From Turneriella parva (GTDB lineage Bacteria > Spirochaetota > Leptospiria > Turneriellales > Turneriellaceae), in contig DYPL01000011.1 in NCBI GenBank assembly GCA_020719945.1, positions 16,138 to 52,281 on the forward strand: a DNA stretch of 36,144 nt. Reading direction: 5' to 3'. Under the pieces are notes generated by a model. That model was not told the DNA's origin. It was given only the letters and a program-made list of their open reading frames with translations, and did no database searches. This document shows positions 1 through 36,144 of the stretch, one piece after another. A program made the translations under genes and the position numbers. Each line of letters starts with the position of its first letter. The stretch's first letter is position 1.

Positions 1-2
1 AC

Positions 3-119
3 TATTACTCTGCCATATGCGTGGGAACAGCCTCCGCTTTGGAGAATGCAGGGGCCAAGGTTGAACCAAAGCCCAAGAATTTGTATGGCAGATTGTCTGC
101 TATAAGCGGTAGGAATTAG
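3..119 (+). CDS. C-terminal fragment of an incomplete plus-strand gene, possibly uroporphyrinogen-III synthase
   Basis: An open frame enters from the left edge of the window and runs 38 codons to a TAG at 117-119. It includes the stretch [18 protein letters not shown] followed by NLYGRLSAI. The pattern of a short strand, a G-T-A helix, a Gly turn, a Pro and a final leucine-rich helix resembles the end of the HemD fold (IG..TA.AL...G....P......L..AI). That resemblance is an inference from a very short piece. The stop overlaps the rpmF stop by 4 bases in a tail-to-tail arrangement, so both genes end at the same point with no room for a separate terminator. It could instead be a chance open frame. 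Confidence 0.35.
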
Positions 120-316
120 CGCGATTCTGTAACCGTTTTTACTTTTTCGAGAACTACCTGGCGACCATTGTAATGACCGCACTCAGAGCATACTCTGTGT
201 GAAAGACCATAGCTTCCACAGTTTGGACAGGGACGAAGATTTGGTTTGCCAAGAGCATGGTGAGATCTGCGCATTCCTTTGCGGGATTTCGATGTTTTTC
301 GTTTCGGTACTGCCAT
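116..316 (-). CDS. rpmF: 50S ribosomal protein L32
   Basis: This is a 66-residue protein of the bacterial L32 family, a small protein of the large ribosomal subunit. It begins [19 protein letters not shown], the family's usual basic N-terminus. It carries a four-cysteine zinc ribbon, C30-x2-C33 and C43-x2-C46, so this is the zinc-binding (C+) form. The ATG lies 10 bases after the hisG stop, with only a weak purine-rich stretch before it. In most bacteria rpmF sits with yceD and plsX or acpP. Here it is the last gene of a minus-strand run behind hisG, and no plsX start is visible in the 115 bases beyond it. Confidence 0.96.
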
Positions 317-326
317 ACGCCTATTC

Positions 327-953
327 TTAAAATGCTGTCAGGGTGTCAATCATTTTGGATATTTCTGCACGGCGGAACACCCACGAGACGGGATTTACGA
401 TTAATCTGGCTGTACTATCGAGAATGCTTTCTTCTTCGGACAGGCCGTTCGCCTTCAATGTATTGCCGGTAGAAACCAGATCTACAATCACGTCAGAGAT
501 TCCGGTTAGAGGAGCAATTTCAATGGAACCATACAGTTCTACGATTGTAATATTAAAACCGCGCTCAAAAAAATAGCGCGAAGTGAGTTTGGGATATTTG
601 GTAGCCACGCGAATATTGCGCTTGTTTTGCCAGTCTGTTTTTCCGTTGGGGTAGGCTATGGACAGCCTGCAGGCGCCAAAAGGAAGCGCGACCGGAGTGA
701 GGACTTCAAAATTGTGCTCTGCGAGAACGTCGTGGCCCAGTACGCCAATATCCGCAGCACCCTGCTCTACATAGGCGCCAACGTCCTTGGAGCGTATCAG
801 CAAAAATTCCAGACCTTTTTCTTTGTCGGCGATAATTAGCTCGCGGTCTACGGAAAATTTGGAGAAAGACGTGATTCCGTGTCTGTAAAAATATTCCACG
901 GAATCGTCGCTCATTCTCCCTTTGGGAAGAGCAATGCGCAGGGGTTTATCCAT
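327..953 (-). CDS. hisG: ATP phosphoribosyltransferase catalytic subunit, short form
   Basis: The product is a 208-residue HisG of the short class. It catalyses the first step of histidine synthesis, condensing ATP with PRPP to phosphoribosyl-ATP. The N-terminus [10 protein letters not shown] and the PRPP-binding loop [14 protein letters not shown] (about residues 158-171) are typical. The C-terminal regulatory domain of long HisG is absent. Short-form enzymes normally need the HisRS-like partner HisZ, which is not in this window. The ATG overlaps the stop of the upstream gene by 8 bases, which suggests coupled translation. No other his gene is adjacent. Confidence 0.95.
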
Positions 954-1800
954 TGGTATTTTTCTGAGACAAAATCAATAGTCTGTATTTTTTAGCTTCT
1001 TTTGCGTACGGGCTGTCTGGATACTCTGTTTCAATTTGTTCAAACAAGGCAAGTGCCTTGTCTGAATCCTTTTTGTGATAATGCATTCTGGCCTGGTGAA
1101 AAAGAGGAAAATCTTCGCGATCCATTTTTTTGTACCAGGGCTGCATTTTTGTATACCATGCCAGTGCGCCATCTATGTCTTTGTTGAACTCCGCAGAATA
1201 ACCAGCGTAAAATGCGGCAAAGCCCTTGAGATTTTTACCGGATTGATTTCCGTATGCCTGCAGAGACTTTGCGGACAGAGCATTGTCTCCTGTTTCCCTG
1301 GCTGCGATTGCAGAGAGAAGGCATGCGTTAGAAGATTCTGTCGTTTTCCAAAATACATTGCATAGCCGGCCAGCGTCGGACGCAATGTTTGAGAGCGTTT
1401 TCTTTTTGGTATCTTCTGGAAAGAAAGAAGATTCTTCGTAAGCCTTCACGAGTCTGTAAAAACGCGTGCTGTGGTTCTCTACCGCAAAGGAGTGGACAAA
1501 CATGACTACGACCGCAAGCAGCGCAGCCGCTCCCGTCGCGAGTATGATATAGCGGGCTGTGGCAGCATGCTTGTTGCTGTAGTGTTTTAGCGAAAGTATC
1601 CACTTTTCCAGAATGCTGCGTTCTACGTCGACAATATCGACGGGGATGGGCCGAATGCCGGTTTCCGGATTGATTTTCCGGTGGGCATGTTTTACATTTT
1701 TGTTTTTGGGCTGGCCTTCTGCGTGTGCCTGCGGCGCGTGTTTGGGATGATTCCCGGATTCCCTGTTTTCGCGAGGTGGATTATTCGCTTCCTGACTCAT
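946..1800 (-). CDS. membrane-anchored protein with C-terminal TPR-like repeats, function unknown
   Basis: About 284 residues from the ATG at 1800 (MSQEANN). The frame stays open to a TTG at 1833, 3 bases after the upstream stop, so a coupled TTG start 11 codons earlier is possible. No clear Shine-Dalgarno site separates the two choices. The N-terminal 80 residues are polar, rich in Asn, His and Pro, and probably cytoplasmic. A single membrane helix follows (YIILATGAAALLAVVVMFVH). The rest is helical and ends in a BamD/YbgF-like TPR segment (ALFEQIETEYPDSPYAKEA). This architecture suits a membrane-tethered scaffold or envelope-assembly protein, but no specific family was recognised. Its stop overlaps the start of hisG. 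Confidence 0.8.
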   Translation of the reverse strand: MSQEANNPPRENRESGNHPKHAPQAHAEGQPKNKNVKHAHRKINPETGIRPIPVDIVDVERSILEKWILSLKHYSNKHAATARYIILATGAAALLAVVVMFVHSFAVENHSTRFYRLVKAYEESSFFPEDTKKKTLSNIASDAGRLCNVFWKTTESSNACLLSAIAARETGDNALSAKSLQAYGNQSGKNLKGFAAFYAGYSAEFNKDIDGALAWYTKMQPWYKKMDREDFPLFHQARMHYHKKDSDKALALFEQIETEYPDSPYAKEAKKYRLLILSQKNTNG

Positions 1801-1836
1801 GGCCGAAAATGCAGACGGGAGGCTTCCCGGCAAGTA

Positions 1837-2613
1837 TTATTGAAAAATTGTACCCCGAGTAAATACCATACTTGCGCCAGATTCTTTTATGAAATCCCGG
1901 GCGGTAGAAGAAAATCTGTAGCCAAAAAATACGATTCTTACATCCAGATTGGGTAAAGTTGGCTTAATTTTTTCTACCTGTTTAAAAAATTTTCGGGCAT
2001 CTGTTTCGGTCAGGTTGCTTTTGCATTCTCCCAAAACGACAATCTCCCGGGTGTCAATTTTTCCTCGAATCACAAAATCAGTCTCAATTTCGCGTCCTTC
2101 CACGAAAAAGAAATCCCGTTCCGAAGATTCTATTTTCATATTCCAGTATTTTTCCAGTAACTCAGGAACTATCTCCATGGCAAAATCTTCCAGCGATGCA
2201 CCAAAAGATTCGGAAAGCCCGCCAACTTGTTTGGCAAGGTTAGTAATCGCCTTTTGCATCTGGTTCTGGTTTTCCGCAAGACTGGCAACCACACCTGTTA
2301 AGTTGTCGAGTTTTTCCTCGGTTCTTTTTTGGGCATTCGCAAGACTGGCAACCACACCTGTTAAGTTGTCGAGTTTTTCCTCGGTTCTTTTTTGGGCATC
2401 CGCAAGACTGGCAACCACACCTGCTAAGTTGTCGAGTTTTTCTTCTGTTTTTGTTTGCGCCACCACGAGCCCGGTGATGGCAGATTTTAAATCGTGGATG
2501 TCTTCCCGGATCTCATGTATGTTTTCGCCTTCGCGAATCCAGTCCGCAAACAGTTCCATTCCAGAATGGATATTCTGAGGAAATGCGTCGAGAATATACG
2601 CTGGTACCGCCAT
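1837..2613 (-). CDS. coiled-coil protein with C-terminal PD-(D/E)XK nuclease-like domain
   Basis: 258 residues from the ATG at 2613 (MAVPAYILDAFPQ). The longer frame upstream starts with TTG and would overlap the previous gene, so the ATG was preferred. The middle third is a coiled coil made of near-identical 21-residue units (TEEKLDNLTGVVASLANAQKR). The C-terminal 110 residues contain EIETDFVIRG and VVLGECKSNLT, arranged like the D...ExK core of PD-(D/E)XK nuclease-like domains in DUF3782-type proteins with long N-terminal coils. The domain call is inference from this motif and architecture. Substrate and role are unknown. It lies in a minus-strand run with two membrane-anchored proteins, about 60 bases after the upstream gene. 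Confidence 0.75.
   Translation of the reverse strand: MAVPAYILDAFPQNIHSGMELFADWIREGENIHEIREDIHDLKSAITGLVVAQTKTEEKLDNLAGVVASLADAQKRTEEKLDNLTGVVASLANAQKRTEEKLDNLTGVVASLAENQNQMQKAITNLAKQVGGLSESFGASLEDFAMEIVPELLEKYWNMKIESSERDFFFVEGREIETDFVIRGKIDTREIVVLGECKSNLTETDARKFFKQVEKIKPTLPNLDVRIVFFGYRFSSTARDFIKESGASMVFTRGTIFQ
2281..2460 (-). repeat. 63-bp in-frame tandem repeat encoding coiled-coil heptads
   Basis: A 63-base unit begins at 2281, 2344 and 2407. The first two copies are nearly identical over their whole length, and the third diverges after about 45 bases. Each unit encodes 21 residues, which is three heptads, so copy-number changes would lengthen or shorten the coiled coil without shifting the frame. 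Confidence 0.85.
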
Positions 2614-2671
2614 ACAATAGACTACGTTTTTTTTTCGATTCGTCAAGAGTTTTTTCGAGGGAGCAGGATGG

Positions 2672-3676
2672 TCACTCTTGCGGTTTGTCGCCAAGTGTCA
2701 GCTTCTCGTATTGAGAGAGAAAAACCGTGGCCTCTGCATTGGCCCCAAAAAATCTCAGCAAAAAGTGAAGCTCCTGGAGAAAGTACGGATTTCGGGGTAA
2801 AAAGTTTTCCGGATCTACCTGCTTGAGATAAAAAAGCTGCATGTTTTTCTGGTTTTTGGCTGCATAATAGTGAGCGAGAATATAGGCAGCCCGGTTTTTA
2901 ACGGTAAAGTCTGTGCTCAGAAGAAGTTTGCTGAGGCCAGAAATTCCAAGAGGAGTATTGCCCGCCTTGAGAAAGTGCATGCCCTTGAGGAGATTCACGC
3001 GCTCTTCGGCAAGAGTAAGGACGTTCCAGTCAGGTATTCCGTTCTGCAAGTATACGTTGTACAAATGATAGTAGCTGCTCTCAATTCCTTTTCCAGACAG
3101 CTCCAGATACTCTAATCCGGCTGGCCAGTATTCAGGGCCACCAAAATAATAGAGTTCGCCGAGAGTGTAATGGATCTGCGCCAAGACAGCTTCGGGAGGA
3201 TTCATGGCCATGGAGCGCCGCAACAGGAGTACAGCTCTTTTCCATTCTTCCGGATTCAGTTCCGCAGGCAGATAAAAACGACCGGTATAAGAACGGAAAA
3301 GAATCTCTTCGCGCAGATCGCCGTGTTGAGCTAACGGCAGCAGAAACGCATCTGCTGTGAGGCGACCCGTGATATAGGGGAGGTAGCTGTCGGCTGGGTG
3401 ATCTTCGCTGAGTTGTTTCAGGGTTTCCGTAAACTCAATCAGTTTCTGGAGTGAGTCGCTTTCTCCGGCTGCCAGTGCGGTTACAATTTCAGCGGAGCGA
3501 ATTTCCAGAGATGCGTGCTTGTCTGATTGAAAATAAAACAGCCAGCGGGAAGGGTTCTGTAGAAAAATCCACAGCGGGATACTGAGAAGAATCAGAAACA
3601 GAAGGAAGAACAGCCAGCGGCCATTTCCATGTTTTGCTTTTTCGGACTGGTAGACGGGTTTATATCGAATTGCCAT
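2672..3676 (-). CDS. membrane-anchored helical-repeat (TPR-like) protein, function unknown
   Basis: 334 residues from the ATG at 3676 (MAIRYKPVYQSEK). The frame is open further upstream, but that stretch lies inside the preceding gene and its sequence is unlike a protein start. One membrane helix near residues 20-40 (WLFFLLFLILLSIPLWIF) is followed by a long soluble helical region. Pairs such as LLRRSMAMNPPEAVLAQIHY and AAYILAHYYAAKNQ suggest TPR-like repeats. The protein is probably anchored in the inner membrane and faces the periplasm. The start overlaps the stop of the upstream gene by 17 bases, so the two are probably co-translated. No named family was recognised. Confidence 0.75.
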   Translation of the reverse strand: MAIRYKPVYQSEKAKHGNGRWLFFLLFLILLSIPLWIFLQNPSRWLFYFQSDKHASLEIRSAEIVTALAAGESDSLQKLIEFTETLKQLSEDHPADSYLPYITGRLTADAFLLPLAQHGDLREEILFRSYTGRFYLPAELNPEEWKRAVLLLRRSMAMNPPEAVLAQIHYTLGELYYFGGPEYWPAGLEYLELSGKGIESSYYHLYNVYLQNGIPDWNVLTLAEERVNLLKGMHFLKAGNTPLGISGLSKLLLSTDFTVKNRAAYILAHYYAAKNQKNMQLFYLKQVDPENFLPRNPYFLQELHFLLRFFGANAEATVFLSQYEKLTLGDKPQE

Positions 3677-4274
3677 GTTGCGCCTGGAATGTCTCCAAAA
3701 CGCGGCGGATGCTCTCTGACTCGTCAACGAAAAAAAGTGCCGAGACACCCGTATCCTTCCGCGTAAACACGATGCAGTTTGGATAAAAAGCAATCTGGCT
3801 TAAAAAAGAAACGGGAAACGATTCCTGGGCGGTCCCAGACTGAAAGCGAAAGCTGAACCCGTCGTAACTCAGGTAACCCATTCCAATGCGGCGAATCCCG
3901 GAGAGTGTATCGGGGTGTTCTACGACGGCATTGTTGGCCATGCCGTAAAAATTGCGCCCGGAGTGATCGAGATATAAATGCCCCTCTTTGCGAATTAAAT
4001 CCGGATTTTGTGAAATCACTTTGAATTCCGGGCCGCTTCTGGCGGGAGATAGTGTTGGTGCAGGCGCCGGGGCAGAAGCAGAAAAAGAAGGCGAAGGAGG
4101 AAAATAGGGAGGCTGAGCGGAAACCCGGGGAGCGGTCTGCATTCCGGCATTTTCGCCCGGTTTTTTGGCCAGAGGAAAGGCACTCGGGGCGCTATCCTTT
4201 TTCGGATGTTTCATGAATCCAGCTGCCGTAAGGAGGATTCCCAGACCAAGAAATATGTATGCTATGTATTCCAC
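3660..4274 (-). CDS. membrane-anchored proline-rich protein, function unknown
   Basis: 204 residues starting with GTG at 4274. An N-terminal hydrophobic helix (YIAYIFLGLGILLTAAGF) acts as membrane anchor or uncleaved signal. It is followed by about 60 residues rich in Pro, Ala and Ser, then a folded C-terminal domain of about 110 residues. That domain contains the aromatic, strand-like stretches GHLYLDHSGRNFYGMANN and GYLSYDGFSFRFQS. It is the first gene of the minus-strand run that ends with rpmF. No Shine-Dalgarno site is obvious, so the start is uncertain; an ATG lies 20 codons downstream but would remove the anchor. No homologous family was recognised. Confidence 0.7.
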   Translation of the reverse strand: MEYIAYIFLGLGILLTAAGFMKHPKKDSAPSAFPLAKKPGENAGMQTAPRVSAQPPYFPPSPSFSASAPAPAPTLSPARSGPEFKVISQNPDLIRKEGHLYLDHSGRNFYGMANNAVVEHPDTLSGIRRIGMGYLSYDGFSFRFQSGTAQESFPVSFLSQIAFYPNCIVFTRKDTGVSALFFVDESESIRRVLETFQAQHGNSI

Positions 4275-4342
4275 AATGTATTATCTGTAATAATAACTAA
4301 AACCTTGAACAATTTCTTTATTCCCTGAATTTCTAACATTTT

Positions 4343-4372
4343 TTCGACAACTTTCCAGAATGTTGCTACTAT
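4343..4372 (+). promoter_or_regulatory. candidate sigma-70-type promoter for the 4420 gene
   Basis: A TTCGAC box (4343-4348) and a TACTAT box (4367-4372) are 18 bases apart in the AT-rich divergent spacer. They lie about 50 bases before the start codon, which has an AGAGGAA ribosome site. Both boxes match the consensus only partly. Confidence 0.3.
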
Positions 4373-4419
4373 ATAGCAGTCCTGTAAGCACAGCTAAGTA
4401 AATAAAGAGGAAATTTTAG

Positions 4420-4788
4420 ATGAACCCAAATCAGCATTACCAGCCGGGTGCACCCGGGAACCCTCTTTGCTTATTTTGTTCCGGCTATGAAGACAAAATA
4501 GAGCCCGAAAAAAATTTTCCTCCTTTAGAAGACATTGTAGCCATGGAAAAGCACGACATCATTATGGAAATATCGTCTGCGATTGGCGACGAACCCGAGA
4601 TGATATCCGTAGCGGAGAGGATTTTCCAGCGAATTCGCTATCGAGTAACCGAGTTTGTGCTGAAAAGAGAGTACAATCGGTATGACGGTATCTCTGTACC
4701 GCTGGCTATATGGCTTGAAAAAAAGCAGAATCCGGAATCTCTCGAAAAATTAAACAATATTATCGATAATTATCTGGAAAAGCATTAA
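4420..4788 (+). CDS. small acidic protein with N-terminal CxxC, function unknown
   Basis: 122 residues, ATG preceded by AGAGGAAATTTTAG, a reasonable ribosome site. The N-terminus is polar and contains LCLFCSGYED, a CxxC pair that could bind metal. The rest is predicted helical and charged, including DIIMEISSAIGDEPEMIS and a C-terminal LEKLNNIIDNYLEKH. There is no signal peptide or membrane segment, so it is probably cytoplasmic. It stands alone between the divergent minus-strand run and the flagellin genes. Proximity to flagellins is its only functional hint and is weak. No family was recognised. Confidence 0.7.
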   Translation: MNPNQHYQPGAPGNPLCLFCSGYEDKIEPEKNFPPLEDIVAMEKHDIIMEISSAIGDEPEMISVAERIFQRIRYRVTEFVLKREYNRYDGISVPLAIWLEKKQNPESLEKLNNIIDNYLEKH

Positions 4789-4862
4789 GCTCTCGCGGGT
4801 TTCTTCCGATATTCAGACCAGGAAAGCTTTTTTTTGAAAAAAAATATAGAACGGGTCTTTTA

Positions 4863-4894
4863 TGGCTGTAATCTTTCCTGTCTGGCTGTAATCT
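4863..4894 (+). repeat. 12-bp direct repeat upstream of flaB, 20-bp period
   Basis: TGGCTGTAATCT occurs at 4863-4874 and again at 4883-4894, close to two helical turns apart. A 10-base palindrome, AAGTTAACTT (4895-4904), follows at once. The arrangement resembles a pair of protein-binding sites on one face of the DNA ahead of the flaB leader. No regulator can be named. Confidence 0.5.
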
Positions 4895-4966
4895 AAGTTA
4901 ACTTTAGTTATCTTCTTCTCTTCTCATTTATTATTGCTACTGTAAATTTCCGATGTACCAGATAAG

Positions 4967-5321
4967 CCATCAAAGGATGGTTTGCTGCTGTTGTATCAGG
5001 TTGTTGAAGAAGTTCATTTAAGGACTTCTTCAATCCGCAAAATACGGGCGATGCCCGTCCTCTTGCGGCTCATGGATTCCCGAAGGGGAACCGTCGATTG
5101 ACGGGAAACCTACAGCGAGGCCATGTTTTGAATAATTTCACAACATGGCCCGGTACACGGATGTACCGACATTTTGCGCAGAAAAATGGAGGGAAACAGC
5201 GGGCTTTGCCCGGGTTTCGCGAGTAGAAAAAGTCCAAGAGGGACTTTTTCTACCTCATTCAGAATGCAATCGATCGGTTCTCCTGCGGGATCCTCGTGAT
5301 CTTTCGGAGAAGGAGTGTACC
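4967..5321 (+). promoter_or_regulatory. highly structured flaB leader with multiple GGA hairpins (candidate CsrA-responsive RNA)
   Basis: Successive inverted repeats fill this gene-free stretch. The main stems are CCATC/GATGG (4967-4980), a 10-bp stem 5004-5013/5024-5033, CCGCAA/TTGCGG enclosing ACGGGC/GCCCGT (5035-5068), CCGTC/GACGG (5091-5104), a 9-bp stem 5119-5127/5142-5150, a 7-bp stem 5151-5157/5162-5168, GAAAC/GTTTC enclosing CGGGC/GCCCG (5193-5218), and a perfect 13-bp stem 5223-5235/5241-5253. Eight ANGGA motifs occur, at 4973, 5020, 5072, 5157, 5186, 5190, 5239 and 5310; the last overlaps the Shine-Dalgarno site. TTCTCC (5278-5283) can pair with GGAGAA (5306-5311) just before that site. 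CsrA/RsmA binds ANGGA in hairpin loops and at ribosome sites. That this leader is bound by CsrA is inference. No good promoter was identified, so the RNA 5' end is unknown. Confidence 0.6.
5151..5168 (+). promoter_or_regulatory. near-consensus CsrA/RsmA binding hairpin in the flaB leader
   Basis: CGGTACA and TGTACCG form a perfect 7-bp stem closing a CGGA tetraloop. Positions 5153-5164 read GTACACGGATGT, matching 11 of 12 positions of the known CsrA SELEX consensus RUACARGGAUGU; the only mismatch is the C at 5158. The GGA sits in the loop, as in authentic sites. Binding itself is inferred. Confidence 0.6.
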
Positions 5322-6152
5322 ATGAGAATCAACAACAACATAAGCTCCGTCAATGCCAACCGCACTTTGAAGTTTCGCGAATGGGAAATGGATAAGTCGA
5401 TGGCAAAGCTGGCATCGGGTGAACGGATCACCCGGTCCGGTGATGATCCATCTGGACTGGCCGTATCTGAAAAGATGCGCACACAGGTCAATGGCCTGCG
5501 CCAGGCGGAACGGAACACAGAAGACGGAATGAGCTTTATCCAGACAGCAGATGGTTATCTGGCGCAGACCGCTGATATTATGCAGCGCGTTCGCACCCTG
5601 TCTGTCCAGGCGGCAAACGGAATTTATTCCGGCCAGGACCGACAGCTCATGCAGGTAGAAGTTTCGCAGCTCGTCGATGAACTCGACCGCGTTGCTTCGC
5701 AGGCAGAATTTAACCGTTTTAAGCTGTTTCAGGGCGACTATGCCAGAAATTCCCGCGCAGGTTCCATGTGGTTCCATATGGGGCCCAACCAGTTCCAGCG
5801 CGAGCGCGCCTATGTTCAAACAATGACAGCGGCCGCTTTTGGACTCAAGGGAATTTCTTTAACGAGCGTTGCAAAAGCCAATGATACCATTGGTCTTGTA
5901 GACTCTGCTCTGGAAGTTCTCATGAAACAGCGCGCCGATTTAGGTGCTTATGCGAATCGTCTGGAGACGAGTGCAAAGGGGCTCATGTCTGCCTACGAGA
6001 ATGTGATGGCTGCTGAAAGCCGCATTCGCGATGCCGACATGGCAGAAGAAATGGTCAGTTTTACCAGAAATCAGATTCTGGAATCAGCTGCTGTTTCCAT
6101 GCTTGCCCAGGCTAATGTGCGTGGTACCGCTGCCCTCCGGTTGCTAGAGTAA
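5322..6152 (+). CDS. flaB: FlaB-type periplasmic flagellar filament core protein (first copy)
   Basis: 276 residues of the spirochaete FlaB flagellin family, which builds the core of the periplasmic flagellar filament. The N-terminal D0/D1 region ([16 protein letters not shown], then [22 protein letters not shown]) and the C-terminal region ([20 protein letters not shown], ending [15 protein letters not shown]) are canonical. There is no variable D2/D3 insert, as expected for FlaB, and no signal peptide. The ATG at 5322 was chosen because it has a strong GGAGAAGGAG ribosome site and starts exactly at the family N-terminus. The frame is open back to an ATG at 5145, but that stretch is the structured leader. 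A second FlaB gene follows about 340 bases downstream. Confidence 0.95.
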
Positions 6153-6215
6153 AGTTAGATGTTCTTTGACATATAGACGTAAATTTCATGGTAGGCATCT
6201 TTTGCTTGAGTTCTT

Positions 6216-6283
6216 TTTGATAACAAATTTGTATAATTCGCTTCCCCACGAAGCCGGGGAAGCGAAAAATCATTTGTATCAAA
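6216..6283 (+). other. long imperfect stem-loop between the two flagellin genes
   Basis: The core is a perfect 9-bp stem, CGCTTCCCC (6239-6247) with GGGGAAGCG (6256-6264). Outer arms TTTGATAACAAAT (6216-6228) and ATTTGTATCAAA (6272-6283) pair with one bulge. It lies just after flaB1 and could stabilise the message end or attenuate read-through. No T-tract follows, so it is not a standard intrinsic terminator. A perfect TATAAT (6232-6237) lies inside the left arm. Confidence 0.55.
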
Positions 6284-6380
6284 GGATGAGGAAAAATATA
6301 GACATTGCTTTGTCGTTTTTCTGTTTTTTCATAACGTTTCAAAAGTTACGTTACTCCAGTTGTTTGTAATGATTTTCCGG

Positions 6381-6492
6381 TGGGGCCATCCGGCGATGCG
6401 ACCCGCCGGATGGCCCCATTGGGCCACATGTCACCGGGAGGACATGAGGGCGTAAGGACGCGCCCGAAACAAACAACCCAAGGAGGGAGAAG
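6381..6492 (+). promoter_or_regulatory. structured leader of the second flaB gene with GGA hairpins
   Basis: It begins with a perfect 15-bp stem, 6381-6395 with 6404-6418, closing the loop ATGCGACC. Next is CATGTC/GACATG (6427-6446), whose loop contains GGGAG. The third hairpin is GGGCG/CGCCC (6448-6465), with AAGGA at 6454-6458 in the loop. The ribosome site AAGGAGG (6480-6486) itself contains AAGGA. A loop AAGGA plus an AAGGA over the Shine-Dalgarno site matches the two-site arrangement known for CsrA-repressed messages. The function is inferred. Confidence 0.5.
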
Positions 6493-7326
6493 ATGCAAAT
6501 TAACCACAACCTTTCCGCCCTGTTCGTCAATCGCCAGCTCGACCGGGCCCAAGTGGACATGTCCAGGTCCATCGAAAAACTCGCGTCTGGCGAAAAGATT
6601 AACCGCGCAGGAGACGACGCAACCAATCTGGCAGTTTCTGAGAAAATGCGCACGCAGATTCGCGGACTCGCCCAGGCAGAACAAAATGCCTTAAACGGTA
6701 TTTCGTTTATTCAGGTTGCAGAGGGAAATATGGGGCAGGTAAACGATATCCTGCAGAGAATCCGCGAGCTGTCTGTTCAGGCTGCTAACGGCATATACTC
6801 TCAGGCGGACCGTTTACAGATTCAGGTGGAGGTATCTCAGTTAATCGAGGAAGTCGATCGCATTTCCACGACGGCTGAATTCAACCGCATGAAGCTGCTC
6901 ACAGGAGACTTTGCCAGAAATTCTGCCAAGGGCTCCATTTTCTTTCACGTCGGTCCCAACAAGGATCAGAGAATCCGGGCTTTCATTCAAACAATGAATT
7001 CCGGTTCTTTTAACCTCGCAGGGGATATTGCGACAGTGGGAGCGGCTAACCTGATGATAGGGACAGTCGATGACGCAATAGACCATCTCACCCGGCAGCG
7101 CGCCGATTTAGGAGCGTATTACAACCGGATTGAGACGACTGTCGAGGCATTGCGAACCAGTTACGAAAACATGGTCGCAGCAGATTCAAGACTGCGCGAT
7201 ACAGATATGGCGGAAGAATTGCTGGAATTTACGCGCAGCCAAATGCAGATGCAGAGTGGTACGGCGATGCTTGCCCAGGCTAATTTATCCAGCCGGCTGG
7301 TGATTCAGCTGCTCGAAAATGCGTAA
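6493..7326 (+). CDS. flaB: FlaB-type periplasmic flagellar filament core protein (second copy)
   Basis: 277 residues, clearly a paralogue of the upstream flagellin. It starts MQINHNLSALFVNRQLDRA, close to classical spirochaete FlaB N-termini, and ends TAMLAQANLSSRLVIQLLENA. Conserved D1 segments include SGEKINRAGDDATNLAVSEK and [16 protein letters not shown]. It has no variable D2/D3 domain and no signal peptide, because flagellins are exported by the flagellar type III apparatus. The ATG has an excellent AAGGAGG ribosome site. Filaments of spirochaetes often contain several FlaB isoforms, and tandem copies with separate leaders suggest independent tuning. An intrinsic terminator follows at once. 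Confidence 0.96.
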   Translation: MQINHNLSALFVNRQLDRAQVDMSRSIEKLASGEKINRAGDDATNLAVSEKMRTQIRGLAQAEQNALNGISFIQVAEGNMGQVNDILQRIRELSVQAANGIYSQADRLQIQVEVSQLIEEVDRISTTAEFNRMKLLTGDFARNSAKGSIFFHVGPNKDQRIRAFIQTMNSGSFNLAGDIATVGAANLMIGTVDDAIDHLTRQRADLGAYYNRIETTVEALRTSYENMVAADSRLRDTDMAEELLEFTRSQMQMQSGTAMLAQANLSSRLVIQLLENA

Positions 7327-7335
7327 GGCCCATTG

Positions 7336-7358
7336 GCCCCCGAAAGGGGGCTTTTTTT
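7336..7358 (+). terminator. intrinsic terminator after the flagellin pair
   Basis: GCCCCC (7336-7341), loop GAAA, GGGGGC (7346-7351), then seven T (7352-7358). The GNRA-type tetraloop, 6-bp GC stem and T-tract begin 10 bases after the stop of the second flaB. Confidence 0.93.
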
Positions 7359-7591
7359 GTCTCCTAAAACAATTGGTCTTCTATATATTTGACTAAATAG
7401 AATTCCAAAAAAATATATGTTTCAGAGATAAAAATGCTCAGAAAATATTAATTATAAAGAGAATAAATTCGATAAATACTGTGTCGGTAAATGAAATATA
7501 AAATTGTCTGCTGCGCTGAACTTTTAGAGCCCATCGATAGAGTAAAGAGATTGATTCATTGTGAAAATGTAAAAGTATAAAGGAGAAAAAT

Positions 7592-8464
7592 ATGCAATCT
7601 GTCCTGGAAGAATCTGACGATTTATCTGCGTCTATTTGTGTTTCTATGGATTTTATCGTATCGCACGGTACTGTAAACCGTGAGCCATTGCTTTCTCATG
7701 TTCGATGTCCTCGGATTGGCGATTATCTTGCAGAGCATCTTTATGAATCAATCGATTATTCGACAGGAAAAATTACAAAAGAATCTGGAGAGACAATATT
7801 TAAGCTGTTTCCCGGTATAAAGAATTATCTGGAAAAGATTTCGGAATTCCAGTATTATTCTGTCAGCTCAGAATCCTTTCGGATGATTGCTGCATTCAGT
7901 TCCCTTTTACCGGCAGACGCTCGTAAAACATTTACCCTCACCAATACTTCTGGAGCGTTGCGCATAGAGCCAGCGCGCTCCATTAAAAGGGTACTTGTTA
8001 TCACAAACCAAGAGGAATCTCTTCCTCATCTGCAAGATTTTATTCCCGATGTGCCAGGCATGGATAGCATGTTTCAATGGGATCATCTCGCAGCTGGTTT
8101 TACGCAGCGAAAAATGTACTATCTTCTCGAAAAGAAAGAATACGATCTCGTGATATACAGGGGGCATGCCCGTGTTTTAAAAAACAGGATTGCGTGGATT
8201 TTTCCCGATTTTGAGCTGATTCTGCCGCCGGGAATTTTTCCCAATTACATCCATGCCGGCTGTCTGAATAACGGAAGGGGCGAGAACGAATTAAAAGAGT
8301 TGCCGTTTCGGCGGGGCTTTCTTCCCTCTACTTTTATTGAGGATCATGATGACTGGAGATGGATCCAAGATTTTCTTGTGTTTGTAGCATCGGGTAATAC
8401 TTTTCAACAGGCTGCCTTGGAAATGTCTTTTCGTGTTCCACTGCAATACTGGACATATTCATGA
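7592..8464 (+). CDS. unknown protein with a possible caspase-like (CHAT/C25-like) C-terminal domain
   Basis: 290 residues, ATG preceded by AAGGAG at 7580-7585. No signal peptide or membrane helix is seen. The N-terminal 125 residues are unrecognised. The C-terminal half resembles caspase-fold peptidases: a strand ending in YDLVIYRGHA gives a candidate catalytic His192, and a second strand NYIHAGCLNNG gives a candidate Cys224. After these, DDWRWIQDFLVFVASGNTFQQAALE resembles the CHAT ending (W.v.D......f...L..G....eAl). Order and spacing fit the His-Cys dyad of clan CD, but overall similarity is low and this is inference. Its stop overlaps the next start in ATGA, so it is coupled to the EVE-domain gene. 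Confidence 0.6.
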   Translation: MQSVLEESDDLSASICVSMDFIVSHGTVNREPLLSHVRCPRIGDYLAEHLYESIDYSTGKITKESGETIFKLFPGIKNYLEKISEFQYYSVSSESFRMIAAFSSLLPADARKTFTLTNTSGALRIEPARSIKRVLVITNQEESLPHLQDFIPDVPGMDSMFQWDHLAAGFTQRKMYYLLEKKEYDLVIYRGHARVLKNRIAWIFPDFELILPPGIFPNYIHAGCLNNGRGENELKELPFRRGFLPSTFIEDHDDWRWIQDFLVFVASGNTFQQAALEMSFRVPLQYWTYS

Positions 8465-8928
8465 ATTACTGGCTCATTAAAAGCGAACCATCCGTTTTCT
8501 CCTGGAAGGACCTGCTTGCATCGCCGGAACAAATTACGTTCTGGGAAGGCGTGCGCAATTACCAAGCGAGAAATTATTTGAAAACCATGAAAAAAGGGGA
8601 TCTCTGTTTGTTTTACCATAGCAATGCAAATCCTCTGGCCATAGCGGGAATCGCTATTGTCGCAGAAGAGGCAACTCCTGATCCCACCGCTCTGGATTCC
8701 CGCAGCGATTATTTTGATCCCAAAGCTTCTCCGGAAAATCCGCGCTGGTTTGGAGTCAGGGTAAAAGCCCATCGAGAATTCTCGCCTCCTGTGTTGCGCT
8801 CAGAGCTTTCGGACACTCCAGAATTATTTGACATGCTGCTGCTGCAAAAGGGCAGTCGCCTGTCTGTACAGCCCGTAAAAAAAGAACATTACCAGATAAT
8901 TCTGTCGTTATGGGAAAAGGAAAAGTAA
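8461..8928 (+). CDS. EVE domain-containing protein
   Basis: 155 residues. The start MNYWLIKSEPSVFSWKDL and the segments FWEGVRNYQARNYL, GDLCLFYHSN and WFGVRVKAH are hallmarks of the EVE domain (DUF55), a PUA-like fold related to YTH domains. EVE proteins are thought to bind modified bases in RNA or DNA, and the single-domain form is widespread and cytoplasmic. The length matches single-domain members. The start overlaps the upstream stop by 4 bases (ATGA). The stop overlaps the next start by one base, so translation of the three genes is probably coupled. Confidence 0.92.
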   Translation: MNYWLIKSEPSVFSWKDLLASPEQITFWEGVRNYQARNYLKTMKKGDLCLFYHSNANPLAIAGIAIVAEEATPDPTALDSRSDYFDPKASPENPRWFGVRVKAHREFSPPVLRSELSDTPELFDMLLLQKGSRLSVQPVKKEHYQIILSLWEKEK

Positions 8929-9437
8929 TGGCAGGCTTTGATTATTCTATTCATCCGTTCTGGAAATTTCTGAAGGACAATTATTCCTTTGAGGAAACTT
9001 TTCATTTCTTTGGTCCCTACACGGGAGCTTCTGTGCGCGCCCATAGAATGGATGCCGATACGATTCGCGTGGAAATGCCGCTGCTGCTGAACAATCTGAA
9101 TATTGTCGGTACTCATTTTGGCGGCTCCCTCTATTCCATGACCGATCCTTGGTTCATGTTTCTCCTGATGGAAAAGCTTGGCAACGAGTATATTGTGTGG
9201 GATAAAAGTGCCCGCATAGATTTTTTGAGACCTGGTCGCAGCACGGTTAGTGCTGTTTTTTATTTGCCAGACAGCGAAGCGGAACACATTCGCGAGCTGG
9301 TTTCGCTGCATCGCAAAACGATAAAAACCTATATTGCCGATATAATCGATGCGGATGGCAACCTGGTGGCAAAGGTAGAAAAAGAAATTTATATTCGTCG
9401 CGCTTTGGGTTTTTCCAAAGAGGATACTTATAAATAG
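8928..9437 (+). CDS. DUF4442 hot-dog-fold (thioesterase-like) protein
   Basis: 169 residues from the ATG at 8928, which has AAAAGGAAAAG before it and overlaps the upstream TAA by one base. A start six codons earlier is possible but less well placed. The stretches GTHFGGSLYSMTDPWFM and IVWDKSARIDFLRPGR are typical of DUF4442, a hot-dog-fold family related to PaaI-type acyl-CoA thioesterases. The substrate is unknown. It is cytoplasmic, with no signal peptide. It is the last gene of the three-gene plus-strand group and converges on the DUF1564-like gene about 50 bases later. Confidence 0.85.
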   Translation: MAGFDYSIHPFWKFLKDNYSFEETFHFFGPYTGASVRAHRMDADTIRVEMPLLLNNLNIVGTHFGGSLYSMTDPWFMFLLMEKLGNEYIVWDKSARIDFLRPGRSTVSAVFYLPDSEAEHIRELVSLHRKTIKTYIADIIDADGNLVAKVEKEIYIRRALGFSKEDTYK

Positions 9438-9491
9438 CTTGCCGAACCGCTTGTGCAGTTTCACGCTTTCGTCTGACTGTTGAAGGCTCTG

Positions 9492-10085
9492 TCAGTGCAA
9501 AAAGGCATGGCCCGGGGGGAGAGGGCCCTGCCAAAGGCGCTCAAACGGCCAAATTTCATATTTCAGGCGGTACTTTAGCTGGCCAGAGGTATTCCTCATT
9601 GTTTTGCTTTGGTAGATAACAAACACTTTGGGCTTGGGTCTCTTCCGCTGCTCGTAACGCCCCCGCCAGTAGTGCCAATTCACCTGCGACATTCTACTAA
9701 ACCGCACCGACCTTTGCAGCGTGCTCTCCATGAGCTCCGGCATGTAATACCGCATCGCAAACTCCAGCATCCGCGAAACGGACATCCCAGAATGAATGGC
9801 TCGCTGCCAGAGAATAGAGTATAGAACCTTGTCTATGTACCACGAGACTTGGACGTATAGAATCCCTTTGTACTTTTGGTTGTAGCGCCTCGCGGTAGCG
9901 GACTTGAGCTTATTTCCGCGCCAGGCCTGCAGGTAGAGTATGGCCAGCCGGCTCAAGATCTCGGACTCAGCCCAGAAAACGCCGTTTCGCTCTAGGATGA
10001 GCTGCGCTGCCTTGAGCCGCCTTCTGCATCTTGGCGTGAGGGTTATGGACGTAGGGCGGCGTTGGGATTGACGAATGTACTGCAT
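9492..10085 (-). CDS. DUF1564-like protein, function unknown
   Basis: 197 residues, ATG at 10085, very basic and rich in Arg, Tyr and Trp. The central part (RYNQKYKGILYVQVSWYIDKV, then GMSVSRMLEFAMRYYMPELM) resembles DUF1564, a family found in many copies in Leptospira genomes. There a strand-like segment followed by a G.S...LF helix recalls ribbon-helix-helix proteins. Both the family call and any DNA-binding role are inference. It stands alone, transcribed against its neighbours. Homopolymer runs and inverted repeats lie just upstream of it. Confidence 0.6.
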   Translation of the reverse strand: MQYIRQSQRRPTSITLTPRCRRRLKAAQLILERNGVFWAESEILSRLAILYLQAWRGNKLKSATARRYNQKYKGILYVQVSWYIDKVLYSILWQRAIHSGMSVSRMLEFAMRYYMPELMESTLQRSVRFSRMSQVNWHYWRGRYEQRKRPKPKVFVIYQSKTMRNTSGQLKYRLKYEIWPFERLWQGPLPPGHAFLH

Positions 10086-10613
10086 CTTATAGGTATAATG
10101 TGTTTGCTGGAGCGATTCTTTGATTTTTTAGCGTTTTTTTTGGGGGGAGAAACTGAAAAAAATGTTTTTTTTCGTTTATTTGCAAACGCGAAGCGGGGCA
10201 GAGGCGAACTTTACGCCGCTTCGCATTCAGAGCTTTCGGAAGCTCAGTAGAGCAGTCGGCGCGAAGAGGGCATGAGGTAACATAGGCGCTATGCTTCTGC
10301 GCAAGCAGTGTTTAGCTTAGCCCGTTGAATATTTGTTGTGCAAAAAGAGCCAAAAGCGCACAGCATAAAGAATTGTCAATAGAGCGGTTGACACTTTGGC
10401 GACATAATAATTCCTGCCATCTCGATACGGCCTCTTTCTCTCGTTCCATTCGGGGAATCAGCAGCCTAAAAAAAATGTGTCCCAAAAAATGGGATCTGTT
10501 CATGCCGAGGGTTCAGGGTAAACTTCTGTAGGGCACAGCGCCTTCATGACCGTTGCATAAATTCCCTGCAGGAAAAAACTCATGCATATTGTGTAATTGC
10601 CGATGAACAGACT
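10086..10613. other. gene-free stretch with homopolymer runs and small inverted repeats
   Basis: No convincing protein gene is seen on either strand; the short open frames here have unlikely compositions. The left part has runs of T8 (10134-10141), G6 (10142-10147), A7 (10156-10162) and T8 (10165-10172). A plus-strand TATAAT lies at 10094-10099, with TTGACG 20 bases before it, which is longer than optimal spacing. Small hairpins follow at 10188-10307. A dyad TGTCAA-N8-TTGACA occupies 10374-10393 and might be an operator. Nothing clear is seen from 10394 to the rlpA start. Confidence 0.4.
10188..10307 (+). ncRNA. possible structured RNA (weak candidate)
   Basis: Three inverted repeats occur in 120 bases. 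They are a 9-bp GCGAAGCGG/CCGCTTCGC stem (10188-10224), GAGCTT-TCGG-AAGCTC (10230-10245) and TGCTT/AAGCA (10292-10307). There is no T-tract terminator and no recognised RNA family. AGCTCAGTAGAGC at 10241-10253 looks like a tRNA D-arm, but no acceptor stem or T-arm fits. Confidence 0.2.
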
Positions 10614-11519
10614 ATGAAAACAAGAATTTTATTATTATCCGCCATTTTTCTGGCTTCTTGCACAGCACCCCAGAAAAAACAAGAGGCAGCTCTTCTCTCT
10701 GCTCCCGCAGAAACTGATTTTTTTGCGGAAGAGCCTGCGCAGCAAACCGCTGTTGCGGACAGAGCCGTTGAGACTAAAGCTGAAAAGCCCGTTCAGGAAG
10801 ATAAGATTGAATTTTCCGACGTGAATGACGTTTCTATTGGGTATGCTTCTTGGTATGGCCGCGAGCTCCACGGAAAGCCTACGGCCAGCGGGGAAGTCTT
10901 TGACATGAACGACTATACGGCAGCTCATCGGAAGTACCCGATGGGTTCTATTGTTCTTGTAAAGAATCTCGAGAACAATAAAAAGCAACTGGTGCGCATT
11001 AACGATCGCGGGCCTTTTGTAGACGGGCGCGTTATTGACGTATCGTTTGCGGTAGCGCGGGACCTGGGCTTTGCAGAGCAGGGTGTTGTCAAGGTACAGG
11101 TTGAACTGGTAGAAGCCGGCAAAAATGAATTCATGAAAAAATCAGAAGCCACGGTTCCCGTGCAGACAGAACCCGTAAAAACGGAAGAGCCGTTAGACGA
11201 AGAGACTTTGTTCGCTGACGAAGAAGAAATTCTTGAAAGCGAAGGGATCCAGAAGGCGAGCAGCGAATATGTTTATGCGGATGGTTTGTCTCCCGAAGGT
11301 TATACGGTTCAGATTGGCGCCTTCAAAAAGAGAAGTAATGCGGAAAAGTACCGCCGTGATATGCAGGCTCGTTACAACCAGCGCGCCTTTATTGCTTCGC
11401 GCGAAGACTGGCATTTTGTCTGGATTGGTGACTTTGAAACCGTAGAAGATGCACGCGCATTTTATCGCAAGCTTCGGGATGACGGAGTAGACGTAATGTA
11501 CCGGGGGAAAGTATCCTGA
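10614..11519 (+). CDS. rlpA: RlpA-like septal lipoprotein (DPBB + SPOR domains)
   Basis: 301 residues. The N-terminus has a lipobox IFLASC with Cys16 as the lipidation site, so the mature protein is a lipoprotein. A double-psi beta-barrel follows (about residues 75-165: GYASWYGRELHGKPTASGE ... RINDRGPFVDGR ... DVSFAVARDLG). It contains the equivalents of the RlpA catalytic pair, His105 in TAAHRKYP and Asp131 in INDRG. A SPOR domain forms the C-terminus (about 228-301, GYTVQIGAFKKRSNAEKY) and would direct the protein to peptide-free septal peptidoglycan. RlpA proteins are lytic transglycosylases acting on denuded glycan. The acidic linker between the domains is long. The stop overlaps the purM start by one base. 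Confidence 0.93.
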   Translation: MKTRILLLSAIFLASCTAPQKKQEAALLSAPAETDFFAEEPAQQTAVADRAVETKAEKPVQEDKIEFSDVNDVSIGYASWYGRELHGKPTASGEVFDMNDYTAAHRKYPMGSIVLVKNLENNKKQLVRINDRGPFVDGRVIDVSFAVARDLGFAEQGVVKVQVELVEAGKNEFMKKSEATVPVQTEPVKTEEPLDEETLFADEEEILESEGIQKASSEYVYADGLSPEGYTVQIGAFKKRSNAEKYRRDMQARYNQRAFIASREDWHFVWIGDFETVEDARAFYRKLRDDGVDVMYRGKVS

Positions 11520-12544
11520 TGGCGTCTGTTGATTATCGTAGTGCCGGTGTAGACACCGAAAAGGCGGCGTTTCTCATAGGATCTCTTAAAGATGAGATAC
11601 AGAAAACCGCAACCGTTCCCGGCGTAGGGAAATTGGCTGATGGAATTGGCGGCTTTGCGGGTGCTTTTCAGCACGATCAATTGTCGTATGATGTTGTATC
11701 TTCCACGGATGGGGTTGGCACTAAAATTCAACTCCAGAAAAAGTATAACCGCCTGCAGGGAGTGGGTTATGATCTGGTTGCCATGTGTGTGAACGATCTG
11801 TACTGCGCCGGAGCATTGCCCGCTTTTTTTCTCGATTACGTGGCTTGCGGAAAACTGGATGAATCCTGGTATAACCCTGTCGTAACGTCTATAGCACAGG
11901 CTTGTGGTTCTGTTCCCATGGCTCTCATGGGTGGGGAAACGGCCGAGCATCCAGGCGTTATGAAGGATGACGATTTTGACCTGGCAGGTTTTGCAACGGG
12001 TTTTAGAGTCAGAGGAAAAGCATGGCCACGATTGAGTGAAATGAAAGAGGGGCATGTTCTCATTTCGATTCCTTCGTCTGGTCTTCACAGCAATGGTTTC
12101 TCTCTCGTCCGCCGTATTCTTTCGCTGCTGGAAGAACAAGATTCCGGACGGTTTGCGGCTTTAACGGCAGATTCGGATTTCATGGATGCGTTGCTTGCTC
12201 CCACGCGCATATACCGTGGAATAGAAAAATTGTTTGATAATGAAAATATTTTTGGCGCCGCTCATATTACCGGAGGGGGCATTTTTGAAAATGTCCCGCG
12301 CGTTATACCGGAAAACCTGAAGGCTGTTTTTACAGAAGTTCGCGTTCCAGAAAATTCCGTGTACAGCCTGCTGCGCGAATTCACGGATTTGAAAGATCTG
12401 TTTCACACGTTTAATATGGGACATGGAATGATACTGGCAGCCGAAGAGACGGCTTTGCCTTTTGTGCAGACTGTATTTCCCGATGCTTGGGTCAGCGGTA
12501 TTTTGCAGGCCGGGAACCGCAGAATAGAAATACTGGGGATTTAA
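11519..12544 (+). CDS. purM: phosphoribosylformylglycinamidine cyclo-ligase (AIR synthetase)
   Basis: 341 residues, normal length for PurM, which closes FGAM to AIR with ATP in purine synthesis. Signature stretches are VDYRSAGVDTEKA at the N-terminus, SSTDGVGTKIQLQ (ATP-binding motif), CVNDLYCAGALPAFFLDY and LMGGETAEHPGVM. The C-terminal lobe has SGLHSNGFSLVRR and AAHITGGGIFENVPR. The ATG shares one base with the rlpA stop, so it is coupled to that gene. No other pur gene is adjacent, so the pairing with an envelope gene reflects operon packing rather than a pathway. Confidence 0.97.
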   Translation: MASVDYRSAGVDTEKAAFLIGSLKDEIQKTATVPGVGKLADGIGGFAGAFQHDQLSYDVVSSTDGVGTKIQLQKKYNRLQGVGYDLVAMCVNDLYCAGALPAFFLDYVACGKLDESWYNPVVTSIAQACGSVPMALMGGETAEHPGVMKDDDFDLAGFATGFRVRGKAWPRLSEMKEGHVLISIPSSGLHSNGFSLVRRILSLLEEQDSGRFAALTADSDFMDALLAPTRIYRGIEKLFDNENIFGAAHITGGGIFENVPRVIPENLKAVFTEVRVPENSVYSLLREFTDLKDLFHTFNMGHGMILAAEETALPFVQTVFPDAWVSGILQAGNRRIEILGI

Positions 12545-12579
12545 GTTGACAGGCAGGCAGCGGCTTTTAGTTAGAAACG

Positions 12580-12936
12580 ATGGCAGAAAAGAAAACCGGT
12601 TCCTCTCTGGATACAAGACCACTAAAAATTGCTGGAGGAAGGCCCATTAGTGAGGCTTACCTCAATGTATTTTTTAAGGTGTTTTCGGCAGATCAGATTT
12701 ATTTTTTTGAAGCTCTGTATCATGAACTGTCTCCCAAATTGCATGCCATGGGGATGAGCGGGGAACAGTTTATGGAAAAAATCAAGGACGCCTATACACG
12801 CTTTCAGGAGAGCCGCAATATTGATCCTTTTACCCCCATGGATAAAAAGGGACAAAAATACGTTGAAGATTTTTTACGCAAATCGATAGACCAGGTTTAC
12901 GAAATGATCGTCAAAACAGGTAAAGCCAAAGGATAA
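12580..12936 (+). CDS. small conserved-looking protein, function unknown
   Basis: 118 residues, mostly helical and charged, with no signal peptide or membrane helix, so probably cytoplasmic. Distinct stretches are ISEAYLNVFFKVFSADQIYF, LHAMGMSGEQFMEKIKDAY and KYVEDFLRKSIDQVYEMIVK. It starts about 35 bases after purM and ends 3 bases before the next gene, so it is part of the long plus-strand run. The ribosome site is weak. No family was recognised. Confidence 0.75.
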   Translation: MAEKKTGSSLDTRPLKIAGGRPISEAYLNVFFKVFSADQIYFFEALYHELSPKLHAMGMSGEQFMEKIKDAYTRFQESRNIDPFTPMDKKGQKYVEDFLRKSIDQVYEMIVKTGKAKG

Positions 12937-12939
12937 ACA

Positions 12940-13290
12940 ATGAAAAAAACTCTAATAATCACAATTCTGTTCGCCATTTTTGCAGCGGGCATGCAGGCAG
13001 ACGAATACAAGGCCTATCCCAATCCATTCCAGCCAGAAACCACTTTTGTAACGATTGCTCCGGTTTCTGGAAATTTCCCGAATGGGTCTGTCCGCTATAC
13101 TGTATACGATTACAACCGCCGGGAAATTACTTCGGGAGAGGTATTTAATCCAGCCATTGGATTTGAGTGGAATGGCCGGGATGCGCTCGGCAATGTTGTT
13201 TCGCCGGGATTGTACTATATTCGGTTGATTGTATCTGACAGGGATGCTGACACCGTTCGCAGAGAAACTATTAAGGTACTGGTAAAATAA
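12940..13290 (+). CDS. secreted FlgD-Ig-like domain protein
   Basis: 116 residues. A signal peptide (KKTLIITILFAIFAAGMQADE, probably cleaved after AGMQA or AQAD-like positions) is followed directly by YKAYPNPFQPETTFVTI. The YPNPF start, with YTVYDYNRREI, FEWNGRDALGNVVSPGLYYIR and a final KVLVK strand, is the pattern of FlgD-Ig-like domains (about 90 residues). The fold also occurs at the C-termini of type IX secretion cargo. Here it forms the entire mature protein, which is unusual. It lies 2 bases before a PorV/UPF0164-like outer-membrane protein gene, so the two probably work together at the outer membrane or periplasm. The exact role is unknown. Confidence 0.8.
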   Translation: MKKTLIITILFAIFAAGMQADEYKAYPNPFQPETTFVTIAPVSGNFPNGSVRYTVYDYNRREITSGEVFNPAIGFEWNGRDALGNVVSPGLYYIRLIVSDRDADTVRRETIKVLVK

Positions 13291-13292
13291 TC

Positions 13293-14336
13293 ATGAAAAA
13301 GACAGCAATTTTATTTACACTATCCGCATTTTTTACATTTGCTTTTGCGGGCACTACGGCGGGAGCGTTCCTTAAAACAGGCATTGGCGCTAAGGCTGCC
13401 GGTCTTGGTCGCTCTTACTCTGTTTCTGTTTCTGATCCCTCTGCATTGTACTGGAATCCCGCCGGCCTCGCAAAAATAAACGGCGAGCGCAAAGTGGTTA
13501 AGAAGGTAGAGGTAAACGCAGATGATTTTGTCGATGAATTCCAGCGGGAAATAGAAGAATCGATTGGAGAAGACTTTGCCGATATTGAATCCGAAAACCC
13601 GGAAAGCACGGTTGAAGTCATTGAGCGCGGTTTTGAAATGAGACTTTTTACTACGTATTCCATGCTGGCAGGAGAGAGAGATCTTGGAATGGCAGCTCTC
13701 GCATTTACGGGCCCCGGCGGCACATATGGCCTTGGCGTTCTTGGTACGCAGGTGACCGGCATAACCGGTTACGACCAAACGGGAGCAGAGACAGGGGCTC
13801 TCTCTTACAATGCCTACGCAGGCTATCTGGGTTTTGGTTCTGCTCTTCGCGATGGAGGCATTCGGTATGGTTTTTCTTTCATGGGAATGCAGGAAACCAT
13901 TGATACGTCTTCTGTTACCGGAGGTGGGCTCAATGCCGGCATTCAAATTTCTGCCATTCCGTTTGTGTTTCTGGGAGCAAGCGTGCAGAACCTCGCGGGG
14001 ATTGTAGCCGTTCGCTCTGACAACACGGAAAAATACGAAAAACTCGATACAATTCTTAATCTGGGGATGGGGATAGACGTGCCGAATGCAGAAGTCCGCG
14101 TCCACATGGGTGTACAGTCCAACTTTGACGAACCTGAAGATGAGCCCATTCTGCCGAGCGTCGGCGTTTCGCTGGGCATTGCTCCAATGACTTATGTAAT
14201 GGCCGGGATGACCGGTTCGCGCCCATCGGCGGGGCTGGGTTTCAGCAGCCAGTATTTTAAGTTTGCCTATTCCGTGAATACGGATGCCATAGAAGGAGAA
14301 GTCCAGCATATGGCAGAAATCGAATTTGGATTCTGA
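13293..14336 (+). CDS. PorV/UPF0164-like outer-membrane beta-barrel protein
   Basis: 347 residues with an N-terminal signal peptide (MKKTAILFTLSAFFTFAFAG). The mature start, GAFLKTGIGAKAAGLGRSYS followed by DPSALYWNPAGLAK, is the signature of the PorV/PorQ and UPF0164 group of FadL-like barrels found in spirochaetes and Bacteroidota. The remainder shows alternating amphipathic strands (GLGVLGTQVTGITGY, GIRYGFSFMGM) and a terminal aromatic residue, MAEIEFGF, as expected for BAM-dependent barrels. An acidic insert of about 45 residues follows the WNPAG motif and is probably a surface or periplasmic loop. Its last 11 bases overlap folP. Confidence 0.85.
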   Translation: MKKTAILFTLSAFFTFAFAGTTAGAFLKTGIGAKAAGLGRSYSVSVSDPSALYWNPAGLAKINGERKVVKKVEVNADDFVDEFQREIEESIGEDFADIESENPESTVEVIERGFEMRLFTTYSMLAGERDLGMAALAFTGPGGTYGLGVLGTQVTGITGYDQTGAETGALSYNAYAGYLGFGSALRDGGIRYGFSFMGMQETIDTSSVTGGGLNAGIQISAIPFVFLGASVQNLAGIVAVRSDNTEKYEKLDTILNLGMGIDVPNAEVRVHMGVQSNFDEPEDEPILPSVGVSLGIAPMTYVMAGMTGSRPSAGLGFSSQYFKFAYSVNTDAIEGEVQHMAEIEFGF

Positions 14337-15156
14337 CATTCTTCCCGAAATCTGGGGAATTCTCAATCTTACTCCAGATTCTTTCTACGCGGGTTCCCGG
14401 ACCGACGCGTTTGGTGCTGTCGCTCAGTGCAGACAAATGCTCTCGGAAGGTGCCAATGTTGTAGACATAGGGGCAGAGAGCACTCGCCCCGGTTCTGTGA
14501 GTGTTTCTGCGGAAGAAGAGTGGGAAAGATTAAAACCCTCTCTGGAGCAGATTTCTATCCATTGCCCCGAAGTACTCAGCCAGAAAATTTCCATTGACAC
14601 GCGGCATGCAGCCACGGCGCGCAGAGCCTTTGATTTTGGAGTTTCAATTATCAACGATGTATCGGCAGGTGTCGATGCAGCCATGTTTGACGCAGTTGCG
14701 GGTGCAGCTGCCCGTATTGTGTTAATGCATTCCAGGGGAACGCCTGCAGATATGCAGATTTCTCCGAGTTACAGTGACGTAATGGCAGAGGTTCATTTGT
14801 CTTTGTTAAACCGAACAGAAAGAGCTGTTAGAAAAGGTATAAAAAAAGAAAATATTATTTGGGATTATGGAATAGGCTTTGGGAAAACGGATGAGCATAA
14901 CCGGGAACTGCTTGCTTCCTCGCATTTTTTTGCCAGCCAGGGTTTTCCTCTGATGGCCGGGATTTCCAGAAAGTCTTTTTTGGGGCGAGTGTTGAACCAG
15001 CCTGCACCAGAGGAAAGAAAGTTTTCTACCCATGCCATGCACATGTATTTGGCTTTACAGGGAGTGCAAATTCTGAGAGTCCATGACGTTAAAGAGACAG
15101 TGGAAATACGCAGTCTCTTGGCGTATTTAAGGAGCGGTAATGCTGGCGAATCTTAG
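14326..15156 (+). CDS. folP: dihydropteroate synthase
   Basis: 276 residues. DHPS joins p-aminobenzoate to dihydropterin pyrophosphate in folate synthesis and is the sulfonamide target. The family motifs are present in order: GILNLTPDSF, DIGAESTRPGS, KISIDTRHA, IINDVSAG, MHSRGTP, YGIGFGKT and AGISRKSFLGR, ending with ILRVHDVKET. The start is taken as TTG at 14326, eight codons before the first conserved strand. No ATG or GTG lies in frame upstream without running far into the preceding gene. The start overlaps the end of the barrel gene by 11 bases, which suggests coupling and would explain the weak start. Confidence 0.94.
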   Translation: MDSDILPEIWGILNLTPDSFYAGSRTDAFGAVAQCRQMLSEGANVVDIGAESTRPGSVSVSAEEEWERLKPSLEQISIHCPEVLSQKISIDTRHAATARRAFDFGVSIINDVSAGVDAAMFDAVAGAAARIVLMHSRGTPADMQISPSYSDVMAEVHLSLLNRTERAVRKGIKKENIIWDYGIGFGKTDEHNRELLASSHFFASQGFPLMAGISRKSFLGRVLNQPAPEERKFSTHAMHMYLALQGVQILRVHDVKETVEIRSLLAYLRSGNAGES

Positions 15157-15955
15157 ACTCATCGAATTTCAGTTCCGGGATGCTCTGGATATCGTCATTG
15201 TCGCTTTTCTTCTGTACCAGATATACAGATTGATTGCGCGTTCCCGCGCGCTGCCCGTTATCTGGGGTCTCGTTATCGTTCTATTGCTCATTCCTCTTGC
15301 CAATATCCTCCAGCTTCGCACTCTCAACTGGATTTTTGATATAGTGGCGGATTTTATCGTTATTGCGGTTATAGTGTCACTGCAACCGGAACTGCGCCGC
15401 ATGTTCTATCGACTGGGACAAATGAATTGGTATAGAGCCATGGTTCCGGTACAGGCTGTTCCCACAGACGAAATTCACCAGGCAGTTACCCTTCTGATGC
15501 AGGAAAAAACCGGTGCTCTCATTATACTAGTCAATCGAATAGGTTTGCGACAGATTATGGAGTCGGGGATTATGCTGCGCGCGCAGGTGAGCAGAGAACT
15601 CATCAGCTCCGTCTTTTATGGCAAGAACCCGCTGCACGACGGAGCCTTGCTCATCGAGGGGAATATGGCTTTGGCAGCCGCCTGCTATCTGCCCATGTCT
15701 TCCTCTTCCCAGCTGAAAAAAACGCATGGAGCGAGGCACCGGGCCGGTCTTGGAATTTCCGAAGAATCGGATGCTTTTGTGATTGTGGTGTCCGAAGAAA
15801 ATGCCGAAATTTCGGTTGCTTTTCAGGGGGAGCTTATTGAAAAACTCGAACCCCAGGATTTAAAGCGCCTGCTCACCATTTTTAACAGCAATAAGCTGGA
15901 AGCAGAATGGTCAGACTTTGTTTCTCGCTGGCGTGCGGGTGGAAAAAAGAAGTAA
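15140..15955 (+). CDS. cdaA: membrane diadenylate cyclase (c-di-AMP synthase, CdaA type)
   Basis: 271 residues. Three N-terminal membrane helices (about residues 15-80) precede the DAC domain. The catalytic motifs DGA (167-169, in LHDGALLI) and RHRAG (199-203) are intact. The enzyme joins two ATP into cyclic di-AMP, a messenger linked to cell-wall and osmotic control. The ATG follows AAGGAG with ideal spacing and overlaps folP by 17 bases. The next gene encodes a YbbR-domain protein, the usual CdaR partner, which supports the CdaA-type assignment over soluble DisA. The downstream glmM of Firmicutes cda operons is missing; pdxJ occupies that position. Confidence 0.95.
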   Translation: MLANLRLIEFQFRDALDIVIVAFLLYQIYRLIARSRALPVIWGLVIVLLLIPLANILQLRTLNWIFDIVADFIVIAVIVSLQPELRRMFYRLGQMNWYRAMVPVQAVPTDEIHQAVTLLMQEKTGALIILVNRIGLRQIMESGIMLRAQVSRELISSVFYGKNPLHDGALLIEGNMALAAACYLPMSSSSQLKKTHGARHRAGLGISEESDAFVIVVSEENAEISVAFQGELIEKLEPQDLKRLLTIFNSNKLEAEWSDFVSRWRAGGKKK

Positions 15956-15959
15956 CATT

Positions 15960-16928
15960 ATGAAACAGTTTCTGCGACAAATCATTGTAGAGAATTATCA
16001 GGCAAAACTGATTGCTCTTCTGCTGGCAACGCTCATATGGTTTATTCACCAGATGGCGTCGATCCAGAGACATACAGTTCACGTTCCTCTGGAAGTCCGC
16101 GATCTTCCCGCGTCCATGTCCATCGTAAAAAAGCTTCCATCGTATCTTCCTCTGCAAATTGCAGGGCGCGAAGAGCTTACAGATATTCCGGTCAGCGCTT
16201 TGCGGTACAGGCTGACTTTGGTATCTGCCGCACCGGGAACGGCCAGTTACCCGATTACTCTGGAAGGTCTCGAAGAAGGACAGGAAGCTTTTATTCTGGA
16301 GCGCAGGCAGGGCGTGAGCGTTACGATAGCGGAAGATATTGATACGCTTGTGGAGGTTAAACCACGGCTCGAAGGTAAACCTGCCGGCGTGCATCTCGTT
16401 AAAATAACGAGCATACCGCCTCAAATAAAAGTGCGGGGAAGTTCAGAGATATTAAAAGATTCGCTCGAAATAGTGACTGAGCCATTGGATATTTCCAAAT
16501 TGAATGGAAACAGAATTATTAAACTATCTGTCCAGTTGCCGGAAGGCATCAGCTCTGACACGAAGACAGTTATGGTGGTTATCGATACTGACTCGCCCGA
16601 GAAAGCGTACTGGCGATCATTTAACCGTCCCGTTGTTTTTCCGGGTTTGCCCCTTGAGTATGCGGCAAGATCAGAACCTCCCTTTGTGAATCTTGTTGTA
16701 AAAGGGGAGCGGGGAAGACTGCTTGAAATTTCAGAGAATACCATTATCGCAGCGATTGAGGATTTCAGGTATGATCAGGTTGATGCGAGCGAGTTTCGCT
16801 TTACAGCGTCAGTGCGCACAGAGGAAATTCCGGGACTGGAGATTGTTTCCATATCTCCGGATAAGGTAGATGTGTTTTTAACACAAGATAAAAAAATATT
16901 GCATGAGCAGGGAAACGACGATGAATGA
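15960..16928 (+). CDS. cdaR: YbbR-domain protein, likely regulator of the diadenylate cyclase
   Basis: 322 residues from the ATG at 15960; the longer frame upstream begins with TTG inside cdaA. An N-terminal helix (AKLIALLLATLIWFIHQM) anchors it in the membrane, with the rest extracytoplasmic. Repeated beta-rich segments, each with a PP..V.V.G pattern (SIPPQIKVRGSSEIL; SEPPFVNLVVKGERG), are characteristic of YbbR domains. CdaR proteins bind and modulate CdaA through the membrane. The gene begins 4 bases after the cdaA stop. Its stop overlaps the pdxJ start, so the run continues without a break. Confidence 0.88.
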   Translation: MKQFLRQIIVENYQAKLIALLLATLIWFIHQMASIQRHTVHVPLEVRDLPASMSIVKKLPSYLPLQIAGREELTDIPVSALRYRLTLVSAAPGTASYPITLEGLEEGQEAFILERRQGVSVTIAEDIDTLVEVKPRLEGKPAGVHLVKITSIPPQIKVRGSSEILKDSLEIVTEPLDISKLNGNRIIKLSVQLPEGISSDTKTVMVVIDTDSPEKAYWRSFNRPVVFPGLPLEYAARSEPPFVNLVVKGERGRLLEISENTIIAAIEDFRYDQVDASEFRFTASVRTEEIPGLEIVSISPDKVDVFLTQDKKILHEQGNDDE

Positions 16929-17643
16929 AATCCGACTTGGTGTGAATATAGATCATATTGCTACTCTTCGCAATGCGCGAGGTGAAAACGATCCGTCCCT
17001 GCTCGAAATGGGTTTTGAGGTAATAGACGGTGGTGCAGATTCTCTAACGATGCATTTACGGGAAGACCGTCGCCATATACGCGATGAAGATGTTCACGAA
17101 ATTATGAAGCATTCGAAAGTTCCTCTCAATCTGGAAATGGCTGTCACCGACGAAATGATCCGCTTTGCACTTAGCTTGAGGCCCAAAAGTGTTTGCCTGG
17201 TGCCAGAGCGCCGGGAAGAAATTACTACCGAGGGTGGCCTCGATGTATCATCGATGAGCAGCAAAATAAAAGATGCTGTTCGCCTGTTTAGAGCCGAAGA
17301 CATAGAAGTGTTTCTGTTTGTGGAACCAGATCCCGAAACATTGAAAATTTCGGCGGATACACAGGCGAATGGAGTAGAGCTGCACACGGGTTCTTATGCG
17401 CGAAATTTTCAACACGAAGCAGCCAGACAAAGAGAGCTCCATCGATTAGAAAATGCAGCCCGTGATGCGAAATCGCTGGGAATAGAACTGCATGCCGGCC
17501 ATGGTCTCAATTATGCGAACACGGTTTCCATGAAGCACATTGAAGGTTTAACCGAGGTAAATACAGGCCACGCGATAATCAGCAGGGCTTTGAAAACAGG
17601 TCTTTCGCATGCGGTGAGCGACATGAAGGAGCTGCTTCGGTGA
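16921..17643 (+). CDS. pdxJ: pyridoxine 5'-phosphate synthase
   Basis: 240 residues from the ATG at 16921; an ATG six codons earlier is possible, but AGGGA sits suitably before 16921. PdxJ condenses 1-deoxyxylulose 5-phosphate with 3-amino-2-oxopropyl phosphate in the DXP-dependent vitamin B6 route. Family motifs are LGVNIDHIATLRNARG, MHLREDRRHI, LNLEMAVT, CLVPERREEITTEGGLDV and ELHAGHGLNYAN. The start lies within the last codons of cdaR. The stop overlaps the acpS start by 4 bases. Pairing of pdxJ with acpS is common in bacteria, which supports the acpS call. Confidence 0.97.
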   Translation: MNEIRLGVNIDHIATLRNARGENDPSLLEMGFEVIDGGADSLTMHLREDRRHIRDEDVHEIMKHSKVPLNLEMAVTDEMIRFALSLRPKSVCLVPERREEITTEGGLDVSSMSSKIKDAVRLFRAEDIEVFLFVEPDPETLKISADTQANGVELHTGSYARNFQHEAARQRELHRLENAARDAKSLGIELHAGHGLNYANTVSMKHIEGLTEVNTGHAIISRALKTGLSHAVSDMKELLR

Positions 17644-18029
17644 TCTTGGGTGTAGGTACAGATCTCATTGAAAATGCCCGCGTGCGCAGCGCTATGGAAA
17701 AATTTGGTGATCGTTTTTTGAGACGAATCTATTCGAAAGACGAAATCCAATATTCTTTATCTCAGAAAGACCCAGTTCCTTATCTGGCTGCCAGGTTTGC
17801 TCTAAAAGAGGCATTTATAAAAGCGTTAGGACTTCCGCGAACCGTTTCATTATCTTACGCAGATGTGCATATTTCCGGTAACCCCGGTAAAAAATTAATT
17901 TCTGTGCAGGGAACTCTGCGCAGTTTGTTAGAAGAAAAAGGTGGAAAATCCGTGCAGTTCTCTATTTCCCACACCAGAGAACATTCTGTAGCCTTTGTGA
18001 TTATTCTTTCGGAGCAAGATGCAGTTTGA
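17640..18029 (+). CDS. acpS: holo-[acyl-carrier-protein] synthase
   Basis: 129 residues starting with GTG at 17640, overlapping the pdxJ stop. AcpS transfers 4'-phosphopantetheine from CoA to the acyl carrier protein. The metal- and CoA-binding elements are present: GVGTDLIE at the N-terminus (Asp8) and AARFALKEAFIKALG (the catalytic KEA.IKA motif), plus a C-terminal SISHTREHSVAFVI strand. The length is normal for the family. Its 3' end overlaps ruvB by 11 bases. Confidence 0.96.
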   Translation: MILGVGTDLIENARVRSAMEKFGDRFLRRIYSKDEIQYSLSQKDPVPYLAARFALKEAFIKALGLPRTVSLSYADVHISGNPGKKLISVQGTLRSLLEEKGGKSVQFSISHTREHSVAFVIILSEQDAV

Positions 18030-19050
18030 AGATATATTATCGACTCGGGAAATGGAGGGAGATTTGTCTCTTCGTCCAGAATCATTATCGGATTTTATTG
18101 GGCAAAAAGATATAGTTCGCAATCTGGAAGTATTTCTCACTGCGGCAAGGCTGCGCGCGGAGCCGCTCGATCATATTCTGTTTTCTGGTCCGCCCGGACT
18201 GGGCAAGACATCGCTTGCCAGAATTATTTCCAAAGTTCAGGGCGGGGGATTTCACCAGGTATCAGGATCCAATCTTAAAAGACCGGGCGATATTGCCAGG
18301 CTTCTCACGGGGTTATCAAAAGGCGACGTTCTGTTTATTGATGAGATTCACAGCATGCCGTCGCCCGTCGAAGAAATTTTATACCCGGCCATGGAAGACA
18401 ACCAGATAGATATAACCATCGGAGAGGGAAATGCGGCAGCTGTCATGAATCTGGATATCCCTCCGTTTACGCTGGTTGGTGCGACAACCCGACCAGGAGC
18501 CCTGTCGAATCCCCTTGCCGATAGATTTGGCATAAAGCTTCGTCTGGAATATTATCCGCCAAATGAACTTTCGGAAATTTTGCGTCGTGCTTCAACATTG
18601 TGGAACATTGAAATAGAGCAGGGAGCCCTTATGAGCATCGCTGTAAGAGCGCGCATGACACCACGCGTTGCGCTGCGCCTGCTGCGGCGAATCTGGGATT
18701 TTGCCATTTATGGCGATCATAAGGGAGAACAAAAAGGGACGCTGATTTCGCAGGAGACCGCTAGGCGTGCATTTGAATTGTTGAGTATAGACGAACATGG
18801 TTTGACAAAGCTGGACAGGGATTTTATCTCTGTCGTTGCAAGGCATTATGACGGAGGGCCCGTTGGCCTTAAGCCATTGTCTGCCGTTCTTTCGGAAGAC
18901 ACGGTAACTCTGGAGGATTATGTTGAACCATTTCTTGTAAGAACCGGATTTGTGGTTAGGACGCCGCGAGGCCGAATGCTTACGCAGAGTGGTTGGGAAT
19001 TGTCCGGTGTAAAGCGCAGCGAAAATACGTTGTTCCGGGAATCTATTTAA
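18019..19050 (+). CDS. ruvB: Holliday junction branch migration ATPase RuvB
   Basis: 343 residues, normal length. RuvB is the AAA+ motor that, with RuvA, drives branch migration of Holliday junctions. Visible elements are LRPESLSDFIGQ near the N-terminus, Walker A GPPGLGKT (57-64), Walker B VLFIDEIH (104-111) and sensor 1 LVGATTRPG with the following LADRFG. The C-terminal winged helix contains GLKPLSAVLSED and VRTPRGRM. No ruvA or ruvC is adjacent. The ATG lies within the last codons of acpS. Confidence 0.98.
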   Translation: MQFEDILSTREMEGDLSLRPESLSDFIGQKDIVRNLEVFLTAARLRAEPLDHILFSGPPGLGKTSLARIISKVQGGGFHQVSGSNLKRPGDIARLLTGLSKGDVLFIDEIHSMPSPVEEILYPAMEDNQIDITIGEGNAAAVMNLDIPPFTLVGATTRPGALSNPLADRFGIKLRLEYYPPNELSEILRRASTLWNIEIEQGALMSIAVRARMTPRVALRLLRRIWDFAIYGDHKGEQKGTLISQETARRAFELLSIDEHGLTKLDRDFISVVARHYDGGPVGLKPLSAVLSEDTVTLEDYVEPFLVRTGFVVRTPRGRMLTQSGWELSGVKRSENTLFRESI

Positions 19051-19093
19051 CGGGACATTTTAAGATACGTAAAAAAAGGCAGGTTGCAGCGTC

Positions 19094-19405
19094 ATGAAAA
19101 AAATTATCCTTTTATTGCTTTTTACTTTTTCTCAGATTTCTCCGCAGCAAATAGATAGTCCGCTGCGGCGCGGCGAAATAGTATTCTTTTTGTCTTTTCC
19201 ATTCACGATTCTCGCGGGCTTTACGGGATCGTATCTTGCGCATTATGCCATAGAGGGCACGGGCCCATCTGGCAGTTTGCCCGCGCCCTATCTGGGGGGA
19301 GTTTTCGGTTTTGCTGCGGCATCTTCTTTGGGGATCGCGGTATTCGATTATTATCAAACGAAAGAAGAGTCCAGAACGGAGTTAAAGTTTCAGTCTAAAT
19401 TTTAG
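19094..19405 (+). CDS. small membrane protein, function unknown
   Basis: 103 residues. An N-terminal signal-like segment (MKKIILLLLFTFSQISPQQ) is followed by two hydrophobic stretches (IVFFLSFPFTILAGFTGSYL and GGVFGFAAASSLGIAVFDYY) with a small glycine/proline-rich loop between them. It is probably an inner-membrane protein with a short polar tail. It ends the plus-strand run 43 bases after ruvB and converges on rodA. No family was recognised, and the ribosome site is weak. Confidence 0.65.
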   Translation: MKKIILLLLFTFSQISPQQIDSPLRRGEIVFFLSFPFTILAGFTGSYLAHYAIEGTGPSGSLPAPYLGGVFGFAAASSLGIAVFDYYQTKEESRTELKFQSKF

Positions 19406-19502
19406 GCATTGCGCTTACGCTTTCAAAAAGCTCAATAGAACGGTTTTCCTGTACGGCAATACGCTGCACTTTTTGGCGTTCCCCGCGCGCAGCGCCAACA
19501 TC

Positions 19503-21023
19503 CTACGCATTAATAAAACGGCGACGGTTAATATTTAGCAGAATGCCCACAGCCGCAAAATTGGCAAGCATGCTGGAATTTCCGTGGCTTACAAAAATCA
19601 GAGGAATTCCGGTGACCGGAAAAAGGCCAATTGCAATTCCCACATTGATCACAATCTGAGAGAAAAAGAGAAAACTGATTCCAGCGGCAAGAATTCCGCC
19701 ATAATCGTCTTTGGAAGCAAGCGCGATGGAAATTCCTCTAAAGACAATTCCAAACAGAAGAAAAAGAGTAAAAAGATTACCGAAAAAACCAAGCTGTTCA
19801 CCAATGACAGAAAAGATAAAGTCGTTGTGCCATTCTGGCAGAAATGGCGTCTTGCCGCGCGTCATATCGCCCTGGTATAACCCTTTGCCAAAGGCTTCTC
19901 CCGATCCAAGAGTAATCAGAGAATGGCGCAATTGGTATCCGGCTCCCTGCGGAAATTTATCGGGATTGGCAAAGGAGACAATGCGAACCACCTGGTGGGG
20001 TTTAAAGTCTACGGCGCGCGAAAGCAGAAAACCGCCAGAGAGACTGAGAGTAATAATCATCATGAGCGTGGACATGGATTTCATGGCTCTTATTTTAATA
20101 AAAAAATAACTGAACTGGCCAACAATATACAACACCAAACTGATTCCCATTGTAATGAGGATGGCCGTATTGGAATTTAAATAATCGCGCAGAAAATCAG
20201 GGTTTGCCTTGCGGGCTTCCTCAGCGGCGGCCAGAAAAATAGTGCGATTTTCTTCTGTCGTCAGAGTTTTCACAGCCCAGCCTCGCAGAGAAGAATCCCC
20301 CATTGCTTTTTGGGCATCGGCTGCATTTTCGAGCAAATGCCAGACCTCAAATTTTAATATTCGGACGGCATCGGCAACTTTGAACTCTGTATCTTTTAGT
20401 AACTCAATCACGTCGTACACGCGGATATAACGTTCATACTCAATATAGAGAGGAATAAAAATACTTATAAAACCTACAATGGCTCCACCAAACAACACAG
20501 ACTGGTTTGCCCCGCCAATGAACAGCAGAGTGAACACCAGAATAAAGAGAATCATGGCCGAACCGAGGTCTGGCTGAAGAGCTACAAAAAATGCTGGAAT
20601 AATGGTTAGAATGCCGGGAATTACGAGCTCTTTGAGTTTGCCAATCTCTGTTTCGCGCAGGATCAGATACCGGCTCATGGCGATCACAAAGGCGACCTTG
20701 AAAAATTCAATGGGTTGAAGTCCCAGCGGGCCAAACCGTATCCACGAACGGGCACCGTTGATTTTGGTGCCAATAAAAGGGAGTAGAGTAATCGCGAGAA
20801 AGAACAGTGCAACGGAATAAATAATTGGTGCAAATGATCCCAATTTCTGATAGTTTAAAAAAGCGAAAGCAATCATGATGGCAATCCCGGGAATCATGAG
20901 TACGAGTTTGCGCATCGCATAAGATTCACCGGCTTCACCACCCGAGTGCAATACGAGAACTCCCATGAGAACGCTCAGAATGCTGAATAAAATGAGCATC
21001 CAGTCCAGTCTCCATGGGTTCAT
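19503..21023 (-). CDS. rodA: rod-shape SEDS peptidoglycan polymerase RodA, with an extra internal segment
   Basis: 506 residues, well above the roughly 370-420 usual for RodA. The SEDS core is clear: an N-terminal RLDWMLILFSILSVLMGV, then GARSWIRFGPLGLQPIEFFK, LQPDLGSAMI, GYQLRHSLITLGSGEAFGKG and LPEWHNDFIFSVIGEQLG. The protein polymerises lipid II glycan strands in partnership with PBP2. An additional charged stretch of about 90-100 residues (roughly 196-290) interrupts the middle of the protein. It contains FKVADAVRILKFEVWHLLEN and TIFLAAAEEARKANPDF, which look like helices of a separate domain. The ATG overlaps the mrdA stop by 4 bases. It is the last gene of the mre operon. Confidence 0.95.
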   Translation of the reverse strand: MNPWRLDWMLILFSILSVLMGVLVLHSGGEAGESYAMRKLVLMIPGIAIMIAFAFLNYQKLGSFAPIIYSVALFFLAITLLPFIGTKINGARSWIRFGPLGLQPIEFFKVAFVIAMSRYLILRETEIGKLKELVIPGILTIIPAFFVALQPDLGSAMILFILVFTLLFIGGANQSVLFGGAIVGFISIFIPLYIEYERYIRVYDVIELLKDTEFKVADAVRILKFEVWHLLENAADAQKAMGDSSLRGWAVKTLTTEENRTIFLAAAEEARKANPDFLRDYLNSNTAILITMGISLVLYIVGQFSYFFIKIRAMKSMSTLMMIITLSLSGGFLLSRAVDFKPHQVVRIVSFANPDKFPQGAGYQLRHSLITLGSGEAFGKGLYQGDMTRGKTPFLPEWHNDFIFSVIGEQLGFFGNLFTLFLLFGIVFRGISIALASKDDYGGILAAGISFLFFSQIVINVGIAIGLFPVTGIPLIFVSHGNSSMLANFAAVGILLNINRRRFINA

Positions 21024-22885
21024 AGTTTTTTCCTCCCGGCTTCTTTTTCACTAAGCAGCTTTGACCAGTATAAAAAAACGTCTCGCGCTACCGGGGCGGC
21101 ACCCACGCTTCCGCCAATGCCCCGCTCTACAAACACGCCCACGACAATCATGTCTCCTATGGGTCCATCAAACGGGCCATAGCCAATAAACCAGGCGTGC
21201 TGTGTTGCGTTGGCAAAACGATCTGCGGAACGCGTTTGAACAGTTCCAGTTTTTCCTGCTATGGGAATCAAAGCTGGATTTGCAAATACTGCGCGGGCGG
21301 TGCCGGTGGTAACCACGCGTCGAATACCCTGTTTAATGACGCCCAGATTGACCGGTGAAATGGGGAGTTCATATAATACCTGCGGTTCTATCGTTGCTTT
21401 TATCTGATCGTTTTCTGCAAACCGGATTTCGCGAATGAGATGAGGAGTATAGACGACCCCGTTGTTCGCAATCGCGGCAAAAAAATTGATCATCCCGAGC
21501 AGAGTTGTTTCAATGAATCCCTGCCCAATGCTAAGGTTAACCGTATCCCCATCAAACCAGCGCTGGTTAAATTCTTTCTCTTTCCACAAAGGCGAAGGGA
21601 CAAATCCAGTAATTTCGTTTGGAAGATCAATTCCTGTTTTCTGGTCCAGACGAAAATAGCGCGAGTATTTAATAATGGGGGATGGGCCGATTTCGTAACC
21701 GAGATTGTAAAAATATACGGAACAGCTCGTGGCAATCGCGCCAATCATGTCATGCGTGCCGTGAACGTCCCAGTCATAAAACACGGCATCACTGTGTCCG
21801 CCGTAAGTAGACTTGAGTACAAACTTGCCAGGACAATGATAGGTCTGCGAAGGAGTAGAGCGGTTTTCTTCGAGGGCGGCCAAAGCGACGAGAGGTTTAA
21901 ACGTAGAAGCCGGAGGGAATTTAGCCGAAATGGCGCGATTAAGTTCAGACTTATTTTCGCGCATGAATGAAATCAGTCGACTGCGGAGTTCAGTCTCTCC
22001 GGAAACGAGAATATTGGGATCATACGATGGACGCGAGACCAGGGCAACAATCTCTCCATTGGCAGGACGGATCGCGACGATCGCTCCTCTTTTGTCGCCA
22101 AGTGATTTATAGGCAATTTTCTGAAGTTCTGCGTCTATGGTCAGAATGAGATTATTGCCTGGAATAAATTCGCGAAAAATTCTCTGTTCCTCAATTTCGC
22201 CTCTCGCCGTGCGCACCTGTACTACTTCGCCGTCTTCGCCGTGCAAAATGCTTTCGTACTGGAATTCCAGACCGTTTTTCCCGATCATCTGGTAGCTCAA
22301 AACGCCAGATTCAAGATCTTCCCGGGTGGGTGGGCCAAGGTAGCCGGTTACATGAGCCGCCGCAGGACCATAATGGTACACCCGCGTGCTGTTTTGCCGC
22401 ACAATAAAACGCGAAAAAGAAAGGTAATAATCTGCGATAATAGTATGATCCCTTTCTGATATATTTTCTATAAGTACAATTTCTTCGTTATGGGAAATTT
22501 TTTGCGGAGTAACGGCAGACTGAATGGATTGCGGAGGTCTGCCAAGTGCTTTTTCTAGATCAGCGATTGTTTTCTCTAACTCTCCCTTGGGAAAATGGGA
22601 TGGAATGGCAATCAGGTCCAGTCTGGTTTTGTTGGTAACGAGGGGAGTCGATTTTTCGATGCTCTCATAGTAGCGGTCAAACATTTCTCCGCGAGGAGCA
22701 ATCAAAGGGGTCACTTTGCGAATAACGCGCTGGGATTTTTCGTAATACTCCGAGCCTTTAACGAGCTGTATGTAAATCAACCGTCCCGTGAAAATAAGCA
22801 GTATGGCAGAAACAAAGATCGTACTGCCTATGAGGCGGCTGCGAAGCCTGCTCCACAATTGAAACTGTTCTCTGCTTTCTTTCAT
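21020..22885 (-). CDS. mrdA: penicillin-binding protein 2, elongation transpeptidase
   Basis: 621 residues: a short cytoplasmic tail, one membrane helix (about 20-40), a dimerisation domain beginning PLIAPRGEMFDR, and the transpeptidase domain. Catalytic motifs are STFK (327-330), SCS at 387-389 in the SxN position, and KTG (545-547, AGKTGTVQT). The third residue of the SxN motif is Ser, where PBP2 usually has Asp or Asn. Class B PBP2 cross-links peptidoglycan for cell elongation together with RodA. The start overlaps the mreD stop by 4 bases and the stop overlaps the rodA start by 4 bases, so the order matches classical mreBCD-mrdA-rodA operons. Confidence 0.97.
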   Translation of the reverse strand: MKESREQFQLWSRLRSRLIGSTIFVSAILLIFTGRLIYIQLVKGSEYYEKSQRVIRKVTPLIAPRGEMFDRYYESIEKSTPLVTNKTRLDLIAIPSHFPKGELEKTIADLEKALGRPPQSIQSAVTPQKISHNEEIVLIENISERDHTIIADYYLSFSRFIVRQNSTRVYHYGPAAAHVTGYLGPPTREDLESGVLSYQMIGKNGLEFQYESILHGEDGEVVQVRTARGEIEEQRIFREFIPGNNLILTIDAELQKIAYKSLGDKRGAIVAIRPANGEIVALVSRPSYDPNILVSGETELRSRLISFMRENKSELNRAISAKFPPASTFKPLVALAALEENRSTPSQTYHCPGKFVLKSTYGGHSDAVFYDWDVHGTHDMIGAIATSCSVYFYNLGYEIGPSPIIKYSRYFRLDQKTGIDLPNEITGFVPSPLWKEKEFNQRWFDGDTVNLSIGQGFIETTLLGMINFFAAIANNGVVYTPHLIREIRFAENDQIKATIEPQVLYELPISPVNLGVIKQGIRRVVTTGTARAVFANPALIPIAGKTGTVQTRSADRFANATQHAWFIGYGPFDGPIGDMIVVGVFVERGIGGSVGAAPVARDVFLYWSKLLSEKEAGRKKL

Positions 22886-23403
22886 GCTCTCCTGCCGGGA
22901 ACGGGCGGCATTGCCCAGCGCAGTAATCGAAACCAGACCGTTGCGAGAACAGCCGTATAGATTGTCTCCGGAAAAAGAATGGTGATAATCGTTTGCGGAG
23001 AAATACCTGTATGGAATATCGCAATCTCAAGAAACGTGATGATTCCTTTCGCAAAACCGGCAGCAAGCAAAAGAACAAAGACAATGAGCGGAGAACGCTG
23101 TTCCAGCTCATGCGACATTTTACCCACTGTATAGCCAATCAGGGCTTTGGGCAGGGCGTGCGTACCAATAAAAAAAATGACTGTTTCATTTTGGGCGATT
23201 CCACCCAAATTAATATCCTGGAGGAGTCCTCCAATAAAGCCCACCCATAAGCCTGCAAATGTACCGCGCGTAAGCGAAAAATAAATCGTGAGAATCAGTA
23301 AAAAATCCGGATTAATGTCCCACAAGCGAAAAAAGTCTACGGAACTCTGCAGGAAATACGAAACGAGAATGGTAACCAGAGTGATAAGTTTTTCAAGACT
23401 CAT
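22882..23403 (-). CDS. mreD: rod-shape determining protein MreD
   Basis: 173 residues, very hydrophobic, with about five membrane helices (for example FLLILTIYFSLTRGTFAGLW and PLIVFVLLLAAGFAKGIITF). The motif LWVGFIGGLLQDINLG matches the conserved G...GL..D centre of MreD. MreD links MreC and PBP2 in the elongasome. It is joined by 4-base overlaps to mreC upstream and mrdA downstream. Confidence 0.92.
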   Translation of the reverse strand: MSLEKLITLVTILVSYFLQSSVDFFRLWDINPDFLLILTIYFSLTRGTFAGLWVGFIGGLLQDINLGGIAQNETVIFFIGTHALPKALIGYTVGKMSHELEQRSPLIVFVLLLAAGFAKGIITFLEIAIFHTGISPQTIITILFPETIYTAVLATVWFRLLRWAMPPVPGRRA

Positions 23404-24458
23404 GGAGTTTCTCCCTCTGTCTGTTCGACGGCATTAGCAGGTGCAGAGGACGAAGCCCCTTCCGGTTTTAACCCTGGGTCTTCTTCAAATACAAAAGGTA
23501 CTTTCTGGTCGGACATTGGATTTACGGGAGGTGCAGGCGGGCCAGATGGCGGTTCTGTAACGCTTTCCCGCGACAAGGGCATAAATTCAGAGAGTGAGGT
23601 ATCTGGTTCTTTCTGCATGACGAGTACGTAGTTGAGTTTTTTAAAATCGATGGAAGGCTCCAGCTCGGCGGTTTGAAACGTTCCCTGGCGTGAAATTTCC
23701 TTGCGCAGTATTCCCACGGGCAGGCCCTTGGGGAAAATGCCATCCCCGCCAGAGGTGATAACCATGTCCCCCTTCTGGAGCAGAACGTTCAGGCTAATGT
23801 ATTTGAGAATGGGATACCGGCTTTGCGGGTTTCTGCCAATCAACAGGCCCCAGTGTCCGCTTTTTTCCAGCATAATTCCGATTCGAGAAAACTGATCGAG
23901 AATGGGCAGAATGCGGGCAGAATAAGGATTTACTTGGATTATTTTTCCGACAACACCGTACACCACGCGCGGCTGATCGCCTTCTTTTTCCGGAGGTATG
24001 GTTTGCACGGCGAGAACGGGCATATACGGAGCGAGCCCATGCTTTGAGCCTTTATTGATAATGATTGTTCTAAACCAGTTGTCGGGATCCTGGGAGATCA
24101 CCTCGGCAGCGACGAGAGCAGAGGAGGAGGCTGCAGGCATGCTGAGAAGTTGCCGCATGCTCTCGTTCTCTCTTTCTAAGCGCTTCAGTTCAATATGGGC
24201 CGTGAGAGCGCTCTGGAGCTGGGATCGCAAGGCGTCTCTTTCGTTCTGGAGGGCGGAGTAGCTGCGGTAGCTGTCAAAGAATCTGGTGAATGCCGTTCCA
24301 AGAGAGTGGAACGTTTCTGTAAAGAAATCGAGAATTATGATAGTGCGGGCTCCCGCCTGGGCAATAATGTTGGATTGCCAGATCAGGGAGCTTAGACTGA
24401 ACAGAATAATAAATGTGAGAGAAGCGCCGCTCTTATGCCGAAAAAGATAAGAAAGCAT
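23400..24458 (-). CDS. mreC: rod-shape determining protein MreC
   Basis: 352 residues. An N-terminal membrane helix (SLTFIILFSLSSLIW) is followed by a coiled coil (ALQNERDALRSQLQSALTAH ... LERENESMRQLL), then the beta-rich MreC domain with VISQDPDNWFRTIIINKGSK and VVGKIIQVNPYSARILPI. A proline-rich C-terminal tail of about 60 residues (with PPSGPPAPPVNP) extends beyond the usual domain. MreC is the periplasmic scaffold that activates PBP2-RodA. The gene follows mreB after 10 bases and overlaps mreD by 4 bases. Confidence 0.95.
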   Translation of the reverse strand: MLSYLFRHKSGASLTFIILFSLSSLIWQSNIIAQAGARTIIILDFFTETFHSLGTAFTRFFDSYRSYSALQNERDALRSQLQSALTAHIELKRLERENESMRQLLSMPAASSSALVAAEVISQDPDNWFRTIIINKGSKHGLAPYMPVLAVQTIPPEKEGDQPRVVYGVVGKIIQVNPYSARILPILDQFSRIGIMLEKSGHWGLLIGRNPQSRYPILKYISLNVLLQKGDMVITSGGDGIFPKGLPVGILRKEISRQGTFQTAELEPSIDFKKLNYVLVMQKEPDTSLSEFMPLSRESVTEPPSGPPAPPVNPMSDQKVPFVFEEDPGLKPEGASSSAPANAVEQTEGETP

Positions 24459-24468
24459 GGGACATCAC

Positions 24469-25488
24469 TCAGCGGGACTGTTCAATAAATTTTAGCTCTT
24501 CGAGATATTTCCCTGTACCAAGTACAACTGAATTGAGCGGGTTTTCGGCCCGTATTACGGGAACGCCCGTTTCTTTGGAAATAAACTTATCGAGACCCTT
24601 GAGAAGGGAACCGCCACCCGTCATTACGATACCGCGCTCTACGATGTCGGCGGAGAGTTCGGGCGGAGTCTTTTCAAGAACGTGTATGGTTCCCTCGAGA
24701 ATGGCATCAATGGGTTCCTTGAGGGCCTTGCGCACTTCGTTGGAATCAATGACGACAGTTCTCGGCAGACCCGATGCAGCATCGCGGCCTTTGAGTTCAT
24801 GGCTTTCTACCGATTTTTCCGGGAAGGCGTTGCCAATGGCCATTTTGACCTCTTCCGCTGTGCGTTCCCCGATGATCAGGTTGTACTGGGTTCTAAGATG
24901 CTTGATGATGGCTTCATCGAATTCGTCTCCACCCACGCGAATGGATTCCGCAATTACCATACCGCCAAGAGAGATAACGGCAATCTCGGTAGTTCCCCCT
25001 CCAATATCGATAATCATGTTACCGGCAGGTTCGTTTATGGGAATATTGGCGCCAATGGCAGCAGCCATTGCCTCTTCTATCATGTAGACATCGCGGGCAC
25101 CTGCCTGTTCAGCTGATTCGCGAACTGCGCGACGCTCTACTTCAGTGATACCAGATGGAACTCCAATGACGATGCGTGGTTTTACTAGAGGTCGCTGGCT
25201 GTGAACCTTGTTAATAAAATAACGGATCATTTTTTCGACTGTTTCGAAATCTGCTATTACACCGTCTTTCATGGGACGTATAGCTACAATCTCGCCAGGA
25301 GTTCGTCCGAGCATTCTTTTAGCTTCTTGGCCGACTGCGAGAACTTTGCCAGTGCTTGCATTTACGGCAACAACAGAGGGTTCTGATAAAACAATTCCCT
25401 GTCCCTTAACGTAAACCAGGGTATTCGCGGTACCCAAGTCAATGCCCATATCGTTTGAAAAAAGTGAGTGTATCCAGTCAAAAATCAT
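24469..25488 (-). CDS. mreB: rod-shape determining actin homologue MreB
   Basis: 339 residues, normal length. MreB filaments position peptidoglycan synthesis along the cell body. Actin-fold nucleotide motifs are visible: [20 protein letters not shown] (phosphate 1), [20 protein letters not shown] (phosphate 2) and [17 protein letters not shown] (adenosine). The ATG lies about 8 bases after an AGG-containing purine stretch. It is the first gene of the five-gene operon and diverges from thiG. A reasonable promoter lies in the shared spacer. Confidence 0.98.
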
Positions 25489-25512
25489 AGATTAGCCTCA
25501 TTGGAGAATTAC

Positions 25513-25540
25513 AGAATAGGAATGCATTCTGGCCCGGCAA
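25513..25540 (-). promoter_or_regulatory. candidate promoter for the mreB operon
   Basis: On the minus strand, TTGCCG (25535-25540) and TATTCT (25513-25518) are separated by 16 bases. They lie about 25 bases before the mreB start codon. The spacer contains the palindrome GAATGCATTC (25520-25529). The match to sigma-70 boxes is partial. Confidence 0.4.
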
Positions 25541-25581
25541 GTAATTTATTTACGGAGGTGATTAAAATTAAAAACTGCGCC

Positions 25582-26361
25582 ATGCAGGACTCCTTACAAC
25601 TCGGGCCATTAGAATTGCAGTGCAGGCTGATTGTCGGCACCGGGAAATATCCGGATCTCGAAACCATGAAAAAATCCCACGAGGAGTCGGGAACGCAAAT
25701 GGTAACCGTCGCTCTTCGTAAAATTCCACTTTCGGGCAAGGGATTAAAATCCATTATCGATTACATAAACCAAAGCCGCATTACACTTTTACCAAATACG
25801 GCGGGAGCGCATTCCGGAAAGGAGGCGCTAAAAATTGCAGACATTGCCGTGTCTCTTGGTATGCGATTTCTTAAAATAGAAGTAATGGGAGACGCCTTTA
25901 CTCTTCTTCCAGATCCTGTAGGGACATTGCGCGCTGTAGAATTGATACGCGAAAAATACAGCAGCGATACATTGTTTCTGATGGTCTATACCAGCGACGA
26001 TCCCGTAGTAGCGGATAAACTAGTTCGTGCAGGAGCCGATGCGGTAATGCCTGGCGGTTCACCGATTGGATCGGGCCGGGGCATTGCCAATCCGGGAAAT
26101 ATTCTTCTTCTAAAAGAGCTTGTCAATCATCGCGTTCCCATTATTCTCGATGCTGGGGTAGGTGTCCCCTCCGATGCGTCGCGCGCGATGGAAATGGGGC
26201 TCGATGCCGTTCTCATGAATTCGGCCATTGCGGGAGCCGGCGATCCCGTTCTTATGGCCAAAGCAATGAAGGCAGCCGTTCACGCGGGGAGACTATCTTA
26301 CAGAGCAGGTCCTATTCCGCAAAAGCTGCACGCAACGGCATCTTCTCCCTCTTTTTTTTAA
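25582..26361 (+). CDS. thiG: thiazole synthase ThiG
   Basis: 259 residues from the ATG at 25582, which gives the usual family start (MQDSLQLGPLELQCRLIVGTGKY). ThiG builds the thiazole phosphate of thiamine from DXP, dehydroglycine and ThiS thiocarboxylate. Key parts are VGTGKYPDL, LLPNTAGAHS, FLKIEVMGD (Schiff-base lysine), MPGGSPIGSGRGI and DAGVGVPSDA with VLMNSAIA. A strong GGAGGTG ribosome site lies at 25554-25560, about 21 bases before this ATG, too far for it. In-frame ATT codons at 25561 and 25567 are closer, so a rare ATT start is possible. No other thi gene and no TPP riboswitch are seen nearby. Confidence 0.93.
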   Translation: MQDSLQLGPLELQCRLIVGTGKYPDLETMKKSHEESGTQMVTVALRKIPLSGKGLKSIIDYINQSRITLLPNTAGAHSGKEALKIADIAVSLGMRFLKIEVMGDAFTLLPDPVGTLRAVELIREKYSSDTLFLMVYTSDDPVVADKLVRAGADAVMPGGSPIGSGRGIANPGNILLLKELVNHRVPIILDAGVGVPSDASRAMEMGLDAVLMNSAIAGAGDPVLMAKAMKAAVHAGRLSYRAGPIPQKLHATASSPSFF

Positions 26362-26398
26362 TTGACCGGAGCGCTGCAAAGCGGCAACGAGGATGGCC

Positions 26399-27136
26399 AT
26401 GAAACGGGACAGCTCAGAAATTCTTGAATTGCTCATGAAAAAGGGCGTTCACGGCGATGCAGCCACAATGCATAACTGGTTAGAGCTCGTAGCGCGTATC
26501 ATCGAAAATCCTCTGCCGGGTCCTCTCAGCGATTTTCACGATCAGTATTTGTACGACATATCTCACTACTATGGGACCAATGCCGACGTGTTTCGCTCTG
26601 TCAACAGAGAAGAAACCGAGATCATTCTCAAGAAATTTGTGGAATCGGGGCGGGTCATTCAGGTACCTCCTTACAATGAATACCGCTGGCACGATCTTGC
26701 CGAAACAACGCTGGCAGACCATAACGTAGAAACCTTCTTTGCGGGAACATGGCTGGAGCTCAATCCGCTGCAGTATGTTCGCTCCCGCATTGCTAATTTC
26801 TGCCAGTACAGGAAAGTTTCAGAAAAGGATCTCGAAGACCTCATTATTTCCATTACCGAAGCAACCGAAAACGCGGTAAAATATTCCGGTGATACATTAT
26901 TTGCAGTACGGCAGACAGTAGAAAATAACGAATGCTATATATCCATAATAAACAGCCTGCGCGGGGGAACTCTTCAGGAAGAAATCGATCGCGGAAAATT
27001 CTCGGAAGATGTTTCGCTCATGCGCGGCGTACTGGTAATGACAAAACTTTTAGATGATCTTGAAATAGATCGAGACGAAGAAAAATCCCGGGTCTGCTTT
27101 AAGGGAAAAAAGCGGGTCTCGTTCCATAATCTGTAA
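26399..27136 (+). CDS. RsbW-like histidine-kinase-type ATPase (anti-sigma/regulatory), atypical
   Basis: 245 residues from the ATG at 26399, placed 6 bases after GAGG; an ATG two codons earlier abuts that site. The C-terminal half (about residues 125-245) resembles HATPase_c_2 proteins of the RsbW/SpoIIAB group. It has an N-box ITEATENAVKY (Glu154 to Asn158) and a final LMRGVLVMTKLLDDLEI, like the family's last helix. The DxGxG box is not apparent, so ATP binding may be lost or altered. The N-terminal 120 residues form an unrecognised helical domain containing PPYNEYRWHDL, not part of minimal RsbW. The partner protein is not in the window. Its 3' end overlaps the convergent membrane-protein gene by 38 bases. 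Confidence 0.75.
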   Translation: MKRDSSEILELLMKKGVHGDAATMHNWLELVARIIENPLPGPLSDFHDQYLYDISHYYGTNADVFRSVNREETEIILKKFVESGRVIQVPPYNEYRWHDLAETTLADHNVETFFAGTWLELNPLQYVRSRIANFCQYRKVSEKDLEDLIISITEATENAVKYSGDTLFAVRQTVENNECYISIINSLRGGTLQEEIDRGKFSEDVSLMRGVLVMTKLLDDLEIDRDEEKSRVCFKGKKRVSFHNL

Positions 27137-28394
27137 CAAATCCCGTTGCACCGCTCTTTTCAAGATATTCCAGCCATAAGCGCGCACGCGAAAACGGTGG
27201 TTCCTCTTTTCGAACCGGTGTACCATCGTTTTGTATAATAGTAAAAGTCTTAAAGCTACCTGTATATATAAGTCTTAATTCAGAGAGTTCCGCCTCTTTT
27301 TTGAGATACTCTCTCAGCCTGTCCGAATAGCCCGGCAGCGATACGTTTTTCATTGCCATCAGATTCCGGGCCATCTCGGGAACCAGTCGCAGGTTGGCTG
27401 GCAAAACAAAATCAGCATTGCGGGCAGAGAAAAAACGAAAATCATCGCCCGCTGGAAATCGCGCCGTGTCGGCAATCACGAGTTCTGTTTTAAGCGAAGG
27501 CCGCATGGAAATGTGCAGGGCAAGAAAGGGCAGGAGAAGTGGTACGAGAACGCCCGAAGCGAACACAAGGCGGCGGTTTTTTGATTCCAAGGAAAACAGG
27601 GCATACGGTAGGTAGCCCAAAAACAAAAATATCAGTTCGCCACCAGCCATCGCCAGTAGTCCCATCGCCAAAGACCACCACAGCCACCGTGCCCATTTTT
27701 GTGCCATGAACATCAGTGCCAGCGATGATACCGCGAGAATACCACCCGCTGCGAGAATGAGCGGATGCGAAAGCTGTATCATGTCAAAGAAGCTGCGCGC
27801 ATAAACGTCGCGCCGGATTTCCATCAATAAAAATAAATCGAGCAGGGCAAAAAGACCCGGTGCTACCACCAGCATGGCAAGCAGGGCCGCAACGGGAAAT
27901 AACAGAGCAGCATAATTCTGTTTGCCGCCGTTGAATACACCAGAAAACAGAAGCGGGAGGGATACGGCAGGCGCAATAGCAGAGAATAGAAGGCCAGCCC
28001 CAATGCCAGCAGGTGAATTCTTTTGTTGAATTACAAGAGACAAAAAGAAGAGAACTGTTAAAAAAGAAAATTCGCCGCCTTGCAGAGCAAAAAAGGGAGA
28101 CAGGAGAGCGGCGGTTATCCACCATTCCCTGCGACGCGCCAACGCTAAAACAACTGATAACATGGCGGACCAAAATATTTTTGGAAAAGGAACGGCAAAC
28201 ATCCACAGCCCGGTTGGAAAAAAAGGGTGGGCTTTCCAGTCGGTCAGCGAGGCAAGGCGAAACTCATGGAAAAGAAAGTCGAGAGCAAAGGCTTTGTCGC
28301 GGGCCGCCAGCCAGAGGTAATCGTCGCGCCATCCGGTGGCCACCGGCAGCAGAGCCATGGCCAGTATAAAGAATAGCGACAAGAATCGAATCAT
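27099..28394 (-). CDS. multi-pass membrane protein, function unknown
   Basis: 431 residues. Around ten hydrophobic segments span the first 290 residues (for example GAGLLFSAIAPAVSLPLLFS, LLFPVAALLAMLVVAPGLFA and LILAAGGILAVSSLALMFMA). A soluble C-terminal region of about 130 residues follows, probably extracytoplasmic (ELVIADTARFPAGDDFRFFS). This topology is seen in GT-C glycosyltransferase-like proteins, but no Asp-rich loop motif is clear, so no function is assigned. The ATG overlaps the trpC stop by 4 bases. The last 38 bases overlap the convergent RsbW-like gene. Confidence 0.8.
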   Translation of the reverse strand: MIRFLSLFFILAMALLPVATGWRDDYLWLAARDKAFALDFLFHEFRLASLTDWKAHPFFPTGLWMFAVPFPKIFWSAMLSVVLALARRREWWITAALLSPFFALQGGEFSFLTVLFFLSLVIQQKNSPAGIGAGLLFSAIAPAVSLPLLFSGVFNGGKQNYAALLFPVAALLAMLVVAPGLFALLDLFLLMEIRRDVYARSFFDMIQLSHPLILAAGGILAVSSLALMFMAQKWARWLWWSLAMGLLAMAGGELIFLFLGYLPYALFSLESKNRRLVFASGVLVPLLLPFLALHISMRPSLKTELVIADTARFPAGDDFRFFSARNADFVLPANLRLVPEMARNLMAMKNVSLPGYSDRLREYLKKEAELSELRLIYTGSFKTFTIIQNDGTPVRKEEPPFSRARLWLEYLEKSGATGFVTDYGTRPAFFP

Positions 28395-29155
28395 CGACCG
28401 GTCAGCTCCCGCAGCTTGGAAACAGGATCGTCGGATTCCATGAAAGCGGTTCCGATCAGCAGCGCGTCGATATCGGGTGGCAGTAGATCAAGATCGCTCC
28501 GGCGGGAAATGCCAGATTCAGCAACGGTGACCAGCTTTTGGCGAAGATCGGCGGGTACAGCATCGAGAAGTCGGCGGGTAGTGGAAAGATCTATGGAGAG
28601 ATCGTGGAGATTGCGGTTATTGACTCCCAGAATTTCAATATCGTGGCGCAGAGCCGCTTCGAGTTCTTTTTCGTTGTGTACTTCTATGAGGGCAGGCATT
28701 CCGTATTCTTTACCAACGGCAAGCAGTTCATGCATCTGTTTATAATCGAGGGCGGCCACTATCAAAAGATACAGCGATGCCCCGGCCTGCCGGGCTTCTA
28801 AAACCTGTTCAGGGATTGTGATAAAATCCTTGCGGAGGAGAGGAATTTGAGTCAGGGTAGAAGCCTGTTGCAGATCGGATAGGGACCCGCCAAAATAATT
28901 TTCTTCCGTGAGAATAGAAATGGCAGAGGCAAAAGGATTGTATAAATCAATTCCTTCAGAAATAGAGAGCGTTGGCCTCAGGGATCCGCGCGAAGGCGAA
29001 CGGCGCTTTATTTCTGCAATCAGCGATGCGCCATTGTTTTTGCGGCGGAGTTTTTCGACAACGCCGGGAGCAGCTTTAGGCAGATCGCGCGGAATGCTGC
29101 CTGGCCTGGGCAGACTTTCTTTTTTTCTTTCAATAATGGTGTTCAGTATACTCAT
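28391..29155 (-). CDS. trpC: indole-3-glycerol phosphate synthase
   Basis: 254 residues from the ATG at 29155 (MSILNTIIERKKESL); a longer TTG frame overlaps mgtE and was rejected. TrpC closes CdRP to indole-3-glycerol phosphate in tryptophan synthesis. TIM-barrel signatures are LIAEIKRRSPSRGSL, ILTEENYFGGS, LLRKDFI, ALIEVHNEKELE, ILGVNNRNL, VAESGIS and ALLIGTAFM. It lies about 30 bases after mgtE and no other trp genes are nearby. Confidence 0.97.
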   Translation of the reverse strand: MSILNTIIERKKESLPRPGSIPRDLPKAAPGVVEKLRRKNNGASLIAEIKRRSPSRGSLRPTLSISEGIDLYNPFASAISILTEENYFGGSLSDLQQASTLTQIPLLRKDFITIPEQVLEARQAGASLYLLIVAALDYKQMHELLAVGKEYGMPALIEVHNEKELEAALRHDIEILGVNNRNLHDLSIDLSTTRRLLDAVPADLRQKLVTVAESGISRRSDLDLLPPDIDALLIGTAFMESDDPVSKLRELTGR

Positions 29156-29184
29156 AAATGGAACCAAGCTTACTTTTACATAGG

Positions 29185-30579
29185 TCAAACAGCAATATAT
29201 TGCAGTAAGAGGGTTGCAAGACCGAGAAATGACGTAAACCCAAAAATATCTGTCATTGTGGTGACAAGAGGTCCAGAGGCAAGCGCGGGATCAATTTTCA
29301 TTTTTTTAAGCGTAAGAGGAACAAGAGTGCCGGCAAACCCGGCTAACAGCATGTTCGCAGTCATGGCAGAAAACAGTACAAGCGATAAAACTATACTTCC
29401 TTTGTAAAGATAAACCAATATGCCTATAAAAATACCATTTAGAATTCCTGCAATGCCGCCAATCAAAGCCTGGCGCAGAACAGTGTGGAAGACATTTGTA
29501 TACTGCAGCGTTCCCGTAGCCAGTGATCGTACAATAACTGAAATAGATTGAACCGCAGTATTGCCGCCCTGGCCAGATACAATGGTCATAAGAGGAGCCA
29601 GCAGAACAAAAGAAGAAAGAGCAGGTTCAAAAAAGGTAACAATCCAGGCAGATAAAGCCTGCATGGATAAATTGATGGCGAGCCACGGCATGCGGCGCCG
29701 CACCGAAGTAAGGGCAGGAGTCGTTACGTCTTCGTCGCCATGTACACCACCAAGATGGAGCAGGTCTTCCGACGCTTCGTCAGAGAGAACATCGACAACG
29801 TCGTCGATTGTAATGCGACCGAGCATGGTGTCATCCTCATTCACGACGGGCAGGGTAATAAGGTCGTAATCCCGGAAAATACGACCAACCTCTTCTTGGT
29901 CAATATCCGGAGTAACAGTCACAATCGGCGGCTTCATCACTTCAAAGGCTGTTTTATCCGGGGGTTGCAAGATCAGAACGCGAAGGGGAATATATCCTGT
30001 AAGCTTAAACTGTTTGTCTACAACATAGACAAAATGAATGTCGTCAAGTTTCTCGGTTTCTATAGCCCGCCTGAACTGTCGAATAATAGTCTCCAGCTTC
30101 GCGTTTTCACGAACAGCCAGAAAGTCAGTCGTCATGAGAGAACCCGCAGTTCCCTCTTTGTAATTCAGAAGCTTCTTAATTTTTTCCGAATACTCTTTAT
30201 CAAATTTGCGGATAATAAAATTCGCCTCTTGTTCATTAAGACTTTTTAATATGTCTACAATATCATCGGAGTCGAGTTCTTCGAGTCGATCTAAAATCCA
30301 TTGTGTATTTTTAGATTTGAAAATTTCGCTGCGGTCATCGTCATCGAGTTCGGTTAAAAAGAGAGCAGATTGTTCCGAAGACATTTCTCCCAGAATAATT
30401 TCCTGCTCATGTTCCGAAAAAACGGGCCACAATAGGGCCAAGCTTGCCGGAAAAATACTGGAGATGAGGGCGGAGAGCCACTTTGTTCGACGCTGAAAAA
30501 TCAGTTTTTTCAGGATGCGAATGACCTGCTCCCGGTTGTCGTCAGAAATGTATATGTAGCGGGGAGCTTTTTCGCGCAT
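29185..30579 (-). CDS. mgtE: magnesium transporter MgtE
   Basis: 464 residues from the ATG at 30579 (MREKAPRYIYI); a TTG three codons upstream is an alternative. It has the MgtE layout. The N-terminal superhelical Mg-sensing domain includes DDDDRSEIF and LDRLEELDSDDIVDIL. A CBS pair carries GTAGSLMTTDFLAV, GYIPLRVLIL and LPVVNEDDTMLGRITIDDVVDVL. Five membrane helices include the pore motif TIVSGQGGNTAVQSI. Acidic residues in the cytosolic domains gate the channel by Mg2+. It sits about 55 bases after rnhB in the same direction. Confidence 0.97.
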   Translation of the reverse strand: MREKAPRYIYISDDNREQVIRILKKLIFQRRTKWLSALISSIFPASLALLWPVFSEHEQEIILGEMSSEQSALFLTELDDDDRSEIFKSKNTQWILDRLEELDSDDIVDILKSLNEQEANFIIRKFDKEYSEKIKKLLNYKEGTAGSLMTTDFLAVRENAKLETIIRQFRRAIETEKLDDIHFVYVVDKQFKLTGYIPLRVLILQPPDKTAFEVMKPPIVTVTPDIDQEEVGRIFRDYDLITLPVVNEDDTMLGRITIDDVVDVLSDEASEDLLHLGGVHGDEDVTTPALTSVRRRMPWLAINLSMQALSAWIVTFFEPALSSFVLLAPLMTIVSGQGGNTAVQSISVIVRSLATGTLQYTNVFHTVLRQALIGGIAGILNGIFIGILVYLYKGSIVLSLVLFSAMTANMLLAGFAGTLVPLTLKKMKIDPALASGPLVTTMTDIFGFTSFLGLATLLLQYIAV

Positions 30580-30634
30580 ATACCACAATTGAAGAGAAAG
30601 ACTGAGTTTCCAGCAAAAAGAGTCAGAGCGCGCT

Positions 30635-31288
30635 CTACAACATCTTCTTCAAAAATGATTTTCGGTGCAGGAATGTGGGCCCGTGCAGTGCTATCGCTTC
30701 GCGATGCTTTGCCGTGCCATATCCCATATTGCTGTGTAAGCCATAGAGAGGAAATCGTGCAGCAGCAATTTGCATTAAATTATCCCGGCTTACCTTTGCG
30801 ATAATAGATGCGGCAGAAATTGCCTTAACAGTTTCGTCACCCTTGATTATGCTCGTGAGAGGAGGAATCGGGGAATGGATGTACGGAGCCTTAAATTGAA
30901 AGCGATAATTGCCATCGCCAACGAGAGCATGAATGTTGTATCCCGTGCGGGTAAAGCGGCGGTACAGGCGCGCAAAAGCGTACTCAATGGCAGCCTGGAT
31001 TCCATGGCGTTCAATAAAGCCGACCGATATATGCGTGGGATGAGCAATACAATCCCGTTTGATCTTTTGGAACAGAATTTGCCGTTGTTTCAGTTTTGTT
31101 TTTTTGGAATCACCAATCTGGGATAGGTAGTCCAGCTTTTCACATTCTTCAAGCTTTCGGAAATCGAGGAATACTGCGGCAACCGTTACAGGGCCAAAAA
31201 AAGGTCCGCGTCCGGCTTCGTCTAAAAACAAAAGGCCCCCGCCCTGCGGCGCGAGCCTCTGCAACAGTTCTTTTTCGGCAGCGAGCAA
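30635..31288 (-). CDS. rnhB: ribonuclease HII
   Basis: 217 residues. RNase HII removes ribonucleotides and RNA from RNA-DNA hybrids. The catalytic set is visible: LDEAGRGPFFGPV (Asp-Glu), IGDSKK, a central DGNYRF Asp, and AAASIIAKVSRD-type KAISAASIIAKVSRD. The C-terminus GLHSNMGYGTAKHREAI is typical. The start codon is TTG at 31288, immediately after the rplS stop (TAATTG), so translation is probably coupled to ribosomes finishing rplS. The rplS-rnhB pairing is common in bacteria. Confidence 0.96.
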   Translation of the reverse strand: MLAAEKELLQRLAPQGGGLLFLDEAGRGPFFGPVTVAAVFLDFRKLEECEKLDYLSQIGDSKKTKLKQRQILFQKIKRDCIAHPTHISVGFIERHGIQAAIEYAFARLYRRFTRTGYNIHALVGDGNYRFQFKAPYIHSPIPPLTSIIKGDETVKAISAASIIAKVSRDNLMQIAAARFPLYGLHSNMGYGTAKHREAIALHGPTFLHRKSFLKKML

Positions 31289-31756
31289 TTATGCTTCTGC
31301 TGTTTCTGTTTCTGCCGCTGGTTCTGCTTCTACAACGGGAGCAGGTGCAGCTTTGGCAAGTTCAGAGCGGTAAGATTCTGCGCGTGCAAACATGCTATCG
31401 CGGGCCGGTTTCTTTTTGAGTTCTTTGAGGCGGCCATCTTTGCCCACTTTGTCGCGGATAAAGTACAGCTTGGCACGGCGAATTCTCGCGCTGCGTACTT
31501 TTTCTATTTGTGCAATGTTGGGGCTGTACAGCGGGAAAATTCTTTCTACGCCTACATCGTAGCTTACGCGGCGAACGGTAAACGTGCGACCAGCGCCCTG
31601 GTTTTGTACGGCAATTACGAGACCTTCAAAAATCTGAATGCGCTCTTTGTTCCCTTCAATAATTTTGTAGTGAACGCGTACTGTATCGCCCACCGAAAAG
31701 TTTTGTTCGCGGGTGATTGTCTGGAGGTGAAGTTTGTCTAACAGTGGGTGAATCAT
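31289..31756 (-). CDS. rplS: 50S ribosomal protein L19, with acidic C-terminal tail
   Basis: 155 residues from the ATG at 31756, preceded by AAGGAGACAACC. L19 lies at the subunit interface. Family signatures are [40 protein letters not shown] and [18 protein letters not shown], followed by [11 protein letters not shown] tail of about 30 residues, rich in Ala, Pro and Glu ([20 protein letters not shown]), extends beyond the typical 115-120-residue protein. The usual upstream partners rpsP, rimM and trmD are absent; a glycosyltransferase gene ends 16 bases before it. Confidence 0.96.
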
Positions 31757-31772
31757 GGTTGTCTCCTTAAAA

Positions 31773-33314
31773 TTAAACCTTGTGCTGTACGTGGGCAGAT
31801 TCACGGCGGTTTGCGAGGTGTTGTCTCAGGTTATCAAACAGCGTGAAAAAGCTTACATATAAAAAGCCGGCGGCATAAATTGCCAGAAAGGGAATAACGA
31901 ATGCCTTGCCAGTTTCTGCGGCAACGATCATTGTGATTCCAAGATAAGCGGCAAGGCCGAGTTCTGCGAATACCCATTTATCTACCTTGACGGCGGTGTA
32001 TTTTTTGCGCTGAACTACTTTGTCTTTGCCTGTTTCAATTTTGAGTTTTGGGGTGCGAATAAAGGCAGACTGTTTGCCAATCAGAGCTTCTATCCAGGCG
32101 CGCGTATTGTTAACGGCAATGCCTGTTCCGATCATCATCAGGAATGGCAGCCAGAAAAGGCGGCGGTACCAGTCTTTAGGATGCAGCTCTCTCATGGAAA
32201 CGACATACATGCTGAGCGGCCCGAATGTTCCCACAGAGAGAATAACGGCAATAAAAAACAGAATGGGCAGAGAGACAGATTCAAATCTGTTCTGGAATAG
32301 CAGCAGGGGCAGGGTCGTCAGAATATTCAGAATCATCAGAGGATGTACAGAATAGTTGGTCATGTGCGTAAAAGCCTCTGCCTTTACTTTCCACGGAATA
32401 TCTGCCTGGAGAATGCGGGGGGTAAGCTTTACCGCTGTTTGCAGTGAACCCTTGCACCAGCGGAACTGCTGGCTTTTGTATGCGGGGACCGTGGCGGGAA
32501 GCTCTGCCGGATTCACAATGTCAGAAAGATATTTGAATTTCCAGCCTTTGAGTTCGGCGCGGTAAGAGAGGTCAAAATCTTCCGTGAGAGTGTCAGATTC
32601 CCAGTTTCCGGCATCGTAAATGGTTTCACGGCGCCAGATCCCGGCGGTGCCGTTAAAGTTCATCCAGAGTTCGCCATTGCGGGCAACCTGTTCAATAATA
32701 AAGTGTCCGTCAATGCCTATTGACTGGGCCTTGGTGAGCAGGGAGTAATCTGCGTTGATATGGCCCCAGCGGGTTTGTACCATTCCGATTTTAGGTGACT
32801 CGTAAAAGTAGGGAACGGTTTTGCGGAGAAAATCGGGAGCCGGAATAAAGTCAGCATCGAAGATAGCGATAAATTCACCTTTAGCTTTTTCCATGGCTTC
32901 GCGCAATGCGCCGGCTTTATGGCCCTGGCGGTTAATCCGGTGGACGTATTTAATATTGTAGCCTTTTGCCTTGTATTCTGCCACCTTGGATTTTGCAAGT
33001 TCCTGGGTTTCGTCGGTGGAGTCGTCTACCACCTGGATCTCCAGCCTGTTTTTGGGATAATCTATGGCTATGGTAGAATCAATAAGGCGCTCGACCACGT
33101 AGTATTCGTTGAACATGGGAAGCTGCACGGTAACCAACGGCCATTTGCCCATTTTTTTCGTGAGGACTTCGAGTTGCTCCGGGTTGGTTTTGGCCGAATC
33201 TCTGTTCTTGAAATAAAGATGCACCATGGCATACGTGTGTACGCCGTAATAAAACAAAAAGACGATGTCGACAAAGTAGATGAGAATGATGATTGCAAAA
33301 AATATTTCAGCCAT
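31773..33314 (-). CDS. membrane family 2 glycosyltransferase (cellulose-synthase/CslA-like)
   Basis: 513 residues. One N-terminal membrane helix ([19 protein letters not shown]), a cytoplasmic GT2 domain, and about four C-terminal helices. The D,D,D,QxxRW signature of processive glycosyltransferases is complete: VVDDSTDE (97-102), FDADF (152-156), LTEDFD (243-247) and QQFRW (282-286). Such enzymes polymerise a beta-linked polysaccharide from nucleotide sugars while passing it across the inner membrane, and the sequence recalls glucomannan synthase-like members. The sugar cannot be read from the sequence. A c-di-GMP-type signalling gene lies just upstream, but no PilZ domain is seen in this protein. 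Confidence 0.93.
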
Positions 33315-33382
33315 GTTGGTCCCCCCCTGAAGGATAGATTGTCCACAATCCGGAAAAGAAACAGGGTGTCAAGCGATTTGAG

Positions 33383-35761
33383 TCATCCGTTTGACGTAAA
33401 ATTCTCGATATAGGCCCGGAATTCTTCATAGGGGAGGGGTTTGGAGTAAAAAAAGCCCTGAACCGATGAACATTTTGCCTCTTTAAGTATGGCTATCTGC
33501 TCGCTGTTTTCGGCTCCTTCGGCAATACAGCACATGTCGAGCGACTCGGCAAGCCGTACAATGGCAGCCGTTATGGCTCTGTCCTCTTGGTTGTTTTCAA
33601 TGTCGCGAATAAATTCCCGGTCTATTTTTAAAGTATTGATGGGAAGGGACTTTAGTTTACTCATGGATGAGTACCCGGTTCCAAAATCATCGATGGAAAT
33701 TTTTACGCCGAGATTGCGAAGTTCCTGGAGTTTAGGAACGATTGTATTCATGTTCTCCATGATGAGCGTTTCTGTAATTTCAATTTCCAGTTTTTCTGGT
33801 GGGTAACCCGTGCTTTTCAACAGATTTTTAATTCTGGGTAAATAGTCTTTGGTCAGGAGTTCATTGACAGATACATTGACAGAAACGACCAGTTCGGGGT
33901 GATTACGGTGTAGAATTGCGGTATCCGAAACAGCCTTTTGCAGAACCCACTGGCCAATCTCAATAATCGCACCGGTTTCTTCAGCAATGCCGATAAAGAG
34001 CATGGGTGGCACATTGCCCAAAACAGGGTTGTTCCAGCGCAACAGGGCTTCCATTCCTTCGATTTTGTTGTTTTGAATGTTTATTTTAGGCTGATAGGCA
34101 ACGTACAATTCTCCGTTTCGGATTGCGTTGCGCAGGCGCGATTCGTATTCCAGCCTGACGCGCGCTTTATCGTGCATCTCGGAAGAAAAAAACTGATAAT
34201 TGTTTTTGCCAGACTTTTTGGCGTAAAACATGGCGGAGTCGGCTCCTCGAATGAGCTGCTCGGAGGTCTCTCCATCTTTCGGATACAGAGTGATCCCTAT
34301 GGAGGCACCCGTGACCAGTGCGTGATTGGCAATTAGAACTGGCTCTGCTGTGGTTTCAATGATGCGCAATGCGAGCAATACGGCCTCGGCTTCGGTTGCT
34401 ACGGACTCTAGACAAATCAGAAATTCGTCTCCACCCACCCGGGCAATCATGTCCGATTCGCTCAGCCTGTGGCGCAGTTTTTGTCCAATAATTTTGAGAT
34501 ATTCGTCTCCCGTCTTATGCCCAAGGGAGTCGTTCATATACTTAAAATTGTCGAGATCTATAAAAAATACGGCGAAGGAGTTTGGGAGGTATTTGGCAGC
34601 GACAATGCGCTGCTCAATCCTCTCCTGGAACAGAGTTCGGTTTGGCAGGCCGGTAAGAAAATCGTAAAACGCCATCTCGTGGATTCGCTTTTCCTGGTTC
34701 TTTTGTTCCGTGATATCGCTTGAGATGGCCAGATACTGAGTAATGACGCCTTTTTCGTTTTTGATGGCATTGATCGATAAGTCGCAGGCATAGATGGTCC
34801 CGTCTTTTTTTCGGTCCCATATTTCGCTACGCCAAAAGCCCTTTTCGCTGATGCTGGACCACATATCGGCGTAAAAATCGGAGCTCTGCCATCCCGATTG
34901 CAGCATGCGCGGGGTTTTGCCGATGGCTTCAGAAGGCAGGTACTGTGTCATGCGGGTAAACCCTTCGTTGACCTGAAGAATGACCTGGTTTTCGTCGGTG
35001 ATAAGGATAGAGCTGGTAACACTCTCGAAAACTTTATTGGCAATAAGGAGTTTTCGCTGCGCCTCAACAAAATCAGAAATATCGAGAACGGTGCCAATGG
35101 AACGCAGGACATTGCCATCTTCGTCAAAGGTGTGCTCGCAGTATTCTTTTACATAGCGAAGCTCACCTTGGGCGTTCACAATTCTGTGTTCAATGTTGCA
35201 AGAAAATCTGTTTTTGATGGAGTCTGTATAGGCTTTATCTACCAGAACTCTGTCGTTCTCATGAACATATTCCAGAAACGCTTCGTAGGTGGCAGCAAAC
35301 TGCTGCCGCTTTAAACCAAAAATGCGGTATACCTGGTCAGACCAGAATAAGGAATTTTCGCGATGATCAAACTCCCAGTGGCCAATGGAAGACATTTTCT
35401 GGGCCTTTTCCAGACTGGCAAGATGGCTCAGAATTTTTTTATCAGTAGAGGGAAGAGTAATCGGGTGAAGAGATACGTAGAAACTGCTGCGTTGCGCATC
35501 GGCAAAAGCAAGGCAAAGAAGAAATGTTTTGTCCTGAAAATGTATATAACGAGAAAAGTTTTTCTGCTCGGAATGAACTCCCTCTTGGCGCAGGGATTCT
35601 ATTTCTTCCTGTATTGATAAGGGAAAGGATTCGGTTACAGCCGCCGGCCAATCTGGTTTTGCGATTCCCAGATTGGCGATGAGGGTTTCCGTAAAAATGA
35701 GAGCATTTCCATGAGCGTCAATCAGCGAAATTGGCAGGGGAAATCTCTCTGTGATGGTCAT
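33383..35761 (-). CDS. PAS-PAS-GGDEF-EAL signalling protein (c-di-GMP synthesis/breakdown)
   Basis: 792 residues, no membrane helix. The order is an N-terminal sensory region (1-115), a PAS_3-like domain (about 125-235, LFWSDQVYRIFGL), a second PAS (about 240-355, ILITDENQVILQVNEGFTRM), GGDEF (about 360-525) and EAL (about 540-785). The GGDEF motif is intact (443-447), as are EALLRW (571-576) and DDFGTGYSS (691-699), so both cyclase and phosphodiesterase could be active. The inhibitory RxxD site before GGDEF reads SESD, lacking Arg, so product feedback is probably absent. In the later EAL motif, AEGAENSEQ replaces the common AEGVET. It starts 3 bases after the cupin gene. Confidence 0.95.
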   Translation of the reverse strand: MTITERFPLPISLIDAHGNALIFTETLIANLGIAKPDWPAAVTESFPLSIQEEIESLRQEGVHSEQKNFSRYIHFQDKTFLLCLAFADAQRSSFYVSLHPITLPSTDKKILSHLASLEKAQKMSSIGHWEFDHRENSLFWSDQVYRIFGLKRQQFAATYEAFLEYVHENDRVLVDKAYTDSIKNRFSCNIEHRIVNAQGELRYVKEYCEHTFDEDGNVLRSIGTVLDISDFVEAQRKLLIANKVFESVTSSILITDENQVILQVNEGFTRMTQYLPSEAIGKTPRMLQSGWQSSDFYADMWSSISEKGFWRSEIWDRKKDGTIYACDLSINAIKNEKGVITQYLAISSDITEQKNQEKRIHEMAFYDFLTGLPNRTLFQERIEQRIVAAKYLPNSFAVFFIDLDNFKYMNDSLGHKTGDEYLKIIGQKLRHRLSESDMIARVGGDEFLICLESVATEAEAVLLALRIIETTAEPVLIANHALVTGASIGITLYPKDGETSEQLIRGADSAMFYAKKSGKNNYQFFSSEMHDKARVRLEYESRLRNAIRNGELYVAYQPKINIQNNKIEGMEALLRWNNPVLGNVPPMLFIGIAEETGAIIEIGQWVLQKAVSDTAILHRNHPELVVSVNVSVNELLTKDYLPRIKNLLKSTGYPPEKLEIEITETLIMENMNTIVPKLQELRNLGVKISIDDFGTGYSSMSKLKSLPINTLKIDREFIRDIENNQEDRAITAAIVRLAESLDMCCIAEGAENSEQIAILKEAKCSSVQGFFYSKPLPYEEFRAYIENFTSNG

Positions 35762-35764
35762 AGC

Positions 35765-36034
35765 TTATCCGGGAAAATTATAGTGTTTGCGGAGGTCTTC
35801 GTGTATTTCCCATTCGCAGCTTAATCCAGCGGGAAAAATAACAAAATCACCGGCCTTGATGTGGTGCGCCATTCCGCCGGCATGTACGGTAACGCTCCCG
35901 CTGATGATATAACATTCCTCGGTGGAATCGTATGTCCACGGGAATATGGATTTTTGTTTGCTCCAAACGGGCCAGGAGTGTACCTTGCGGTTTTTGACTT
36001 CTTCCTTTGTCAGCTGCTGAATAGATATTTCCAT
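35765..36034 (-). CDS. small cupin-domain protein (DUF861-like)
   Basis: 89 residues. The cupin barrel is compact: WTYDSTEECYIISGSVTVHA and IKAGDFVIFPAGLSCEW give the G...PxG...E pattern, with Glu-Glu-Cys-Tyr in the first motif. This resembles the DUF861 (ureidoglycolate-like, EutQ-like) group of small cupins. The histidines of metal-dependent cupins are mostly missing in motif 1, so a binding rather than a catalytic role is possible. It is the first gene of the minus-strand run visible here and lies 3 bases before the GGDEF-EAL gene, so it may sense a ligand or simply be co-transcribed. Confidence 0.8.
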   Translation of the reverse strand: MEISIQQLTKEEVKNRKVHSWPVWSKQKSIFPWTYDSTEECYIISGSVTVHAGGMAHHIKAGDFVIFPAGLSCEWEIHEDLRKHYNFPG

Positions 36035-36144
36035 ATGCTGTTTTGCAGATTCCGCTTTGTTGCAGGTGAGTCAAGTAAATTCTGTGAGAATTTTATGCAA
36101 CCCGGAGACATATCTGACAGATTATTGAAGGATTTTGCTTGAAA
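36035..36144. other. right-edge sequence without a recognised gene
   Basis: These 110 bases hold the upstream region of the cupin gene. No convincing coding frame, terminator or promoter was recognised. Confidence 0.4.

Follow-up and report, generated by a model that had tools for sequence, protein, structure and literature searches.

This locus raises the question of how a bacterium sets the translation of a second flagellin gene that follows a first across a long untranslated spacer. Spirochaete filaments contain several flagellins, the control of which is described as largely post-transcriptional and is only partly known. The window examined here, the whole stretch of 36,144 nucleotides from Turneriella parva, carries such a tandem: flaB1 (5322–6152), with an ATG start that follows AAGGAGTGTACC, and flaB2 (6493–7326), both matching Pfam Flagellin_N and Flagellin_C and separated by a spacer of 340 nt. 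Both genes, and all RNA elements described between them, lie on the forward strand. The genome encodes four flagellins, two in the window and two on another contig, as well as nusB and a consecutive flgL–fliW–csrA group in which csrA lies directly behind flgL and fliW. Elsewhere in the window, positions 4420–4788 encode a 122-amino-acid protein without a Pfam match; its C-terminus resembles that of the gene upstream of flaB2 in loci L101 and L102, and it may be a conserved flagellin neighbor. On the reverse strand, 1837–2694 encodes a protein in which three nearly identical repeats (TEEKLDNLTGVVASLA..QKR) precede a DUF3782-like part.

A folded domain in front of flaB2

A first-pass annotation of this DNA had described four elements in front of flaB2, and each was located: a perfect 15-bp stem (6381–6395/6404–6418, a 15-nt inverted repeat with 100% complementarity), the pair CATGTC/GACATG (6427–6432/6441–6446), a GC-rich hairpin with AAGGA in its loop (GGGCGU-AAGGAC-GCGCCC, 6448–6465), and AAGGAGG as the ribosome site (6480–6486), a Shine–Dalgarno sequence whose context is kept in flaB2 leaders. 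In the predicted fold these elements together make up a single multi-branched domain, whose 9-bp closing stem had been missed: P1 (GTTGTTTGT/ACAAACAAC; 5′ arm 6359–6367, pair probability 0.99; 3′ arm 6469–6477, likewise assigned from pair probabilities). Within it, the 15-bp stem extends to a hairpin of 20 pairs, P2 (6376–6395/6404–6423, pair probability 0.98), which is followed by P3 (6427–6446), whose loop ACCGGGAG contains GGA, and by P4 (6448–6465), which presents a CsrA-like GGA hexaloop; P2, P3 and P4 were assigned from the fold and pair probabilities, together with the inverted repeat for P2 and a comparison of hexaloops for P4. Also missed was the occupation of the ribosome site itself: GGAG at 6482–6485 is predicted to pair with CUCC at 6354–6357, just outside P1 (pair probability 0.89).

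The stability of the domain exceeds that expected from its composition. The fold of 6355–6500 has an energy of −72 kcal/mol, compared with −47.7 ± 3.7 in 200 dinucleotide shuffles (z −6.6; 0/200 as good), and strong folding is general in the flaB2 class, with z < −2 in 18/19 flaB2 leaders versus 2/57 random pieces of the window. None of the Rfam 15 covariance models matched the window or the flagellin leaders of relatives at the gathering score. The possibility of a mobile or repeated hairpin was rejected, the only full-length copy found elsewhere being the orthologous leader of a sister species. In that sister (L006), about 82 nt are gone from the middle of the spacer, while the 3′ domain is kept whole, along with the two upstream elements considered below. 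An 11-bp hairpin in mid-spacer (TTCGCTTCCCC/GGGGAAGCGAA, 6237–6266) lies in a stretch that differs or is missing in this sister.

GGA hexaloops and the CsrA–FliW reading

The first-pass annotation had read the hairpins as CsrA-type control, with a logic common to both flagellin leaders: an upstream GGA hairpin plus a GGA at the ribosome site. Only part of this reading is borne out. Each leader does have one upstream GGA hairpin. That of flaB1, GGUAC-ACGGAU-GUACC (5151–5168), is close to the published consensus RUACARGGAUGU, and that of flaB2 is P4, which lies 37 nt before the start codon. However, the flaB1 ribosome site has no hexaloop hairpin, and that of the flaB2 class has none that covaries. 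In a comparison with relatives, as the annotation had proposed, the window's one sister species carries the AAGGAC hairpin unchanged, but a hexaloop of this kind is missing from the majority of flaB2 leaders in the order, and few flaB2 leaders other than those of the window and its sister have a P4-like GGA hexaloop.

Enrichment was assessed in flagellin leaders from the order and from related groups, by counting NNGGAN hexaloops with stems of 5 bp or more upstream of the start and comparing GGA with other triplets at the same place. GGA hexaloops occur in 5/19 leaders of the flaB2 class (mean of 0.67 for other triplets, with TGA likewise reaching 5) and in 16/69 leaders of other flagellins (mean of 1.76). 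At the ribosome site the two groups part. Among the other flagellin paralogs, a Shine–Dalgarno hexaloop hairpin covaries: 32/49 have a stem of 4 bp or more, whereas swapping the arms gives 8.4 on average and 16 at most; examples are GUUUC-AAGGAG-GAAAC, GACA-AAGGAG-UGUC and GAUUC-AAGGAG-GAAUC. In the flaB2 class the corresponding count is 4/16, which is not above that for swapped arms (mean 2.8, maximum 4).

These results bear on an explanation in which flaB2 is a CsrA–FliW target like Bacillus hag: CsrA, bridging from the AAGGAC hairpin to the ribosome site, would repress flaB2 translation until removed by FliW. The flgL–fliW–csrA group, the position of P4 and the enrichment of GGA hexaloops all speak for it, as does the finding in gel shifts that Leptospira CsrA binds flaB leaders at GGA hexaloops, binding and effect being known there for flaB3 and flaB4 (PMC8668096). 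Compared with the CsrA–FliW flagellin leaders of Bacillus hag and of Borrelia and Leptospira flaB, the window's flaB2 leader shares the upstream GGA hexaloop, the GGA at the ribosome site and the fliW–csrA genes behind flgL; it differs in that its ribosome site lacks a conserved hexaloop hairpin and in having two additional elements, a boxA and an anti-start strand. The bridging explanation would make the boxA unimportant and leaves the conservation of both elements unaccounted for; given also the lack of a covarying ribosome-site hexaloop, unlike in other flagellins, and the absence of the upstream hexaloop from most flaB2 leaders of the order, we consider it unlikely. The flagellins of this group are likely to be under CsrA control, as in Leptospira, but the flaB2 ribosome site is not of that type. 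Conservation at the flaB2 locus lies in the boxA and in the pairing of the start region, two features that the first-pass annotation had not seen.

Two further pairings were observed in the flaB1 leader. The segment GGUACAC (5152–5158), from the 5′ arm of its CsrA-like hairpin, can alternatively pair with GUGUACC (5315–5321), adjoining the flaB1 start codon, and a shortened leader folds in this way; the alternative pairing is a possible switch. Additionally, GTTGTTGAAGAAGTTCAT (5000–5017) and the flaB1 start ATGAGAATCAACAACAAC (5322–5339) show 72% complementarity, and thus flaB1 may have an anti-start strand of its own.

A boxA behind the first flagellin

Seven nucleotides past the flaB1 stop codon lies the sequence TGTTCTTTGACA (6160–6171), which is identical at 12/12 positions to the 16S-leader boxA of L050, L051, L148 and L150, representing four operons in three genomes of the same family; the comparison was made with same-family genomes, the window's own assembly being without a 16S. 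The genome has six matches to TGYTCTTTGANA, and the sole one outside a reading frame is the spacer boxA. The position is conserved. In a first set of tandem loci, a boxA lies 5–34 nt after the preceding flagellin stop in 9/9 cases, the window included (the match in L008 is weaker), and among 46 genomes searched from a second class of spirochaetes (that of G053) it lies 10–48 nt after the stop in 28/28 readable spacers, with 0 on the antisense strand; the loci of both sets are related and partly overlapping, and the two counts do not amount to 37 independent events. The sequence of the element also changes in parallel with that of rRNA: GACA occurs in the window's clade and GAAAAC in the second class, where the boxA reads GGTTCTTTGAAAAC both in flagellin spacers and in 16S leaders, each variant being that of the clade's own 16S-leader boxA. 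Such parallel running of rRNA and flagellin variants across clades is not readily explained otherwise.

The element is associated with flaB2 rather than with flagellin leaders at large: a boxA score of at least 9.4 within 500 nt was found for 10/20 flaB2 leaders versus 2/65 other flagellin leaders, with 0 antisense matches in both groups, and the flaB1 leader of the window has no good boxA match. Where flaB2 stands alone, the boxA is kept in L101 and L102, and no match was found in Turneriella-like genomes and genus g8. A boxA match near a contig end was rejected as an rRNA leader, as it falls inside a reading frame. No such element was reported in the open-access, full-text literature searched for boxA together with flagellin, spirochaetes or Leptospira, and flagellin goes unmentioned in the text of a survey of mRNA boxA elements in gammaproteobacteria (PMC5725501).

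Two other identities for these nucleotides were weighed. In one, TTCTTTG is an anti-Shine–Dalgarno sequence, not a boxA, and pairs with CAAGGAG of flaB2 to close the spacer. UUCUUUG does complement CAAGGAG in the window and CAAGGGA in the second class, and RNAalifold pairs them; however, both sides are nearly invariant, without covariation, and in L164, L176, L101, L102 and L022 the ribosome site differs while the element is unchanged. Conservation moreover runs past the pairing (ACA or AAAAC), just as in rRNA leaders that have no such ribosome site, and the folds favor the strand behind boxA as the partner of the start region, making this identity highly improbable. In the other, TTGACA is the −35 element of a flaB2 promoter and the hairpins merely stabilize a separate flaB2 mRNA. 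In the window TTGACA is a perfect −35 hexamer, and 5′ hairpins are able to stabilize mRNA. However, the promoter scan returned no sigma-70-like site at TTGACA, a suitably spaced −10 is not conserved, the boxA core is retained in the variants TTGTTA and TTGGCA although these weaken the −35, and the conserved core starts upstream of the hexamer; this is the least probable of the explanations considered here. Scanning the spacer for a sigma-70 promoter or an intrinsic terminator gave nothing above the expectation from shuffles. The place of the boxA just behind the flaB1 stop, together with the lack of a promoter downstream, would put it within transcribed RNA.

A predicted anti-start strand and a proposed model for flaB2

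Turning to the sequence behind the boxA, the minimum-energy fold and a duplex test identify an anti-start strand at 6189–6205, of which 6195–6203 is predicted to pair with 6488–6496, 6189–6192 with 6503–6506, and 6205 with 6486. The flaB2 start codon is thereby paired with a probability of 0.99, its partner being the strand 6195–6203. In the duplex test, the 60 nt behind boxA were paired with flaB2 start regions in either matched or permuted combinations. In the second class, matched combinations scored −444.9 against −364.3 ± 10.9 for permuted ones (0/2000 permutations as good), and in the window's group −148.8 against −134.5 ± 7.3 (p 0.029), a weaker result in the same direction from an order that at present offers about eight distinct leaders. 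Against shuffles, the strand gave a modest p of 0.04 in the window and 0.003 in the sister species, and several relatives taken singly were not significant. In the sister, both the boxA and this strand survive the mid-spacer loss.

The tandem spacer of the second class (L154–L182) is itself a conserved RNA, roughly 290 nt long, in which 36/57 predicted pairs show compensatory change. It has no Rfam match, and R1, a covariance model of its core, scored strongly at a single site in each of the four second-class genomes searched; on this comparative evidence it is a candidate new RNA family. R1 matched neither the window nor any other part of its genome, and homology of the window hairpins to this RNA was accordingly rejected, the shared CGGGAGGrCAT being within chance by estimate. 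Separately, almost every second-class locus (L154–L182) carries in the leader of its first flagellin a boxA-like element, 190–245 nt upstream of the start, and GGCAAGGAAGCC and ACAAAGGAGUGU, which follow this element, resemble two CsrA sites.

Together, the boxA and the anti-start strand suggest that flaB2 is subject to flagellin control beyond the proposed CsrA site. Both have counterparts in rRNA leaders. There, too, boxA, the NusB–NusE site, heads a long untranslated folded RNA and adjoins the 5′ arm of a long-range helix, with precedents for tethering of the upstream arm near boxA (PMC4807359) and for the leader–trailer helix (PMC10250234). The flaB2 boxA differs in lying between two protein-coding flagellin genes, and its 3′ arm is a translation start, not an rRNA trailer. 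An untranslated mRNA leader outside rRNA is likewise the setting of the suhB boxA of Enterobacteriaceae, a repressing element found no more than about 50 nt from the start (PMC5725501). The flaB2 boxA, by comparison, follows a gene and is separated from its start codon by about 320 nt, which include the anti-start strand and the folded domain. In E. coli, the suhB boxA promotes Rho termination through translational repression, the opposite direction to that envisaged below (PMC5725501). Nus factors could act in the suhB manner here as well, repressing flaB2 translation and thereby promoting Rho termination in the spacer, and the E. coli example establishes that an mRNA boxA can do so; however, the distance to the start codon far exceeds the limit of 50 nt for the suhB-type elements that were searched, and the start would already be closed by the intervening anti-start strand, so that we regard this as improbable.

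We lean, with some caution, towards a reading in which the transcript of the flaB1–flaB2 spacer forms a flaB2 leader that is headed by boxA and folds over a long range, with the boxA loaded by Nus factors, the flaB2 start closed and its opening regulated. Polymerase leaving flaB1 would continue into the spacer, where the newly transcribed boxA would load NusB and S10 (NusE), as in rRNA. The Nus factors on boxA would then hold the anti-start strand at RNA polymerase and carry transcription through the spacer. Once the 3′ end of the domain emerges, pairing of 6195–6203 with 6488–6496 and of CUCC with GGAG, a fold predicted in the window and matched by co-variation in the second class, would cause flaB2 translation to start closed. 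Finally, and as the weakest step, opening would be regulated, possibly by CsrA–FliW at P3/P4 or by the supply of Nus factors and S10. Because the order of the spacer is that of rRNA (boxA, 5′ arm, folded domain, 3′ arm), we favor tethering and Rho protection with a closed flaB2 start; Nus binding, co-transcription with flaB1 and the direction of regulation are what we infer from this arrangement.

More tentatively, and with less confidence than in the reading as a whole, the rRNA boxA–Nus machinery could serve as an RNA chaperone in the flagellin operon; the polymerase would carry the 5′ strand across some 300 nt and close the flaB2 start with it, making flagellin output responsive to NusB, S10 and SuhB. 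If true, this would extend to an mRNA the guidance of a long-range helix by a Nus complex, a role until now argued for rRNA, and would tie flagellin output to factors that serve ribosome building (NusB, S10 and SuhB). As the boxA is conserved over many families and two spirochaete classes, the link between Nus factors and flagellin is directly testable.
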